From Komagataeibacter intermedius TF2 (GTDB lineage Bacteria > Pseudomonadota > Alphaproteobacteria > Acetobacterales > Acetobacteraceae), in NCBI RefSeq assembly GCF_000964425.1, contig NZ_BANF01000039.1, forward strand, positions 1 to 64,000: 64,000 bases of DNA, given 5' to 3'. The position numbers and the translations under genes are program-made. Under the pieces are notes generated by a model that ran no database searches, was not told the origin of the DNA, and saw only the letters and a list, made by a program, of their open reading frames with translations. Positions 1 to 64,000 of the stretch are shown piece after piece. Each line of letters begins with the position of its first letter. The stretch's first letter is position 1.

Positions 1-77
1 TACTGGTTGATGGCCGTCAGCTCGTTTGTCAGCTGCGTGTTCAGATGTTCGATAACCTTTGGATCCTTGATCGGCAT
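1..77 (-). CDS. bfr: Bacterioferritin, N-terminal fragment (cut by window edge)
   Basis: Only the first 25 codons lie inside the window, reading leftwards. The peptide begins MPIKDPKVIEHLN and continues into the LTNELTAINQY block that opens bacterioferritin helix A, where the Glu of NEL is a ferroxidase ligand in the family. Bacterioferritin stores iron as a 24-subunit haem-containing shell in the cytoplasm. The ATG at 77-75 is supported by a GAGGAA ribosome-binding site eight bases upstream (85-90 read on the minus strand). The fragment is too short to judge haem ligands or intactness. It is divergent from mtnK. Confidence 0.85.
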   Translation of the reverse strand, partial: MPIKDPKVIEHLNTQLTNELTAINQ

Positions 78-219
78 ACCGGCGTTCCTCTTCTGTTATG
101 CTTACGGGTTACTGCGCGGCATCCGTGCGCGCAATTATAAAAAAGCATTGCATAACCGCAGCCTGCGCGCGACCCTGCCGCCCCCCGCAGCACGCGGCGC
201 ATGGCATGAGGAGAGCCGC
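78..219. promoter_or_regulatory. Divergent bfr/mtnK promoter region
   Basis: This 142-bp gap separates two divergent genes and holds an AT-rich island at about 131-145 in otherwise GC-rich DNA. On the minus strand, positions 139-134 read TATAAT, a perfect -10 hexamer 57 bases upstream of the bfr start; I see no convincing -35 partner. On the plus strand the same island offers TATAAA at 136-141 for mtnK. I see no clear Fur or Irr box. Confidence 0.35.
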
Positions 220-1452
220 ATGACCCAGACCCCCTACCACACGCTGGACGCACAGGGCATACGCAGCCTGATCGCGGGCCTGCCGGACGTGGCCACCCGC
301 CTTGGCGGCGCACCCGCGCAATGGCAGGTGCGCGAGGTCAGTGATGGCAACCTCAACAATGTCTTTCTTGTCGGTGGTCCGGTGGGGGAAGTCTGCCTGA
401 AGCAGTCGCTGCCGCATGTGCGCGTGGACCCGTCATGGAAAATGCCGCTGGACCGTACGTTTTTCGAAGCCGCATGGCTGCGCGCGGTCCTGCCGCTGGT
501 GGGTGGACTGACGACGGAATGCCTGTATTTCGACCGTGATCTGTATGTCCTGATTATCGAAAGCCTGTCAGACCATACCGTGCTGCGCACGGCCCTGATG
601 CAGGGGGCGGACTGGCCAGGCGTTGCGCCGCGCATCGGCACCTTCATCGCCCACGCCACGTTTGGCACATCGCTTCTGGCCCGCCCGTTCGAAGAGGTAT
701 TCACCACGCGCCGCACCTTTGCCGCCAACCTCGCCCTGACCCGCATCACGCTGGACCTCGTGCTGGATGACCCGTACCGCGACCATCCGCGCAACCACTG
801 GCATGACCCTGTCCTGACGCCCATCGTGCTGGACATCCGCTCCAGCGCCGCAACGCTGCTGGCGGTTGAAAACCTGCGGCGGCGTTTCCTGTCGCAACCG
901 CAGGCACTGCTGCATGGCGACCTGCATACCGGTTCGATCATGAGCACGGCGGACGATACCCGGGTCATTGATGGGGAATTCGCGATCTACGGTCCCATCG
1001 GGTTCGACTGCGGCATGTTCGTGGGCAATCTGGTACTGCATTATTTCGCGACACCGGACCGGACGGCACGGAAGGCCACCCTGCGCGATATCACGGCATT
1101 CTGGAACAGTTTCCATGAACAGTTCATGGGACTGTGGAACGGAAATGAATCCCCTCCGCCGGGCACGCTGCGCCCGCTGGCCTACGGACCGGCGGCGCAC
1201 GTGGCGCAACAGGCGTTCATGGAGGAAATCATGGGCGACACCATCGGCTTTGCCGGGATCGAGATCATCCGCCGCATCATTGGCTATGCCCACACGGCGG
1301 ATTTCGACACCATAGCCGACCCGCAGCAGCGCGCGACGTGCCGGGCGGGGGCGCTGTCCTTCGCCTATCACGTGCTGGATCACCTGAGCGAGTTCCACGC
1401 CATCAACGATTTCCTGTATTATCTGGATGAGCAGGAATTCGTGGGACTGTAA
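220..1452 (+). CDS. mtnK: S-methyl-5-thioribose kinase
   Basis: This 410-aa protein of the aminoglycoside-phosphotransferase fold phosphorylates methylthioribose to methylthioribose-1-phosphate, a methionine salvage step in the cytoplasm. The catalytic loop LLHGDLHTGSI and the metal-binding segment VIDGEFAIYGPIGFD are diagnostic for MtnK rather than other APH kinases. The frame stays open for 71 codons further upstream, but ATG 220 is chosen because GAGGAG precedes it at 208-213 and gives the usual family length of about 400 aa. No mtnA or other salvage gene is in the window, so the kinase stands alone between bfr and the converging hsdM. A hairpin of the dispersed repeat follows its stop codon. 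Confidence 0.93.
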   Translation: MTQTPYHTLDAQGIRSLIAGLPDVATRLGGAPAQWQVREVSDGNLNNVFLVGGPVGEVCLKQSLPHVRVDPSWKMPLDRTFFEAAWLRAVLPLVGGLTTECLYFDRDLYVLIIESLSDHTVLRTALMQGADWPGVAPRIGTFIAHATFGTSLLARPFEEVFTTRRTFAANLALTRITLDLVLDDPYRDHPRNHWHDPVLTPIVLDIRSSAATLLAVENLRRRFLSQPQALLHGDLHTGSIMSTADDTRVIDGEFAIYGPIGFDCGMFVGNLVLHYFATPDRTARKATLRDITAFWNSFHEQFMGLWNGNESPPPGTLRPLAYGPAAHVAQQAFMEEIMGDTIGFAGIEIIRRIIGYAHTADFDTIADPQQRATCRAGALSFAYHVLDHLSEFHAINDFLYYLDEQEFVGL

Positions 1453-1490
1453 AAAAACGCCGCCTTTTTGAAACAGGGCGGCAACCCGAA
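1453..1490 (+). repeat. Dispersed palindromic repeat, short copy; probable terminator
   Basis: Six bases after the mtnK stop, GCCGCC (1459-1464) pairs with GGCGGC (1477-1482) around a T/A-rich loop. This is the same GCCGCC-TTTTT-AAA-GGCGGC arm seen at 29028-29053 and, as GCTGCC/GGCAGC, at 10213-10236. It lies between the converging mtnK and hsdM and could terminate transcription in both directions. Confidence 0.6.
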
Positions 1491-1519
1491 ACCTCTTATC
1501 CATCTTCATCACTGCACCA

Positions 1520-3184
1520 TTATGGGTCCGCGGTCGGTTCTCCACCGGGCATAAGGGCCACAAGTCGTGCCATTGATCGACGCAGGTCGGCTTCGATCTC
1601 TTGTAACGGCCGAAGCGGAACGGGATGGTGAAAATACCGCGCGAAGGAAATGGCGCAGCCAGTAGCGGTCCGGGTCGTATCCAGCCGGGCATCCGGGTCG
1701 TATGGTCGGATCATCTGGCTGAACCATGCCTGTGGGTCGTGTTCCATCCCCACACGGAATGCGGTCCGCACCGGCGCGCCATCACGGCCGGGACGCGTGA
1801 CCATCAGGCTGCGGTACAGGAATTCCCGCCCCGGCAGAAGACATGAAAACGGGGTCCGACGCATATCCGCCGCCCCGTCCGGCGTGGGCGCGTCATGCGC
1901 CAGCACCTGCCATGCAACGGGTGCGCCATCCGCCCCATCGCGCAGCAGCACATCCATTGCCGCATCGACCGTGCAGGCCCGTAGTACGGCGTCGATATGG
2001 TACGACGTCATCTCGCGCCGTTTTTCCCCCCCACCGGACAGCGCGCGTTGCCACAGCCCCGTCGCGTCAACCAGCCGGACCGTGCCCCTGCGTGCCGCTG
2101 GCCTGTTGTTGTCCAGTATCCACACATAGGTCGCGATACCGGTATTGACGAACATATCTGCAGGCAGGGCGATGACCGCATCAATCAGGTCGTGTTCCAC
2201 CAGATACCGTCGGATGGCGGATTCACCGGAATCCGCGCTACCACCGGTCAATGCCGCCCCGTGTGTCACCACGCCAATACGCGCGCCACCTGCACGCGGG
2301 CTGCGCATATGGGCTACAAGATGCAGCATGAACAGCATGGACCCGTCCGCCACGCGGGGCAGGCCGGGGGCAAAACGTCCGGCATGCCCCTGCGCATGCT
2401 CAGCCTGTATGGCCGCGCGGATATGCCGCCAGTCCAGCCCGAAGGGCGGGTTCGACAGCATGCGGGCGAAACGGCGGCCTGCATGCCCGTCATGGGCCAG
2501 GGTGTCACCACAGACGATCTGCCCCGGTGCGCGTCCGCGCAGCAGCATGTCCGCGCGACACAGGGCACAGGCGCGGTGGCTGATTTCCTGACCGAACAGG
2601 TCAACCGTAATGCCGCGCTGCCGTAACCGGTCCGCAGCCCGTCCCAGCAGCGCGCCCGTCCCGGCAGCGGGATCATACAGGTTGTGCCGCGCACCAGGGC
2701 CATCGGGGGCGAAAACCAGATCCACCATAAGGTCCGTGACCTCCGGCGGGGTGAAATGTGCCCCCGTTCGCCGGGTATCGGCAAAATGATGGACCAGTTC
2801 CTCAAACAGCCGGGCCATTGCCTCGGTGCCATGCCGGGCGGGCGACAGGTCAAGCGCGGTGAAATGCGCCGCCAGTCCCCCCAGCAGGTCCGCGCGCGCC
2901 AGACGACGGGCAAGGGGCATGACCTCCAGCTGCGATATGATATCGCGCACGACTCCAGGCAGACGGTTCGTCAGGCGATCAAGACAGGCCAGCGGGTCAG
3001 GCGCGCGCGCCACGGCATCCAGCCAGCGGGCAGGACGCGCACGCGACAGTTCCAGCCGCCGCAGCATGGTGAATACCAGAATGACCGGCCCGTACTCCGC
3101 CGGTTCCATGCCACCACGCAGCAGGTCGGCCACACGCCAGATGGCGGCAGCCGACAGCAGCGGAGGGGGCCGGGCCTCAGCCAT
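1520..3184 (-). CDS. hsdM: Type I restriction-modification methyltransferase subunit (HsdM-like)
   Basis: This 554-aa N6-adenine DNA methylase has the type I M-subunit layout. The N-terminal helical domain (about 10-130) carries the LRGGMEPAEY block; then come TGAHFTPPEVTDLMV, SAM-binding motif I DPAAGTG (about 171-177), catalytic motif IV SNPPF (about 244-248) and the IRRYLVEHDLIDAVIALP block (about 330). All key residues are present, so it should be active with a specificity subunit. It starts only 9 bases after the AI-2E-family gene and is the last gene of a minus-strand cluster led by hsdS at 6212. No HsdR is visible on either side. It probably methylates a bipartite adenine site in complex with HsdS. 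Confidence 0.88.
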   Translation of the reverse strand: MAEARPPPLLSAAAIWRVADLLRGGMEPAEYGPVILVFTMLRRLELSRARPARWLDAVARAPDPLACLDRLTNRLPGVVRDIISQLEVMPLARRLARADLLGGLAAHFTALDLSPARHGTEAMARLFEELVHHFADTRRTGAHFTPPEVTDLMVDLVFAPDGPGARHNLYDPAAGTGALLGRAADRLRQRGITVDLFGQEISHRACALCRADMLLRGRAPGQIVCGDTLAHDGHAGRRFARMLSNPPFGLDWRHIRAAIQAEHAQGHAGRFAPGLPRVADGSMLFMLHLVAHMRSPRAGGARIGVVTHGAALTGGSADSGESAIRRYLVEHDLIDAVIALPADMFVNTGIATYVWILDNNRPAARRGTVRLVDATGLWQRALSGGGEKRREMTSYHIDAVLRACTVDAAMDVLLRDGADGAPVAWQVLAHDAPTPDGAADMRRTPFSCLLPGREFLYRSLMVTRPGRDGAPVRTAFRVGMEHDPQAWFSQMIRPYDPDARLDTTRTATGCAISFARYFHHPVPLRPLQEIEADLRRSMARLVALMPGGEPTADP

Positions 3185-3193
3185 CTGCCAGCC

Positions 3194-4243
3194 TTAACGC
3201 GCCTGTTCTTCCGCCGCCGCCGTGCGCCATAGCGACAGGGCGACTGCAATGACCGTCGGCCCCATGAACAGCCCCAGCAGACCAAACATGTGCAGTCCCC
3301 CCAGAATGGCCGTCAGCACCGCAAGGAACGGAATGCTGGTGCTGCCACTGATCAGCTTGGGCCGGACGAAATGGTCCCCCGCGCCATAGGCGATCGTCCC
3401 CAGCGCCGCCACGATGACCGCCTGCGTCACGCCATTGGCGGCAAAGGTCATGAGCGTGGTGGCACAGAGCAGGATCGGCCCGCAGAAGGGAATGATGCTG
3501 ACCACCGCCGTCAGCAGCGTCAGCAGGGCAGGGTGAGGGGTGCCCGCAATGAAATAGCCGATCCCCACCAGCACGCCCTGGCCCAGCCCGACCAGCACCA
3601 GCCCCGCGACCGTGCCGCGCACGGCGCCAACGGTGTTGCGCATGACATCACCTGTCCGCTCCCCCAGGAAGCGGCGGCCCACGGCGCGGATATCGCTTAC
3701 CAGCACATGCGACGCAGCAAGGTAGAAATAGACTGACAGGGTGGCGATGACGAAGGTTTCCGTCATGTCCATCACCCGGTGTGGCAGTGCGCGCCCGTCG
3801 CCCGTTGCGAACATGTGCGAGGCCACACTGGTCCAGTGCCGCAGTTCATCCGGGTCGGACAGGTAGCGGCTCCACAATGCCGACAGGCGCGGGCCGATGC
3901 GCGGGATGTCCGCCACCTGCGGCGAGACAGGGATACCATCATGCAACGCCCCGCGCCCCCATGCCAGAAGGGATGGCAGATCCATGCCCGCCCGCACCAC
4001 CATGGCGATCATGGGTACGGCCAGCAGCGCGAATATCCCCGCCGCGATCAGGCCCGCGGCCATGCGGTTGCCCATGCCCCGCCCGACCAGACGGTGGTAC
4101 AGCGGATAGGTCGTGATGCTCAGGATACCGCCCCAGACAAAGGCAAACAGGAAGGACTGTTCGATCCACGCGGAAAACAGCACGACCGCGCATACAAATA
4201 TAAAGGTCCCGATATACTGGGTCCGGCTCCGGTTTTCATCCAT
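3194..4243 (-). CDS. AI-2E family transporter (PerM/UPF0118-like membrane protein)
   Basis: This 349-aa integral membrane protein has paired N-terminal helices (about residues 10-45), a loop of roughly 60-80 residues, and a C-terminal bundle including LVLVGLGQGVLVGIGYFI, the IIPFCGPIL segment and GLLGLFMGPTVIAVA. This is the AI-2E family architecture, whose members export small solutes or exchange ions; the name does not prove AI-2 transport. The start MDENRSR at 4243 is chosen over longer upstream frames because the first helix follows directly and GGAACAG lies upstream. It sits between a GNAT gene and hsdM in the same direction, an unusual neighbour for methylation genes. Confidence 0.85.
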   Translation of the reverse strand: MDENRSRTQYIGTFIFVCAVVLFSAWIEQSFLFAFVWGGILSITTYPLYHRLVGRGMGNRMAAGLIAAGIFALLAVPMIAMVVRAGMDLPSLLAWGRGALHDGIPVSPQVADIPRIGPRLSALWSRYLSDPDELRHWTSVASHMFATGDGRALPHRVMDMTETFVIATLSVYFYLAASHVLVSDIRAVGRRFLGERTGDVMRNTVGAVRGTVAGLVLVGLGQGVLVGIGYFIAGTPHPALLTLLTAVVSIIPFCGPILLCATTLMTFAANGVTQAVIVAALGTIAYGAGDHFVRPKLISGSTSIPFLAVLTAILGGLHMFGLLGLFMGPTVIAVALSLWRTAAAEEQAR

Positions 4244-4421
4244 ATGGTATGATCTGTTCCTGATGTGATGATGATACGTCGTATGGTAACATAACCTGCG
4301 CGACACGGGACCGCGCATTTTCCCGACCCCGTGCATGTCCATGATCGGTGCCGTCCCATGCATGCGCATGGACGGCGCGCCGCACGCTATCGCGCCCGGT
4401 TTAACAACTGCTGAACATATA

Positions 4422-4916
4422 TCAGCGTGCCTGCACGCCCGACAGCAGCCTGCGCATGAAATAGCGCGGAAAGAAAGGCGCCGGGCCATCAAGCTGGCCG
4501 AACACCTCAAACCCCACCTTTTCATAAAAAACCCGTGCCTGAAACGCATAGGTATCAAGCCACATATGGGTGCAGCCCCGCCGGCGGGCTTCGTGTTCAG
4601 CCATCAACACCAGCCTGCGTCCCATCCCGCGCCCGCGCAGGCGGGGGGCCACGGCCAGCATGTCGATATGCATCTCCCCCCAGCGGGACTGCGCCACCAG
4701 CCCGCCCCGGATGGCCCCCGTCACGCGGTCGCGGATCACGATGACAAGGTCATGGCAGTCAATGTATCCCACCACGCCGCATGTGAAATCACGCAGTATG
4801 GACAGCACCGCGTCCTCATCCGCCCGCGTCGGACGCGGCAGGACGGCAATTTCCACATCCATTCCCGAACCGGGGGAGCCGGGCGTGCGGGCGCGACATT
4901 TGTCCGTTGTACTCAT
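4422..4916 (-). CDS. GNAT family N-acetyltransferase
   Basis: This 164-aa protein has the GNAT fold. The acetyl-CoA pyrophosphate loop is the LAVAPRLRGRGMGRRLV block (about residues 88-104), followed by the FYEKVGFEVFG motif (about 132-142) typical of the last strands. The substrate cannot be predicted; small molecules, peptides and protein N-termini are all possible. It begins 21 bases after hsdS and is followed by 178 non-coding bases before the AI-2E-family gene, so it is probably cotranscribed with hsdS. An internal Met at residue 19 (4862) is an alternative start that removes a low-complexity N-terminus. Confidence 0.85.
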   Translation of the reverse strand: MSTTDKCRARTPGSPGSGMDVEIAVLPRPTRADEDAVLSILRDFTCGVVGYIDCHDLVIVIRDRVTGAIRGGLVAQSRWGEMHIDMLAVAPRLRGRGMGRRLVLMAEHEARRRGCTHMWLDTYAFQARVFYEKVGFEVFGQLDGPAPFFPRYFMRRLLSGVQAR

Positions 4917-4937
4917 TCCCGTCCCATTCCACCGTCT

Positions 4938-6212
4938 TCACGTCGCCCGTCCGCTGATATGGGCCTGCCGCAGGGCAGGACGATATTCACACAGCACGGC
5001 GTGCAACCGTTCGCGGGCATACGCCTGACGTGCCTGCCGGTCCAGTATCTCCCACACCTCCTGCGCAACCGCGCGCTGGCGGGGCAGTGGGGGCAGGCAT
5101 AGTTCAAGCGAGGCAAGGGTCCGGGTATCCACTTCGGGAAAGACGCTTCCGCCTGCGCGTCGCCGCAGTTCCGGGGCCGCCACATGCAGCAGCAGGGCGA
5201 GAAAGCGCAGGTCCATGTCCGCTGCGCGCGGCACGAGCGCCTTGCATCCCTGGCTTACGGATACAGGCGCCGCCGTCATGCCCACCCGGCCCACCGGGGC
5301 ACGGGTGGAGATAACCAGCGCGCCCGCTTCCACCACCGTGGCGCGGCAGGCTGCCAGCCCCATCGTGGACAGGCCGCGCGTGCCATGGTCCACCCATGCA
5401 GGCGGCCCGGCAGGCAGGTCGGCAGGCGTCAGCCACGCCACGTCATGTCCCCAGCAGGCCGCGTTGCCCGTGGCGGGCGTGCCGCCGCCCACGATGTCAA
5501 ACACGCTGCCCACGGGCCGGATGGTCCCGCCAGCCGGCACGGGGCCGGGCCATGTCGCGCCATGGGGCAGGGCCGCATGATGGATGGCCGCCTGCGTGTA
5601 TTCGCTGGCCGCCACCGCCTGCATATCCAGTTCATGCATCTGACGGTCGATCCGGTCCATGTGACAGTCCAGCGCCTGTGCAATGGCATGCTGGCGCTGC
5701 AATGGTGGACAGGGTACCAGCAGGCTGTTCATCCGTGCACGGGTCAGTTTGGGGCGGGTCGTGCCGTCCACATACGCAGCATAGGACAGGGTATTGAGCG
5801 CATGCGCCAGAAAACGCCCATCCACCCCTGTCCGCGGACGCAGCACATGCACATGATTGCCCGCCCATAACGGGCCATCATGAAAAAACGCGACATCACG
5901 GACGGAATCGAAAAAGGGAGCGCTATCTTCCCCCAGCAGCACAAGCGGCCCATCAAACAGCGCCCGGTCCACATATCCCGCAACACCACTGGCGCCATGA
6001 TAGGGCACATCGCCCGGACAACGCGCCCGCTGCGCGCGATTGAGCGGCACGCGCCCTGCATCCAGACAGTCCACCAGTGCCCCAAGGGGGACTGCGGGCC
6101 AGCACGATGCATGCATATGCCCCGCAAATCCGCCATCACGCGTCTGCCACGTGCCATCCGCCGGTCCGTCCATGCGGTACGGGTGACGTGAAAAGCATGA
6201 TGTGTCAATCAT
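4938..6212 (-). CDS. hsdS: Type I restriction-modification specificity subunit (HsdS-like)
   Basis: This protein of about 424 aa has two target recognition domains and conserved spacer regions, as in a full-length HsdS. The first TRD contains VPYHGASGVAGYVD, GEDSAPFF and GTTRPKLTRARMNSL before a PPLQRQHAIAQ helix. The second contains GGGTPATGN, WLTPADL, ISTRAPVGRVGM and a closing PPLPRQRAVAQ helix. Each TRD reads half of a bipartite DNA target and the helices set the spacing. The start is placed at MIDTS (6212); MGI three codons earlier (6221) is equally possible. It leads a minus-strand cluster whose last gene is hsdM, separated by two unrelated genes, and it is divergent from a MATE exporter. 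Confidence 0.87.
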   Translation of the reverse strand: MIDTSCFSRHPYRMDGPADGTWQTRDGGFAGHMHASCWPAVPLGALVDCLDAGRVPLNRAQRARCPGDVPYHGASGVAGYVDRALFDGPLVLLGEDSAPFFDSVRDVAFFHDGPLWAGNHVHVLRPRTGVDGRFLAHALNTLSYAAYVDGTTRPKLTRARMNSLLVPCPPLQRQHAIAQALDCHMDRIDRQMHELDMQAVAASEYTQAAIHHAALPHGATWPGPVPAGGTIRPVGSVFDIVGGGTPATGNAACWGHDVAWLTPADLPAGPPAWVDHGTRGLSTMGLAACRATVVEAGALVISTRAPVGRVGMTAAPVSVSQGCKALVPRAADMDLRFLALLLHVAAPELRRRAGGSVFPEVDTRTLASLELCLPPLPRQRAVAQEVWEILDRQARQAYARERLHAVLCEYRPALRQAHISGRAT

Positions 6213-6310
6213 GATCCCCATATGCTGGCGGCATGCGACGGAATGATATAAACCCCCACAGATACCGTACGGCAGACATAACCATGCCGCATGGCTGACA
6301 GTAGGATTGC

Positions 6311-7672
6311 ATGACGCGTTCACCACACGCATTCGGGGCGGAATTCCGCTCCATTCTCGCCATCGCGGGACCGATGGGCCTGTCACAGTTTGTCCAGATG
6401 CTGATGGGCGCGACCGATGACGTGCTGCTGGGGGGGCTGGGCGCATCGGCGCTGGCGATCGGAGGACTGGCGACCAGTTCGTTCTTCACGCTCAATGCCA
6501 TCCTTGCCGCCATGATCGAGGCAGGCGGCATCCTGCTGTCACAGGCGCGTGGGCGGCAGGATCATGCCAGCCTGGGCACCATCATGACATCCATGCTGGC
6601 AGTGGCGGTGGCGCTGTGCGTGCCTGAACTGTTCTGCCTGTGGCATATCGACCGGCTGCTGGCGTGGATGAACGAACCCGAGGCCATCCGCGCGCCCGTC
6701 ATCCATTTCGTCCATATCCTGATGTGGGCCGTGCCGCCCGCGCTGCTGGGACAGGGGATCGTGACCACGGCGCTGCCGGTCATGGGGGCGCAGGGCATCC
6801 TCATGCGCGTCATGCCGTGCATCACGGTGGTCAACGGGGTGCTGAACGCAGCCCTGATCCACGGCTGGTTCGGGCTGCCTGCGCTGGGGCTGTATGGATC
6901 GGCCATCGCTACGGTCACGACATTATGGTGCATGCCGTTCATCATGCTGGCCTTCGTGTCCCGCAGGCCGGACCTGCGCAAGATACTGCGTCCCCGCCCG
7001 CATGACTGGGGACAGACGCTTGCGCTGCTGCGCACCGGCCTGCCAATGCTGGCGGCCGCCATGGCGGAGGTCTCGCTGTTCCAGGCCAACAGCCTTGAGG
7101 CCGCACGCCTTGGCAACAGCGCGCTGGCAGCATTCCAGATCATGCTGGGAATAGGGGTCCAGTGCTTCGTGGTGTACATGGCGCTGGGGCAGGCATGCAA
7201 CATCCGTGTCGGGTACTGGACCGGGCGGGGCGACCCGGCCATGATGCGCCGCGCGGCATGGGCGGCCATGCTGCTGGGCATTGCGGTGGCGGCCGTCATG
7301 ACACTGGGAATGGCGCTGGGGCGGCATGCCATCATCAGCCTCTACCTGAATATGTCGCTGCCGGAAAACACACAGGCGGTCAGCATGGCGCTGGGGCTTC
7401 TGCTGGTGGGGGCGGCATTCCAGATTCCCGATGCAGTGCAGGTCATCACGACCGGCATCCTGCGCGGGCAGGGCGATACGACGGTCCCGATGGTGCTGGC
7501 TGTTATCGGGTACTGGGGCATTGGTTTTCCCAGCGGGGTCTACCTTGCCTTTCACCACGGCATGGGGCCATCGGGACTGTGGTGCGGCAACGGGATCGGC
7601 CTGGTGGCGGTGTTCATGATGCAGGGCACGCGTATCGTGTGGCGCATGCGCCCGCACGGCGCGCGGGGATAA
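6311..7672 (+). CDS. MATE family multidrug/toxin efflux protein
   Basis: This 453-aa protein has about 12 hydrophobic segments in two MATE repeats. The first opens with LAIAGPMGLSQFVQMLMGATDD; the second carries MLAAAMAEVSLFQAN near residue 250 and the family GILRGQGDT motif near 390. MATE pumps export cationic drugs or metabolites in exchange for Na+ or H+ across the inner membrane. The asymmetric pattern is closest to NorM-type proteins. It is divergent from hsdS and converges, with one base between stops, on a small membrane protein gene. The substrate is unknown. Confidence 0.9.
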   Translation: MTRSPHAFGAEFRSILAIAGPMGLSQFVQMLMGATDDVLLGGLGASALAIGGLATSSFFTLNAILAAMIEAGGILLSQARGRQDHASLGTIMTSMLAVAVALCVPELFCLWHIDRLLAWMNEPEAIRAPVIHFVHILMWAVPPALLGQGIVTTALPVMGAQGILMRVMPCITVVNGVLNAALIHGWFGLPALGLYGSAIATVTTLWCMPFIMLAFVSRRPDLRKILRPRPHDWGQTLALLRTGLPMLAAAMAEVSLFQANSLEAARLGNSALAAFQIMLGIGVQCFVVYMALGQACNIRVGYWTGRGDPAMMRRAAWAAMLLGIAVAAVMTLGMALGRHAIISLYLNMSLPENTQAVSMALGLLLVGAAFQIPDAVQVITTGILRGQGDTTVPMVLAVIGYWGIGFPSGVYLAFHHGMGPSGLWCGNGIGLVAVFMMQGTRIVWRMRPHGARG

Positions 7673-7673
7673 G

Positions 7674-8201
7674 CTACAGCCGCTTGTGCATTTCCTCGCG
7701 GATGGAATTGCACTTCTTGGTAAACACGCCCGCCTGCGACGCGGTCATGAAGTTTATCAGGAAGGCGCCCAGCAGCGAGCAGAAGGACAGGATGATCAGC
7801 ACCCGTCCCATCAGCGATATGACCCCGCCGTAATGCTCGGCCGAGTACCACAGCAGCCCGAGGCTGAGCACCGCGCCAAACACGCCCAGCACGCCGGTGG
7901 AACGGATGAGGGATTCCTCCTCCCGGATGAAGGTGGAGGATTCCTGCCATAACAGGAACAGCTTGCGGTCCATTTCCTGCACGGCGGCGGCATATTCCTC
8001 CGCATCATCGGGGTGCTGGTGGTCGGTACCGCTACGGTGCAGTTCCAGTTCCTGCCGGGCCTTGGCAAAGACGCGCCTGCGCTCCTTTATGGCCGGCAGG
8101 CTGATATCGACGAAACTGAGGATGGCGACATTCAGTCCGGCTGACAGCTGGATCACCGCCTGGAAATCACCCCAGATCACAGGTTGTCCCCATCGGGGCA
8201 C
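7674..8201 (-). CDS. Hypothetical membrane protein with coiled-coil segment
   Basis: This 175-aa protein is not recognised. The first 30 residues are hydrophobic enough for one membrane helix. Residues about 35-110 are highly charged and helical (KERRRVFAKARQELELH, then EEYAAAVQEMDRKL), consistent with a coiled coil. Two clear membrane helices follow (TGVLGVFGAVLSLGLLW and LMGRVLIILSFCSLLGAFL), and the protein ends in a basic tail. The layout recalls small 2TM effector or scaffold proteins, but I see no diagnostic motif. It is divergent from the superinfection-immunity-like gene at 8331 across 129 bp. Confidence 0.65.
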   Translation of the reverse strand: MPRWGQPVIWGDFQAVIQLSAGLNVAILSFVDISLPAIKERRRVFAKARQELELHRSGTDHQHPDDAEEYAAAVQEMDRKLFLLWQESSTFIREEESLIRSTGVLGVFGAVLSLGLLWYSAEHYGGVISLMGRVLIILSFCSLLGAFLINFMTASQAGVFTKKCNSIREEMHKRL

Positions 8202-8330
8202 ACATGACTGCGCACTGTAAAAAAAACCCTGACAAATTGGATCCGACCGACATGTTCATGCTGCATGCCGGTGCCCAGCGCGCGATATGATGTGGCGGCA
8301 CGCCTGTATTAAGGGTTAGCATGAAGTGTT

Positions 8331-8654
8331 ATGAATATCCATGTTCCCTCCACTTACGAGGTCTACCGTGGCTGGCAGTCCATACAGGGCACGGGGCTGG
8401 AAATAGGCACGGCTGTCCTTCTGGTCCTGGCCTTCGGACTGGCGGGAAGCATGGTGCTGTTCCTGCTGCCAACGTTCATTGCGTGTCGCCGCGGGGTGCA
8501 TAACGCGGCGGTGGTAGCCGTGGTGAACTGCGCCACGGGCATGACCGGGGTTGGCTGGGTGATTGCGCTGCTCATGGCCTGCATGATGGAAACCGACATA
8601 CAGCGCCATGCCCGCCTGGGCCGGAGCGAACAGACCTTCCCTGGCGTGCCCTAG
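8331..8654 (+). CDS. Superinfection immunity family (T4 Imm-like) small membrane protein
   Basis: This 107-aa protein has two membrane helices: one ending in FLLPTFIACRRG (about residues 44-55) and one containing GMTGVGWVIALLMA (about 70-83). The pattern of a helix ending in LPT-IA, a short charged turn, then N-x-x-x-G-x-T-G-x-GW is the signature of the superinfection immunity protein family, named after phage T4 Imm. Many members are ordinary chromosomal proteins of unknown role, so phage exclusion is only a possibility. No phage genes are nearby. It converges on the GH32 gene. Confidence 0.72.
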   Translation: MNIHVPSTYEVYRGWQSIQGTGLEIGTAVLLVLAFGLAGSMVLFLLPTFIACRRGVHNAAVVAVVNCATGMTGVGWVIALLMACMMETDIQRHARLGRSEQTFPGVP

Positions 8655-8665
8655 CCACCGGTTGG

Positions 8666-10105
8666 TTACGGTTCCGCCGTCAGCCGGTCCGGAGAAATCG
8701 GGGCCATGCGCCGCGCCTGTATGGATGCACTTTCGAACGTACCCTGCGTTTTCAGTACGAACGGCCCCGCAGGGTCGCCATAGGCGCGGGTGCTCAGGCC
8801 AATCCCGCTGGATGCGAAGATTTCGATAACCGAAGCATCAACCAGAATATCAAGGGTGCTGTGGTCAGCCAGGGGCAGGGGGGCCGCATCCCCATTGGCG
8901 ATCAGTTCACGCCCGGGCCGGTAGGGATCGTAATCCAGATCGAGGAAGGCATCCCGACCACCAAAAATGATCCGTCCCGGCGCCTGCCCGGAAAAGGATA
9001 CGCGGATACGGGCATTCGGCCCGTCCGTATGCCCCGTTTCACGCCCGATCCCCTGCATGAAAACCGGCCCTTCCAGCATTGCAATCGCCGGATGGAGGGC
9101 CACCCTGACAAGGCCATCCGCACCTATGGTCATGACGCGGGGCAGGGACATCACCCCGTTCCAGCCCGCCTGCATGGCCGCCTTGGCCCGCCCCGGTTTT
9201 TCAGGAATCCAGCCCCACACCACGCGCCGCCCGTCCGCATCCAGCATGGTCCGCGCGGCATAGAATGACCCATACCCCAACGGCGCAACATGGCGGACGT
9301 GAAACCTGTCCTGCCCGAACGTGCCGACAGCTGCATAAACGGTATCGCCCAGCGAATAGACAAGAACCTGAGAGCTCTCCAGCGCGAAAAAATCCGGACA
9401 CTCCATCGCATCATCATATCCGCCAGCAATATGGGTCGGACCATACAGAACCCTGCGATAGGTCCATGTCAGCAGGTCGGGGCTGTCATACAGCAGCACG
9501 ACACCACCCGGTCCCGCGGGGGAAGCGTGGACATTGGCCCCCAGCACCATGCACCACCGCGCACCGTCCTTCCACACCATCGGATCCCGGAATCCTTCCA
9601 CCTGCAGTCCTTCGGGCGGGGTCGCGATCACGGGTTCAGGGCGGCGCGTCCAGTGCATCATGTCCAGATCGGAGGTGGCCATGCACTGCACGGAAGGCTC
9701 GATCCCGGTATAGAACGCCACCGCCCGCGCACCGTCGATCACCACGCAGCCACTAAACACGCCCTGCGCATCTGGCCCGCCGGGCTGGGGGGCGAGTGCC
9801 GCGGGCAGGTTGCGCCAGTGTACAAGGTCCGTGCTGACCGCATGCCCCCAGTGAATATCGCCAAACGCGGCCTTGTCCGGCCCCCACTGATAAAACATGT
9901 GATAACGCCCCCGTACCCAGACGGGGCCACAGGGATCATTCATCCAGCCATAGGGGGCGATAAGGTGATATTGTGGTCGCAGCGGATCAGCGGCCAGCAC
10001 CAATGCCTGGGGCAGGCGCACCGGCCGCGCTGTTGCCGCGCGCGCGCCGACCCATGGCAGCATGGCGACACCACCCAGAACGGATCGTCGGGAAATGACA
10101 GGCAT
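8666..10105 (-). CDS. Tat-exported GH32 fructan/sucrose hydrolase (levanase or exo-inulinase type)
   Basis: This 479-aa glycoside hydrolase of family 32 hydrolyses beta-fructosides such as levan, inulin or sucrose. The nucleophile lies in WMNDPCG (about residue 54), the transition-state Asp in FRDP (about 170) and the acid/base Glu in MECPDFF (about 235). The C-terminal beta-sandwich contains DILVDASVIEIFAS. The N-terminus SRRSVLGGVAMLP is a Tat signal, so the enzyme should be exported folded. ATG 10105 is chosen because it places this signal at the N-terminus and has GGATG upstream. Cys replaces the more common Asn after NDP. The upstream gap holds a repeat and an IS-derived miniature element, so its promoter region has been remodelled. 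Confidence 0.9.
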   Translation of the reverse strand: MPVISRRSVLGGVAMLPWVGARAATARPVRLPQALVLAADPLRPQYHLIAPYGWMNDPCGPVWVRGRYHMFYQWGPDKAAFGDIHWGHAVSTDLVHWRNLPAALAPQPGGPDAQGVFSGCVVIDGARAVAFYTGIEPSVQCMATSDLDMMHWTRRPEPVIATPPEGLQVEGFRDPMVWKDGARWCMVLGANVHASPAGPGGVVLLYDSPDLLTWTYRRVLYGPTHIAGGYDDAMECPDFFALESSQVLVYSLGDTVYAAVGTFGQDRFHVRHVAPLGYGSFYAARTMLDADGRRVVWGWIPEKPGRAKAAMQAGWNGVMSLPRVMTIGADGLVRVALHPAIAMLEGPVFMQGIGRETGHTDGPNARIRVSFSGQAPGRIIFGGRDAFLDLDYDPYRPGRELIANGDAAPLPLADHSTLDILVDASVIEIFASSGIGLSTRAYGDPAGPFVLKTQGTFESASIQARRMAPISPDRLTAEP

Positions 10106-10207
10106 TGCACATCCAGTACATAACGATACCGTTATTATTATGGAGGCAGGCTGGTGTGACAAGACCATTGCCAACATCAGCCGCCGGGTATTTTCCCACA
10201 AATAAAG

Positions 10208-10247
10208 AAAACGCTGCCTTTTTTAAAAAAGGCAGCATCCAAAAAAT
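10208..10247. repeat. Dispersed palindromic repeat, copy with perfect 24-bp palindrome
   Basis: GCTGCCTTTTTT (10213-10224) is followed directly by its exact reverse complement (10225-10236), a perfect 24-bp palindrome in an intergenic region. The flanks AAAAC on the left and ATCCAAAAAATTT on the right resemble the flanks of the copy at 29020-29098. It lies just left of the miniature element. Confidence 0.65.
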
Positions 10248-10261
10248 TTACAATTTTATCA

Positions 10262-10448
10262 GGGACTGTTGGGAATTATGTTTTCTGAAGCGCCATGGGG
10301 TGATTCAAGGTCCATATGGATCGCTTCATACTGACGGACGCCCATTCGATGGGAGTCCTGTGCAGGGCGACAGGACAGATGGGTCATTTGCGGCCATGAC
10401 CCATCTCACAGCCGCAAGCAACAGTTCACGATAATTCCCAACAGGCCC
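10262..10448. mobile_element. 187-bp IS-derived miniature element (MITE-like)
   Basis: The element is bounded by 18-bp inverted repeats with one mismatch: GGGACTGTTGGGAATTAT at 10262-10279 and the reverse complement of GGGCCTGTTGGGAATTAT at 10431-10448. Both ends are flanked by the dinucleotide CA, a possible 2-bp target duplication. From 10316 a truncated frame reads MDRFILTDAH, which resembles from memory the N-terminus of IS5-family transposases in acetic acid bacteria; it stops after 27 codons at 10399. No transposase gene remains, so it could move only with help from a full-length relative. It lies between the GH32 and serA genes. Confidence 0.7.
10316..10399 (+). pseudogene. Remnant of IS transposase N-terminus
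   Basis: A 27-codon frame inside the miniature element begins MDRFILTDAH and then diverges. After a one-base shift another frame reads RWESCAGRQDRW, consistent with a frameshifted and internally deleted transposase. It cannot encode a functional enzyme. Assignment to the IS5 family rests on remembered similarity to transposases that begin MDRFILTDAQW. Confidence 0.45.
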
Positions 10449-10460
10449 CAATAGCTTATT

Positions 10461-11726
10461 TTACTGCTGCTTGTACAGCAGGCGGGCGCGGAGGGTGCCC
10501 TTCAGTTCACGCAGGCGGTCAAGGATACGGTTGTCCTTTTCCACGTCGCGGCCCGTATCGGCCTCGACAACGACATAACCCAGTTCACCCGCCGTCTGCA
10601 GGTACTGCGCGGTGATGTTGCAGGCTTCGGATGAGAAGATCTCGTTGATCTGCAGCATGATGCCCGGCACGTTTTTATGCACATGCATGAAACGTGTCCC
10701 GTGCGGATTTTCCGGCAGCTGCACGGTGGGGAAGTTGACCGCGCCCAGCGTGGAGCCAACGTCGGAATATTCTACCAGCTTGCGCGCCACTTCCACGCCA
10801 ATACGTTCCTGCGCTTCCGCCGTGGAACCGCCGATATGCGGGGTCAGGATCACGTTGTCCAGACCACGCAGCGGGGTCTGGAATTCCTCGCCTGCCGCCT
10901 TCGGTTCCTTGGGGAACACATCAATCGCGGCACCCAGCAGGTGGCCGTCCTTCAGCGCGGCAGCCAGTGCATCCAGATCCACCACGTTGCCACGGGCGTT
11001 GTTGATCAGGAACGAACCCTTCTTCATTGCACGGATCTGGGCTTCGCCAATCATGCCAGCCGTTTCCGGCGTCTGGGGCACGTGCAGGCTGACCACGTCG
11101 CTCTGCGCCAGCAGGGTTTCCAGCGTATCGACCGGCGTTGCATTGCCATGCACCAGCTTGTCGATCACGTCGTAATAGAACACGCGCATGCCGAAGGCTT
11201 CGGCCAGGACGGACAGCTGTGAGCCGATGGAGCCATAGCCCACGATACCCAGCGTCTTGCCACGCACTTCCCAGCTGTTGGTGGCGGACTTCTTCCAGAT
11301 CCCGGCGTTGCATTCCTCCGACTTGGGGAAGATGCGGCGCATCAGCATTACGATTTCGCCCATGACCAGTTCGGCAACGGAACGCGTATTGCTGTATGGT
11401 GCGTTAAAAACAGGAATACCGCCTTCACGCGCGGCGTTCAGGTCCACCTGGTTGGTGCCGATGCAGAAGCAGCCGATGGCGATCAGGCGATCAGCCTTTT
11501 CGATCACCTCACGCGTCAGCTGCGTGCGCGAACGGATGCCAACGATATGCACGCCTTCCAGCGCCTTCTGCAGGGCATCGCCCTCCAGCGCCGTTTTCAG
11601 GCGGGTGACGTTTTCGTATCCGTTGTCCTTCAGCAGCTTTACGGCACTGTCATGGATGCCTTCAAGCAGGAGGATACGGATCTTGTCCTTGGGCAGGGAA
11701 AGATGTCCGTTGGGTTGGCTGGTCAT
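10461..11726 (-). CDS. serA: D-3-phosphoglycerate dehydrogenase
   Basis: This 421-aa enzyme oxidises 3-phosphoglycerate to phosphohydroxypyruvate, the first step of serine synthesis. The N-terminal substrate domain includes GIRSRTQL. The Rossmann loop is GYGSIGSQ (about residue 163) followed by an acidic residue in YYD. NNARGNVVD and the TPHIGGST block carrying the catalytic His follow. An ACT domain (about 345-421, from FMHVHKNVPGIM) should bind serine for feedback inhibition. The length matches the short E. coli-type SerA rather than the 520-aa type. It lies 91 bases after hisN in the same direction; a small CCCCC-GCTA-GGGGG hairpin at 11786-11799 sits in the gap. Confidence 0.95.
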   Translation of the reverse strand: MTSQPNGHLSLPKDKIRILLLEGIHDSAVKLLKDNGYENVTRLKTALEGDALQKALEGVHIVGIRSRTQLTREVIEKADRLIAIGCFCIGTNQVDLNAAREGGIPVFNAPYSNTRSVAELVMGEIVMLMRRIFPKSEECNAGIWKKSATNSWEVRGKTLGIVGYGSIGSQLSVLAEAFGMRVFYYDVIDKLVHGNATPVDTLETLLAQSDVVSLHVPQTPETAGMIGEAQIRAMKKGSFLINNARGNVVDLDALAAALKDGHLLGAAIDVFPKEPKAAGEEFQTPLRGLDNVILTPHIGGSTAEAQERIGVEVARKLVEYSDVGSTLGAVNFPTVQLPENPHGTRFMHVHKNVPGIMLQINEIFSSEACNITAQYLQTAGELGYVVVEADTGRDVEKDNRILDRLRELKGTLRARLLYKQQ

Positions 11727-11817
11727 GTCGCGTGCTCCCGCTTCTTTACGGTCAAGATGGGTCCGTCCCTATCCGATTGCCCGTGCCCCCGCTAGGGGGA
11801 AAGATCATTTACCGCCG

Positions 11818-12633
11818 TTACTTTATGGCAATGCCACGCGACAGCAGCCCCGTCACACGGGGCAGCAGGGCGCCGTCCCCCACCGCCAGGACCGTGCCAT
11901 CGCCATCAGCGCGAAGTGGTCGGCCCGACCAGTCGGTCATGCGGCCGCCAGCCCCTTCCACCACGGGCACAAGTGCCGCCCAGTCCCATATCTTCATGGT
12001 GCATTCTGCAACAATGTCGATCTGCCCCAGCGCCAGCAGGCCATAGGCATAACAGTCGCCGCCCCAGCTTGTCCGCCTGACGGCGGCGGCCAGCGCGTCA
12101 AAACCGGGCCGGTGCGGCGGGTCAAGGATTTCGGGCGCGGTGCATGACAGTTCTGCATGCCCTACATCGGCGCATGCGCGCGTGACGGGCGTACCGGGCA
12201 GGGCGGACATGTACCGCGTGGCCTCGCCACGCAGTCCGATCCACCGTTCCCCTGTCACGGGCTGGTCAATCACGCCAAGCACCGGAACATTGTCGTGCAG
12301 CAGGGCGATCAGCGTGCCAAAGGTCGGTCGCCCGGTCAGGAAGGCCCGCGTGCCATCCACCGGGTCCACCACCCAGCGATACGGACTTTCGCCGCGTTCC
12401 AGCCCGAATTCCTCCCCCATCACGCCAAAACCGGGCAGGCGTTCGGACAGCACGGCCCGAATCGCGCGCTCCGCCGTACGGTCGGCTATGGTGACGGGAC
12501 TGGAATCGCTTTTTTCATCCGCGCGGACACCACGACGGAAAAAGGGCAGCACCACGGTGCGCGCCACGTCGGCCGCAGCCATCGCCGCCTCCAGCACCGC
12601 ATCGCGCGGAAAGGCTGCTGGCAGGGTGGTCAT
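11818..12633 (-). CDS. hisN: Histidinol-phosphatase, inositol-monophosphatase family
   Basis: This 271-aa Mg2+-dependent phosphatase of the inositol monophosphatase fold probably removes phosphate from histidinol phosphate in histidine synthesis. Metal ligands lie in GEEFG (about residue 74), the VVDPVDGTRAF motif (about 88-98) and WDWAALVPVVEGAGG (about 215). The hisN name follows the alphaproteobacterial family; a general inositol or sugar phosphatase cannot be excluded. Its ATG overlaps the cytochrome c stop by one base (TAATG), which suggests translational coupling. serA follows downstream. Confidence 0.83.
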   Translation of the reverse strand: MTTLPAAFPRDAVLEAAMAAADVARTVVLPFFRRGVRADEKSDSSPVTIADRTAERAIRAVLSERLPGFGVMGEEFGLERGESPYRWVVDPVDGTRAFLTGRPTFGTLIALLHDNVPVLGVIDQPVTGERWIGLRGEATRYMSALPGTPVTRACADVGHAELSCTAPEILDPPHRPGFDALAAAVRRTSWGGDCYAYGLLALGQIDIVAECTMKIWDWAALVPVVEGAGGRMTDWSGRPLRADGDGTVLAVGDGALLPRVTGLLSRGIAIK

Positions 12634-13136
12634 TACTGCGGCTCCGGCTTGAGGGAATTCAGGTAGGCGATCAGGTCCGCGCGCTCGGTTTCCGATTCAA
12701 GGCCCGGGAACGACATCTTGGTGCCCGGCGCGTAATCGGCAGGGGATTTCAGCCAGGTGGACAGGGTGGCGTTGTTCCATGTCTCGTCCTTGTGCGCCTT
12801 CAGCGCATCCGAAAACTCATACCCCGGAATGTCGCCTACATGCGTGCCAACCACACCAAACAGGGCCGGGCCGATAATGGCAGGCCCCTGTGGCGCAAGG
12901 CTGTGGCACATCGCGCACTGCCGGTCGGCAATGGCGTGCCCCTTTTCCACGCTAGCCCTGGCGACCAGATCATCGATCGACGCGCCCGCGGGGGCTGCGG
13001 GATGCGGGACGGCCACGCCGGGCTTCGCAGGGGTCGGTTCGGGCACGGCGGTATGGGCCACACCCCAGCTGGCACCCACCGCCAGCGCTGCGAAGAGGCA
13101 GGCTGCCCCGATCTGGTTTAGGCGTACACTGTCCAT
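12633..13136 (-). CDS. cycM: Membrane-anchored cytochrome c (CycM/c552 type)
   Basis: This 167-aa protein has an uncleaved N-terminal helix (GAACLFAALAVGASWGV), a Pro/Ala linker, and a class I cytochrome c domain with the haem motif CAMCH (about residue 74) and the axial Met in GTKMSFPG near residue 142. In alphaproteobacteria CycM carries electrons from the bc1 complex to terminal oxidases. The start MDSVRLN is chosen because the signal anchor follows directly; the frame extends much further upstream without cytochrome features. It is divergent from kdsB, a conserved alphaproteobacterial arrangement, and overlaps hisN by one base. Confidence 0.9.
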   Translation of the reverse strand: MDSVRLNQIGAACLFAALAVGASWGVAHTAVPEPTPAKPGVAVPHPAAPAGASIDDLVARASVEKGHAIADRQCAMCHSLAPQGPAIIGPALFGVVGTHVGDIPGYEFSDALKAHKDETWNNATLSTWLKSPADYAPGTKMSFPGLESETERADLIAYLNSLKPEPQ

Positions 13137-13274
13137 GAAATCGGGCGTCCTTCCCATACGGTTGCATGAAAACCGCTCCTTACCTAGACTGCCGCGCGCC
13201 CTGTGTGAAGCACGCACGGCAGCGGACGGCCCCTGCCGCCGCGACAGATTACGGATGGCCCAGACCCAGATCCC

Positions 13275-14012
13275 ATGAACCCCATTGTCCTGATTCCGGC
13301 CCGGATGGCCTCGACCCGGCTGCCGGGCAAACCGCTTGCCGACATTGCCGGCCGCCCCATGATCGTACATGTGCTTGACCGCGCGCGTGCGGCCGATATC
13401 GGTCCCGTGGCCGTGGCCACGGCGGACCGTGACATTGCCGATGTGGTGGAACGCGCTGGCGGCACGGCGGTCCTGACCGACCCGGCGCTTCCATCGGGGT
13501 CCGACCGTATATGGCAGGCCCTGCAGCAACTGGACCCGCAGGGGCTGCATGACACGGTCATCAACCTGCAGGGCGACCTGCCGGGCGTAGACCCGCAGAA
13601 CCTGCGTGACGTGCTGCGCCCGCTGGCTGATGCGACGACCGACATCGCAACCCTGGTCGCCCCCGTGCGCGACGGGGCGGAAGCCACCGCACAATCCGTG
13701 GTCAAGGTCGCCTGCGCCTTCGCACCAGACGCACAGGTGGCGCGCGCGCTGTATTTTTCCCGCCTGCCCATTCCATGGGGGGACGGGCCGCTGTGGCACC
13801 ATATCGGCATATACGCCTACCGCCGCGCGGCACTGGCCCGTTTTGTCAGCCTACCGGAAAGCGGGCTGGAAAAACGTGAAAAACTTGAACAGCTCCGCGC
13901 GCTGGAAGCGGGCCTGACCATGGGCTGCGCGCGGATCGCCACCGCGCCCTTTGGCGTTGATACGCCCGCCGACCTTGAACGCGCGCGGACGGCACTGGGG
14001 GCCGTGACATGA
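13275..14012 (+). CDS. kdsB: 3-deoxy-manno-octulosonate cytidylyltransferase
   Basis: This 245-aa enzyme activates Kdo with CTP to form CMP-Kdo for lipopolysaccharide core synthesis. The N-terminal nucleotide-binding signature PARMASTRLPGKPLADI (about residues 8-24) is classic for KdsB. Further matches are the INLQGDLPGVDP block (about 95), where the common D-E/P is slightly altered, and the C-terminal LEQLRALE motif (about 200). The stop overlaps the pheA start (ATGA), so the two are translationally coupled. cycM is divergent upstream. Confidence 0.94.
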   Translation: MNPIVLIPARMASTRLPGKPLADIAGRPMIVHVLDRARAADIGPVAVATADRDIADVVERAGGTAVLTDPALPSGSDRIWQALQQLDPQGLHDTVINLQGDLPGVDPQNLRDVLRPLADATTDIATLVAPVRDGAEATAQSVVKVACAFAPDAQVARALYFSRLPIPWGDGPLWHHIGIYAYRRAALARFVSLPESGLEKREKLEQLRALEAGLTMGCARIATAPFGVDTPADLERARTALGAVT

Positions 14013-14854
14013 GCGGCGAACGCATCATCGCCTTTCAGGGACGGCCGGGCGCCTATTCGGACCTTGCCTGCCGGCAGGCGCGGCCCGGCTGGACCACGCT
14101 GCCATGCCAGACCTTTGCCCAGACCATTGCCGCCGTGCATGACGGTCAGGCCGAACTGGCCATGCTGGCATGCGAAAACAGCCTGGCGGGCCGTGTGCCC
14201 GACATTCACGCGCTGCTGCCTGAAGCGGGACTGTTTATTGTCGGGGAGCATTTCCAGCGCGTGGAACACTGCCTGCTGGGCATACCCGGCAGCACGCTGT
14301 CAGATGCGCGGCGGGTGCATACCCATCCCGTCGCCATGGCGCAGGTCCGGGGCATCATTGGTGAACTGGGCCTGGACCCGGTGGTGGAATTCGATACCGC
14401 GGGCGCAGCCGAAATGGTGCGCGACTGGGGCCGCAAGGAAGATGTGGCCGTGGCGTCATCACTTGCGGCCGAACTCAACGGGCTTGAAATCCTGCGCCGC
14501 AATGTGGAAGACGCCACCCACAACACCACGCGCTTCTACATCGCATCACGCAGGCCCGACACGCTACCGCCAGCCGGGCCGGGTTTCATGACCACGCTGC
14601 TGTTCCGCGTCAACAACCAGCCGGGCGCACTGTACAAGGCGCTGGGCGGCCTTGCCACGGCAGGCGTGAACATGACACGGCTGGAAAGCTACATGCTGGA
14701 AGGGTCGTTTTCGGCCACGCAGTTCCTTATGGACGTGGAAGGCCATCCCGAAGCCCCGCCGCTGGCCCGTGCGCTGGATGAACTTTCGTTCTTTTCGGAA
14801 CAGCAGGAGATCCTGGGCGTCTATCCCGCATCGCCCTTCCGGCATACACCCTGA
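14009..14854 (+). CDS. pheA: Prephenate dehydratase
   Basis: This 281-aa monofunctional enzyme converts prephenate to phenylpyruvate in phenylalanine synthesis. The catalytic domain has FQGRPGAYSDLA at the N-terminus, ACENSLAGRVPDIH (about residue 53) and the essential T-R-F triplet in HNTTRFY (about 175). A C-terminal ACT domain begins at TTLLFRVNNQPGALY (about 192) and contains GVNMTRLESY, the phenylalanine-binding region. No chorismate mutase domain is present. The start overlaps kdsB by four bases. A perfect 8-bp hairpin (14868-14888) follows the stop. Confidence 0.95.
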   Translation: MSGERIIAFQGRPGAYSDLACRQARPGWTTLPCQTFAQTIAAVHDGQAELAMLACENSLAGRVPDIHALLPEAGLFIVGEHFQRVEHCLLGIPGSTLSDARRVHTHPVAMAQVRGIIGELGLDPVVEFDTAGAAEMVRDWGRKEDVAVASSLAAELNGLEILRRNVEDATHNTTRFYIASRRPDTLPPAGPGFMTTLLFRVNNQPGALYKALGGLATAGVNMTRLESYMLEGSFSATQFLMDVEGHPEAPPLARALDELSFFSEQQEILGVYPASPFRHTP

Positions 14855-14867
14855 CGGGACTGGACAT

Positions 14868-14888
14868 GGCGGGCATGTTTTGCCCGCC
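14868..14888 (+). terminator. Hairpin after pheA
   Basis: GGCGGGCA (14868-14875) pairs perfectly with TGCCCGCC (14881-14888) around a five-base TGTTT loop, 13 bases after the pheA stop. No T-run follows, so it is either a weak terminator or an mRNA-stabilising hairpin between pheA and dapA. Confidence 0.5.
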
Positions 14889-15008
14889 GTGCCATTGTCT
14901 ATATAACGGTCCGGTCTGCCCCATGCCCGGGACGGGCCACAGGAAAACAACGTGCCGGCCCCACCGGCGCACGCACAGCCACGACACAGGATCCAGGTGG
15001 AAACAACC

Positions 15009-15887
15009 ATGTTCAAGGGTTCCATTACCGCCCTTATTACCCCCATGAACGAGGACGGATCGCTGGATCTGCCCTCCATGGGCCGATTCATCGACTGGCA
15101 GGTCCAGCAGGGCGCATCCGCCCTGGTTCCGGTCGGTACAACGGGCGAAAGCCCGACCCTGACGCATGATGAACATGCCAAGGTGGTGGAATACACCATA
15201 AAATCCGTGGCGGGGCGCGTGCCCGTCATTGCGGGCGCGGGGTCCAACAGCACGGCGGAAGCCGTCGCCATGGCCCAGCAGGCCCAGCAGGCCGGGGCAT
15301 CGGGCGTGCTGGTGGTAACACCGTACTATAACAAACCGACGCAGGAAGGGGTGTACCGCCACTTCATGGCCGTGGCGGACGCCATCAACATTCCGCTTAT
15401 CCTGTATAACATTCCTGGCCGGTCGGTCATCGACATTTCGGTGGAGACCATGGCGCGCCTGGCGCAGCACCCCAATATCATCGGCGTGAAGGATTCCACC
15501 GCCAACCTGCTGCGTCCGCTACTGGTGCGCCGGGCAGTGAAAAAGCCATTCAACCAGATTTCAGGCGAAGACGGCACTGCCGTTTCCTTCCTGGCCGCCG
15601 GCGGCGACGGCTGCATCAGCGTGACCGCCAATGTGGCGCCCGCCCTGTGCGCACAGGTGCAGCAGAGCTGGAACGACGGCCATGTGATGGACGCCATGGA
15701 ACTGCAGGACCGGCTGCTGCCGCTGCATGATGCACTGTTCTGTGAAAGCAACCCCGTCCCGGTCAAGTTCGCCGCAAGCGTTCTGGGCCTGATGGGGGAG
15801 ACATGCCGCCTGCCGCTGGCCCCGCTGAGCGACGCAAGCCGGCAGAAGGTCAAGGATGCCCTGTCCGCCGTCGGGCTGCTGGATTAA
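15009..15887 (+). CDS. dapA: 4-hydroxy-tetrahydrodipicolinate synthase
   Basis: This 292-aa TIM-barrel enzyme condenses pyruvate with aspartate semialdehyde in lysine and diaminopimelate synthesis. Visible motifs are GTTGESPTL (about residue 43), the VTPYYNKPTQEG block with the active-site Tyr (about 133) and GVKDST with the Schiff-base Lys (about 161). The start MFKGSIT is preceded by AGGTGG at 14995-15000; a frame reaching 19 codons further upstream lacks family similarity. smpB begins four bases after the stop. Confidence 0.95.
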   Translation: MFKGSITALITPMNEDGSLDLPSMGRFIDWQVQQGASALVPVGTTGESPTLTHDEHAKVVEYTIKSVAGRVPVIAGAGSNSTAEAVAMAQQAQQAGASGVLVVTPYYNKPTQEGVYRHFMAVADAINIPLILYNIPGRSVIDISVETMARLAQHPNIIGVKDSTANLLRPLLVRRAVKKPFNQISGEDGTAVSFLAAGGDGCISVTANVAPALCAQVQQSWNDGHVMDAMELQDRLLPLHDALFCESNPVPVKFAASVLGLMGETCRLPLAPLSDASRQKVKDALSAVGLLD

Positions 15888-15891
15888 CCCC

Positions 15892-16386
15892 ATGGCAGCC
15901 AGGAACAAGGGCAGCGGCATGATCTCGACCGGGATCGCAGCCCAGAACCGCAAGGGCCGTTTCAACTACACCATTGTGGAAACGGTGGAGGCTGGGCTTG
16001 TGCTCAAGGGTCCCGAGGTCAAAAGCCTGCGCATGGGCCGCGCCACCATAAACGAAGCCTATGCCGGTGAACGCAATGGGGAAATATGGCTGATCAACAG
16101 CTATATCCCCGAATATCAGGGCGGTGTGCTGTCGCGGTTTGAACCGCGTGCGCCACGCAAACTGCTTCTGCACAAAAAGCAGGTGGACAAGCTGCTGGGG
16201 GAAGTCGCCCGCAGTGGCGTGACCCTTGTGCCGCTGGACATCCATTTCAACAGCCGAGGCCTGGCCAAGCTGACGCTGGGCGTAGGCGAAGGACGCAAGA
16301 AAGCCGACAAGCGACAGGCCATAGCCGACCGTGACTGGCAGCGTGACAAGGCCCGCCTGATCCGTAACAAGGGCGGCGACTACTGA
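15892..16386 (+). CDS. smpB: SsrA-binding protein SmpB
   Basis: This 164-aa protein binds tmRNA and delivers it to stalled ribosomes for trans-translation. Matches include NRKGRFNY at the N-terminus, GPEVKSLRMGRATINEAY (about residues 38-55), RKLLLHKKQVDKLLG and a basic C-terminal tail ending KARLIRNKGGDY that enters the decoding centre. The length is normal. It follows dapA by four bases and probably shares its transcript. The tmRNA gene itself is not visible here. A strong terminator lies about 45 bases downstream. Confidence 0.96.
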   Translation: MAARNKGSGMISTGIAAQNRKGRFNYTIVETVEAGLVLKGPEVKSLRMGRATINEAYAGERNGEIWLINSYIPEYQGGVLSRFEPRAPRKLLLHKKQVDKLLGEVARSGVTLVPLDIHFNSRGLAKLTLGVGEGRKKADKRQAIADRDWQRDKARLIRNKGGDY

Positions 16387-16431
16387 TTCGCCATCCGCCC
16401 GCTTCCGGCCTGCCCGGACAGGATGCATAAT

Positions 16432-16470
16432 AAAAAACAGGGCCGTCCCAGCCGGGATGGCCCTGTTTTC
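16432..16470. terminator. Bidirectional rho-independent terminator between smpB and the cold-shock gene
   Basis: AAAACAGGGCC (16434-16444) pairs with GGCCCTGTTTT (16459-16469) around a 14-base loop. The stem is 11 bp, with an A-run on the left and a T-run on the right, so it can stop transcription from both converging genes. Confidence 0.88.
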
Positions 16471-16531
16471 ATTCTATCCGTTTACCATCCCGCCCCCGCC
16501 ATGATGACGGGGCGGGACAGGGCAGGGAGGA

Positions 16532-17215
16532 TCAGTCCACCGACAGTGCTGCTGCTTCGGGGCCTTTCTGGCCTTCGACAACCTGCACGTTCGCCGTCTG
16601 GCCTTCCGTCAGGCCGGACAGGCCCGAACGTTCCAGCGCGGAAGCATGGACAAAAATGTCCTTGCCGCCATTTTCCGGCGTGATGAAGCCGAATCCCTTG
16701 GTCGCGTTGTACCACTTGACCGTGCCGCGCATATCCTGCGCATGCGACAGGTCAGGGGCGGGACGACCGGAGCGCGAGAAACCGCCACGCGCACCAGGTG
16801 CCGCGCCGAAGCCACCACTGCGGGGGCGTTCGGGCTGCGCCGTGCTTTCGTCAACAGACAGCACGCTTGCGACCTGACGGCCCTTGGGGCCCTGACCGAT
16901 CTGCACCACCAGCGTGGTACCCGGCGAAACCGTCGCGTGCCCGGTGGGGTTCAGGGCATTGGCGTGCAGGAACACGTCACCCGACCCGTCTGACAGCTCG
17001 ACAAAGCCGAAGCCCTTTTCGCTGTTGAACCACTTTACAGTGGCGCTGATTTCCGGGCCGGATGCGACGATCTGGGGACCACCACCTCCACCACCAAAGG
17101 AACGGCGCGGCGGCGGGGCGCCGCGATCACCAAATGAAGGCGACGACATGAAATCATCGTCAAACCCGCCGCGGCGCGGGGAGCGGGAGCTGCGGTCGGT
17201 CCTGTTACTTCTCAA
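16532..17215 (-). CDS. Double cold-shock-domain protein
   Basis: This 227-aa protein contains two complete cold shock domains: the first about residues 56-120 (TVKWFNSEKGFGFVEL, DVFLHANAL) and the second about 160-227 (TVKWYNATKGFGFITP, DIFVHASALERSGL). Both keep the RNP1 and RNP2 aromatic residues that stack on single-stranded nucleic acid. A flexible Arg/Gly/Ser-rich N-terminus precedes them and a Pro/Gly-rich linker joins them. Tandem-CSD proteins are usual in alphaproteobacteria and act as RNA chaperones. The gene has a long 5' region. Confidence 0.93.
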   Translation of the reverse strand: MRSNRTDRSSRSPRRGGFDDDFMSSPSFGDRGAPPPRRSFGGGGGGPQIVASGPEISATVKWFNSEKGFGFVELSDGSGDVFLHANALNPTGHATVSPGTTLVVQIGQGPKGRQVASVLSVDESTAQPERPRSGGFGAAPGARGGFSRSGRPAPDLSHAQDMRGTVKWYNATKGFGFITPENGGKDIFVHASALERSGLSGLTEGQTANVQVVEGQKGPEAAALSVD

Positions 17216-17586
17216 CGGTCGTAATCCCGAGGTCTAGGTGGTGGCTGCCCTGTGGGGCATCACCGAATGAAAGCACGTTTGCAGAATAGAGACTGCCTGT
17301 ATGTCGTTGACCGTTGTTTAGGCGGCGCGGCTCAGGAAAACATCCTCTGTCCTACGGTGATCCTAGCATAAATCGCATTGGCATCAACAACACCAAAGCA
17401 TATTCCCGTCGTTGGTTTCCACACGAATTTTCATCTGTGAACGGTTTGTGAGGGGCAGGGATGCAAAAAGTCGTGAAAAAGATGCGGATTAAATTCAGGA
17501 ATGATTCTTGATTTCCATTCGCATTCGCACATTATCGGCACTAATACCCTGATTCATATGCCCCCATACAGGTAAGAAAACGATCC
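17216..17586. other. Intergenic region between cold-shock gene and TetR gene
   Basis: This 371-bp gap separates divergent genes and is AT-richer than the surroundings. It must hold the cold-shock promoter and leader on the minus strand; I see no convincing -35/-10 pair there. A plausible plus-strand promoter for the TetR gene lies at 17508-17535. I see no gene, tRNA or clear riboswitch. Confidence 0.5.
17508..17535 (+). promoter_or_regulatory. Candidate sigma-70 promoter of the TetR gene
   Basis: TTGATT (17508-17513) and CATTAT (17530-17535) are separated by 16 bases; each hexamer matches the consensus at four of six positions. The -10 element is 52 bases upstream of the start codon. No clear inverted-repeat operator was found. 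Confidence 0.35.
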
Positions 17587-18306
17587 ATGTCCAATACACC
17601 CCCCCCACGTCGAGGTCGTGGCCGCCCGCCCAAAATCGCCCGTGCGCCCGAAGGCACCCGGGCCATGCTGGTACGGGCGGGCGTCGGACTGCTGACGGAA
17701 AAAGGATTTTCTTCCACCTGCGTGGATGACGTGCTGAACGCTACCGGAATCTCCAAGGGATCATTCTACTACTGCTTCAGCAGCAAGGAAGATTTCGGGC
17801 ATGTGCTGATTGACAGCTATGCCACGTATTTCAACAACAAGCTGGACCTGTGGCTGAAGGACGCGGCAACGCCGCCGCTGCAGCGCCTGCTCAACTTCAT
17901 GCACGACGCCCGGGCGGGCATGACCCGCTACAACTTCCGCCGTGGCTGCCTGATTGGCAACCTGGGACAGGAAATCGACACGCTGCCCGATTCGTTCCGC
18001 AATATGCTCCTGACGATTCTGGAGGGGTGGGAACAGCGCGTGACCGAGTGCCTGCTGGCGGCGTGTGGCCCGCATCCCTCCGCCACGCAGAAACAGTCCT
18101 GCGCGCGGCTGTCGCGTTATTTCTGGATCGGGTGGGAAGGCGCAGTGCTGCGCACGCGCATGGAACAGACGCCCGAGGCGCTGAACCTGTTCGCCACCTT
18201 CTACCTTGCGCAGGCTGCGGTCGAACTGGGGATCAGCCCGCCCGCTATCCCGCGCGGATCGCCCGCACCGCCTGCGCCCGCGAAAACAGTTCAAGCAGCA
18301 ACCTGA
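17587..18306 (+). CDS. TetR/AcrR family transcriptional regulator (AcuR-like)
   Basis: This 239-aa regulator has an N-terminal basic arm (RRGRGRPPK) and a TetR helix-turn-helix at about residues 27-70, with the typical LLTEKGFSSTCVDDVLNATGIS and KGSFYYCFSSKEDF blocks. The C-terminal ligand domain contains RRGCLIGNLGQEI, seen in AcuR-type TetR proteins that respond to small reactive carbonyl or acrylate-like compounds, but the effector is not predictable. Its 3' end overlaps the converging recG gene by 62 bases. It has no obvious divergent target except the cold-shock gene, so the target may be distant or itself. Confidence 0.88.
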   Translation: MSNTPPPRRGRGRPPKIARAPEGTRAMLVRAGVGLLTEKGFSSTCVDDVLNATGISKGSFYYCFSSKEDFGHVLIDSYATYFNNKLDLWLKDAATPPLQRLLNFMHDARAGMTRYNFRRGCLIGNLGQEIDTLPDSFRNMLLTILEGWEQRVTECLLAACGPHPSATQKQSCARLSRYFWIGWEGAVLRTRMEQTPEALNLFATFYLAQAAVELGISPPAIPRGSPAPPAPAKTVQAAT

Positions 18307-20416
18307 CGGCAGGCAGCCGCGCGCGCAGCGCGGGCGGGGCATCTGCCGGCGGGGTATCGACAATCCGCCGTGCATCCTGCGCTGCCAGCCGCAGCAGCAT
18401 GTCCACATGCAGCGGGCTGGCCAGCCGCAGGTCCGGCAGGCCGGACTGACGCCGCCCCGTCAGATCCCCGCCGCCGCGCAGGCGGAAATCCTCATCGGCG
18501 ATCAGGAACCCGTCCTCCGTCTCACGCAGCAGGGCCAGCCTGCGCCGCGCGGTCTGCCCCAGCGCGGCGTCATGCAGCAGAAGGCAGTAGGATTCCGCCT
18601 GCCCACGCCCCACGCGCCCGCGCAACTGATGCAGCTGCGCAAGGCCAAAGCGTTCGGCGTGCTCGATGACCATGACCGTGGCGTCGGGTATGTCCACGCC
18701 AACTTCGATCACGGTCGTCGCCACAAGGATACGGGTCTTTCCCGCCGCGAAATCGGCAATGGCCTGCTCGCGCACGGCAATGTCCTGCTGTCCATGGGCC
18801 AGCCCCACGGCACCCTCGCCAAAATGGGCGCACAGGGCGGCGTGGCGGGCCTCGGCGGCGGCGATGTCGCTCGTCTCGCTCTCGCTTACCAGCGGGCAGA
18901 CCCAGAAGATGCGCGCCCCACGCGCCAGCGCGCGCTCCAGCCCGGCCAGCAGGTCCCCCATGGATGACAGCGCGTGCAGCGATGTGCGCACGGGCTTGCG
19001 CCCCGCGGGCTTCACATCCAGCCGGCTGACCAGCATGTCCCCCCACTGCGTCAGCAGCAGGCTGCGCGGGATGGGGGTGGCCGTCATGACCAGCACATCC
19101 GTGCGCGGGCCTTTTTCACCCAGCATCGCGCGCTGTTCCACGCCAAAACGGTGCTGTTCATCAATGACCGCCAGCGCAAGGTCGTGGAATACCACGCTGT
19201 CCTGAAACAGCGCATGGGTGCCGATCACCAGCCGCGCCGTGCCATCGGCGATCATGGCCAGCGCCTCGCGCCGGGCCTTGCCCTTCACGCTGCCACTGAG
19301 AAAGGCGACCGGCACGGGGGACAGCCTGCGGAAGGTGGCCAGATGCTGGCGGGCCAGGATTTCGGTCGGCGCCATCAGGGCTGCCTGGTGCCCTGCTTCC
19401 ACCGCCGCCAGCATGGCCAGCAGCGCAACCAGCGTCTTGCCTGCGCCCACGTCCCCCTGCAGCAGGCGCGTCATCTGCCGGGGGGCGGCAAGGTCGGCGT
19501 CGATTTCCGCCAGCGTGCGGACCTGCGCCGTGGTGGGTTCATGGCCGAAGCGCGACAGGGCAATGCGGCGCAGGCTGCCATCGCCCACTACCGCGCGCCC
19601 CGGCCGCAGCCGGTTCAGCCTGCGCGCGTGCGCCATGGACACCTGCTGCGCCAGCAGGTCATCACAGGCAAGGCGGGCACGGGCGCGTTCGGACGCAGCC
19701 ACCAGCGCGTCGCCTTCCAGCAGGTCAGGCATGTCACACGGGCGGTGCAGCGTGCGCAGCGCCTCCTCGAACCCCGGCCACTTCCGCTGCTTCAGCACGC
19801 TGGCGTCCTGCCATTCGGGCAGGGGGGGAAAGACATCGAATGCCGCCCGCACGGCAGCACGCACCTGGCTGGGGAACAGCCCCGCCGTCAGCGGCCATAC
19901 CGGGTCCAGCAGCGGGATTTCGGCCATGCGGGTGGCAGGCACCACATAATCGGGATGGGTCATGTTCAGCCGGTCGCCAAAGCGTTCCAGCGTGCCCGAC
20001 ACGCATATATCCTGTCCTGCTTCCAGCCTGCGGACCTGATGGGGGGAAAAGAACACCAGGTCCGCGTCCGCCGTGCCGTCGGTCACGACAACCCGCCACG
20101 GCCGCTTGCCCCGACCACCGCCGGGTGCGGGCGGCACAACGCGCGTAATCGTGACATGCAGGGTGCACACGCGCCCCGGCCCGGCCTGCCGCAGGCTGGG
20201 GCGATACCGCCGGTCCACCACCGATTCCGGCAGGTGAAACAGAAGATCGATCACCCGGCCGCCACCCGCCACGCGCGCCAGCAGTCTGGCTGTGGCGGGC
20301 TTCACGCCCTTCAGCGTCTCCACCCCCGCAAGCAGCGGGGCAAGAAGGGAATTGACGGACGGGGAGGCGGTATCGGACACGCGGTGGTTCATCCTGCGGG
20401 GTGGCATGCTTGTCAT
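18245..20416 (-). CDS. recG: ATP-dependent DNA helicase RecG
   Basis: This protein of about 723 aa remodels stalled replication forks and Holliday junctions. The N-terminal wedge/OB domain is followed by helicase motifs: Walker A GDVGAGKT (about residue 318), the DEQH box in AVIDEQHRFGVEQR (about 415), motif III in MTATPIPRSL, and motif VI in the GRVGRG region (about 590). The TRG-like C-terminus is present. The start is uncertain: MNHRVSD at 20392 is an alternative. It is divergent from sdhE-mfd, a conserved alphaproteobacterial order, and its 3' end overlaps the TetR gene. Confidence 0.95.
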   Translation of the reverse strand: MTSMPPRRMNHRVSDTASPSVNSLLAPLLAGVETLKGVKPATARLLARVAGGGRVIDLLFHLPESVVDRRYRPSLRQAGPGRVCTLHVTITRVVPPAPGGGRGKRPWRVVVTDGTADADLVFFSPHQVRRLEAGQDICVSGTLERFGDRLNMTHPDYVVPATRMAEIPLLDPVWPLTAGLFPSQVRAAVRAAFDVFPPLPEWQDASVLKQRKWPGFEEALRTLHRPCDMPDLLEGDALVAASERARARLACDDLLAQQVSMAHARRLNRLRPGRAVVGDGSLRRIALSRFGHEPTTAQVRTLAEIDADLAAPRQMTRLLQGDVGAGKTLVALLAMLAAVEAGHQAALMAPTEILARQHLATFRRLSPVPVAFLSGSVKGKARREALAMIADGTARLVIGTHALFQDSVVFHDLALAVIDEQHRFGVEQRAMLGEKGPRTDVLVMTATPIPRSLLLTQWGDMLVSRLDVKPAGRKPVRTSLHALSSMGDLLAGLERALARGARIFWVCPLVSESETSDIAAAEARHAALCAHFGEGAVGLAHGQQDIAVREQAIADFAAGKTRILVATTVIEVGVDIPDATVMVIEHAERFGLAQLHQLRGRVGRGQAESYCLLLHDAALGQTARRRLALLRETEDGFLIADEDFRLRGGGDLTGRRQSGLPDLRLASPLHVDMLLRLAAQDARRIVDTPPADAPPALRARLPAVRLLLELFSRAQAVRAIRAG

Positions 20417-20496
20417 GCGGGCTGACAGATGCCCGCGTGACGGCTATAGGACACCTGCGTTACGGAACAAAACACAACCATCATGGGTGGAACGCA

Positions 20497-20808
20497 ATGG
20501 AAGCCAGAACGCCTGATCTCTCGCGCCTCGATACACGACGGCGCAAGATATATTACCGCGCCACACATCGCGGCACACACGAAACCGACGTGCTGATCGG
20601 GGGCTTTGTCGCCCCCCGGCTGGAAGGCATGACCGAAGCCCAGCTTGATGCGCTGGAAGCGGTGATGGACCTGCCGGATGCCGACCTTGCGGACTGGCTG
20701 AGCGGCCGCCGCCCGGTGCCGGACGAACTCAATACCCCCATGATGAAGGAAATCATGGCCGACGCCACTGACCCCGCGCGGCTTGCTGCGATCCGGGGCG
20801 GAAAATGA
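20497..20808 (+). CDS. sdhE: FAD assembly factor SdhE (succinate dehydrogenase assembly factor)
   Basis: This 103-aa protein promotes covalent FAD attachment to succinate dehydrogenase and related flavoproteins. The family feature is the N-terminal RRKIYYRATHRGTHETD region (about residues 15-31), whose RG-x-x-E motif contacts the flavoprotein, followed by a helical bundle with LEGMTEAQLDALEAV and DADLADWL. It overlaps mfd by four bases (ATGA) and is divergent from recG. In acetic acid bacteria, flavin dehydrogenases are major respiratory enzymes, so this factor is likely important. Confidence 0.92.
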   Translation: MEARTPDLSRLDTRRRKIYYRATHRGTHETDVLIGGFVAPRLEGMTEAQLDALEAVMDLPDADLADWLSGRRPVPDELNTPMMKEIMADATDPARLAAIRGGK

Positions 20809-23800
20809 ACGATACGGCAGGTTTCTCACTCGCACCCGGCGCGCCGCTTCACGTATGGGGCGTGCCGGATGGGTATGACGCTTTCCTGCTGGCGCGCAGG
20901 GCAGGGGAACATGATGGCCCCGTGCTGCATGTCTGCCGCGATGACGCCTCAATGGCGCGCATCGCGGACCTGCTGGCCTTCATTGCGCCCAAGGCGGAAA
21001 TCCTGCGTTTTCCGGGCTGGGACTGCCTGCCGTATGACCGTGTTTCCCCCAATCCCGCCATCGTGGCGGAACGGGTGGCAACGCTGACCCGCCTGCTGGA
21101 AAAGGCCACCACGCCCCGCATCGTGCTGACCACGGTGATGGGCGTGGTGCAGCGCGTGGCGCCTCGCACGGCCTTTGACGGCCAGTCGATGACCATAAAG
21201 ACGGGTGAGAGCCTGGATGCGCCGTTCCTGATGGAACTGCTGATCGCACATGGCTACAACCGCACCGACACGGTGATGGATCAGGGCGAGTTCGCGACCC
21301 GTGGCGGCATTTTTGATATTTTCCCGGCAGGCGACAGCGAACCCGTGCGCCTTGACCTGTTTGGCGACGAGGTGGAGAACATCCGCCGCTTCGACCCCGG
21401 CACCCAGCGCTCGACCGCGAAAATCGACAGCCTGACCATGCGGCCGGTGGCGGATTTCAGCCTTGATCCCGCCAGTATCTCACGCTTCCGCACCGGCTGG
21501 CGCGACCTGTTTGGCCCGGCCGCGGCCAATGATCCGCTGTACCAGCACATATCGGACGGCAGGCGGCATGCGGGAATGGAACACTGGCTGCCCCTGTTTC
21601 ATGAACAGATGGAAACGCTGGTGGACTACCTGCCCGGCGTATCCATATCGCTGGCCAACCAGGCGGAAGAAGTGCTGGTCACCCGGCTGGAAATGATCGC
21701 GGACCACTACGACGCCCGCAGGCAGCCGACACGGGAAGGCGAGGTGCCCTACCGCGCGCTGCCGCCGCACCTCATGTATCTCGACCGCAAGGGCTGGGAT
21801 GCGATGATCGCGGGCCGCAAGGCCGTAGTGTTCATGCCCTTTGCCCAGCCCGATGGCGCGCCCGGCATGGACGCAGGCGGCAGGCCGGGGCAGATGTTCG
21901 CAAAAACCGTGACCGACGGACGTGAAAACGTCTTTCCCATGCTGCACGCGAAGGTGGAGGAATGGTCCCAGACGGGCAGGCGCGCCTATGTCACGGCATG
22001 GAGCCGGGGATCGTGCGAGCGGATTGGCGTGCTGCTGCGTGAATACCGCCTGCCAGTCCAGACATTCGCCACATGGAAGGACGCGCAGAAGCTGAATCCC
22101 GGCACCGTGGGGCTGCTGACACTGGGGCTGGAACGCGGCTTCGTGGCCGATAACGTGGCCTTCGTATCTGAACAGGACCTGCTGGGCGAGCGGATTTCCC
22201 GCCCGCCGCGCCGCCGCAAGAAGGCGGACCAGTTCATATCCGAAGCCTCCGAAATTGCCGAAGGCGACCTGATCGTCCATCAGGATTACGGCATTGGCCG
22301 CTATGACGGGCTGGAGACGATTGGCGTGGGCACCGCACCCCATGACTGCCTGCGTCTGATCTATGACGGCAATGAAAAGCTGTTCCTGCCGGTCGAGAAT
22401 ATCGAACTGCTCAGCCGCTTCGGTTCGGATCAGGCCCATGTGGCGCTGGACAGGCTGGGCGGCGTATCATGGCAGTCGCGCAAGGCGAAGATGAAGCAGC
22501 GCATCCGCGACATGGCGGGTGAACTGATCCGCACGGCCGCCGCCCGCGCCCTGCGCGAAGCCCCGGCCATTACGCCCGAAGACGGGCTGTGGGATGAATT
22601 CTGCGCCCGTTTCCCCTTTGTTGAGACCGAGGACCAGTCCCGCGCCATTGCCGACGTGCTGGATGACATGGCGTCGGGCAGGCCGATGGACCGGCTGGTC
22701 TGTGGCGACGTGGGCTTTGGCAAGACCGAAGTTGCGCTGCGGGCCGCCTTTGTTGCCGCCATGTCAGGCGCGCAGGTGGCGGTTGTGGTGCCAACCACGC
22801 TCCTGGCGCGGCAGCATTACCGCACGTTCTCCGCCCGCTTTGCCGGGCTGCCGGTCAAGGTGGCGCAGCTTTCGCGCATGGTGACAGGCAAGGAAGCCAC
22901 CGCCGTGCGCAAGGGGCTGGCTGATGGCACGGTCAACATCGTGATCGGCACGCATGCGCTGCTGGCCAAGACGGTCAAATTCGCCGATCTCGGCCTGCTG
23001 ATCGTCGATGAGGAACAGCATTTTGGCGTGGCGCATAAAGAAAAGCTGAAGGCGCTGCGTGAGGACGTGCATGTGCTGACACTCTCCGCCACGCCTCTGC
23101 CGCGCACGCTTCAGCTTGCCCTGACCGGCGTGCGGGAAATGAGCCTGATCGCCACCCCGCCCACCGACCGGCTGGCGGTGCGCACCTTCATCATGCCGTT
23201 CGACAGCGTGGTGATCCGCGAGGCGATCCAGCGCGAACGCTTCCGTGGCGGGCAGGTCTTCTGCGTCGTGCCGCGTATCGAGGATCTGGACCGCATGGCC
23301 GCGCGCCTGCATGACATCGTGCCCGATGCCCGGCTGGTGCAGGCCCATGGCCGCCTGACGCCGACCGAGCTGGAACGGGTGATGACCGAGTTCAGTGACG
23401 GGAAATATGACATCCTGCTGTCCACCAACATCGTGGAAAGCGGGCTGGACATGCCAGCGGTCAACACACTGATCATCCACCGCGCCGACATGTTCGGCCT
23501 TGGCCAGCTTTACCAGCTGCGCGGGCGCGTGGGGCGTGGCAAGCAGCGCGGCTATGCCTACCTTACGTGGCCCCAGACGCATGTGCTGTCGGCCGCAGCA
23601 CAGAAGCGGCTGGAAGTCATGCAGACGCTGGATACGCTGGGGGCGGGCTTCACGCTGGCGTCCCACGACCTTGACCTGCGCGGTGCGGGCAACCTGCTGG
23701 GCGATGAACAGTCAGGGCATATCCGCGAGGTCGGGATCGAGCTGTACCAGCAGATGCTGGAAGACGCGGTGGCCGACCTGCGCACGGAAAAAGGGCGGCG

Positions 23801-24287
23801 CAAGCTGCAGGACCGTGACTGGACGCCCAACATCATCCTTGGCCTGCCGGTGCTGATCCCCGATACCTATGTCACCGACCTGCCGGTCCGCCTTGGCCTG
23901 TACCGCCGTATCGCGGCCCTGGCCAATGACGCGGAAGTCGAGGCGATGGAAGCCGAGCTGGTGGACCGCTTCGGCACGCTGCCTGATGAGGTGCGCAACC
24001 TGCTGGATGTCGTCACCCTGAAGCGCATGTGCCGCGAGGCCGGGGTGGAACGGCTGGAAGCCGGACCGAAAGGCATGGTCATCCAGTTTCGTGGCAATAC
24101 CTTCGCCAATCCGGCAGGACTGGTGGCATGGATTGCGAAGCAGAAGGAAGCCAATGTCCGCCTGCGTCCCGACCACAAGCTTGCGATCATACGCGAAATG
24201 ACCAATGCCCAGCGCATCACGCAGGCGCGCAAGGTGCTGACGGCGCTGGTCCGGCTGGCGCGGGAGGAAACAAGCATCCCGGCATAA
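20805..24287 (+). CDS. mfd: Transcription-repair coupling factor Mfd
   Basis: This 1160-aa ATPase pushes RNA polymerase off DNA lesions and recruits UvrA. The N-terminal UvrB-like region (GWDCLPYDRVSPN, ATRGGIFDIFPAG) spans about 1-350. The RNA-polymerase interaction domain (LIVHQDYGIGRYDGLE) is near 485. RecG-like motor motifs are GDVGFGKTEVALRAAF (about 634), DEEQHFG (about 735), TLSATPLPRTL and GRVGRGKQRGYAYL (about 908). The C-terminal TRCF domain is complete. Length and motifs are normal. It is translationally coupled to sdhE. Confidence 0.97.
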   Translation: MNDTAGFSLAPGAPLHVWGVPDGYDAFLLARRAGEHDGPVLHVCRDDASMARIADLLAFIAPKAEILRFPGWDCLPYDRVSPNPAIVAERVATLTRLLEKATTPRIVLTTVMGVVQRVAPRTAFDGQSMTIKTGESLDAPFLMELLIAHGYNRTDTVMDQGEFATRGGIFDIFPAGDSEPVRLDLFGDEVENIRRFDPGTQRSTAKIDSLTMRPVADFSLDPASISRFRTGWRDLFGPAAANDPLYQHISDGRRHAGMEHWLPLFHEQMETLVDYLPGVSISLANQAEEVLVTRLEMIADHYDARRQPTREGEVPYRALPPHLMYLDRKGWDAMIAGRKAVVFMPFAQPDGAPGMDAGGRPGQMFAKTVTDGRENVFPMLHAKVEEWSQTGRRAYVTAWSRGSCERIGVLLREYRLPVQTFATWKDAQKLNPGTVGLLTLGLERGFVADNVAFVSEQDLLGERISRPPRRRKKADQFISEASEIAEGDLIVHQDYGIGRYDGLETIGVGTAPHDCLRLIYDGNEKLFLPVENIELLSRFGSDQAHVALDRLGGVSWQSRKAKMKQRIRDMAGELIRTAAARALREAPAITPEDGLWDEFCARFPFVETEDQSRAIADVLDDMASGRPMDRLVCGDVGFGKTEVALRAAFVAAMSGAQVAVVVPTTLLARQHYRTFSARFAGLPVKVAQLSRMVTGKEATAVRKGLADGTVNIVIGTHALLAKTVKFADLGLLIVDEEQHFGVAHKEKLKALREDVHVLTLSATPLPRTLQLALTGVREMSLIATPPTDRLAVRTFIMPFDSVVIREAIQRERFRGGQVFCVVPRIEDLDRMAARLHDIVPDARLVQAHGRLTPTELERVMTEFSDGKYDILLSTNIVESGLDMPAVNTLIIHRADMFGLGQLYQLRGRVGRGKQRGYAYLTWPQTHVLSAAAQKRLEVMQTLDTLGAGFTLASHDLDLRGAGNLLGDEQSGHIREVGIELYQQMLEDAVADLRTEKGRRKLQDRDWTPNIILGLPVLIPDTYVTDLPVRLGLYRRIAALANDAEVEAMEAELVDRFGTLPDEVRNLLDVVTLKRMCREAGVERLEAGPKGMVIQFRGNTFANPAGLVAWIAKQKEANVRLRPDHKLAIIREMTNAQRITQARKVLTALVRLAREETSIPA

Positions 24288-24447
24288 GCCGGGACGCCGC
24301 CTGAACACGCGGGGCAGGGGTGTCCGCCATGTCATTGCTGTTCCGGTATGATTTTAGTGGGCGACCTGCATCCGATCCCCTATTTTCCTGACGGGTAAGG
24401 TCCGTAACCACGGCATTTCCGTGGCGCAGGGAAAAGGATGGAATGAC

Positions 24448-25341
24448 ATGGTCCCCAAAACGATACGCCGCCTGACGGCAGCCCTTGCGCTGGCCTGTGG
24501 CGCGATATGCGCCGCGCCACACGCGCAGGCAGCCGATGCCATGCAGGCCGTGCAGGTGCATGGGCAGACGATCCGCTTTATCGAAGCGGGGCACGGACCT
24601 GATCTGGTTCTTGTGCATGGTCTGGGCAGCAATGCCCGTTTCGACTGGGGCAAGGTCATTCCCGAACTGGCCCGGCATTATCATGTGCTGGCCATGGACC
24701 AGCTTGGCTTCGGGCAGTCGGCCAAACCCATGATCGCCTACGGGGTGCAGACATGGGTGGATATGCTTGATGGCTTCCTGAAAGCCCGCCATGTCACGCA
24801 TTTCACGCTTGCCGGTGAATCGCTGGGTGGCTGGATTGCGGGTCTGTATGCCGTCGAGGCGGAAAACAATCCCGCCATGACCCGCCCTGAAAAGCTGGTG
24901 CTGACCGATGCGGCCGGGCACCGGAGCCTGTTCAGCAAGGGAACACCGCCCTTCAGCCATGCCCTGTCCATCGAAGGCACGCGCACCGGACTGGGTACGC
25001 TGTTCCACAATCATGCCCTGATTACCGACGCGGTGGTGGAAAACGCCTTTGAAACCCGCCTTGCCGAAGGCACGCAGTACACACAGGACAGCCTGCTGCA
25101 TAACATCAACGATCCCGCGACCTTCCTGGATGACCAGATGACCCGCATCACCATCCCGACGCTTGTGGTCTGGGGACAGGACGACCAGATCATACCGCTG
25201 GCTGATGGGCAGGATTTCGCAGCACGGATACCCGGCGCAAGGCTGGTCGTGATCCCCGCATGCGGGCACGGACCAGCGATTGAACAGCCCGGGCGGTACC
25301 TGCAGGCGGTCGAACCCTTCCTTGCCGCGCCGCATGGGTGA
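24448..25341 (+). CDS. Secreted alpha/beta hydrolase
   Basis: This 297-aa alpha/beta hydrolase has a cleavable signal peptide (RRLTAALALACGAICAAPHAQA), so it probably acts in the periplasm. The oxyanion region is VHGLGSNARFDW (about residue 56), the nucleophile elbow GESLGG (about 128), the acid Asp in GQDDQIIPLADG (about 248) and the His in CGHGPAIEQPG (about 276), so the triad is complete. The substrate is unknown; esterase, lipase or C-C hydrolase activity are all possible. The start MVPKTI is preceded by AAAGGATGGAA. A repeat fragment lies 22 bases after its stop. Confidence 0.87.
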   Translation: MVPKTIRRLTAALALACGAICAAPHAQAADAMQAVQVHGQTIRFIEAGHGPDLVLVHGLGSNARFDWGKVIPELARHYHVLAMDQLGFGQSAKPMIAYGVQTWVDMLDGFLKARHVTHFTLAGESLGGWIAGLYAVEAENNPAMTRPEKLVLTDAAGHRSLFSKGTPPFSHALSIEGTRTGLGTLFHNHALITDAVVENAFETRLAEGTQYTQDSLLHNINDPATFLDDQMTRITIPTLVVWGQDDQIIPLADGQDFAARIPGARLVVIPACGHGPAIEQPGRYLQAVEPFLAAPHG

Positions 25342-25362
25342 AAAAACGGTCTGTATGCGGCA

Positions 25363-25412
25363 GTCCGGGAAGGTTTTTTTTCAAAAAGCTTCAGCAAAAA
25401 CGTCTTCATGAT
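25363..25412 (-). repeat. Dispersed palindromic repeat, partial copy
   Basis: Read on the minus strand, this segment contains GACGTTTTTGCTGAAGCTTTT followed by a run of A and CCTTCC. The GTTTTTG-TGAAGCTTTTT core is shared with the copies at 37549 and 63367 and, in inverted orientation, at 29062-29081. It is intergenic, between the converging hydrolase gene and the secreted unknown. Confidence 0.6.
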
Positions 25413-25482
25413 TCCCCAGACGCGCGCCAGCATGCCGCGTCCCGGCCACGGGACGGAACCAGCACGCCACGCAGGCAGGGAC

Positions 25483-26415
25483 CTAGCGGATGGGAAGGGG
25501 AATATGGTTGACGGTCATGACCCCGCCCTCCCAGCTGACATCCCACGATGTGCCGCCCGATGGCGCCTTGTGCCCGAACAGCTTGGCCAGGATCAACGCG
25601 GCGCTGGCCCGTGTCTGACCCGCATTGCGCAGGGTCTCGATTACGGCATCAAGGTTCTGCACCTGTATATGGCCGGTGGCAGATGACGCGTCGGTATTGC
25701 CTGTCAGATTGGCGTCACCATTGCCGGTGATCTGCATGGCGCCGCGCTGCGCGGTCAGGGAGGCCACATGCAGCGGCACGCGCACGTTTTCGGGCGGGTG
25801 GCCGGTAATGGCGGCGGCCAGCGGCACCAGTGACTCGCCGGGTACGGATGCATTGGCCGCAGCCTGCTGCGGCAGGGCGCTGGCCAGCAGCGTGTTATGC
25901 GTGCCGGTTATGCCAATGCCCTGCGTCTCCAGCGTCAGCGTGGCCGGAGCGCTGTCGCTTCTGGCGCCCGCCAGATGCAGGTGCGCGCGACGGAAGGACA
26001 GTTTCGTCTGGCCGCTGGTCAGCAGGCCGCCCTGCCATGTCAGGTCATAGCTGTGGCCCGCGCGCAGTCCTTCCATGATCGGGGTGGCGGCGGATACGAA
26101 ATAATCCTGCGAACATCCCTGTGAATGATGGCCCGTCAGCGTCGCCAGCATGACGAGGGAGGCCACGTCCTCCATATCCCGCAACGCCTGCGGGGGCAGC
26201 CCGGTGCCACTGGCCGCAATGTCGGTGGCATGGAATGTCTGGTCCACACCCCCCGCCAGCGACAGGTCGTAGCCATGCCCGGCAAGGGCACCATCGCCAT
26301 GGGGCTGGCTGCTGCCCACCTGCACATGGCCACATGTGCCCGGCAGGGCCGTGGCCCCGGCCGGCCCGATGCAGGACAGGACGGCGAGGGCGGTGGTGAT
26401 GAGTAATGTCTTCAT
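25483..26415 (-). CDS. Hypothetical secreted protein
   Basis: This 310-aa protein of unknown function has a signal peptide (LLITTALAVLSCIGPAGATA) and an all-beta-looking body of alternating polar and hydrophobic stretches. Repeated phrases such as HGYDLSLAGGV, HSYDLTWQGGLL and TSWDVSWEGGVM suggest an internally repeated beta motif. The general character recalls DUF2125-like or AsmA-like periplasmic proteins of alphaproteobacteria, but I cannot assign a family. Met 26415 is preferred over 26424 because the signal peptide starts there. It is divergent from the SLC10A7-like gene. Confidence 0.72.
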   Translation of the reverse strand: MKTLLITTALAVLSCIGPAGATALPGTCGHVQVGSSQPHGDGALAGHGYDLSLAGGVDQTFHATDIAASGTGLPPQALRDMEDVASLVMLATLTGHHSQGCSQDYFVSAATPIMEGLRAGHSYDLTWQGGLLTSGQTKLSFRRAHLHLAGARSDSAPATLTLETQGIGITGTHNTLLASALPQQAAANASVPGESLVPLAAAITGHPPENVRVPLHVASLTAQRGAMQITGNGDANLTGNTDASSATGHIQVQNLDAVIETLRNAGQTRASAALILAKLFGHKAPSGGTSWDVSWEGGVMTVNHIPLPIR

Positions 26416-26504
26416 TTGCAGCACAAGTTGGCGTGATTACGCGCCGGATGCAATCGGGTATGATATGCCCACCGCCATGATGAAACAGCCACGCCCACGC
26501 CGCC

Positions 26505-27461
26505 ATGCTGCGCCGGATTGATTCCTTCCTTGCCTGCCTGCTGGCCACCGTGGCGCTGGCAAGCGTGCTGCCCTGTCGCGGGGATGGGGTCAGGGTTTTC
26601 AATATCCTTGCCATCATCATGATCGCGAACATGTTTTTCCTGCAGGGCGCGCGCCTGTCCCGTCGCGCGGTCATGGAGGGAATGCTGGGATGGCGACTCC
26701 ATCTTGCCATCCTGTCATGCACGTTTGTCATGTTTCCCCTGCTGGGCATGGCGCTGCAGGCTGCACTGCCGGGCATGCTGGATGCGTCCATGTGGACAGG
26801 CGTGCTGTTCCTGTGCTGCCTGCCGTCAACAGTACAGTCATCCATCGCCTTTACCTCGATTGCACGGGGCAATGTGGCCGCCGCCATCTGTTCGGCCACG
26901 CTGTCCAACATACTGGGCATTTTCCTGACGCCACTTCTGGTGGGGATCGTGTTCGGCCGACATGCCACGGGTGGTGGCGGCGGGATCACGCCCATCGTGC
27001 TGCAGCTGCTGGTCCCCTTCATCGCGGGGCAGGTGGCCCAGCCATGGATCGGGGCATGGGCGCACAGGCATAAGAAGCTGCTGTCCTTTTCCGACCGGGG
27101 ATCGATCCTCGTGGTGGTCTATACCGCCTTTAGCGAGGCCGTGACGCAGGGGCTGTGGCACCGCCTGCCGCCGCTGCAGCTTGGCCGGGTAGGGCTGGTG
27201 GATGCCGGACTGCTGGCGATCGTGCTGGGGCTGACCATGCTGGCGGGGCGACTGTGCCGCTTTCCCCGCGCCGACCGGATCGCCATCATATTCTGCGGGT
27301 CAAAGAAATCTCTGGCATCAGGCGTTCCGATTGCCAGCGTACTGTTTTCGCCCGGCGATGTCGGACTGATTGTCATGCCACTCATGATCTACCATCAGGT
27401 CCAGCTTTTCGTATGCGCCACCCTGGCGCGACGCATGGGCGCGGAAGGGGATGGAGACTGA
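26505..27461 (+). CDS. Bile acid:sodium symporter family protein (SLC10A7/YfeH-like)
   Basis: This 318-aa protein with about 9-10 membrane helices belongs to the SLC10A7 branch of the bile-acid/sodium symporter superfamily. Diagnostic segments are FFLQGARLSRRAV (about residue 44), CCLPSTVQSSIAFTSIARGN (about 104) and the C-terminal GSKKSLASGVPIA and LIVMPLMIYHQVQLFVCA blocks. The conserved polar residues in the two crossover helices are kept. The substrate in bacteria is unknown. A PLP decarboxylase gene follows 100 bases downstream on the same strand. Confidence 0.9.
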   Translation: MLRRIDSFLACLLATVALASVLPCRGDGVRVFNILAIIMIANMFFLQGARLSRRAVMEGMLGWRLHLAILSCTFVMFPLLGMALQAALPGMLDASMWTGVLFLCCLPSTVQSSIAFTSIARGNVAAAICSATLSNILGIFLTPLLVGIVFGRHATGGGGGITPIVLQLLVPFIAGQVAQPWIGAWAHRHKKLLSFSDRGSILVVVYTAFSEAVTQGLWHRLPPLQLGRVGLVDAGLLAIVLGLTMLAGRLCRFPRADRIAIIFCGSKKSLASGVPIASVLFSPGDVGLIVMPLMIYHQVQLFVCATLARRMGAEGDGD

Positions 27462-27561
27462 TTGCATCCTTTCCCCCTCGCGCCCACACGCGCGGCCCGG
27501 TATGTAGGGCACGCCAGACAGGCCAGATGGGCCTTGCAACCGCAGGATATGGTGGAGAGAG

Positions 27562-28995
27562 ATGACAGGACTGGATCCGGACAACTGGGATGGGCTGCGC
27601 GCCCTGGGCCATCAGATGGTGGACGACATGATCGACCGCCTGTCCACCCTGCGTGACCGCCCGGTCTGGCAACCCATGCCCGACGCGCTGCGTGCGCGGC
27701 TTCGCACCGGCCTGCCGCATGATCCCACCCCGCCGGAAGCGCTGTACGCCCGTTTTCGTGAACTGGTCGAACCCTATTCCACCGGCAACGTGCATCCCGG
27801 TTTCATGGGCTGGGTGCATGGCGGGGGCACGGCAGTTGGCATGCTGTCGGAACTGCTGGTTGGCGGGCTGAACGCAAATTGCGGCGGCCGCGACCATGCC
27901 CCGATCGAGGTCGAACGCGAGGTCATCCGCTGGGCTGCGGAAATGTGCGGCTTTCCCGACACCACCACAGGGCTGCTGGTGACCGGGTCGTCCATGGCGA
28001 ACATGATTGCCGTCATTACTGCCAGCCGCGCCGTGCCCGACGGGCTGGACATGCGGGCAGAGGGCGTGGGCACGCGCAGGCTGGCGGGATATGCCGCCGC
28101 GACCGCGCATGGCTGTATTTCACGGGCGTTCGACCTGACCGGCCTTGGCACCAACGCGCTGCGCGTGATCCCGGTGGATGCAGACAACCGCATGATCCTG
28201 CCTGAACTGGAGCGTGCCATTGCCCTCGACCGCGCGGCGGGGCTGGAACCGTTCATGGTGATCGGCACGGCAGGCACGGTGGATACCGGGGCGATCGACG
28301 ACCTGAGCGCCCTGGCCGATATCGCGGCGCGTGAAAAGATCTGGTTCCATGTCGACGGCGCATTCGGCGCACTGGCCATGCTGTCCGATACGCTGCGGCC
28401 CGGCCTGCGCGGACTGGAACGCGCGGACAGCGTGGCCTTCGATTTCCATAAATGGGCGCAGGTGCAGTACGACGCGGGCTGCATCCTTGTCCGCCGCCCC
28501 GGTGCGCAGGCCGCGGCCTTCGCGCAGTCGCGCGCCTACCTTGCGCGTGAGGACCGGGGCCTTGCCACCAATGCGCCATGGTACTGCGACCTCGGCCCCG
28601 ACCTGTCACGTGGTTTCCGCGCGCTAAAGGTGTGGATGACGCTGGGCACCTATGGCGCGGATGGCATGGGCCGGATGATCGCCAACTGCTGCGCCATCGC
28701 CCGGCACCTTGCCACACGTATCAAGGCCAATCCACGCCTGGAACTGCTGGCCCCGGTTACGCTGAACATCGTGTGCTTCCGCATCATCGCCCCCGTGTCC
28801 GACCTTGACCATTTCAACGGGGAGGTGGTGAAGGACCTGCATGAAAGCGGGATCGCGGCCCCTTCGACCACCATCATCAACGGGCACAAGGCCATCCGCG
28901 CGGCCATCGTCAACCACCGCACAACCAATGTGGATGTGGATCACATGCTGGACGCGCTGCTGGACCTTGCGGACCGCAGGCTGACGGCGGGCTAA
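27562..28995 (+). CDS. PLP-dependent group II amino acid decarboxylase
   Basis: This 477-aa enzyme has the aromatic-L-amino-acid/glutamate decarboxylase fold. The PLP lysine lies in FDFHKWAQVQ (about residue 296), the cofactor Asp in HVDGAFGAL (about 266), and HPGFMGWVHGGG (about 74) is the typical N-terminal substrate/PLP region. TGSSMANMIA marks the phosphate-binding loop. The substrate could be an aromatic amino acid or another L-amino acid; sequence alone does not decide. AGAGA precedes the ATG. A full-length dispersed repeat lies in the gap to the converging cobT. Confidence 0.88.
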   Translation: MTGLDPDNWDGLRALGHQMVDDMIDRLSTLRDRPVWQPMPDALRARLRTGLPHDPTPPEALYARFRELVEPYSTGNVHPGFMGWVHGGGTAVGMLSELLVGGLNANCGGRDHAPIEVEREVIRWAAEMCGFPDTTTGLLVTGSSMANMIAVITASRAVPDGLDMRAEGVGTRRLAGYAAATAHGCISRAFDLTGLGTNALRVIPVDADNRMILPELERAIALDRAAGLEPFMVIGTAGTVDTGAIDDLSALADIAAREKIWFHVDGAFGALAMLSDTLRPGLRGLERADSVAFDFHKWAQVQYDAGCILVRRPGAQAAAFAQSRAYLAREDRGLATNAPWYCDLGPDLSRGFRALKVWMTLGTYGADGMGRMIANCCAIARHLATRIKANPRLELLAPVTLNIVCFRIIAPVSDLDHFNGEVVKDLHESGIAAPSTTIINGHKAIRAAIVNHRTTNVDVDHMLDALLDLADRRLTAG

Positions 28996-29011
28996 AATGC
29001 TGTTGACAGAA

Positions 29012-29098
29012 AAATAGGATTTCTGGACGCCGCCTTTTTTCAAAAAGGTGGCGCTTTCCGAAGCTTTTTGAAAAAAGCTGCACCAGAAACTTCTTTTC
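29012..29098. repeat. Dispersed palindromic repeat, full-length multi-hairpin copy
   Basis: An outer stem TTTCTGG (29020-29026) / CCAGAAA (29083-29089) encloses two hairpins: GCCGCCTTTTTT with AAAAAGGTGGC (29028-29053) and AGCTTTTT with AAAAAAGCT (29062-29081). The whole could fold into a three-way junction in RNA or a cruciform in DNA. It fills the gap between the converging PLP decarboxylase and cobT. It is the best-preserved copy of the element seen in six places in this window. Confidence 0.8.
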
Positions 29099-29156
29099 AG
29101 GGCATTCCGCAGGCAGGCTTAAAAAAGCCCCCCATGAACCGGGGCGGGGCAGGGGC

Positions 29157-31052
29157 CTAACCGCCGCGCCTGCGGCCGCGCGTGGCTTCTTCCTCAAACA
29201 GTTCGGACAGCTTCTTCATCATCGTGCCGCCCAGTTCCTCGGGGTCGGTAATGGTCACGGCACGGCGGTAATACCGTGTCACGTCATGGCCGATGCCAAT
29301 GGCCAGCAGTTCGGTACTGGTGCGGTTTTCAATATGTGCGATGACCTCGCGCAGGTGATTTTCCAGATATGATCCCGGATTGGCCGACAGCGTACTGTCA
29401 TCCACCGGCGCGCCATCGGAAATCACCATAAGGATACGCCTGCCTTCCGCACGCGTGGCCAGACGCCGCTGCGCCCACAGCAGGGCCTCGCCATCAATGT
29501 TTTCCTTCAGCAGCCCTTCGCGCAGCATCAGACCAAGATTGCGCCGTGCGCGCCGCCACGGCATGTCGGCGGCCTTGTAGATGATATGCCGCAGGTCATT
29601 CAGCCGCCCGGGATTTTCGGGCTTGCCTTCCTGCGTCCACAGCTCCCGGCTGCGCCCCCCTTTCCACGCACGGGTGGTAAAGCCCAGCACTTCCACCTTC
29701 ACAGCGCAGCGTTCCAGCGTGCGGGCAAGGATATCGCCACACATGGCGGCCACTGAAATCGGCCGCCCGCGCATGGACCCCGAATTGTCGATCAGCAGGG
29801 TGACGACCGTATCACGGAAATCGGTATCGCGTTCGCGCTTGTACGACAGGGACAGCATGGGATTGACCACGATGCGCGACAGGCGGCCTGCGTCAAGCAT
29901 CCCCTCTTCAAGGTCGAATTCCCACGCCCGCGTCTGCTGCGCCATAAGCTTGCGCTGCAACCGGTTGGCCAGCTTGGACACCACGCCCTGCATGCTGACA
30001 AGCTGCTGGTCCAGCGTCTGGCGCAGGCGGAACAGTTCTTCCGCATCGCACAGGTCTTCGGCGGCGATTTCCTCGTCATACACGGTGGTGAATGCATGAT
30101 AGGACGGGGGAACGTCTTCCTCTTCCGCCGCGTCCTCACCCGGGCCGCCCGCTTCTTCCGACCCGCTGGCCGATCCGCCCTGCTCCCCGTCATCGGGGTC
30201 TTCATCACCAGCACCCGTGCCTTGGGACATCTGCATGGGCAGGGAATTGTCGTCTTCCTCCGGCCCTTCGTCCTGTGGTTCGGGCGTCGCGTCGTCTGTC
30301 TGTTCCTCGTCCTCGCTGCTGGCGGCCTCCGCTTCGGCCGTGCCATCGTCGGCCGCCTCATCGGGCGTGGTTTCCTGCTGCATCAGGTCGCATGCCATAA
30401 GCAGCCTGCGCGCGGCCTGCGCGAAATCATGCTGGCTGTCCTGACGCGCCACCATTTCATCCAGCGCCCGCAGGGCGGCAGGCGGCAGATCATCGGACCA
30501 CGCATTCATAAGGGCACGCATGGATGCGGGCAGGGGACGGCCGGACATCCGCTCACGCGCAAGCAGGCCGAGGGCAAGCGGCGTGGGCAGCTTTGTGTGG
30601 CTGGACAGGCGGTCCAGCCCCATATCCGCGCATTCCTGCGCCAGGCGGGCATCAAGGTTGGCGGCGACACCTGCCATGTGACGCGCCCCAAGGCTTTCGA
30701 CACGCGCCTGTTCCAGCACATCATACACTTCGCGCGCTTCGCCCGCGGGGGGCATGGCGCTGGCATGAAGCGCCACGTCATGATGGCGCAGGCGCAGGGC
30801 GGCGGAATCGGCCGCGCCGCGCATGCGGGTCATGTCCGCATCCGTCATCTGCCGCGAGGGCTGGGGCAGGCGGACATGCGTGCCGGTAACCGACGCCCCG
30901 GACGGCACCGGCCCGTTGAGGAACGAGACCTCGGCCTGTGCGTGGCCGCCCAGCGCGCGTACGGCGCCAACCGTCGCGCGCTTGAAGCCTTCGGCCCGAC
31001 GGGCGTCCTGCCCGGCCTGTGGGGTAGGAGGTTTTTTCCGGTTTTCACGCAT
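29157..31052 (-). CDS. cobT: Cobaltochelatase subunit CobT
   Basis: This 631-aa protein is the VWA-domain partner of the AAA+ CobS in the aerobic cobaltochelatase that inserts cobalt into hydrogenobyrinic acid diamide. The N-terminal domain is followed by a strongly acidic low-complexity region (about residues 240-310, many D/E runs) and a C-terminal integrin-I-like domain with the MIDAS motif [10 protein letters not shown] (about 425). Together CobS and CobT form the ATP-driven chaperone ring for CobN. It is 18 bases after cobS in the same direction. CobN is not in the window. Confidence 0.95.
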
Positions 31053-31070
31053 GCCGTGCCTGCCCTGTCA

Positions 31071-32096
31071 TCAGCCTCTGGGCGCCAGCGGACTGGCGTT
31101 GAAGCAGCGCTGGTAATATTCCGCCACCGTCGGGCGCTCCGCCTCGTCACATTTGTTGAGGAAGGTAACGCGGAATGCGAAGGCAAGATCGTTGAAGATA
31201 CGATAGTTCTCGGCCCAGCTTATGACCGTGCGCGGCGACATGACGGTGGAAATATCCCCTGCAATGAAGCCTGAACGCGTCAGGTCCGCCAGTGCGACCA
31301 TGCTTTCCACCCGCCTGCGCCCGGCTTCGTCCTTTTTGGGGTCGATGCCCATCTTGGCCAGCACGATGGCCGTTTCCTGCGCATGGGGCAGGTAATTCAG
31401 CGTGGTGACAATGTTCCAGCGGTCCATCTGGCCCTGGTTGATCTGCTGCGTGCCATGGTACAGCCCCGTGGTATCGCCCAGGCCGACCGTATTGGCGGTC
31501 GCGAACAGGCGGAAGAAGGGATGCGGGCGGATCACGCGGTTCTGGTCAAGAAGCGTCAGGTGCCCCTCGATTTCCAGAACGCGCTGGATCACGAACATCA
31601 CGTCGGGACGACCGGCATCGTATTCGTCAAACACCAGCGCGCAGGGGTGCTGCAGCCCCCATGGCAGCAGGCCTTCGCGGAATTCGGTGATCTGCTGGCC
31701 GTCTTTCAGCACGATCGCGTCCTTGCCGATCAGGTCGATACGCGAGATATGGCTGTCAAGGTTGATGCGCACGCTGGGCCAGTTCAGCCGCGCCGCGACC
31801 TGCTCGATATGGGATGACTTGCCCGTGCCGTGATAGCCCTGGACCATGACGCGACGGTTGAAGGCAAACCCAGCAAGGATGGCCAGAGTGGTGTCATGGT
31901 CGAATTTGTAGGACGGGTCGATGTCGGGCACATGATCGGTCCGGACCGAGAAGGCGGGCACCTTCATGTCGCTGTCGATACCGAACACGTCCCGCGCCGA
32001 AACCTGCAGGTCAGGGGCGGACACGGCCGAAATATCGGGAAGCGGCGCGCCATTGGCGTCCGCTGCGGCGGTTATCAGGTCTGCGGGTTCGTTCAT
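31071..32096 (-). CDS. cobS: Cobaltochelatase AAA+ subunit CobS
   Basis: This 341-aa AAA+ ATPase of the MoxR/dynein-like branch has Walker [11 protein letters not shown] (about residue 85), Walker [15 protein letters not shown] (about 147) and the sensor region [12 protein letters not shown] (about 188). It forms a hexameric ring with CobT to power cobalt insertion by CobN. The start MNEPADL is chosen because the preceding 21 codons of open frame lack family similarity. It lies between a J-domain gene and cobT, the usual alphaproteobacterial order. Confidence 0.95.
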
Positions 32097-32245
32097 CTGC
32101 TTTTTCTCGTCCGTCGCTTCATCTGTTCTGGCCCGCCATGACGGCGCAGGGCGCGGCATATCGGGTCATGGAGTATAGGCTGACCTGTAACGATCAGCCA
32201 GTGCACGGTTTCCGCGCCCCCCTGTGAGTTCAGGCGGGTGGCCCG

Positions 32246-32872
32246 TCAGGCGCTGCGGGCCATGCCATCGCGCCCGGCGGTGGCGACAAGGTGGGCACGC
32301 ACCGTGGCATAGGCGATATTGATGCCCTTGAACCGTTCTTCCGCCTTGCGGTCCCCCCCGTTGGTGTCGGGATGGTGCCGGCGCGCAAGGTCCTTGTACC
32401 GGGTCTTGAGTTCGTCCATGGACACCGGCCAGCCAAGGTCCAGCACGCCCAGCGGGTATTTCAGCGCCTGCGGTGCCTCCGCCCGGCTGTCTTCTTCCCG
32501 CCGCTGGCGCGCACGGCTTCGTGCACGCGCCTTTGCAGCGCCCTTCAGCAGGTCGAGCGGGTCAAGCACCTCCTCCTCGCTGAAGGCATGGGCGGCGCTG
32601 CCCTGTCCCAGTTTCCATGATGGCCGGTTCCATGACGTATCGGCACGGATATGCGCCTCGATCTGGCCGGGGGTCATGCCGCGGTAGAAGTCCCAGTTCG
32701 CGTTGTATTCCCGGACATGCTGGAGGCAGAACCAGAAATACTTGTTCAGCGCATCGCGCGAACGCGGGGCGCGATAACCCGCCGGCTGGTCGCAGCCATG
32801 CATGTCACAGCAGCGGTCAGGCGCGTCGGGTTCGGGGTCAAAGGCGCGATGCCGGGTGTTCCTTCTCTTCAT
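32246..32872 (-). CDS. J-domain (DnaJ-class) protein
   Basis: This 208-aa protein has a C-terminal J domain (about residues 148-205) with the HPD tripeptide in RRHHPDTNGGD, preceded by DELKTRYKDLA. The N-terminal half contains a Cys-rich segment (CCDMHGCDQPAGYRAP) and an aromatic-rich WFCLQHVREYNANWDFYRGM stretch typical of the alphaproteobacterial J-domain proteins beside cobS. It should stimulate a DnaK-type Hsp70. The start is placed at the second Met of MMKRRNTR. It is divergent from bolA. Confidence 0.88.
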   Translation of the reverse strand: MKRRNTRHRAFDPEPDAPDRCCDMHGCDQPAGYRAPRSRDALNKYFWFCLQHVREYNANWDFYRGMTPGQIEAHIRADTSWNRPSWKLGQGSAAHAFSEEEVLDPLDLLKGAAKARARSRARQRREEDSRAEAPQALKYPLGVLDLGWPVSMDELKTRYKDLARRHHPDTNGGDRKAEERFKGINIAYATVRAHLVATAGRDGMARSA

Positions 32873-32954
32873 CATTGTCGTTATGTGCGCCTGTTCATGC
32901 TTCGTGCAAGAGCGAAGCTGTGCAATGAATGATCCCGCTATCATGGAGCCGCCA

Positions 32955-33269
32955 ATGGAACAGCAAGCAACCGGCCGGGCCGGACGGATCGAACGCATCA
33001 TACGCGAACATCTCGCCCCTGTGGAACTGCGCATACATGACGACAGCGCCCGCCACGCCCATCACGTCCATGTGCGCGATAATGGCGTACAGGCGGGGGA
33101 AAGCCACTACAACGTGCTGATTGTCAGCCCTGCATTCGACCAGATGGGCCGGGTGCAGCGATCGCGCATGGTGCATGACCTTCTGGCGGAAGAGTTCGCG
33201 GGCGGCATGCATGCCCTGTCGCTCGTGCTGCGCACGCCACACGAACAGGCCCGGATGGACGCGGCATGA
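32955..33269 (+). CDS. bolA: BolA family protein
   Basis: This 104-aa protein of the BolA fold usually partners monothiol glutaredoxins through a shared [2Fe-2S] cluster and influences stress responses. The core is ELRIHDDSARHAHH (about residues 29-42), then GESHYNVLIVSPAF, RSRMVHDLLAEEF and the HALSLVLRTP ending, where the invariant His is kept. Start ATG 32955 has GGAG nine bases upstream; ATG 32943 or 32925 would add a short unsupported extension. It overlaps lolA by four bases. Confidence 0.9.
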   Translation: MEQQATGRAGRIERIIREHLAPVELRIHDDSARHAHHVHVRDNGVQAGESHYNVLIVSPAFDQMGRVQRSRMVHDLLAEEFAGGMHALSLVLRTPHEQARMDAA

Positions 33270-33892
33270 AGCCCGCCTTTCCCTTCGCCACGCGGCGGCT
33301 GATGATGGGCGGCCTGCTGACCCTGCTGGCCGCATGCGCCGGCGCCCCCGTGCAGCAGGCGCCCGACCAGCAGGCGGACATCGCGCGGGTCGAGGCCTAT
33401 CTCAATACCTCGAACGGGCTGCAGGCCAATTTCGTTCAGACATGGCCCGATGGCGGAAAGGGGCAGGGGGTCATGCATTACGATCCGGGCCGCCTGCGGC
33501 TGGATTACGAAACGCCGGGATCGATGAAGCTGGTTGCGGCCAGCGGGCACCTTCTGTTCGTGGACCACCGCCGCGAATCGGTCACCCGCATGTCGCTGGG
33601 CCACCAGCCGCTTGGCCTGCTGCTGGAACAGCCCGTGCGCCTGTCGGGACAGATCGCGGTGACGGCGGTGCAGCACGGGCAGAACAGCCTGCAGGTTTCG
33701 CTGGCGCGGCGCGACAGCGAATCACAGGGGATCCTGACGCTTGGCTTTTCCGATATCGGCGGCAGGCTGTCGCTGCTGGTGATCGAGATGACGGATGTGG
33801 AACGCCAGCACATCCGCCTCGACCTGACCGACACCTCAGTCAGCGGCCAGTCATGGCCTGACGCGATGTTTACCCTGTCGGCCAGCAACTAG
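33266..33892 (+). CDS. lolA: LolA-like outer-membrane lipoprotein carrier, with lipobox
   Basis: This 208-aa protein of the LolA/LolB fold begins its mature core at VEAYLNTSNGLQANFVQTW and continues with YDPGRLRLDYETPG, matching periplasmic lipoprotein chaperones. The N-terminus RRLMMGGLLTLLAACAG contains a twin arginine and a lipobox (L-A-A-C at about residues 21-24), which would make it a lipoprotein rather than the soluble carrier usual for LolA. It could be an anchored LolA variant or a LolA/LolB hybrid. The start overlaps the bolA stop (ATGA). It converges on lipB with three bases between stops. Confidence 0.83.
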   Translation: MKPAFPFATRRLMMGGLLTLLAACAGAPVQQAPDQQADIARVEAYLNTSNGLQANFVQTWPDGGKGQGVMHYDPGRLRLDYETPGSMKLVAASGHLLFVDHRRESVTRMSLGHQPLGLLLEQPVRLSGQIAVTAVQHGQNSLQVSLARRDSESQGILTLGFSDIGGRLSLLVIEMTDVERQHIRLDLTDTSVSGQSWPDAMFTLSASN

Positions 33893-33895
33893 ACG

Positions 33896-34588
33896 TTACC
33901 CGGCGCGTGGGCCGCCCCCCAGCGTGCCGGGAATCGGGCCGAAGCATTCGGGCCACGTGGCCGCAAGGGCCGCGTCAACTTCGTCCATGCTGATGGCCTT
34001 TCCCAGCTTCGCCAGGCTGGTGACGCCGTATTCGCTGATGCCGCAGGGCACGATTCCGCCAAAATCGCTGAGGTCAGGGGCGACGTTGATCGCGATTCCA
34101 TGCCAGCTGACCCAGCGCGAGACACGCACGCCAATGGCCGCGATCTTTTCCTCGCGCCCCGTGGCGGGATCGACTACCCAGACCCCGATGCGATCCGCGC
34201 GGCGTTCACCGGCCACGCCAAACCGGCGCAATGTACGGATGATCCATTCTTCCAGCGTGTGAACATAGGCCCGCAGGTCGCGCGCTGGCGCCATGCCGTG
34301 CGCCCGGGTCAGGTCCAGCATGGCATAGGCCACCCGCTGCCCCGGCCCGTGATACGTCCACTGCCCGCCGCGCCCGGCGGGGTAGGTGGGATAGCCACGC
34401 GGGTTGAACAGGTCCGAATCCTTGGCCGATGTCCCTGCAGTATAGGTGGGGGGGTGCTCCAGCAGCCAGACGCGTTCAGGCAGGCTGCCGTCGCGTATGC
34501 CACGGGCCTGAGCCTCCATTTCCGCCAGCGCGGTGGGGTAGGGCACCAGATTTGCCGCCCTGTGCCATAAAAACTCGTTTTCAGTCAT
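33896..34588 (-). CDS. lipB: Octanoyl-[acyl-carrier-protein] transferase LipB
   Basis: This 230-aa enzyme transfers octanoate from ACP to lipoyl-dependent proteins, the first step of protein lipoylation. Visible motifs are [14 protein letters not shown] (about residue 43), [17 protein letters not shown] (about 72) with the substrate-binding RGG and H, and [15 protein letters not shown] (about 177) with the catalytic Cys. Lys in [17 protein letters not shown] is also present. MTENEFL at 34588 is chosen over a start six codons upstream because of the GGAAGG spacing. A tRNA-Leu gene lies on the opposite strand upstream. Confidence 0.94.
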
Positions 34589-34666
34589 TGCCCACGGGCC
34601 TTCCATCGGTTATACGCCCCTTCATCGTCATGACGGTATCGCCCAGTCGATCATCGTTGTCACGTT

Positions 34667-34752
34667 GCGGCCATGGCGGAATGGTAGACGCGCAAGCTTG
34701 AGGTGCTTGTGGGGGAAACCCCGTGGAAGTTCGAGTCTTCTTGGCCGCACCA
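34667..34752 (+). tRNA. tRNA-Leu (anticodon GAG)
   Basis: A complete class II tRNA: acceptor stem GCGGCCA / TGGCCGC, anticodon stem CAAGC / GCTTG around the loop TTGAGGT giving anticodon GAG, a long variable arm GGGG-GAAA-CCCC, T-loop TTCGAGT, and an encoded 3' CCA at 34750-34752. It reads the leucine codons CUC and CUU. Confidence 0.96.
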
Positions 34753-35195
34753 ACCTGATTTTCCTGAAAATTGGCGAAACGGTCCACCTCCCCCATCGGG
34801 GCAGGCTGTCCGTGCGTACCTGCGTCTATGGACGGCAGGCGTCCCGCAGTCGGAAAATGGCCAGCTTCACACATGTGGCATGCAGGGGCGACATGGGGCC
34901 GGATGCCTTATGTCATAAAAAAGTCACAATATTTCCGCATAAACGGCAGGTATCTACCTCAGATGATATGAACATCCACAGGCAACCTGACGCACTGCGC
35001 GAATGGTTACAAAAGGTGTCATATCGGCAGCGGGTGCTGGCGTGCTGGAGGAATCGTGATTTAAATCATGTTTGGTCCTGATAAAGCACGCTACATCATT
35101 GCCATCTGGTAACACCCTGTTACCTGTTTTCATTATGGAAACGGGGCATCAGTCGGTATTGCCTGTTTCTGTCATGCATCTTGAGGTAAATATTA
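34753..35195. other. Intergenic region between tRNA-Leu and galU
   Basis: This 443-bp gap holds no frame with recognisable protein character. The right half (about 34915-35195) is AT-rich and contains the perfect inverted repeat at 35108-35124 and the galU ribosome-binding site GAGG at 35183-35186. I see no RNA gene. Confidence 0.5.
35108..35124. promoter_or_regulatory. Perfect inverted repeat upstream of galU (candidate operator)
   Basis: GGTAACA (35108-35114) and TGTTACC (35118-35124) form a perfect 7-bp inverted repeat with a CCC spacer, centred 80 bases before the galU start. The size and spacing suit a dimeric regulator. No T-run follows, so termination is unlikely. Confidence 0.45.
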
Positions 35196-36065
35196 GTGAT
35201 TAAGCCCCTTAAAAAAGCCGTATTGCCGGTTGCCGGTCTTGGAACGCGCTTTCTGCCCGCAACCAAGTGCGTGCCCAAGGAAATGCTGACCGTCGTCGAC
35301 CGTCCGCTGATCCAGTATGCAATCGATGAAGCACGCGAAGCAGGGATCGAGGAATTCTGCCTCGTTTCCAGCCGGGGCAAGGACTCCCTGATCGACTATT
35401 TCGATATTTCCTACGAGCTGGAAGACACGCTGAAGGCCCGCAAGAAGGCCTCCGCGCTGAAGGCGCTGGAAGCCACCCGCGTCACCCCGGGTTCCATGCT
35501 GTCCGTGCGCCAGCAGGAACCGCTGGGCCTGGGCCACGCCATCTGGTGCGCACGTGAATTCATCGGCAACGACCCGTTCGCCATCCTGCTGCCCGATGAC
35601 GTGGTGCAGAGCAAGAAGTCGTGCATCGGCCAGCTGGTTGAAGTCTATAACAAGACCGGCGGCAACGTTCTGGCCGTGACCGAAGTCCCGCGTGAGCAGA
35701 CCGGCAGCTACGGCATCCTTGATGTCGGCAAGGACGATGGCAAGACCGTCGAGGTCAAGGGCCTGGTTGAAAAGCCCGACCCGAAGGACGCGCCGTCCAC
35801 CCTGTCCGTCATTGGCCGTTACGTGCTGACCGCCGATGTGCTGAAGCACCTTGCCAAGCTGGAAAAGGGTGCCGGTGGCGAAGTGCAGCTGACCGACGCC
35901 ATGGCCAAGACAATCGGCCACGTGCCGTTCCACGGCTATCGCTACGAAGGCAAGCGTTTCGACTGCGGCAGCAAGATCGGCTTCCTGGAAGCGCAGATTG
36001 CCTTCGCGCTGGAGCGTGAAGAACTGGCGCCGGGCGTGCGTGAATTCCTTACGAAGTACAAGTGA
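35196..36065 (+). CDS. galU: UTP-glucose-1-phosphate uridylyltransferase
   Basis: This 289-aa enzyme makes UDP-glucose from UTP and glucose-1-phosphate, the precursor for cellulose, other exopolysaccharides and glycolipids. Motifs are AVLPVAGLGTRFLPATK (about residues 8-24) for nucleotide binding, VDRPLIQYAIDEA, and the LVEKPDPKDAPSTLS segment (about 187), with catalytic Lys residues kept. Translation probably starts at GTG 35196, supported by TTGAGGTAAA upstream. The stop TGA overlaps the start GTG of the following mutase (GTGA), forming a two-gene operon for sugar activation. Confidence 0.96.
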   Translation: MIKPLKKAVLPVAGLGTRFLPATKCVPKEMLTVVDRPLIQYAIDEAREAGIEEFCLVSSRGKDSLIDYFDISYELEDTLKARKKASALKALEATRVTPGSMLSVRQQEPLGLGHAIWCAREFIGNDPFAILLPDDVVQSKKSCIGQLVEVYNKTGGNVLAVTEVPREQTGSYGILDVGKDDGKTVEVKGLVEKPDPKDAPSTLSVIGRYVLTADVLKHLAKLEKGAGGEVQLTDAMAKTIGHVPFHGYRYEGKRFDCGSKIGFLEAQIAFALEREELAPGVREFLTKYK

Positions 36066-37471
36066 TCTTCCGGCACCGTTTTGATCCGACCAGCCTGCGG
36101 GAATATGACATCCGCGGGACGGTCGGCAGAACGATCAGCCCGGAAGACGCGTATGCCATCGGCCGCACGTTTGGTAACATCGTGGCCGGTGATGGCGGCA
36201 GTACTGTCGTCATCGGATATGACGGACGCCTTTCGTCCCCCTCCCTCGAACATGCCCTGGTGGAGGGGGCCGTGGCGTCCGGCATGGACGTGGTCCGCAT
36301 TGGCTGCGGTCCCACACCCATGCTGTATTTCGCCTCTGCCCGGCTGAATGCGGATGGGGCGATCATGGTCACGGGCAGCCATAACCCGCCTGACCATAAC
36401 GGTTTCAAGCTCGTACTGGCCAACAGGCCATTCTTCGGTCCACATATCCAGATGCTGGGGCAGATGGCCGCCACGGGCGATGTCGGCACGCATAAACCCG
36501 GCACGACCCGCGCGCTGGATGTAAAAGGCGCGTATATCGACCGCCTGCTGCGCGACCGTGGGGGCGATACCCGCCCGCTGAATGTCATATGGGATTGCGG
36601 CAACGGGGCCGCAGGCGATGTCCTGTCGCTTCTGGTCAGGCGCCTGCCAGGACGCCACCGCGTACTGAACGCCGCGATTGACGGCCATTTCCCCGCCCAT
36701 CATCCTGACCCGACCATTCCCGCAAACCTGCGGCAGCTGATCGCGGCCGTCCGTCAGGACGGGGCAGACCTTGGCATTGCCTTTGACGGGGATGCGGACC
36801 GTCTGGGCGTGGTGGATGATACGGGCGAAATCCTGTGGGCGGACCAGCTTCTGCTGATCCTCGCGCGCGACATGCTGCGTGACCACCCCGGCGCAACCGT
36901 CATTGCCGACATCAAGACCAGTCAGGTGGTATTTGATGAAATCGCGCGTAGCGGCGGCCAGCCCTGCATGTGGAAATCCGGCCATTCACAGATGAAGACA
37001 AGAATGGCCGAAACCGGTGCATTGCTGGCGGGCGAGATGTCGGGGCATATCTTCTTTGCCGACAGGTGGTACGGATTTGACGACGCGCTGTATGCCGCGC
37101 TCCGGCTGCTGGATGTCGTCTCCCGGCTGGACGGTCCGCTCTCGACGGTACGACGTGCATTACCCCACACTGTTTCCACCCCCGAACTGCGCTTTGCCTG
37201 TCCCGATACACGCAAATTCGACGTGATTGCGGAAGTCGCCATCCGACTGGAACAGGCTGGCGCCACTGTCTGCGATATTGATGGCGTGCGTGTCAGCACG
37301 CCGGATGGCTGGTGGCTGCTGCGCGCATCCAATACGCAGGCCTCCCTTGTCGCCCGGGCGGAAGGGACGACACAGGCGGCGCTGGACCGGCTGATGGCGA
37401 CGCTTTCGGCGCAGCTGACGCGATCTGGCGTGACGCTGCCCGATTTTTCCGATCAGGCCGCACCTCATTGA
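36062..37471 (+). CDS. Phosphomannomutase/phosphoglucomutase (AlgC-like)
   Basis: This 469-aa alpha-D-phosphohexomutase interconverts hexose-6- and hexose-1-phosphates. The N-terminus REYDIRGTVGR, the phosphoserine loop VTGSHNPPDHNG (about residue 101), the metal loop FDGDADRLGVVD (about 241) and the sugar-binding GEMSGH (about 322) are all present. The AlgC/ManB family handles mannose and glucose phosphates, so it can supply glucose-1-phosphate to the coupled galU. It starts at GTG 36062 overlapping the galU stop. A repeat-rich gap follows. Confidence 0.94.
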   Translation: MIFRHRFDPTSLREYDIRGTVGRTISPEDAYAIGRTFGNIVAGDGGSTVVIGYDGRLSSPSLEHALVEGAVASGMDVVRIGCGPTPMLYFASARLNADGAIMVTGSHNPPDHNGFKLVLANRPFFGPHIQMLGQMAATGDVGTHKPGTTRALDVKGAYIDRLLRDRGGDTRPLNVIWDCGNGAAGDVLSLLVRRLPGRHRVLNAAIDGHFPAHHPDPTIPANLRQLIAAVRQDGADLGIAFDGDADRLGVVDDTGEILWADQLLLILARDMLRDHPGATVIADIKTSQVVFDEIARSGGQPCMWKSGHSQMKTRMAETGALLAGEMSGHIFFADRWYGFDDALYAALRLLDVVSRLDGPLSTVRRALPHTVSTPELRFACPDTRKFDVIAEVAIRLEQAGATVCDIDGVRVSTPDGWWLLRASNTQASLVARAEGTTQAALDRLMATLSAQLTRSGVTLPDFSDQAAPH

Positions 37472-37767
37472 ACGTCGCCTTGGCAAAAACGTCCTTCTGT
37501 AAAGACCGTCTGAACAGTCAGCCCATGATAGCGCTTTAAAATCAAAGGATGTTTTTGATGAAGCTTTTTGCAAAAAAGCCGGCATCCCCAAATTTTTATT
37601 TTTCCCATCAATGAGTTATTTTCAAACAGTCCCTGCGTCCGCATGACAGGGGTGGATATATCCGGCGCAGGCGGTTTTTTTGTTGAATGCCGGGCCATGG
37701 GGTTTAATAAGACCCGCACCGGTCCGATATGCCGGTCATGACCCCCATGCAGGAACCGCGCGATATA
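37472..37767. other. Intergenic region with repeat remnant between the mutase and DUF3553 genes
   Basis: This 296-bp gap contains the repeat fragment at 37541-37600 and AT-rich flanks. I see no gene. The small downstream gene could use a promoter in the right part, where TTTAATAAGACCCG occurs at about 37702. Confidence 0.4.
37541..37600 (+). repeat. Dispersed palindromic repeat, partial copy
   Basis: GGATGTTTTTGATGAAGCTT continues into TTTGCAAAAAAGCCGGCATC, giving an AGCTTTTTGCAAAAAAGC hairpin. The GATGAAGCTTTTT core matches the copies at 63367 and, reversed, 25363 and 29062. The second, GC-rich hairpin of the full-length element is missing or decayed. Confidence 0.65.
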
Positions 37768-37950
37768 ATGGCCACCCCTTCCTTCCGTTCATTTCTTGTG
37801 CCGGGGCAACTCGTAAGCCATCCCGATCACCCGGAATGGGGCGAAGGGCAGGTGCAGTCCGCCATCGGGCACCGGGTAACGGTCATGTTTCCCCATGCTG
37901 GCAAGGTTCTGGTTGATGCCACGGTCGTGCAACTGACCGTGCTGTCATAA
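37768..37950 (+). CDS. DUF3553 family small protein
   Basis: This 60-aa protein consists almost wholly of the DUF3553 signature: PGQLVSHPDHPEWGEGQVQS (about residues 11-30) followed by GHRVTVMFPHAGKVLVDA. The domain is common in alphaproteobacteria and probably forms a small beta-barrel; it resembles the CarD/UvrD-associated barrel in size, but its role is unknown. The start MATPSFR at 37768 has AGGAA upstream; Met 37729 would add 13 codons without support. moaA begins 11 bases downstream, so the two are probably cotranscribed. Confidence 0.82.
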   Translation: MATPSFRSFLVPGQLVSHPDHPEWGEGQVQSAIGHRVTVMFPHAGKVLVDATVVQLTVLS

Positions 37951-37961
37951 GGGAGAGCTGC

Positions 37962-38993
37962 ATGAATACCGCATTGCTGGCTGCCCCGTTACCTGATTCC
38001 TATGGTCGTCTGCTGACTTACCTGCGCGTATCGGTCACGGACCGGTGTGACATGCGCTGCATCTACTGCATGTCCGAAGACATGTCCTTCCTGCCAAAGG
38101 CCGAGATCCTGTCGCTGGATGAACTGGCCCGGCTGTGCGCGTCCTTCATCCGGCACGGCGTGCGCAGGCTGCGCGTGACGGGGGGCGAGCCGCTGGTGCG
38201 GCGCGATGTCATGGGTTTTTTCCGCGAAATGGGCGGATGGCTGGGCCGACCGGACGGACAGGCCGGGCTGGATGAACTGACCCTGACCACCAATGCCAGC
38301 CGACTGGCCGAATTTGCCGACGGGCTGCGCGCATGTGGCGTGCGGCGGGTCAATGTCAGCCTGGATTCCCTTGATCCCGGCCGGTTCGCACGCATTACCC
38401 GGCGCGGCAACCTTGCCCGTACGCTGGACGGCATCCGCGCAGCACGGGAAGCGGGACTGGACATCCGCATCAACACCGTGGCCATGGCGGGGATAAACGC
38501 GGATGAATTCGACACCCTGATTGCATGGTGTGGCGAAATCGGCGCGGATCTGTGCCTGATCGAGACCATGCCCATGGGCGAGACGGGCGAGGACCGGACC
38601 GACCATTACCTGCCTTTGTCGGATGTGCGCCGTGACCTGCAGCAGCGCTGGACGCTGGAACCGCTATCCTACCGCACCGGCGGCCCCGCACGGTATGTCC
38701 GCATTGCCGAAACGGGACGCAGGATCGGCTTCATCACGCCCATGACCCATAATTTCTGCGAAAGCTGCAACCGTGTCCGCCTGTCCTGCACGGGGCGGCT
38801 GTATACCTGCCTCGGGCATGAAGGATCGACCGACCTGCGCGCGCCGCTCCGCGCCGGGGCGGATGACATGGACATGATGGATCACGTCCGTGCCGCCATC
38901 CTGCGCAAACCGCGCGGGCATGACTTCCTGATCGGCCGCAATGCCGATGATCCCGCCCGGGTCACACGGCACATGAGTGTCACCGGCGGATAA
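37962..38993 (+). CDS. moaA: GTP 3',8-cyclase (molybdenum cofactor synthesis)
   Basis: This 343-aa radical SAM enzyme converts GTP to 3',8-cyclo-GTP, the first step of molybdopterin synthesis. The N-terminal cluster motif is CDMRCIYC (about residues 27-34). The SAM motif GGEPLVRRD (about 73) and NVSLDSLDP follow. The C-terminal [4Fe-4S] motif CESCNRVRLSCTGRLYTCLG (about 266-285) binds GTP. The C-terminus ends in SVTGG, a close match to the conserved GG tail that is essential in MoaA. Its product chain supplies MoeA and the edge dehydrogenase. Confidence 0.97.
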   Translation: MNTALLAAPLPDSYGRLLTYLRVSVTDRCDMRCIYCMSEDMSFLPKAEILSLDELARLCASFIRHGVRRLRVTGGEPLVRRDVMGFFREMGGWLGRPDGQAGLDELTLTTNASRLAEFADGLRACGVRRVNVSLDSLDPGRFARITRRGNLARTLDGIRAAREAGLDIRINTVAMAGINADEFDTLIAWCGEIGADLCLIETMPMGETGEDRTDHYLPLSDVRRDLQQRWTLEPLSYRTGGPARYVRIAETGRRIGFITPMTHNFCESCNRVRLSCTGRLYTCLGHEGSTDLRAPLRAGADDMDMMDHVRAAILRKPRGHDFLIGRNADDPARVTRHMSVTGG

Positions 38994-39007
38994 GGGCACA
39001 CGCCATG

Positions 39008-39865
39008 TTACGGCGTTTCGCGCAGCGCATCCTCCAGACTTACGCTGAACTGCCCCGGGCGCAGGGCCTGCGGCTGCGTCGGGGCAGGGGACCAGCCCGT
39101 CATGATCGCCATATGCAGGTCCTGGCCCAAGTTCCCGTCCTCATCCACGGGCAGGCATTCCAGCGCCCCGGCCAGCAGGGCCGGATGCGTCAGTCCGCGC
39201 GTGCGTTCACGCAGGGCGTTCGTCTCCCCACCGTGGCGCAGGTCGCTCAGCAGCCCCATGGGCGTGCGATAGGACAGATGGATCACATCGGCGTCCACCA
39301 CGGGCAGGGCAAACCCCGCGCGTTGCAGCAGGCCCGCACAGTCACGCAGCCCCGGAAAGGGGGAGACGCGCGGCGAAACCCCACCACGCTGCGCCATTTC
39401 GGCATCCATCAGCGCACGCCGCAGGTCAGCCAGCGTGGGCAGTACCGGCATGCAGGCCAGGAACAGCCCATCCGGGGCCAGTATGCTGCGCACCTGCGCC
39501 AGCAGGCCCGGCAGGTCATTGATCCAGTGCAGCGACAGGCAGGCCACCACAAGATCGAAGCTGTCAGGGGCGAAAGGCAGCCATTCCGCATCCATGCACA
39601 CCGCGGGACCGGTATCTTCCGCGCACATGGGCCACGACAGGTCGGCCGTAACGGTGGGAATGCCACGCGCCCGCAGGGCGGGTGCGACAACACCCCGCCC
39701 GCCAATGTCCAGTGCCGCGCCAAAATGACGCGTAACATCATCCAGCCGGTCCAGCAGGCGATCCGTCGCTTCCGCCAGCACGGGCCGGACATGGCCGACT
39801 GTGGCGGCCGCGCGGTCGCGGTGCAGACGCACGGCATGACGGTCAAATATCTGCGGCACATCCAT
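39008..39865 (-). CDS. SAM-dependent methyltransferase (NDUFAF5/BioC-like)
   Basis: This protein of about 285 aa is a class I methyltransferase. It opens with PQIFDRHAVRLHRDRAA, the N-terminal signature of the alphaproteobacterial/mitochondrial NDUFAF5 family, followed by motif I ALDIGGRGVV (weaker than the usual GxGxG), the acidic FDLVVACLSLHWINDLPG block and LRPDGLF-like ILAPDGLFLA. NDUFAF5 homologues hydroxylate or modify complex I subunits in mitochondria; the bacterial role is not settled. MDVPQIF at 39865 is preferred as start. The longer frame from 39922 would overlap the comF start codon head to head. Confidence 0.8.
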   Translation of the reverse strand: MDVPQIFDRHAVRLHRDRAAATVGHVRPVLAEATDRLLDRLDDVTRHFGAALDIGGRGVVAPALRARGIPTVTADLSWPMCAEDTGPAVCMDAEWLPFAPDSFDLVVACLSLHWINDLPGLLAQVRSILAPDGLFLACMPVLPTLADLRRALMDAEMAQRGGVSPRVSPFPGLRDCAGLLQRAGFALPVVDADVIHLSYRTPMGLLSDLRHGGETNALRERTRGLTHPALLAGALECLPVDEDGNLGQDLHMAIMTGWSPAPTQPQALRPGQFSVSLEDALRETP

Positions 39866-39920
39866 GCTTTCGATGTGCCCCCATGTCCCGCCGCTGCCAA
39901 GCCCACGATCGTGTGAAGAC

Positions 39921-40685
39921 ATGAACCTCCACGCATCCCCCTGGTGGCGGCGGGTCGGCACGCGCATGCTGGACACGCTGTTTCCGCCCCGTTGCCTTGG
40001 CTGCGGGGCCGACGTCATGCAGGCGGGGCTGTTATGCGGGACATGCGTCAGCCAGCTGCACCTGATCACGTCCCCATATTGCCACCGCTGCGCGCTGCCG
40101 TTTCCCTCCCGCGCCGCAGGTGGCCCGACGCTGACCTGCACCACATGCGCCGAAACCCCGCCGCCGTGGCATGAAGGGCGTGCCGCGATGGTCTATGACG
40201 ACATGCCGCGCCGCCTGATCCTGCCACTGAAATATGCGGACCGGACGGAAAACGCAGCGCTGCTGGCGCGTTACATGGCGGCAGCCGCTACCGGACTGGT
40301 GCAGAAAGACAGCATTTTCATACCCGTGCCCCTGCACCGGCTGCGCCTGTTTGCCCGACGGTACAATCAGGCGGCGCTGCTGGCAGGTGCGCTGGCGGGA
40401 CGGACAGGGGCCACGTTTCTGCCCGACGGGCTGGAACGCCTGCGGGCTACCCCCGCGCTGAAGGGGCAGGGCAGGGCGCGGCGGCACGACATCATGCGCG
40501 GCGCGATTGGCGTGCGCGCCCACAGGCGTCGTGACATTGCGGGGCGGCATGTCATCGTGGTGGACGATGTCATGACCACCGGCGCAACCCTTGCGGCATG
40601 TGCACGCAGTCTGTGCGATGCAGGTGCGGCACGGGTCGATGTGCTGGCCGCCGCCCGTGCCTGTGGCCAGCACGAACAACAATAG
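39921..40685 (+). CDS. ComF family protein (phosphoribosyltransferase fold)
   Basis: This 254-aa protein has an N-terminal Zn-finger-like region (RCLGCGADV, CGTC, CHRC, CTTC; about residues 23-80) and a type I phosphoribosyltransferase domain with the PRPP loop HVIVVDDVMTTGATL (about 213-227). ComF supports DNA uptake in competent species, but in most alphaproteobacteria its role is unproven. The start is uncertain: MNLHASP at 39921 or a frame from 39864. It is divergent from the NDUFAF5-like gene, a conserved alphaproteobacterial pairing, with grxC following. Confidence 0.88.
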   Translation: MNLHASPWWRRVGTRMLDTLFPPRCLGCGADVMQAGLLCGTCVSQLHLITSPYCHRCALPFPSRAAGGPTLTCTTCAETPPPWHEGRAAMVYDDMPRRLILPLKYADRTENAALLARYMAAAATGLVQKDSIFIPVPLHRLRLFARRYNQAALLAGALAGRTGATFLPDGLERLRATPALKGQGRARRHDIMRGAIGVRAHRRRDIAGRHVIVVDDVMTTGATLAACARSLCDAGAARVDVLAAARACGQHEQQ

Positions 40686-40751
40686 GGTAAACTGGGCACC
40701 AGACCCGCCCGACCATGGGGGCGGACACACACCAGACCAAGCGAAGGTTCA

Positions 40752-41012
40752 ATGCCGTCTATTGACATCTATACCCAGCCCGGCTGCCCATACTGCATCC
40801 GCGCGGTCCGACTGCTGGCGCACAAGGGCGTGCCCTTCAACGAAATCAATGCCCCGCACGGCACGCCGGAACGCGCGGATTCGATCCGCCGTTCGGGTGG
40901 GCGCACCACCGTGCCGCAGATATTCATCGACAATACGCCCCTTGGCGGCTGTGATGACCTGATGGCGCTGGACCGCTCGGGCAAACTCGATACCCTTCTG
41001 GGCAAGGGCTGA
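40752..41012 (+). CDS. grxC: Glutaredoxin 3
   Basis: This 86-aa dithiol glutaredoxin has the active site CPYC (about residues 12-15), cis-Pro in TTVPQIFID (about 56) and the GG in TPLGGCDDL that binds glutathione. It reduces protein disulfides and ribonucleotide reductase using glutathione. The length is normal for GrxC. It lies 66 bases after comF and 25 bases before the DUF1178 gene, the usual alphaproteobacterial order. Confidence 0.96.
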   Translation: MPSIDIYTQPGCPYCIRAVRLLAHKGVPFNEINAPHGTPERADSIRRSGGRTTVPQIFIDNTPLGGCDDLMALDRSGKLDTLLGKG

Positions 41013-41037
41013 CACAGGGCACACGGACGGAGAGGGC

Positions 41038-41496
41038 ATGATCCGGTACCAGCTACGATGTCGTGCAGGCCATGAATTTGAAGGATGGTTTCCCGGCAGC
41101 AGCGCATTCGAACAGCAGGCGGCGCGCGGCCTTCTGTCGTGCCCGCAATGCGGAACGGCGGATGTCAGCCGCGCGCTCATGGCGCCAGCGATCCATACTG
41201 CAGCCCCCCGGCAGGGGACGGACGCGCCACAGCCCCCCGCAGCCACGCCACCCGGCCATGCGTCAGCGGGAGTGCCCGATGCCATGATCGCTCTGTTACA
41301 GAAAATACGCCACACGGTAGAGGAACATTGTGACGACGTGGGGGACCGCTTTGCCAGCGAGGCCCTGGACATGCACCGGGGCAAGAGCGAGGCCCGTGGC
41401 ATCTATGGCAGCATGACGCCACAGGAACAGGCCGAACTTGATGAGGAAGGGGTGGACGTCCATGCCATCCCGTGGGTCCGCCGGGCCGACAGCTAG
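41038..41496 (+). CDS. DUF1178 family protein
   Basis: This 152-aa protein matches DUF1178: it begins MIRYQLRCRAGHEFEGWF, has a Zn-ribbon-like CPQCG (about residues 39-43), a Pro-rich middle, and the C-terminal block DVGDRFASEALDMHRG then GIYGSMTPQEQAELDEEGV. The family is common in alphaproteobacteria beside grxC and of unknown function. Only part of a four-Cys Zn site is visible (Cys 8, 39, 42 and possibly one more). Confidence 0.88.
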   Translation: MIRYQLRCRAGHEFEGWFPGSSAFEQQAARGLLSCPQCGTADVSRALMAPAIHTAAPRQGTDAPQPPAATPPGHASAGVPDAMIALLQKIRHTVEEHCDDVGDRFASEALDMHRGKSEARGIYGSMTPQEQAELDEEGVDVHAIPWVRRADS

Positions 41497-41562
41497 AGGG
41501 AACACGCAAGCGCGCGGCACGCACACTACCGCGCCACGCGCCATGTGGGGGAACGATTGGAA

Positions 41563-42087
41563 ATGCACGACAGCAAAAGCCACACAGGTACGCGCCAGAC
41601 CGGATACCGCATGGGGGGCGGCCTTGCGCGCTGGCTGGCCAGGGGCGCCATTGCCGCCTTATGCGCGGTGGCGATCGGGGCCACCAACCTGCCCACGGCC
41701 CATGCCGAGGGGGGCGAGCCGGACATAATCGGCCGGTGGATGACGAAGGACCATGATGGCGTGTTTGAAATTTCCCATTGCGGGAATGAAATCTGCGGGC
41801 GGCTGGCTGGCGTGCGCTATACGACCGAAATGCCGCGCGACAAGCGTGGCGAGCCGGAATGCAACCTGCCCATGCTGAACGGGTTCACGCCCGACCCGAA
41901 GGAAGAGGGGCACTGGAACGGACACGTGACCGATCCCGACACGGGACATGTCTATCATGCCAAGCTGTGGGTGTCCCAGTCGGGGGACCTCAAGCTGCGT
42001 GGTTTCGTCGCCGTGCCTTTATTTGGTGAAACCGAAACGTGGAGCCGCTATACTGGTACGATCGGCCCGGCGTGCAAACTGCCCTGA
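41563..42087 (+). CDS. DUF2147 family exported protein
   Basis: This 174-aa exported protein has a signal peptide (LARGAIAALCAVAIGATNLPTAHA) followed by the DUF2147 domain: IIGRWMTKDHDGVFEISHCG and CGRLAGVRY near its start, and a C-terminal beta part with LWVSQSGDLKLRGFVAVPLFGETETW. The two Cys near residues 75 and 80 fit the domain pattern. DUF2147 proteins are periplasmic lipocalin-like beta-barrels of unknown ligand. Met 41563 is chosen; a GTG six codons upstream is possible. A Tat-exported lactonase-like gene follows. Confidence 0.85.
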   Translation: MHDSKSHTGTRQTGYRMGGGLARWLARGAIAALCAVAIGATNLPTAHAEGGEPDIIGRWMTKDHDGVFEISHCGNEICGRLAGVRYTTEMPRDKRGEPECNLPMLNGFTPDPKEEGHWNGHVTDPDTGHVYHAKLWVSQSGDLKLRGFVAVPLFGETETWSRYTGTIGPACKLP

Positions 42088-42133
42088 AGGCCCCAGAAAA
42101 CAATTCTCAACCAATGGGGATGATCCTTATTCC

Positions 42134-43363
42134 ATGAGCTGCAATATTTCCCGCCGTGCCTTTGCCACCGCACTGGCCGCCGCCGGTGTGCCCGCCCTGT
42201 CGCGCCGCGCCGTGGCACAGGTCGCGACCAGGCCGCGCACCATCTGCTATATCGGTGGCTATACCCAGCATGGACCGCCCGGCGGGGCTGGCAACGGGCA
42301 GGGCATTTCCGTGTTCGAGATGAACCCCGACACCAGCAGCCTGTCGCCGCTCATGACCTATGTGGACATCGCCAGCCCCTCGTTCATGGCCATGTCCGCT
42401 GATTTCAGGCATCTTTACGCCCTCAGTGAAATCAATGACTTCAACGCCAATGGCGAAGGCTGCGTCACGGCGTTTTCCGTCAACCGCTCCAGCGGGGAAC
42501 TGACCAAGCTCAACGTCGTGCGGTCAGGCGGCGCGGTGCCCGCGCATCTCAGCGTGCATGCATCAGGCAAGTACGTCCTGGTGGCCAATTACATGGGCGG
42601 CACGGTCGGCGTCCTGCCCATTCACCCTGATGGCAGCCTGGGCGATCCGACGGACGTGGTGCACAATACCGGCCCGCGCATGCCCGACCGTGCCGCGGAT
42701 AACCCGCCGGGCAACTTCGCCATAAGCGACCATTCCAGCGCGCATGTCCACATGGTGGCGTCCGACCCGTCAGGCCGGTACGTGCTGGCGTGTGATGCAG
42801 GACTGGACCGGGTGTACGTCTGGACGCTGGACCTGCATACCGGCAGGCTGGTCCCTGCCAGAACGCCGTTCATCACCATGACGCCGGGCTCCGCGCCGCG
42901 CCACTTCTCCTTCAACGGGAAGGGGACGATGATCTACATCCTGGGCGAGCAGGATTCGAAAGTGGTCGCCGCCACCTTCAACCCCCAGACCGGCGAAATC
43001 GTGCCCCAGCAGACCGTCAGCACCGTGACCCCGCATTTCCGGGGCAGCACGCTGGCGGCGGGCATCCTGCTCTCGCCCAACGGCAAATACCTGTACGTAT
43101 CGAACCGGCTGGGTGATTCGCTGGCCAGCTTCCATGTGAATGACGACGGTACGCTCAACCTGGTTGAAGAAATCTGGATGCATGCCGATTATGGCCGCGC
43201 GATGATGTTCGACCCCAGCGGCACCTACCTGTTCTGCGCCAACCAGCGCAGCGATTCCGTCACGTCATTCAAGGTCAATGCCCAGACTGGCGTGCTGGAC
43301 TTCACATGGAACTTCACCCCGGTGGGCAGCCCGACGACATTCGCGTTCATGAATACGATCTGA
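42134..43363 (+). CDS. Tat-exported lactonase family (7-bladed beta-propeller) protein
   Basis: This 409-aa protein has a Tat signal (ISRRAFATALAAAGVPAL) and a lactonase/6-phosphogluconolactonase-like beta-propeller with repeated blades such as YIGGYTQHG, AHLSVHASGKYVLVANYMGG, SDPSGRYVLACDAG, LSPNGKYLYVSNRLGDSLA and FDPSGTYLFCANQRSDSV. Cytoplasmic YbhE/Pgl hydrolyses 6-phosphogluconolactone; an exported copy more likely acts on sugar lactones such as gluconolactone, which acetic acid bacteria make in the periplasm. The substrate is inferred, not shown. It converges on ubiG with 31 bases between. Confidence 0.87.
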   Translation: MSCNISRRAFATALAAAGVPALSRRAVAQVATRPRTICYIGGYTQHGPPGGAGNGQGISVFEMNPDTSSLSPLMTYVDIASPSFMAMSADFRHLYALSEINDFNANGEGCVTAFSVNRSSGELTKLNVVRSGGAVPAHLSVHASGKYVLVANYMGGTVGVLPIHPDGSLGDPTDVVHNTGPRMPDRAADNPPGNFAISDHSSAHVHMVASDPSGRYVLACDAGLDRVYVWTLDLHTGRLVPARTPFITMTPGSAPRHFSFNGKGTMIYILGEQDSKVVAATFNPQTGEIVPQQTVSTVTPHFRGSTLAAGILLSPNGKYLYVSNRLGDSLASFHVNDDGTLNLVEEIWMHADYGRAMMFDPSGTYLFCANQRSDSVTSFKVNAQTGVLDFTWNFTPVGSPTTFAFMNTI

Positions 43364-43394
43364 CGCCAGGCGGTGCCCGTCCGGGGCGCCGTGC

Positions 43395-44162
43395 TCAGTC
43401 GCGCACCATCGCCGCGACGTAGTTCACCGCCATGTCGCGGCTTTCACGCCAGCCCCCGGGGCTGGGCACCATACCCGCGATATCGGTTATGCGCAGGCCC
43501 GCGCGGGCCGCGTACTGCCCCATTTCGGCCGGGGTAATGAACTTGCGCCAGTCATGCGTGCCAACCGGCAGAAGGCGCAGGACGTATTCCGCCCCGATCT
43601 TGGCCATGGCCATGGACCGCCACGTGCGGTTCATGGTCGAAACCACCATGGCGCCACCGGGCCGCAGCATGCCGCCAAGCATGCGCAGGAAGGCTGCGGG
43701 ATCGGTTACATGCTCGATCACCTCCAGCGCGGAAATCGCGTCAAAACGCGCGCCTTCGGCCACCAGTTCCTCGGCGCTGCCACAACGGTAGGACAGCGGG
43801 CCCGCGGATGCGGGCAGGGGATGCCGGCGCATGTGCAGCCGACCGGCCGTAATCGCCGCCTGTGACGCATCCAGGCCGGTCACGTCGAATCCGGCGCGGG
43901 CGAATGCCTCGCTGGCCAGCCCCGCGCCACAGCCAATGTCCAGCAGCGTGCGGCGCGCGCCATCATCCGCCACCGGGGGGAGCAGGTGACGCATGCTCCA
44001 GCCCGTGCGCAGGTCGTTCATGGCGTGCAGGGGGCGCATCGGGCCAGCGGGATCCCACCACCGGGCAGCCAGATCGCTGAAATGGGCGATCTCCTCCGGG
44101 GCGACGGAATCTGCCGACAGAACGGGCGAATCGTGATGCTGCATGGGTGCACCGCCTTTCAT
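43395..44162 (-). CDS. ubiG: Ubiquinone biosynthesis O-methyltransferase UbiG
   Basis: This 255-aa methyltransferase performs both O-methylations in ubiquinone synthesis. The N-terminal FSDLAARWWDPAGPMRPLHAMN signature, motif I LLDIGCGAGLASE (about residue 73), LEVIEHVTDP (about 147) and the membrane-associating NRTWRSMAMAKIGAEYVL region are all typical. The start at 44162 has GGGAG nine bases upstream; Met 44144 is an alternative. It is divergent from lysC, the usual alphaproteobacterial arrangement. Confidence 0.95.
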   Translation of the reverse strand: MKGGAPMQHHDSPVLSADSVAPEEIAHFSDLAARWWDPAGPMRPLHAMNDLRTGWSMRHLLPPVADDGARRTLLDIGCGAGLASEAFARAGFDVTGLDASQAAITAGRLHMRRHPLPASAGPLSYRCGSAEELVAEGARFDAISALEVIEHVTDPAAFLRMLGGMLRPGGAMVVSTMNRTWRSMAMAKIGAEYVLRLLPVGTHDWRKFITPAEMGQYAARAGLRITDIAGMVPSPGGWRESRDMAVNYVAAMVRD

Positions 44163-44301
44163 TTGGCTTTCTCCCGCTGGACGCGGAAGCTGGGGAGATG
44201 TATGTGACGCGGCTTGCGCATAACCGCAATGCCCCGGATTGGCCAACAGGCCCACACTCCGGATATGCTGAAGCCCGAGCCATAATGGAGCCACTATTCC
44301 G

Positions 44302-45555
44302 ATGTCCCCTACCGTACCGCGGATCGTGATGAAATTCGGCGGCACGTCCGTCGCCGATCTTGACCGGATTCGTGCCGTCGCGGAAAAAGTCCGGAAACAG
44401 GTCGAGGCCGGGTGCGAGGTTGCCGTTGTCGTCTCCGCCATGTCCGGCGTGACCAACCGCCTTGTCGGCTACTGCCGCGATCTCTCGCCCCGACATGATG
44501 AACGCGAATACGACACCGTCGTTGCAACGGGGGAACAGGTCACCAGCGGCCTGCTGGCCATTGCGCTGCAGAATCTTGGCGTCAACGCCCGGTCATGGCT
44601 GGGCTGGCAGATCCCGCTGCGCACGGATGATGCGCATGGCAAGGCGCGCATCACCTCGATCGATGGCGCGAATCTGATCAGCAGCATGCAGGCGGGACAG
44701 GTGCCGGTCGTGGCGGGGTTCCAGGGGATCGGCCCTGACGGGCGGATCACGACGCTGGGCCGCGGGGGGTCCGATACCTCGGCCGTGGCGCTGGCGGCGG
44801 CCCTGAAGGCGGACCGGTGCGATATCTACACGGATGTGGACGGAATCTATACAACCGACCCCCGTATTGTTACCAAGGCACGGAAGCTGGACAAGATTAC
44901 CTATGAGGAAATGCTTGAGCTGGCGTCCGTAGGGGCCAAGGTGCTGCAGACCCGCAGCGTGGAACTGGCAATGAAGGAGCGCGTGCGGGTGCAGGTGCTG
45001 TCCAGTTTCACCGATGGTCCCGCACCGTCAGAGGGGCATCTGCCCGGTTCATTAGTCGTGGATGAGGACGAAATCGTGGAACAGGAACAGGTCGCCGGAA
45101 TTGCCTACTCCCGGGACGAGGCAAAGATTTCCGTCCGCCAGCTCCCTGACCGCCCGGGTATTGCGGCGGCGGTGTTCGGCCCGCTGGCCGATGCCAACGT
45201 GAACGTGGACATGATCGTCCAGAGCACGGGCGACGACGGGACGACCAACATGACATTCACGGTCGGCAAGACTGACCTGACGCGTGCGATTTCCGTCCTG
45301 GAAGCCAACCATGGCGCCACCCGGTACACCGAACTGCAGACCGATGACGACGTGGTGAAGATCAGCGTCGTGGGTGTTGGCATGCGTTCGCATGCGGGCG
45401 TGGCCAGCACGATGTTCCGCACGCTGGCCGAGCGCAACATCAACGTGCAGGTCATTTCCACCAGCGAGATCAAGGTCTCGGTGCTGATCGCGTCCGAATA
45501 TACCGAACTGGCGGTGCGCGCCCTGCACACCGCCTACGGTCTGGACGCGGCGTGA
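44302..45555 (+). CDS. lysC: Aspartokinase
   Basis: This 417-aa enzyme phosphorylates aspartate, the first step toward lysine, threonine and methionine. The kinase domain begins with VMKFGGTSVAD and includes VVSAMSGVTN, TTLGRGGSDTSAVALA (about residue 151) and DVDGIYTTDPRIV. Two ACT domains occupy about 265-417, with the effector helix PGIAAAVFGPLADANVNVDM and ISVVGVGMRSHAGVA, so feedback inhibition by lysine and/or threonine is expected. The stop overlaps the following GTG start. Confidence 0.96.
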   Translation: MSPTVPRIVMKFGGTSVADLDRIRAVAEKVRKQVEAGCEVAVVVSAMSGVTNRLVGYCRDLSPRHDEREYDTVVATGEQVTSGLLAIALQNLGVNARSWLGWQIPLRTDDAHGKARITSIDGANLISSMQAGQVPVVAGFQGIGPDGRITTLGRGGSDTSAVALAAALKADRCDIYTDVDGIYTTDPRIVTKARKLDKITYEEMLELASVGAKVLQTRSVELAMKERVRVQVLSSFTDGPAPSEGHLPGSLVVDEDEIVEQEQVAGIAYSRDEAKISVRQLPDRPGIAAAVFGPLADANVNVDMIVQSTGDDGTTNMTFTVGKTDLTRAISVLEANHGATRYTELQTDDDVVKISVVGVGMRSHAGVASTMFRTLAERNINVQVISTSEIKVSVLIASEYTELAVRALHTAYGLDAA

Positions 45556-46646
45556 GCACGGCACAGATGTCAGACGCCCCCGATACCGCCTCCGCCCTGA
45601 CGGACCCCACGCGCCGGGCGGAAGCCCGCGCCCGGCTTGACCGGCTGTGGGGACGTGGCGCACGCTTCCTTGGCAGCGAATACGCGCTGCTGGCGGGCGC
45701 CATGTCATGGGTCAGCGAACGCAACCTTGTATCCGCCATTTCCAATGCCGGCGGCTTTGGTGTTCTGGCCTGTGGCGCGATGGAACCTGCGCGCCTGGCC
45801 GAGGAAATCGCGGCGACGCAGGCGCTGACCACACGCCCGTTTGGCGTCAACCTGATCACCATGCACCCGCAGCTTGATGAACTTGTGCGCGTCTGCATCG
45901 ACGCGGGCATCACGCATGTGGTGCTGGCTGGCGGCATTCCCTCCGGCCCGGTCATCCGCGCCATCAAGGAAGGGGGCGCCAGGGTCATCGCCTTCGCGCC
46001 CGCGCTGGTCCTGGCCAAGCGGCTGGTGCGCCTTGGTGTCGATGCGCTGGTGATCGAGGGATCGGAAGCGGGAGGCCATGTCGGTCCGGTTTCGCTGACC
46101 GTGCTGGCGCAGGAAATCCTGCCCCATATCCATGACGTGCCGGTATTCGTCGCCGGCGGCCTGGGCCGGGGGGACGCGATCCTGTCCTATCTGGAACAGG
46201 GGGCTTCGGGCGCGCAGCTTGGCACGCGCTTTGCCGCGTCGCGTGAGAGCATCGCGCATGAAAACTTCAAGAAAGCCTTCATCCGCGCCAATGCGCGCGA
46301 TGCGGTTACGTCCGTGCAGCTTGATGAACGCTTTCCCGTCATACCGGTCCGCGGGCTGAACAACGCCGGCACGCGGCGTTTCGTGCAGCACCAGGCGGAA
46401 ACGCTGCGCCGTTTCCAGGCCGGTGAACTGACCAAGGAAGCGGCCCAGCTGGATATCGAACATTTCTGGGCTGGCGCGCTGCGCCGCGCCGTGGTGGATG
46501 GCGACGTGGAAAACGGTTCCGTCATGGCGGGGCAGTCGGTCGGCATGATCACGGGCGAGCAATCCGTCGGTGAGATCATCAAGGAACTGGTCGATCAGGC
46601 CATTGATGCCCTGATCCGTCAGGAGGAGAGGGCCCGCTACGGATGA
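45552..46646 (+). CDS. Nitronate monooxygenase family flavoprotein (2-nitropropane dioxygenase-like)
   Basis: This 364-aa TIM-barrel FMN protein has the NMO/FabK family motifs: AGAMSWVSERNLVSAISNAGGFG (about residues 48-70), VLAGG, EGSEAGGHVGP (about 175, family signature) and AGGLGRGDAILSYLEQGASGAQLGTRF (about 202-228). It could oxidise nitronates, reduce enoyl-ACP or act on another substrate; the family spans several activities. It starts at GTG overlapping the lysC stop, and its stop overlaps the rodZ start, so it is embedded in the operon. ATG 45567 is an alternative start. Confidence 0.87.
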   Translation: MSTAQMSDAPDTASALTDPTRRAEARARLDRLWGRGARFLGSEYALLAGAMSWVSERNLVSAISNAGGFGVLACGAMEPARLAEEIAATQALTTRPFGVNLITMHPQLDELVRVCIDAGITHVVLAGGIPSGPVIRAIKEGGARVIAFAPALVLAKRLVRLGVDALVIEGSEAGGHVGPVSLTVLAQEILPHIHDVPVFVAGGLGRGDAILSYLEQGASGAQLGTRFAASRESIAHENFKKAFIRANARDAVTSVQLDERFPVIPVRGLNNAGTRRFVQHQAETLRRFQAGELTKEAAQLDIEHFWAGALRRAVVDGDVENGSVMAGQSVGMITGEQSVGEIIKELVDQAIDALIRQEERARYG

Positions 46647-47797
46647 GCGACGGCAAACGCATTTTCCGCCCAAAACCCGCGTCGGGCACGACAGCCTCGG
46701 CACCCGGCACGACACCCATCGCATCGGTAGGGGACATATTGCGTGCACGACGCGAGGAACTGGGGTGGAAACTGCCCGATGTCGCGGCATGGCTGCGCAT
46801 CCGCCTGCCGTATCTGGAGGCGCTGGAAGCCGGTCGCCCCGGCGAACTGCCCGGCAGCGCCTATGCCGTAGGCTTCCTGCGCACCTATGCCAAGGCGCTG
46901 GGACTGGAGGCTGAACCGCTGGTCGAACGCTTCAAGGTCGAAAGCCGTGGCGCATTCACCCGCCGATCCGAACTGTCCTTTCCCGTGCCGCTGCCCGACC
47001 GGGGGCTGCCCATGGGGGTGCTGCTGTTATGCGGTATCGTCATTCTGGTGGGGGCCTATATCGGCTGGTACAGGCTGACCGGCACGGACGGGCTGGGCCA
47101 TGACCTTCCGGGCAAGCTGACCCTGCCAGGAATTTCTTCGTCATCCACCACGGCGTCGCCGCAGGTGGCATCCGTCCTGCCCCCCGCTGATGAACGGCCC
47201 GAACCCCCGCCACAACCGCTTCCCCAGCAGGAGCGCGACGCCCTGACCGGCACGCCTGCACCCGTGCAGCAGGCAGCACCGTCAATGCCCGAACCCGCCC
47301 CGGCGGCCCCCACGCAGCCACTGGAGAAAATGGGCGAGGACCGTAATGTACTGGCGCAGCAGGCCGCCGCAGCGGCACAGCCCGCGGCACCCACGGATGG
47401 CGTAACCCTGAACGCCACCGCCGCGACATGGGTGCAGGTCCGCAAACCCGGTGGGCCCGTGCTGTATGATCACGTCATGCAGCCCGGGGAAACATGGCAG
47501 ACGCCACAGGACCAGTCCGGCCTTGTGCTGACGGTTGGCAATGCGGGCGGCCTGACACTGGTCGCGGGCGGCGTCACGACACAGCCGCTGGGCCGGAATG
47601 GGGAAGTACGGCGTAACATTCCGCTCAGCCCCGCAGCCGTGGCGGACGGGTCGGTCATGCATGCCAGCCCGGCACCCGTCATCCACCCGTCCGCGCCGTC
47701 ATCCACGGCCAGTACGCAGGCCCCTGATTCACCATCCATAACGGGAAGTGGCAATAATCTTTCGCCGCCCCTCCCGCAGCACATCGATCCGGAGTAG
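46643..47797 (+). CDS. rodZ: RodZ-like helix-turn-helix membrane protein (DUF4115)
   Basis: This 384-aa protein has an N-terminal HTH_25 domain (about residues 29-95: VGDILRARREELGW, IRLPYLEALEAG, YAVGFLRTYAKALGL), one membrane helix (GVLLLCGIVILVGAYIGWY, about 124-142), a long Pro/Ala/Gln-rich periplasmic linker and a C-terminal DUF4115 domain (ATAATWVQVRKPGG). RodZ links MreB to the elongasome and sets cell shape. It overlaps the flavoprotein gene by four bases and precedes ispG, as in many alphaproteobacteria. Confidence 0.9.
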   Translation: MSDGKRIFRPKPASGTTASAPGTTPIASVGDILRARREELGWKLPDVAAWLRIRLPYLEALEAGRPGELPGSAYAVGFLRTYAKALGLEAEPLVERFKVESRGAFTRRSELSFPVPLPDRGLPMGVLLLCGIVILVGAYIGWYRLTGTDGLGHDLPGKLTLPGISSSSTTASPQVASVLPPADERPEPPPQPLPQQERDALTGTPAPVQQAAPSMPEPAPAAPTQPLEKMGEDRNVLAQQAAAAAQPAAPTDGVTLNATAATWVQVRKPGGPVLYDHVMQPGETWQTPQDQSGLVLTVGNAGGLTLVAGGVTTQPLGRNGEVRRNIPLSPAAVADGSVMHASPAPVIHPSAPSSTASTQAPDSPSITGSGNNLSPPLPQHIDPE

Positions 47798-47833
47798 AAT
47801 GGTCTCCATACGGCATGGTCCCCTGAGGGTCAC

Positions 47834-47852
47834 CATGCCGGAAACCGGCATG
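47834..47852. promoter_or_regulatory. Perfect inverted repeat between rodZ and ispG
   Basis: CATGCCGG (47834-47841) and CCGGCATG (47845-47852) form a perfect 8-bp inverted repeat around AAA, 37 bases after the rodZ stop and 79 before ispG. There is no T-run, so it may be an operator, an mRNA hairpin or a weak terminator. Confidence 0.45.
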
Positions 47853-47930
47853 TAACAGATCCACGGGCCGTGCCACGCCCCGCCACGGCGGGCCGGAGCA
47901 CAAACCGCCGCCTTATCTGGAGGGCACATA

Positions 47931-49091
47931 ATGAGCAGCTATCGTCCTTATCAGCACATCGAGCGCCGCAAGTCGCGGCAGATCCATGTCGGCAACGTGC
48001 CGGTCGGTGGTGACGCCCCGGTTTCGGTCCAGACCATGACCAACACCCTGACCACGGACGCCGAGGCCACGATCGCACAGATCCGCCGCGCCGAACTGGC
48101 GGGCGTGGACATCGTGCGCGTTTCCTGCCCCGATGAGGAAAGCACGAAGGCGCTGGCCGAAATCGTGCGCGAAGTGAACGTCCCCATCGTAGCGGACATC
48201 CACTTCCACTACAAACGCGCCATCGAGGCCGCAAAGGCCGGCGCGGCCTGCCTGCGCATCAACCCCGGCAACATCGGCAGCGCCGAGCGCGTGCGCGAGG
48301 TCGTGAACGCGGCAAAGGACCACAACTGTTCCATCCGCATCGGGGTCAACGCCGGTTCGCTGGAAAAGCACCTGCTGGAAAAATACGGCGAGCCGAACCC
48401 CGACGCGCTGGTGGAAAGCGCGCTGGAACACGCCAAGATCCTTGAAGATCATGATTTCCATGAATTCAAGATCAGCGTGAAGGCGTCGGATGTGTTCATG
48501 GCGGTCGCGGCCTACCAGCAGCTGGCCGATGTATGCGACCATCCGCTGCATATCGGCATTACCGAAGCGGGCAGCAAGCGCGCCGGCACGGTCAAGTCCT
48601 CCATCGGGCTGGGCAACCTGCTGTGGGCGGGCGTGGGTGACACCATGCGCGTTTCCCTGTCGGCAGAGCCGGAAGAGGAAGTGCTGGTCGGCTGGGATAT
48701 CCTGAAGTCGCTTGGCCTGCGCCACCGTGGCGTGAAAATCATTTCCTGCCCGTCCTGCGCACGTCAGGGCTTCAACGTGATCCAGACCGTGCAGACGCTG
48801 GAAGACCGGCTGGCGCACATCAAGACGCCCATGACGCTGTCGATCATCGGCTGCGTGGTCAATGGCCCTGGCGAGGCGCTGATGACCGATATCGGCGTGA
48901 CCGGCGGCGGCTCGGGCCGTCACATGGTCTATTCCGCGGGCAAGCAGGACCACACCATGCCGGCTGGCGACATGATCGAGCACATTGTCGATCTGGTCGA
49001 AAAGAAGGTGGCCACGCTGGAAGCAGCCGACGCCAACAACACCCCGGCTGAGGAAATGGCCCGCGAGGCCAGCATGTCCACCACGGACTGA
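47931..49091 (+). CDS. ispG: 4-hydroxy-3-methylbut-2-en-1-yl diphosphate synthase (flavodoxin)
   Basis: This 386-aa iron-sulfur enzyme catalyses the penultimate step of the MEP isoprenoid pathway. Motifs include [12 protein letters not shown] (about residues 32-43), [11 protein letters not shown] (about 86), LRINPGNIG (about 103), the [12 protein letters not shown] cluster-ligand segment (about 277) and [10 protein letters not shown] (about 305) with the third Cys. GGAGGGCAC precedes the ATG. It lies between rodZ and hisS. A GC-rich hairpin at 49099-49125 separates it from hisS. Confidence 0.97.
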
Positions 49092-49098
49092 ATGATAC

Positions 49099-49125
49099 GC
49101 CGCGCGCCGTAAAATGGCGCGCGGC
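49099..49125 (+). terminator. Strong GC hairpin between ispG and hisS
   Basis: GCCGCGCGCC (49099-49108) pairs perfectly with GGCGCGCGGC (49116-49125) around a GTAAAAT loop, seven bases after the ispG stop. No T-run follows, so it may attenuate transcription or protect the upstream mRNA rather than fully terminate. Confidence 0.55.
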
Positions 49126-49180
49126 CTGACCGGCGGCCCACATGCAGGCAGGGCCGGATTGAATGCAGGAATATCGCGTA

Positions 49181-50437
49181 GTGAGCAGCTTACAACCCGT
49201 TCGCGGCACCCATGACCTGATTGGGGAGGACCGCAGGCGTTTCAACCATGTTGTGGAAACCGCGCGCCGAATTGTCAGCCTGTACGGGTTTGACGAATGG
49301 GCGACACCGGTTTTTGAAGACACACGGGTCTTTTCACGCTCGCTGGGCGATACATCCGATGTCGTCTCCAAGGAAATGTATACCTTCGAGGACCGGGGCG
49401 GCGAATCCCTGACCCTGCGCCCCGAGGGCACGGCCGCCATCTGCCGCGCGCTGGTCACCAACGGGCTGACACAGTCCCTGCCGCAGAAGGTGTTCTATGC
49501 CGGACCGATGTTCCGCTACGAACGCCCGCAGAAGGGACGCTATCGCCAGTTCCACCAGATCGGGGCGGAACTGCTGGGTGCTGCCGAACCTCTGGCCGAT
49601 GCCGAAGTCATCGCCATGGGGCGTGACGTGCTGCAGGGGCTTGGCATTGCGCATGACGTAGTGCTTGAACTCAACACACTGGGCGACATGGCCAGCCGCG
49701 ATGCGTGGCGCACCGCCCTGATCGCCTATTTCAGCGACCGGCGCGCTGACCTGTCGCCCGACAGCCAGGCCCGGCTGGACCGCAACCCGCTGCGTATCCT
49801 GGACAGCAAGGCGGCACAGGACCGCGCATTGCTGGCCGACGCCCCGATGATCGCCGATTTCCTGACGCCGGACGCACTGGCATTCTGGGACGACCTGCGC
49901 CGGACGCTGGATGTGATGGGCGTGCGCTTCCGTGAAAATCCGCGCATCGTACGTGGGCTGGATTATTACGGGCATACCGCCTTCGAATTCGTAACCGAGC
50001 GCCTTGGGGCGCAGGGTACCGTGCTGGCCGGTGGCCGGTATGATGGGCTGGTGGCCGAAATGGGTGGCCCGAAAACCCCCGCGATCGGCTGGGCTGGCGG
50101 GATCGAACGCCTGTCCATGCTGCTTGAAGACATTCCCGCCGATCCGCGCCCGGTTGCCGTCATTCCAATGGGGTCGGATGCGCAGGCTGCAGCCATAACC
50201 GTCCTACAGGCGGTGCGTGGGGCCGGCGTGCGGGCCGAAACATCCTATCGTGGCAACATGAAACGCCGGATGGAACGCGCCAACCGCATGAACGCCACCC
50301 ATGCCATCGTGATTGGCAGCGAGGAAATCGCGCGCGGCGTGGTGCAGGTCAAGGATCTGGACAGCGGGCAGCAGACCGAAGTGCCGATGGATGGCGTGGC
50401 GGCTTTCCTTGTGTCCGGAACACCCAAAAAGGCCTGA
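49181..50437 (+). CDS. hisS: Histidyl-tRNA synthetase
   Basis: This class II synthetase of about 418 aa charges tRNA-His. Motif 1 lies around [14 protein letters not shown]. Motif 2 is [20 protein letters not shown] (about 107-126), and the [12 protein letters not shown] block precedes it. The histidine-A loop is [14 protein letters not shown] (about 252), with a C-terminal anticodon-binding domain. GTG 49181 gives the family-typical [13 protein letters not shown] start with AGGA upstream; ATG 49163 would add six residues. prfA begins two bases after its stop. Confidence 0.95.
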
Positions 50438-50439
50438 TC

Positions 50440-51501
50440 GTGGCAAAGTTTGACGACCGTCTGGACCGCATTGTCGCCCGGTGCGAGGAACTGCAGGCCC
50501 TTCTGGCGGAAGGGATGTCGGGGTCCGATTTCAGCCAGGCCTCACGCGAATACGCGGAACTGGAGCCGATCGTCGCCCGCGTCAGCGCGCTGCGCACGGC
50601 GGAACAGGCGGAACATGACGCAACCCAGATGCTGGCCGATCCTGAACTGAAGGAACTGGCGGAAGCCGAACTGGAGACCCTGCGCAGGCAGATACCCGAA
50701 CTGCGTCATGACATCCGCCTTGCCATGCTGCCCCGCGACGAGGCGGACGAACGCAGCGCCATCCTGGAAATCCGTCCCGCAGCGGGCGGGGATGAAGCGG
50801 GACTGTTCGCGGCGGAACTGTTTGGCGCGTACCAGCGATATGCCGACCAGCGTGGCTGGCGGTTCGAGGTGCTGGAATATGATCAGTCCGAACTCGGTGG
50901 CCTGCGCGAAGGGATCGCGAGCATTACCGGGCGCGGCGTATTCGCGCGGCTGAAATACGAATCCGGCGTGCACCGTGTCCAGCGCGTGCCCGCGACCGAA
51001 AGCCAGGGCCGCATCCATACCTCCACCGTGACGGTTGCCGTCCTGCCCGAAGCGGAGGAGGTGGATGTGGAGGTGAACGAAACCGACCTGCGCATTGATG
51101 TCTACCGGGCGTCCGGGGCAGGGGGACAGCACGTCAACAAGACCGAAAGTGCCGTGCGCATCACCCATCTGCCCACCAATATCGTCGTGGCGATGCAGGA
51201 AGAAAAAAGCCAGCACAAGAATCGCGCCAAGGCGATGAAGATCCTGCGCGCGCGCCTGTATGAACGCAATCGCGCCGCAGCCCACGAAACCCGCGCCGCC
51301 GACCGCCGCGCGCAGGTTGGCACGGGCGACCGTTCGGAACGCATCCGTACCTACAATTTCCCGCAGGGGCGCGTCACCGACCACCGCATCGGGCTGACGC
51401 TGTACAAGATCGACCGGGTCATGGCGGGGGAACTGGATGAATTCGTCGATGCGCTGACGCAGGAAGAACAGGCAGCACTTCTTGCAGCAGATGACAGCTG
51501 A
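50440..51501 (+). CDS. prfA: Peptide chain release factor 1
   Basis: This 353-aa factor terminates translation at UAA and UAG. The GGQ peptidyl-hydrolase motif lies in [20 protein letters not shown] (about residues 226-245). The PAT-type decoding region in [18 protein letters not shown] (about 182) is present, and QRVPATE identifies RF1 rather than RF2. The start is GTG. It follows hisS by two bases. Its usual partner prmC lies downstream but is separated by a gene on the opposite strand. Confidence 0.96.
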
Positions 51502-51507
51502 ACATCC

Positions 51508-51972
51508 TTACGATGTTGGCGCGGCACACAGGCTGCTGCGGCCGGGATGGCGTTCAACCACATTCGGGTCATCCGGGTCGGCCAGATAGAATTCGGTAAA
51601 ATTCCGCGCGCCAAGGGCAACAAGATGATGGCCGTCGGGTTCATGCAGCACGCCTTCGCCACTGACCTGATGAATTTCAATCCTGCCCCCGGGACGGCGG
51701 ATCGTAATCTCGCCACACAGGGCGTAGCTGTGGTTTACACGGCTGACCGCTGTCTCCACATGGGCGGTCTGGCTGGTATGGTCGTGATCAAGGCGGAAGG
51801 TCGCGACAAGCTGTTCATCAACGTACAGACGCGAGATCTCGGAGACTTCCCCATCACCATACCCGTCCTCGACATCGAACGATCCCGCAAGGGCAGGCGT
51901 GGCAAAGCTGACGCACACCATGGTGGCCATAAGGATGTTTGTCAGGCGAAGTGGAAAGGCAGGCAGTTGCAT
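51508..51972 (-). CDS. Hypothetical exported protein
   Basis: This 154-aa protein is not recognised. It has a signal peptide (LRLTNILMATMVCVSFATPALAG) and a mature part of beta-strand character (ISRLYVDEQLVATFRLDHD, ALCGEITIRRPGGRIEIHQV) with two Cys that could pair. It lies antisense between prfA and prmC, genes that are normally adjacent, so it looks like an insertion into a conserved operon. It is 30 bases from the divergent prmC start. Confidence 0.7.
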   Translation of the reverse strand: MQLPAFPLRLTNILMATMVCVSFATPALAGSFDVEDGYGDGEVSEISRLYVDEQLVATFRLDHDHTSQTAHVETAVSRVNHSYALCGEITIRRPGGRIEIHQVSGEGVLHEPDGHHLVALGARNFTEFYLADPDDPNVVERHPGRSSLCAAPTS

Positions 51973-52002
51973 AATGCCCCAGTATGACGGAAATCGGCCA
52001 CG

Positions 52003-52866
52003 ATGAAAGATGCCATGACACAGGCACCCGTAAATTTACGCCATCTGCTATCCGACGCCACGGCCCGCCTGCGCGCCGCCGGGATTGAGGCCCCCCAGCG
52101 CGAAGCCCGGCTTCTGGCGGCCCATGCGGCGGACTCCGACCTTGCGGGACTGCTGCGCATCGATACGCTACCGCCCGCGGCCCATGCGGCCTTCGTGCAG
52201 ACCCTGCATCGCCGTCTGAACCATGAACCGATGGCCTATATTACCGGGCATACGGGGTTCTGGTCACTGGACATAGCGGTTTCGCCCGCGACGCTGATCC
52301 CGCGCGCGGATACTGAAACACTGGTGGAGGCCGTTCTGGACCATCTGCCGGACCGTAACGCCCCGCTGCGCGTGCTGGATATCGGGACCGGCACGGGCTG
52401 CCTGCTGCTGGCGGTACTGGCGGAATATCCGCGGGCCGTGGGAACGGGCACTGATCTTAACCCTGATGCCGCGCGCCTTGCCGCCCGTAACGCCACGCGC
52501 AACGGGCTTGCGGCCCGCGCGGCCATGCTGTGCTGCAACTGGGCCGATGGCATTACGGGGCCGTTCGACCTGATCCTGAGCAATCCACCCTATATTCCAC
52601 ATGCCGACCTGAACGGGCTTATGCCTGAAGTCGTGCGCCACGAACCGGCGCGTGCACTGGATGGCGGGGCCGACGGACTGGTCGCCTATCGCGCACTGTC
52701 CGCAATACTGCCTGACCTGCTGGCGCCCGACGGGATTGCGGTATTGGAACTGGGCATTGGCCAGGAGCACAACGTGCCTGCCATCATGCGCCAGCGCGGG
52801 CTGCATGTGCTGGAAATCCGCCCTGATCTGGGGGGAATAGGGCGGGCGCTGGTCGTGAAAAAATAA
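52003..52866 (+). CDS. prmC: Peptide chain release factor N5-glutamine methyltransferase
   Basis: This 287-aa enzyme methylates the Gln of the GGQ motif in RF1 and RF2. The N-terminal helical domain contains EAPQREARLLAAHA and EPMAYITGHTGFW. Then come motif I VLDIGTGTGCLLLAVL (about residue 125) and the catalytic NPPY in LSNPPYIPHADL (about 192). The start at 52003 has GGAAA upstream; Met 52015 is an alternative. Its substrate gene prfA lies just upstream beyond an antisense gene. Confidence 0.95.
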   Translation: MKDAMTQAPVNLRHLLSDATARLRAAGIEAPQREARLLAAHAADSDLAGLLRIDTLPPAAHAAFVQTLHRRLNHEPMAYITGHTGFWSLDIAVSPATLIPRADTETLVEAVLDHLPDRNAPLRVLDIGTGTGCLLLAVLAEYPRAVGTGTDLNPDAARLAARNATRNGLAARAAMLCCNWADGITGPFDLILSNPPYIPHADLNGLMPEVVRHEPARALDGGADGLVAYRALSAILPDLLAPDGIAVLELGIGQEHNVPAIMRQRGLHVLEIRPDLGGIGRALVVKK

Positions 52867-53133
52867 TTTGGCAGACAGAAACAGGCGGGCTATATTGCCA
52901 AGGCGCAGGGAACACGAACACCATACCCATTTTGCTGTTCCGTTTCCGCGCGGGCGATCCCGATTGCAAAACAGAAAAGCTGGCGTCATGAACCGGAATG
53001 GTTCCGCCATGCGCAGGGATCCGTGTCCGGTCTCGTACCGGACAACCACTATGGCAACAGACGGGACGGTCAGATCGTCCCACGGTCCAGGGCAGCGCCG
53101 GCGACCGGCAACAGGAAAGTGCTGCGACAGCTT

Positions 53134-53688
53134 ATGAACATGAAACGCATGCGAGGTCGTCACAATCGTTCGGGCGGCAGCAATGGCGGAAGCGTGCGCC
53201 ATAACAATGGCCAGATCCCGTTAAACCGCAACCATGTATTCGACAGCAACGGGCCTGACCTGCGTGTGCGCGGCACGGCGCAGCAACTGTTTGAGAAATA
53301 CCTGCAGCTGGGCCGTGATGCCAGCAGCACAGGTGACCGCGTGATGGCGGAAGCCTATTTCCAGCATGCCGAACATTACTTCCGCATTCTCAACGCCATG
53401 ACGCAGGCGGCACAGCAGAGCCAGCAGGAACGTCAGGAACGCATGGCCGCCCGCCAGCAGCGCCCCGCTGACAATCGCCAGCCCTCTGACGCCAGCAGCG
53501 AGGACGCGGCCGAACAGCCAGCCTCCCAGCCGCAGGCAGCCGAACCGGCGGAAACCGCCCCGCAGCCGACCGTAGCCAGCGAACCGGCACCAGCGCCAGC
53601 ACCGCGTGCGCCCCGCGCGCCGCGCCGTAACAGCCGTGCCAGACCGCCGGTTGAAAAGAAAGAAGAACTGGAATCCACCCCGTCCTGA
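53134..53688 (+). CDS. DUF4167 family protein
   Basis: This 184-aa protein has a basic N-terminus (MKRMRGRHNR) and the DUF4167 core NRNHVFDSNGPDLRVRGTAQ followed by QQLFEKYLQLGRDASSTGDRV and AYFQHAEHYFRILN (about residues 30-90). The rest is a low-complexity Gln/Ala/Pro tail ending in a basic patch. The domain is confined largely to alphaproteobacteria beside prmC; basic ends suggest RNA or nucleoprotein binding, but the function is unknown. A 267-bp gap upstream probably holds its promoter. A hairpin follows the stop. Confidence 0.88.
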   Translation: MNMKRMRGRHNRSGGSNGGSVRHNNGQIPLNRNHVFDSNGPDLRVRGTAQQLFEKYLQLGRDASSTGDRVMAEAYFQHAEHYFRILNAMTQAAQQSQQERQERMAARQQRPADNRQPSDASSEDAAEQPASQPQAAEPAETAPQPTVASEPAPAPAPRAPRAPRRNSRARPPVEKKEELESTPS

Positions 53689-53698
53689 ATGGGAACAA

Positions 53699-53722
53699 CC
53701 CCGTCCGCCTTGCCGGGCGGGG
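53699..53722. terminator. Hairpin between converging DUF4167 and winged-helix genes
   Basis: CCCCGTCC (53699-53706) pairs with GGGCGGGG (53715-53722), with one G-T pair, around an 8-base loop, 10 bases after the DUF4167 stop. A weak T-rich tract follows (CTTCGT). Confidence 0.55.
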
Positions 53723-53744
53723 CTTCGTGGGACGTCAGTCGCGA

Positions 53745-53972
53745 TTACGTATGCGCGTCAACCAGACGCCAGACCTTGCGCCTGCGCCCATCGCTGGCGT
53801 CCGGGGCATCTTCCACCGTGACCAGCCCCTGATTGCGCAGCGCCTGCAGCGCCAGCCGGGCGTGATAGGTTCCCAGTTCGGGGAACAGGTCACCAATTTC
53901 CCGCACTGAACGGGCTTTCCCGTCCGACAGGATCTTCAGCACGATCTGCCGCTTGCTGTCATGATTTGTCAT
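53745..53972 (-). CDS. Small winged-helix DNA-binding protein
   Basis: This 75-aa protein is predicted from its helix pattern KRQIVLKILSD, ARSVREIGDLFP, YHARLALQALRNQGLV and the basic wing DGRRRKVWRLV to be a stand-alone winged helix-turn-helix. No ligand or dimerisation domain is present. The start MTNHDSK is chosen; the frame extends further upstream without support. It lies 84 bases downstream of bioA on the same strand, so it may be cotranscribed with it and might act locally, but there is no direct evidence for that. Confidence 0.7.
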   Translation of the reverse strand: MTNHDSKRQIVLKILSDGKARSVREIGDLFPELGTYHARLALQALRNQGLVTVEDAPDASDGRRRKVWRLVDAHT

Positions 53973-54056
53973 GCGCCAGGATCGATGCTGAAAAAAAGTC
54001 ATGTCTTTTCTATACCAGATCCGTCCCCAATGGCCTAGCGCGGATACAGCCCTCAC

Positions 54057-55322
54057 TTACACCGGATGTGCCAGCACGGTCCGGATGGCGGCCGTCAGTT
54101 TCCCCAGTTCGGGCGCGGTTATGTTAAAAGCTGGCGTCAGATAGACGATATGACGGAATGGCCGCACCCAGACCCCCTGTGCGATCAGGGCGGCCTTCAG
54201 GGCATTCATGTCACGTATGCGATCCAGTTCCACCACGCCGATCGCGCCCATCACACGTACGTCCACCACATGGGGCAGGTTACGGCACGGTTCCAGTTCC
54301 GTGCGCATCTGCTGTGCGATCCGTGCCACCTGATCCTGCCAGTCCCCGCGTTCAAACAGGTCCAGCGAGGCATTGGCGCAGGCGCAGGCCATGGCGTTGG
54401 CCATGAAGGTCGGCCCATGCATGAGCGCATGCATGGGATTGTCCGACAGGAACGCATCGAACACATGCGTGCGCGCAACAGTCGCCGCCAGCGCCATCGT
54501 TCCCGCCGTCAATGCCTTCGACAGGGTGATGATATCGGGCACGATCCCGGCCTGTTCACATGCGAACATGCTGCCCGTGCGACCAAAGCCGGTAAATATT
54601 TCATCCAGTATCAGCAGCACGCCATGCCTGTCGGCCAGCATGCGCAGGGTGCGCAGCACGTCCGGCGAATGAAACAGCATGCCGCCTGCGCCCTGTACCA
54701 GTGGCTCGACAATAATCGCGGCAATACTGTCGACCGATTGCGTCAGTAATGCATCCAGCGCCCGGGTGCTCCGCGCATCGACAGGCAGGTCGGCAATGAA
54801 ATGTTCCGGCAACGCCCCCTGATACAGGGAATGCATACCTTCCTCCGGGTCACACACGGCCATGGTGGCCATCGTGTCACCATGGTAGCCGCCACGGAAG
54901 GCCACCAGCTTCGTCCGTCCCGTCCGGCCACGGTTCAGCCAGTACTGGATGGCCATTTTCATCGCGACCTCGACCGCGACGGAGCCGGAATCGGTAAAGA
55001 AAACCCGCTCCAGATCCCCCGGCAGCATGGCGGCCAGACGGCTGGCCAGCGTCAGTGCGGGCGCATTGGCCAGACCGCCGAACATGACATGCGGCATGCG
55101 CCCGAGCTGGTCGCTGACAGCAGCGCGGATATGGGGATGGTTGTAACCATGGCAGGCCGTCCACCATGATGCGATGCCATCAATCAGTTCCGACCCGTCC
55201 GCCAGCGTAATGGTGCGCCCCTGCGTGCTGACGGCAGGCAGGGGGGGAAGGGCTGTCTGCATCTGGGCATAAGGCAGCCAGACATGCTTCATGCCGCGTT
55301 CCAGCCATTGGGGTCCATGCAT
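54057..55322 (-). CDS. bioA: Adenosylmethionine-8-amino-7-oxononanoate aminotransferase
   Basis: This 421-aa PLP aminotransferase converts KAPA to DAPA in biotin synthesis using SAM as amino donor. Motifs include HVWLPYAQMQ at the N-terminus, DGIASWWTACHGYNHPHI (about residues 48-65), GDLERVFFTDSGSVAVE, FRGGYHGDTMATM and the PLP Lys in ITLSKALTAG (about 272), with DEIFTGFGRTG before it. MHGPQWL at 55322 is chosen; a frame from 55394 would overlap the divergent bioF start. It is divergent from bioF across 70 bp. Confidence 0.95.
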   Translation of the reverse strand: MHGPQWLERGMKHVWLPYAQMQTALPPLPAVSTQGRTITLADGSELIDGIASWWTACHGYNHPHIRAAVSDQLGRMPHVMFGGLANAPALTLASRLAAMLPGDLERVFFTDSGSVAVEVAMKMAIQYWLNRGRTGRTKLVAFRGGYHGDTMATMAVCDPEEGMHSLYQGALPEHFIADLPVDARSTRALDALLTQSVDSIAAIIVEPLVQGAGGMLFHSPDVLRTLRMLADRHGVLLILDEIFTGFGRTGSMFACEQAGIVPDIITLSKALTAGTMALAATVARTHVFDAFLSDNPMHALMHGPTFMANAMACACANASLDLFERGDWQDQVARIAQQMRTELEPCRNLPHVVDVRVMGAIGVVELDRIRDMNALKAALIAQGVWVRPFRHIVYLTPAFNITAPELGKLTAAIRTVLAHPV

Positions 55323-55392
55323 GCGACCACTCCGTGATATTGCGTAGGCGGGATTGACCGGGGCAGCATGCTCCGGCAGGAGAATGCGCTTC

Positions 55393-56577
55393 ATGGCCCG
55401 TTTTGATCCAATTTTCCAGACCGCGCTCGATCATATGGCGGATACGCATACCCGTCGCGTGCTGCGCCCCGTCCAGCATGTGGGGGCTGCCACCGTCATC
55501 CGTGACGGGCGGGAACTGGTCAATTTCTCATCCAATGACTATCTGGGCCTGTCCCACCATCCCGCACTGGCGGCGCGGGCTGCCGAATGGCTGCGCCTTG
55601 ACGGCACCGGGTCTGGCGCATCGCGTCTGGTCACCGGAACCAGCCCGCGCCATATGCACGTCGAGACACGGCTGGCGGCATTCAAGGGGTGCGAGGGCGC
55701 GGTCATCCTGGCCAGCGGATGGCAGGCCAATGCGTCGGTACTGGCGGCGCTGCTGCGACTGGCGGCGGGGCAGGGCGCGCCGCCGCTGGTTTTCACCGAC
55801 CGGCTGAACCATGCCAGCCTGCATCAGGGCTGCATGGCTGCCGGGGTGCGGCAGATCCGTTTCCGCCATAACGACCTGGACCATCTGGACAGCCTGCTGG
55901 ACCGCCATGCTGGCAACGATCGTGCCATGCGGGTGATCGTGACAGAAAGCGTCTTCAGCATGGATGGCGACCGCACCGACATTGCACGACTGGCCGCGAT
56001 TGCGCGGCGGCATGGCGCCTTCACCTATGTTGATGAAGCCCATGCCACCGGCGTGCTGGGCCCGCAGGGACGCGGGCTGTGCGCCGAATACGAGATCGAT
56101 CTGGTCATGGGAACGTTCAGCAAGGCGCTGGGCGGCTTCGGGGCGTATGTGGCCGGATCGCGGGCGTTGTGCGACTGGCTGGTCAATGCGTGTTCGGGCT
56201 TCGTGTTCACGACCGCCCCGCCACCCGCGGTTCTGGGGGCAATGGACGCGGCGCTGGAACTTGTGCCCACACTGGACGAGGCGCGGGCACGGCTGGCCCG
56301 CAATGCCGCACATATCCGCGATGTCATTCAGGGATGCGGCCTGACGTCCGGCCCGTCCACCACGCAGATCATACCGATCATGATGGGGGAAGCGACACGC
56401 GCGCTGGCCTTCGCGGCCCGGCTTGAGGCCTGTGGCGTTCTGGCTACCGCCATCCGTCCCCCCACGGTCCCGCCCAATGGCAGCCGCATCCGACTGGCGC
56501 TGAGTGCGGCCCATACCGGCAGCATGATTGACCGGCTGGCCACCGCCATCACCCATGCCGCGCGGGAGAGCGCGTGA
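55393..56577 (+). CDS. bioF: 8-amino-7-oxononanoate synthase
   Basis: This 394-aa PLP enzyme condenses pimeloyl thioester with alanine to form KAPA. Motifs are NFSSNDYLGLSHHP (about residue 48), GSGASRLVTGTS (about 75), YVDEAHATGVLGPQGRGLC (about 214) and the PLP Lys in GTFSKALGGFGAYV (about 242). ATG 55393 has AGGAGA ten bases upstream. The order bioF-bioH-bioCD follows on the same strand, each start overlapping the previous stop. bioB is not in the window. Confidence 0.96.
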   Translation: MARFDPIFQTALDHMADTHTRRVLRPVQHVGAATVIRDGRELVNFSSNDYLGLSHHPALAARAAEWLRLDGTGSGASRLVTGTSPRHMHVETRLAAFKGCEGAVILASGWQANASVLAALLRLAAGQGAPPLVFTDRLNHASLHQGCMAAGVRQIRFRHNDLDHLDSLLDRHAGNDRAMRVIVTESVFSMDGDRTDIARLAAIARRHGAFTYVDEAHATGVLGPQGRGLCAEYEIDLVMGTFSKALGGFGAYVAGSRALCDWLVNACSGFVFTTAPPPAVLGAMDAALELVPTLDEARARLARNAAHIRDVIQGCGLTSGPSTTQIIPIMMGEATRALAFAARLEACGVLATAIRPPTVPPNGSRIRLALSAAHTGSMIDRLATAITHAARESA

Positions 56578-57248
56578 GCATGCCGGCCTCATCGCTTCCC
56601 GTCGTGCTCGTGCACGGCTGGGCGTTCGATCCGTCGTTCTGGGATACGGTCCGTGCCGCCCTTGGTACGATTACAATACAAAGTCAGTGCCTTGATTTCG
56701 GCTTCTTCAGCCCACGTCCCGCCATGGACCTGCCGCAGGTTCCCTATGTTGCCGCGGGGCATTCCCTTGGCGCGCTCTGGCTGCTGCGCCATCATGGGCC
56801 CTTGTGTCGCGGGATGGTGCTGATAAACGGTTTCAGCCGGTTCGGGACAGCAACGGATTTTCCCCATGGCATTCCACGCCGCGTGATCGAACGCATGCGT
56901 GCCGGACTGCTGCGGGACCCCGAAGGCCTGCTGCACGGCTTCCGCCAGCGGGCCGGCATTGATACCCCGGTGCCACCCCATATCGAGCGTGGCCGGCTGG
57001 AGCAGGGACTGCAGGCCCTGATGGATATGGATTGCAGGAATGACCTGAAACGGGCCACGTGCCCCGTTCACATCATTGCCGGAACAGAAGACGCCATTGC
57101 GCCCCCAACCCTGACCCATGCCTGTTTTACGCCCGGCAGTGGTGTGGACGCCCCCCAATGGCTGGATGGTGGACACCTGCTGCCCCTGACCCATGCCACC
57201 ACCTGTGCCCGGGCCATTGCGGGCATGACCCGACGGATAACCGCATGA
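56574..57248 (+). CDS. bioH: BioH-like pimeloyl-ACP methyl ester esterase
   Basis: This 224-aa alpha/beta hydrolase has the triad expected for the esterase that ends BioC-dependent pimelate synthesis: oxyanion segment VLVHGWAFDPSFWD (about residues 11-24), nucleophile GHSLGALWL (about 63), acid Asp in GTEDAIAP (about 172) and His in GGHLLPL (about 201). It is shorter than E. coli BioH (256 aa). Position between bioF and bioCD supports the role. It starts at GTG 56574 or ATG 56580, overlapping the bioF stop, and its own stop overlaps the bioCD start (ATGA). Confidence 0.86.
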   Translation: MSMPASSLPVVLVHGWAFDPSFWDTVRAALGTITIQSQCLDFGFFSPRPAMDLPQVPYVAAGHSLGALWLLRHHGPLCRGMVLINGFSRFGTATDFPHGIPRRVIERMRAGLLRDPEGLLHGFRQRAGIDTPVPPHIERGRLEQGLQALMDMDCRNDLKRATCPVHIIAGTEDAIAPPTLTHACFTPGSGVDAPQWLDGGHLLPLTHATTCARAIAGMTRRITA

Positions 57249-58654
57249 TGACCAGCAAGGACCGCATCGCCACCCGCTTTGGCGCGGCACGGGGATATGA
57301 TCAGGCCGCCCGTATCCAGCGTATTGCCGCAACCGAACTGGCACGCCGCATTGCCACCCGGCATGCCGGTGCGCCACCCGCGCGCATTCTGGAAGTCGGC
57401 TGCGGAACAGGCTTCCTGACCCGGGAGCTCCGCAGGCTGTTCCCAACCGCCCACATCACCGCCACCGACATAGCGCCCGCCATGCTGGACCGCGTGGCCC
57501 GGCATATGCCCGATGACGCGCGTCTGGTACTGCGCCGCATGGATGCCGAAGCCCCGGACGTGAAGGGGCCGTTTGACCTGATCTGTTCCAGCATGGCCAT
57601 GCAGTGGTTCCCGGACCGCACACGCACATTGCGCGCTCTGGCGAACCTGCTGGCGCCAGGGGGGCTAATGGCGATGAGCACGTTATGCGCAGGCAGCTTC
57701 AGGCAGTGGCGGGAGGCATATGCGCAAGCCGGGGTGACGTGTCCCACGCCGGATTACCCAGGCGCAGACCAGCTACAGGCCGAATGGCCCGCATGCGGCG
57801 CAGGGCAGTGGCAGGATGCCGAAATTGTCGACACCCCGGTCTCGCCACTGGCGTTCGTGCAGGAACTGCGCGCCATCGGGGCCACGCATGTGGAGCATCC
57901 ACCCGCAACGGGCGCGCAGTTGCGCCGTGTGCTGGCGGCGGCGGAAACAGATGGCCCGTTCGCCATTTCATACCATGTTGGCTACGGGCTGTTCCGCCGC
58001 GCGACGTGGCCGGGCGTGTTCGTCACCGGCACGGATACGGATGTGGGCAAAACGGTGACATCCGCCGCACTGGTACGTGCATGGAACGCATCGTACTGGA
58101 AACCATTGCAGAGCGGCACGGACGATGCCCCGTCCGACAGCACGGGCGTGCAGCATCTGGCAGGTCTGGAACCCGCGCGTATCCATCCGCCCGCTGCCAC
58201 GTTCGGGGCATCCCTTTCGCCCGAGGACGCGGCGTCCGTAGCCCATACCCGCATTGATCCCGCCACGATCGCACTGCCGCGCCATGCGGCCACTAACAGG
58301 CCGCTGGTTGTGGAGGGGGCGGGCGGCGTGTTTGTGCCGATTGCCGAAAATTACCTGATGATCGACCTCATGGTCCGGCTGGCCCTGCCGGTGGTGCTGG
58401 TGGCCCGCAGCCAGCTTGGCACGATCAACCATACGCTGCTCAGCCTTGCGGCATTGCGCGCGCGCGGGCTGCATGTGGCGGGGGTGATCCTGAACGGTGC
58501 ACCCGAACCCCATGGGCGCAGCGCCATCGAACGCCACGGCCAGGTGCGCATACTGGCCGAATTCCCGCCCATTACCCCCATGGGGCCGGAAGCGGTGGCG
58601 CAACTGGCCGCTCGCCTGCCCACATGGGATCAGATGACGCGGGACAAGTCCTAG
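57245..58654 (+). CDS. bioCD: BioC-BioD fusion: malonyl-ACP O-methyltransferase / dethiobiotin synthase
   Basis: This single 469-aa frame joins two biotin enzymes. Residues 1-254 are Bio[20 protein letters not shown], motif [13 protein letters not shown] (about 48-59), [10 protein letters not shown], and the closing [14 protein letters not shown]. Residues about 257-469 are Bio[16 protein letters not shown]-loop, [23 protein letters not shown] and the [14 protein letters not shown] block. The domains are joined by only a few residues and no Met lies at the BioD boundary; a GTG exists at residue 258 but lacks a ribosome-binding site. The start overlaps the bioH stop. It converges on lexA with a 4-base overlap. 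Confidence 0.92.
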
Positions 58655-59328
58655 TAACGGCGGATCAGGCCCGCCAGCGTACCCTGCACGCTGACCCGGC
58701 CAGCCGGCAGTACCCGGGTTTCATACAGGCTGTTGGCGGGGATCAGCGCAATATCGCCACCTTCACGGCGCAGGCGCTTGAGCGTGACTTCCGCCCCATC
58801 AATCAGGGCGACGACGATCTGCCCGTCACTGGCCTGCGCGCCTTCACGGATGATAACCATGTCGCCATCCAGAATACCCGCCTCCTGCATGGAATCCCCC
58901 GTGACCTCCAGCGCGTAATGGCTGGCCTTTCCCAGCATGGTGGCCGGGACGGTAATGCGGGTGGTTTCCGGCGTGATCGCCTCGATGGGGTTGCCTGCGG
59001 CGATGCGCCCCACAAAGGGCACGTCCACCACGCCCGCCAGTATCGCGGGGGCGGGCACGCTGTCCGGCACAGGCGTGGGCGAATCGGACGGGGCAGGCGT
59101 GGGCGGCACATCGATATCAGGCAGACGCAGGATTTCCAGCGCGCGGGCGCGATGATGCCTGCGGTGCAGGAAGCCCCGTTCCTCCAGCGCCGAGATCAGA
59201 CGGTGAATCCCGGATTTGGAGCGCAGGCCCAGCGCATCCTTCATCTCATCAAACGATGGGGAAAAACCCGTCCTGCGCAGGTGGCCGTCAATAAACAGCA
59301 AAAGCTCATGTTGTTTCTTGGTGAGCAT
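58651..59328 (-). CDS. lexA: LexA repressor
   Basis: This 225-aa SOS repressor has an N-terminal winged helix (residues 1-70: [47 protein letters not shown]) and a C-terminal self-cleaving S24 domain. The cleavage Ala-Gly is in [11 protein letters not shown], the catalytic Ser in GDSMQEAGI (about residue 145) and the Lys in AEVTLKR (about 183). A Pro/Ser-rich linker is longer than in E. coli. GAAGGA precedes the ATG. A LexA box overlaps its promoter, so it should be autoregulated. moeA lies upstream on the same strand. Confidence 0.96.
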
Positions 59329-59402
59329 GCCACATATCCTTCTGCCGCTGGCGCTGTCGCCGGGTCCGAAACGCGATGGAACAAATCAAAAACCTGTCTC
59401 GT

Positions 59403-59432
59403 GTTCTACATTGGTTCCACACGCTCCGTCAA
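59403..59432 (-). promoter_or_regulatory. lexA promoter with overlapping SOS box
   Basis: The direct repeat GTTC-N7-GTTC lies at 59403-59417 (spacer TACATTG), the alphaproteobacterial LexA operator. On the minus strand TTGACG (59432-59427) and TAGAAC (59408-59403), 18 bases apart, form a candidate promoter whose -10 lies inside the box. Bound LexA would block RNA polymerase, which fits autoregulation. The box is 75 bases upstream of the lexA start and 30 bases from the moeA stop. Confidence 0.85.
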
Positions 59433-59446
59433 CCGGCATCCAACAC

Positions 59447-60655
59447 CTATTCCAGAACGCGGTCGATACGGATGATCTCGCACGGATCGCCCGCCTTCGC
59501 CGGTGGCGCATTGGGCGCACGCAGGACCAGCGCCGCACTTTCAGCCAGCACATGCAGCATGGCCGAATCCTGAACGGGGAAGGGCGTGGCCACCAGTCGC
59601 CCGTTCCCGTCATGATCCAGACGCGCGCGCAGATGATCCATGCGCCGGTCGTTTTCGGGCACGTCCGCCCCCAGGACAGCGTGTTCAGGCGGCATGACCG
59701 GCATGGCAAGCCCCGCCATGCGACGCAGGGCAGGCAGGACGAACACGACCGAGCAGACAAACGCCGCCACGGGGTTACCCGGCAGCCCGATAAAGGGCAG
59801 GCGCTCCAGGTGCCCGTACATGAGCGGACGGCCCGGCCGCATGGCGATTTTCCAGAAATCGGTTTTCAGCCCGACCTGTTCCAGCCCACGCCGCACAAGA
59901 TCATGGCTGCCCACGCTGGCGCCGCCCGCGGTCAGCAGCATGTCTACGCCATCAACCATGCGTTCCAGCGTGGCAAGGTCGGCCATGTCATCGCGCACGA
60001 CCGGCAGCATGACCGGTTCGGCTCCCGCCGCACGCAGCAGGGCAGCCAGCATGGGGGTATTGGAATTGACGATCTGTCCCGCCCCGATCCCGCTACCGGG
60101 CAGCAGCAGTTCATCCCCCGTCGCGGCAATGGCCACGCGCGGACGGCGCGTTACCTGCACCCAGGCATGGCTGGCGGCCGCGGCAAGGCCGATGTCACGC
60201 GCGGACAGCCTGCGGCCTGCGGGAATGATGTCCTGACCTTCGGCAAAATCCTGCCCCTTCCGCCGGATATAGGTGCCGGGCGCAAGGGTGGTCGTGGTGG
60301 TCACGGATTGCCCTTCGGCCTGTGCGTTTTCCTGGATCAGGATGGCGTCCGCACCAGATGGCACGACCGCGCCGGTGAAAATGCGCACGCATTCCCCCGG
60401 TCCGACCTGCCCCGCAAAAGGATGGCCCGCAGGCGCCGATCCGATACAGGTCAGGCGCGTGCCCTGTGCCGACAGGTCCGCCGCGCGCACGGCATACCCA
60501 TCCATGGACGAGACATCGGCCGGGGGATTGGACAGCCGTGAAATGACGGGGGCCGCGCTGACACGCCCACAGGCATCGGTCAGGGCCACGACCTCGGCAG
60601 GGAGGGGAAACACCCCGTCCAGAATCCGTTTGCGCGCTTCCGGGACGCTCAACAT
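59447..60655 (-). CDS. moeA: Molybdopterin molybdenumtransferase MoeA
   Basis: This 402-aa enzyme inserts molybdate into adenylated molybdopterin. Domain signatures are SSMDGYAVRA (about residues 49-58), GPGECVRIFTGAVVPSGADAI (about 85-105), and the MoCF domain with ATGDELL, NSNTPMLAALL, TAGGASVGSHD (about 237) and GLPGNPVAA (about 285). Start ATG 60655 has GGAG eleven bases upstream; a GTG four codons earlier is too close to the site. With MoaA elsewhere in the window it supports molybdoenzymes such as the aldehyde dehydrogenase at the right edge. It is divergent from rpmG. Confidence 0.95.
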   Translation of the reverse strand: MLSVPEARKRILDGVFPLPAEVVALTDACGRVSAAPVISRLSNPPADVSSMDGYAVRAADLSAQGTRLTCIGSAPAGHPFAGQVGPGECVRIFTGAVVPSGADAILIQENAQAEGQSVTTTTTLAPGTYIRRKGQDFAEGQDIIPAGRRLSARDIGLAAAASHAWVQVTRRPRVAIAATGDELLLPGSGIGAGQIVNSNTPMLAALLRAAGAEPVMLPVVRDDMADLATLERMVDGVDMLLTAGGASVGSHDLVRRGLEQVGLKTDFWKIAMRPGRPLMYGHLERLPFIGLPGNPVAAFVCSVVFVLPALRRMAGLAMPVMPPEHAVLGADVPENDRRMDHLRARLDHDGNGRLVATPFPVQDSAMLHVLAESAALVLRAPNAPPAKAGDPCEIIRIDRVLE

Positions 60656-60814
60656 CGTGCACTGCACTCCTTTTTTTACCCATTGTGGACGAATTTAATC
60701 AGAAATATCGGTTGGGGTGCTTGACCTGCGCCTTGTGTATGCGCATTTTCCGCCCACTTGAACCACTGCTGTACCTGAATGTTCCAGCAGCGGCAAAGCA
60801 GTGCTGAGGATATC

Positions 60815-60982
60815 ATGGCCAAGACCAACACCATCCAGATCAAACTCGTCTCCACGGCGGACACCGGCTACTTCTACGTGACCAAGAAGAATGCCCGTGC
60901 CCAGACCGGCAAGATGGAAATGCGCAAATACGACCCCGTCGCCCGCAAGCACGTGGCCTTCCGCGAAGCGAAGATCAAATAA
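60815..60982 (+). CDS. rpmG: 50S ribosomal protein L33
   Basis: This 55-aa ribosomal protein contains the L33 pattern [18 protein letters not shown] (about residues 8-25), then the basic [22 protein letters not shown]. It is the Cys-free form lacking the zinc-binding residues, as in E. coli RpmG. GAGGAT precedes the ATG. A strong terminator follows. The length is normal. Confidence 0.97.
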
Positions 60983-61001
60983 TCTTCCGCGCAAACGGAT
61001 A

Positions 61002-61037
61002 CAAAAAAACCCCGGGGACGTTCCCGGGGTTTTTTTG
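61002..61037 (+). terminator. Rho-independent terminator after rpmG
   Basis: A-rich bases precede CCCCGGG (61010-61016), which pairs with CCCGGGG (61023-61029) around a 6-base loop, and a run of seven T follows. It begins 20 bases after the rpmG stop and, being near-palindromic, can also serve the converging FtsB-like gene. Confidence 0.93.
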
Positions 61038-61055
61038 TGCCTGCCACGCAGGGAA

Positions 61056-61385
61056 TCAGTACAGGTGGTCGTGCTCACCATAGGGGACGACGATTTCATC
61101 CTGCCGGGCAAGGTTCTGCATGGAACGCGCGCGTTCATCCAGCAGGTCGGTATCCAGCGCTCCTTCCTTCAGCCCGCGCACGCGGCGCAGCCATACGTCC
61201 TGTTCCGCAGCCGCGTCCTTCTGCGCGGAACGCGCTTCATCCAGCAGGTGCAGCTGTGCGGCATAACTGTGCAGCCCATGTTCGCCCCGCATGACATTCC
61301 AGCCGAAATAGGCCGTAAGCCCGATGAACAGGGCAGGGGGAATGGTGGCGCCCATCACACGCCGTATGATCTTACCCAGCTGCAT
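61056..61385 (-). CDS. FtsB/DivIC-like septum formation initiator
   Basis: This 109-aa bitopic protein has one N-terminal membrane helix (TIPPALFIGLTAYFGWNVM, about residues 14-32), then GEHGL and a heptad-rich coiled coil (YAAQLHLLDEARSAQKDAAA), and a short C-terminal domain ending DEIVVPY. The GxxGL sequence after the helix and the coiled coil are typical of FtsB/DivIC proteins that join FtsL and FtsQ at the division site. It lies 61 bases after eno in the same direction, as in many alphaproteobacteria. Confidence 0.87.
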   Translation of the reverse strand: MQLGKIIRRVMGATIPPALFIGLTAYFGWNVMRGEHGLHSYAAQLHLLDEARSAQKDAAAEQDVWLRRVRGLKEGALDTDLLDERARSMQNLARQDEIVVPYGEHDHLY

Positions 61386-61446
61386 CGTATTCCTTTTCCT
61401 GCCTTGCCCTGTTGCCGGACGGGATTACCCCGTCCGGCATGGCGTG

Positions 61447-63349
<1,903 letters not shown>

Positions 63350-63362
63350 TATTCAGGAAAAT

Positions 63363-63405
63363 CATAAAGAAATTTCTGATGAAGCTATTTTTTAAATCGT
63401 CGCCA
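63363..63405 (+). repeat. Dispersed palindromic repeat, decayed copy
   Basis: AAGAAATTTCTGATGAAGCT then ATTTTTTAAAT resembles the TTTCTG-TGAAGCTTTTTT part of the repeat at 29020 (reverse strand) and 37541. Only one half of the element is recognisable. It lies 14 bases after the DUF3429 stop. Confidence 0.5.
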
Positions 63406-63413
63406 ATCCAGAC

Positions 63414-63453
63414 AATAAAAAAACCCCGGCATGCACCGCATGCCGGGGTTTTC
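63414..63453. terminator. Bidirectional rho-independent terminator
   Basis: AACCCCGGCATGC (63422-63434) pairs with GCATGCCGGGGTT (63438-63450) around ACC, a perfect 13-bp stem, with an A-run before and T-run after. It separates the DUF3429 gene and the converging dehydrogenase gene and can terminate both. Confidence 0.93.
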
Positions 63454-63473
63454 CGTATTCAGGCCATGACCGC

Positions 63474-64000
63474 CTAGCTGTTCTGCAGACCCCGCAGAAC
63501 ATCCGCCGGGCGGACCGGCATGTGACGCAGGCGCACGCCCACGGCGTTGAAGATGGCATTGCCAATGGCAGGCCCGACCACCGTCGTGCCGGGTTCACCC
63601 AGACCCATCGGCTTTTCGGTGCTGGGCAGGAACTCGATGTCCATTTCCGGCGTGTCGGCAATACGCAGCGGCGTGTAGGTGTTCAGGTTACGGTCAACCG
63701 GCATGCCGTTCACGATTTCCGTATTTTCGAACAGGGCCATGCTCAGCCCCCACAGCGCGGCGCCCTCGGTCTGGGCCTTCGCGCCATCGGGATCGACCAC
63801 GGTGCCGGCATCGACGACAATGGTCAGCTTCTGGCATGTCACCACGCCCGTGCTGCGGTCCACATGCACCTGCGCCACGCAGCCGATCCATGTCGGCATG
63901 CCGCGTTCCTGTCCGGCCGTGGTGGCAAGGCCCATCGCGGTGTCCTTGGGCAGGGTGGTCTTGCCCCAGTTCACCTTTTCCATAAGCCTGCGCACGACAG
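63474..64000 (-). CDS. Molybdopterin-dependent aldehyde dehydrogenase large subunit, C-terminal part (cut by window edge)
   Basis: The last 174 or so residues of a large subunit of the xanthine oxidase/isoquinoline 1-oxidoreductase beta type lie here; the frame is still open at the window edge. Visible family motifs are CVAQVHVDRSTGVV, VVDAGTVVDPDGAKAQTEGA (about 20 residues that contact the cofactor), NLNTYTPLRIADTP and GLGEPGTTVVGPAIGNAIFN, where the Glu of LGEP is the catalytic base in the family. In acetic acid bacteria such proteins form membrane-bound aldehyde dehydrogenases that make acetate, but other substrates are possible. Cofactor supply by MoaA and MoeA fits. Confidence 0.9.
   Translation of the reverse strand, partial: VVRRLMEKVNWGKTTLPKDTAMGLATTAGQERGMPTWIGCVAQVHVDRSTGVVTCQKLTIVVDAGTVVDPDGAKAQTEGAALWGLSMALFENTEIVNGMPVDRNLNTYTPLRIADTPEMDIEFLPSTEKPMGLGEPGTTVVGPAIGNAIFNAVGVRLRHMPVRPADVLRGLQNS

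Follow-up and report, generated by a model that had tools for sequence, protein, structure and literature searches.

A Candidate Genus-Core Type I DNA Methyltransferase without a Restriction Subunit in Komagataeibacter

Organization of the Locus and Its Products

In the window (the whole stretch of 64,000 nucleotides that was analyzed), positions 1520–6212 contain four genes, all on the reverse strand. The gene hsdM (1520..3184, 554 residues) encodes a compact type I DNA methyltransferase subunit, with matches to N6_Mtase (E = 1.9e-44) and HsdM_N (E = 3.7e-6). A gap of 9 bp separates it from the gene of an AI-2E family (YdiK-like) membrane protein (3194..4243, 349 residues; PF01594, E = 5.8e-28), and 178 bp lie between the latter and the gene of a GNAT acetyltransferase (4422..4916, 164 residues; PF00583, E = 4.2e-14). 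At 21 bp from the GNAT gene, hsdS (4938..6116, 392 residues from the ATG at 6116; Methylase_S, E = 1.4e-26) encodes a specificity subunit with two recognition domains (TRDs). The locus is bordered by the convergent mtnK, encoding methylthioribose kinase (7..1452, forward strand, for the open reading frame as listed, the real start of which is probably downstream; TIGR01767, 364 bits against a cut-off of 275), and by the divergent gene of a MATE family transporter (6311..7672, forward strand). No hsdR was detected between mtnK and the MATE gene when the open reading frames and family profiles of the window were inspected. The first-pass annotation had described the same four-gene order on one strand, the two neighboring genes with no hsdR in between, and two intact Hsd proteins, and it is confirmed on all of these points.

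The interval given in that annotation runs to 6212. The gene hsdS itself stands, but its start is probably not there: HsdS most plausibly begins at the ATG at 6116 (MHASCWP...), because its orthologues start a few residues ahead of a conserved W-P-x-x-P-L-G and because the upstream part of the longer open reading frame overlaps the start of the MATE gene in antisense. With domain borders set by eye, TRD1 spans 5697..6098 and TRD2 spans 5103..5540, both on the reverse strand, i.e., residues 117–250 and 303–448 of the frame starting at 6446. A promoter scan of positions 1300–6500 returned 0 sites against 1.4 expected, and five terminator-like sites were counted in this interval against 2.7 expected (sd 1.5). 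The Rfam scan of positions 1–12000 gave no matches.

Both products have the features of type I modification subunits. HsdM carries the SAM motif DPAAGTG and the catalytic motif SNPPF, of the N-P-P-F/Y type, and scores 439.6 bits against the PADLOC type I methyltransferase model PDLC03029; with the NCBIfam model TIGR00497 (hsdM), against which the window HsdM alone was scored, it reaches 91.2 bits, below the cut-off of 242.75. HsdS has two Methylase_S stretches, i.e., two TRDs and two linkers, scores 131 bits with the type I S model, and matches the solved S subunit 1yf2 in a phmmer search (E = 2.6e-25). The HsdM of K. oboediens LMG 18849 is 92% identical to that of the window, and those of six other Komagataeibacter records are 62–82% identical to it. 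Outside the genus, in a sample of 150 genomes from 102 genera of the family, the closest long matches show 41–45% identity in open frames of 618–667 residues; shorter stretches reach 47%, and an N-terminal piece of 37–41 residues reaches 65%. Compared with the canonical HsdM of the family, approximately 33 residues are missing after about residue 50, and the C-terminal loops are shorter. In a midpoint-rooted tree, which also took in two distant relatives from MAGs (L138 and L139), the stem of the HsdM clade is long (0.90 substitutions per site, support 92).

Distribution and Evolution within the Genus

The survey covered 19 Komagataeibacter genomes, one per species. HsdM orthologues with 64–92% identity are present in 18 of them, and at all 18 loci hsdM, AI-2E, hsdS, and MATE occur in an identical order. 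The gene mtnK is seen at 17 loci and a gene for a 175-residue protein at 16, the others stopping at contig edges. All 18 HsdS frames are open, as are 17 of the 18 HsdM frames; the exception, G151 (K. europaeus), is broken at an ambiguous base N of the assembly, and a frameshift in this gene was thus rejected. In the 17 HsdM sequences that could be aligned (G151 was omitted because of the N in its frame), NPPFG and DPA(A/V)GTG are both invariably present.

The hsdM tree and the hsdS tree each have 9 of 13 splits in common with the rpoB tree, with no strongly supported conflict. This comparison used 16 species, leaving out G151 (hsdM), G163 (AI-2E with a stop), and G155, the rpoB tree itself being built from all 19; in a label-shuffling control, the tree of concatenated hsdM and hsdS shared a mean of 0.28 splits and a maximum of 3. 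Vertical inheritance of both genes since the Komagataeibacter ancestor is, on these trees, well supported. The AI-2E tree shares 8 of 13 splits with rpoB and has one strong conflict. An ancestral empty site was sought in related genera by means of the 175-residue gene and mtnK, and no syntenic locus was found there.

Over 15 chosen pairs, dN/dS values were 0.16–0.24 for hsdM and 0.18–0.33 for hsdS, in comparison to 0.06–0.19 for AI-2E and 0.09–0.27 for MATE. Mean pairwise protein identities are 69% for HsdM and 71% for HsdS, and 89%, 80%, 81%, and 95% for AI-2E, MATE, mtnK, and the 175-residue protein, respectively. Since dN/dS is low and these identities fall below those of the neighbors, both subunits are constrained yet quicker to change than the genes around them. 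Some neighbors, such as MATE, are no more constrained by their dN/dS.

The genes between hsdS and hsdM behave differently. GNAT is found at 6 of the 18 loci (G000, G156, G161, G150, G159, and G151), which form one clade on the rpoB tree. In G135 and G165, the interval between hsdS and AI-2E holds an opposite-strand open reading frame instead of GNAT, with signatures that we take to be phosphoesterase-like (sub-threshold Pfam match, E = 0.01). G163 and G154, with reverse-strand frames of similar length, probably hold such a frame as well. G164 has shorter frames, G162 has an interval of 254 bp, and the interval measures 97–218 bp in G060, G153, G152, G160, and G157. The AI-2E gene is constant, and the 16 loci inspected by eye have a candidate hsdM start no more than about 20 bp from its stop codon. 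As the two are so close, hsdM probably depends on read-through from AI-2E; this closeness is positional and not a matter of shared function. Another genus of the family (g73) was sampled with two genomes, and both have an AI-2E orthologue (62% identity); no hsd, MATE, or mtnK matches were found within its 20-kb surroundings.

The remaining genome, G155, groups inside the G135–G164 clade in the rpoB tree and retains AI-2E (85% identical), MATE, mtnK, and the 175-residue gene. Separate deletions, one to each side of AI-2E, have left only short remnants of its hsdS and hsdM. S and M are co-lost in this genome with AI-2E spared, so that AI-2E is separable from the methyltransferase. The loss resembles natural decay, because the remnants bear further small changes. 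G155 is a single genome and stands for one strain; as both genes are lost there, the function of the methyltransferase seems dispensable in that species.

Recognition Domains of HsdS

The specificity of type I systems usually turns over fast. Among the 18 HsdS proteins of the locus (153 pairs, domain borders set by eye), however, the TRDs are the most conserved parts: mean pairwise identity is 84.5% for TRD1 (minimum 79%) and 75.2% for TRD2 (minimum 64%), compared with 48.7% for the central linker and 55.1% for the distal one. The conservation of TRD1 even exceeds that of the catalytic region of HsdM (76%).

As a control, 18 accessory HsdS from the same genus, 17 of them paired with their R, were considered. 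In seven pairs of these systems, identity between the R proteins exceeds 50% (actual values 88–97%), and the S proteins of these pairs are 33–72% identical, with a median of 41%. Divided into 30-residue windows, the accessory HsdS diverge in both TRDs in five of the seven pairs and in one TRD in the other two, whereas a central window is 87–100% identical in six pairs and identity there climbs from 57% to 93% in the remaining one. Four pairs of HsdS from the locus, run through the same windows, have their lowest central identity at 30–37% in three cases; in the fourth, a pair of close relatives, it is 67%. The profile is thus the mirror image of that of the accessory systems, since the linkers drift and the TRDs are kept. 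Because the TRDs are conserved above the linkers while accessory TRDs diverge, the specificity of this HsdS looks frozen across the genus, a pattern that fits a domesticated methyltransferase. No sign of phase variation of the type I kind was seen: there is one hsdS per locus (PF01420), and TRD exchange was found in none of the 18 proteins in this between-species comparison.

Function of the Locus and Alternative Explanations

The genome that contains the window (3.88 Mb in 943 contigs) does have an hsdR, on contig C929. In the genome search proposed by the first-pass annotation, an hsdR thus exists elsewhere, but it adjoins its own hsdM and hsdS in a complete M-S-R system, whose HsdM is 42% identical to that of the locus. 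Contig C917 of this genome encodes a 380-residue HSDR_N protein with no helicase by Pfam. In the genus, the type I R helicase PF18766 is above its cut-off in 15 of the 19 genomes, as judged from two Pfam models in partly draft assemblies, a survey that R proteins of another kind would escape. PF18766 was not found in G135, G155, G162, or G164; HSDR_N was not found in G162 and is represented in the other three by a short frame of 387–392 residues. In G135, G162, and G164, which are near-complete and keep the hsdM–hsdS pair, neither a type I R helicase nor a further HsdS match was detected. For 18 of the 19 R loci above the cut-off, an HsdS match lies no farther than about 4 kb away on the contig concerned. 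The companion of the G151 R locus is merely a 143-residue piece, and the R locus on the 4.7-kb contig G156:C18 is without an HsdS match. Accessory R genes are patchy in the genus, and the orphan pair is not.

Taken with the genus conservation in 18 of 19 species genomes and the lack of a cognate HsdR at the locus, the locus is likely to represent a genus-core orphan (restriction-less) type I DNA methyltransferase that would place a lasting mark on a fixed motif for a use other than restriction. This agrees with the domesticated methyltransferase suggested in the first-pass annotation, for which the breadth of occurrence, vertical descent, purifying selection, frozen TRDs, and the lack of a detected R helicase in 3 of the 18 carriers all argue. 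HsdS and two HsdM would assemble as M2S1, which would mark a single bipartite motif with m6A, the same motif in every species with the locus. The mark would be used to regulate genes or for some other methyl-dependent function of the chromosome, and not to guard against a cognate nuclease. As for the split order, hsdS and hsdM would at some point have ended up on the two sides of an AI-2E gene. Read-through from AI-2E would probably express hsdM, a promoter close to the MATE gene would probably drive hsdS, and M and S would cooperate in trans. Several observations count against the orphan reading: an accessory type I R, which could in principle join M2S1, is present in 15 of the 18 carriers of the pair, the window genome among them; HsdM and HsdS evolve faster than their neighbors (80–95% identity) and are lost in one species; and HsdM stays below the TIGR00497 cut-off.

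The main rival is molecular immunization, or anti-addiction, in which the orphan enzyme shields the chromosome from incoming type I systems that share its specificity and has no regulatory role. Frozen specificity and dispensability would both fit, and accessory type I systems are indeed common, with the 19 R loci above the cut-off spread over 15 genomes. On the other hand, the accessory HsdS of the genus are 19–34% identical to the window HsdS, all 392 matching plasmid records are below 60% identity in HsdS (22–30% among the 15 of the 392 that were listed), eight phage records are at 26–34%, and a scan of viral contigs with two peptide patterns gave no confirmed match. The lack of a close TRD match in plasmids, phages, and viral contigs weakens this explanation, to which we give a small but real chance. 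A decaying relic is harder still to credit, i.e., a catalytically dead enzyme that persists through chance or because the complex binds DNA: the fast evolution, the long stem branch, and the loss in G155 are what it would lead one to expect, yet the catalytic motifs are retained, dN/dS is well below 1, the frames are open apart from the single assembly N, and the TRDs are the best-kept parts of HsdS.

Another locus, such as that on C929, could also contribute the HsdR in trans, the pair then being the modifying half of a type I restriction system; in favor of this, the window genome has that hsdR, and the HsdM next to it is 42% identical to the HsdM of the pair. We judge this quite unlikely, since the C929 R has its own M and S, nearly all R loci of the genus have an HsdS match nearby, three near-complete genomes keep the orphan pair with no type I R helicase found, and R genes come and go where the pair stays. 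The first-pass annotation had further suggested that methylation might be coupled to the two embedded genes, so that GNAT and AI-2E would act with the methyltransferase in a four-gene unit, for instance by acetylation or transport tied to methylation. The common strand and short gaps in the window invite such a view, as do the constant order of hsdS, AI-2E, and hsdM at 18 loci and the hsdM start near the AI-2E stop. The order proposed there is not peculiar to one strain, and its hsdS/AI-2E/hsdM part holds genus-wide, but with GNAT included it is restricted to 6 of the 18 loci; moreover, AI-2E outlives the loss of S and M in G155 and occurs among other neighbors, without hsd, in g73. The four-gene unit was accordingly rejected, and we consider it extremely improbable.

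Within the orphan reading, the closest precedent is found in Mycobacterium tuberculosis, where HsdM (Rv2756c) and HsdS (Rv2761c) lack a functional HsdR, are described as an orphan methyltransferase, and were proposed to be renamed MamC/MamS (PMC7591249). As in Komagataeibacter, hsdM and hsdS are non-adjacent there, judging from the locus numbers; a further hsdS fragment is reported for the MamC/MamS case, as is an allele that is inactive in strain H37Rv (PMC7591249). The Komagataeibacter pair, known from sequence alone, differs in flanking an AI-2E gene, in being genus-conserved, and in its frozen TRDs. Orphan type II methyltransferases (Dam, CcrM, and the families of Blow et al. 2016) resemble it in having no cognate nuclease, in often being genus-wide, and in their proposed role in regulation, but they are type II enzymes with short motifs; that survey (PMC4752239) counts a family without a cognate nuclease as a conserved orphan when it is present in at least 50% of the species of a genus, a share exceeded here with 18 of 19, and states that type I methyltransferases are nearly always accompanied by a nuclease. 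From the MamC/MamS precedent and this survey, an orphan type I class exists but is uncommon. According to PMC8287963, gene expression was not measurably changed by three type I systems of E. coli, and a regulatory role must therefore not be presumed. Among the open PMC matches listed for Komagataeibacter methylome or DNA methyltransferase, no paper on this locus was present; PMC6158711 and PMC6471742 offered nothing decisive.

Komagataeibacter species are used industrially in the production of vinegar and bacterial cellulose. It is plausible, and on balance we incline to the view, that the whole genus has in this multi-subunit type I enzyme a core epigenetic writer comparable to Dam or CcrM, with the specificities for both half-sites fixed by selection since the genus ancestor while the linkers drift. 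If so, all Komagataeibacter species with the locus would share one bipartite m6A mark, G155 being a natural null, and the locus would offer a clean test of type I methylation without restriction in industrial bacteria, with the prediction of one motif in 18 species. What seems new here is the genus-wide fixation together with the reversed TRD/linker profile.

Two further groups of systems bear a likeness to the pair. The complete type I R-M systems of Acetobacteraceae, such as that on C929, have a two-TRD HsdS and an HsdM that is 40–45% identical over most of its length, but they place M and S beside R, have a longer HsdM (frames of 618–667 residues), are patchy in distribution, and show a fast turnover of TRDs. 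The window HsdM and HsdS also match the PADLOC models mad2 (71 bits) and mad5 (86 bits) of MADS; the NCBIfam MAD2 model gives 27.4 bits against a cut-off of 720, and the MADS models are outscored by those of type I M (440 bits) and S (131 bits).

Accessory type I systems and HSDR_N proteins

Accessory type I systems are present in the genomes of Komagataeibacter species G154, G165 and G152 (loci L171, L180 and L184). Their HsdR proteins are 95–97% identical but their HsdS proteins are just 33–38% identical, which suggests, from sequence comparison, that these accessory systems have spread between species with a change of specificity. In the genome of K. intermedius TF2, a 380-aa protein encoded on the forward strand (L006:1327-2469) matches the HSDR_N domain, and no helicase match was found in it. 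Six further genomes of the genus have HSDR_N matches in frames of 381–392 aa.

A distant relative of the orphan HsdM

The HsdM of a Propionibacterium metagenome-assembled genome (L139:8001-9884; 33% identical) clusters with the orphan clade, the HsdM proteins of the restriction-less methyltransferase, in a midpoint-rooted tree.

Genes in and near the orphan locus

The 175-aa protein encoded by a conserved reverse-strand ORF (window:7674-8201) has no match in Pfam or NCBIfam, and is the most conserved among the seven genes compared, with a mean identity of 95%. A second paralogue is present in the same genome (contig C844), and two other genera of the family also hold relatives. In the orphan locus of G163, a single in-frame stop codon interrupts the reverse-strand AI-2E gene (L067:10841-11977) about halfway along, and none was seen in the AI-2E genes of the remaining 18 genus genomes. 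Between hsdS and AI-2E, locus L038 contains an opposite-strand ORF of 176 aa (L038:8674-9204, reverse strand) with phosphoesterase-like signatures but a sub-threshold Pfam match only (E=0.01). Similar reverse-strand ORFs occupy this interval in L067, L068 and L071, and the ORF is confined, among the loci named, to one clade that includes L038.
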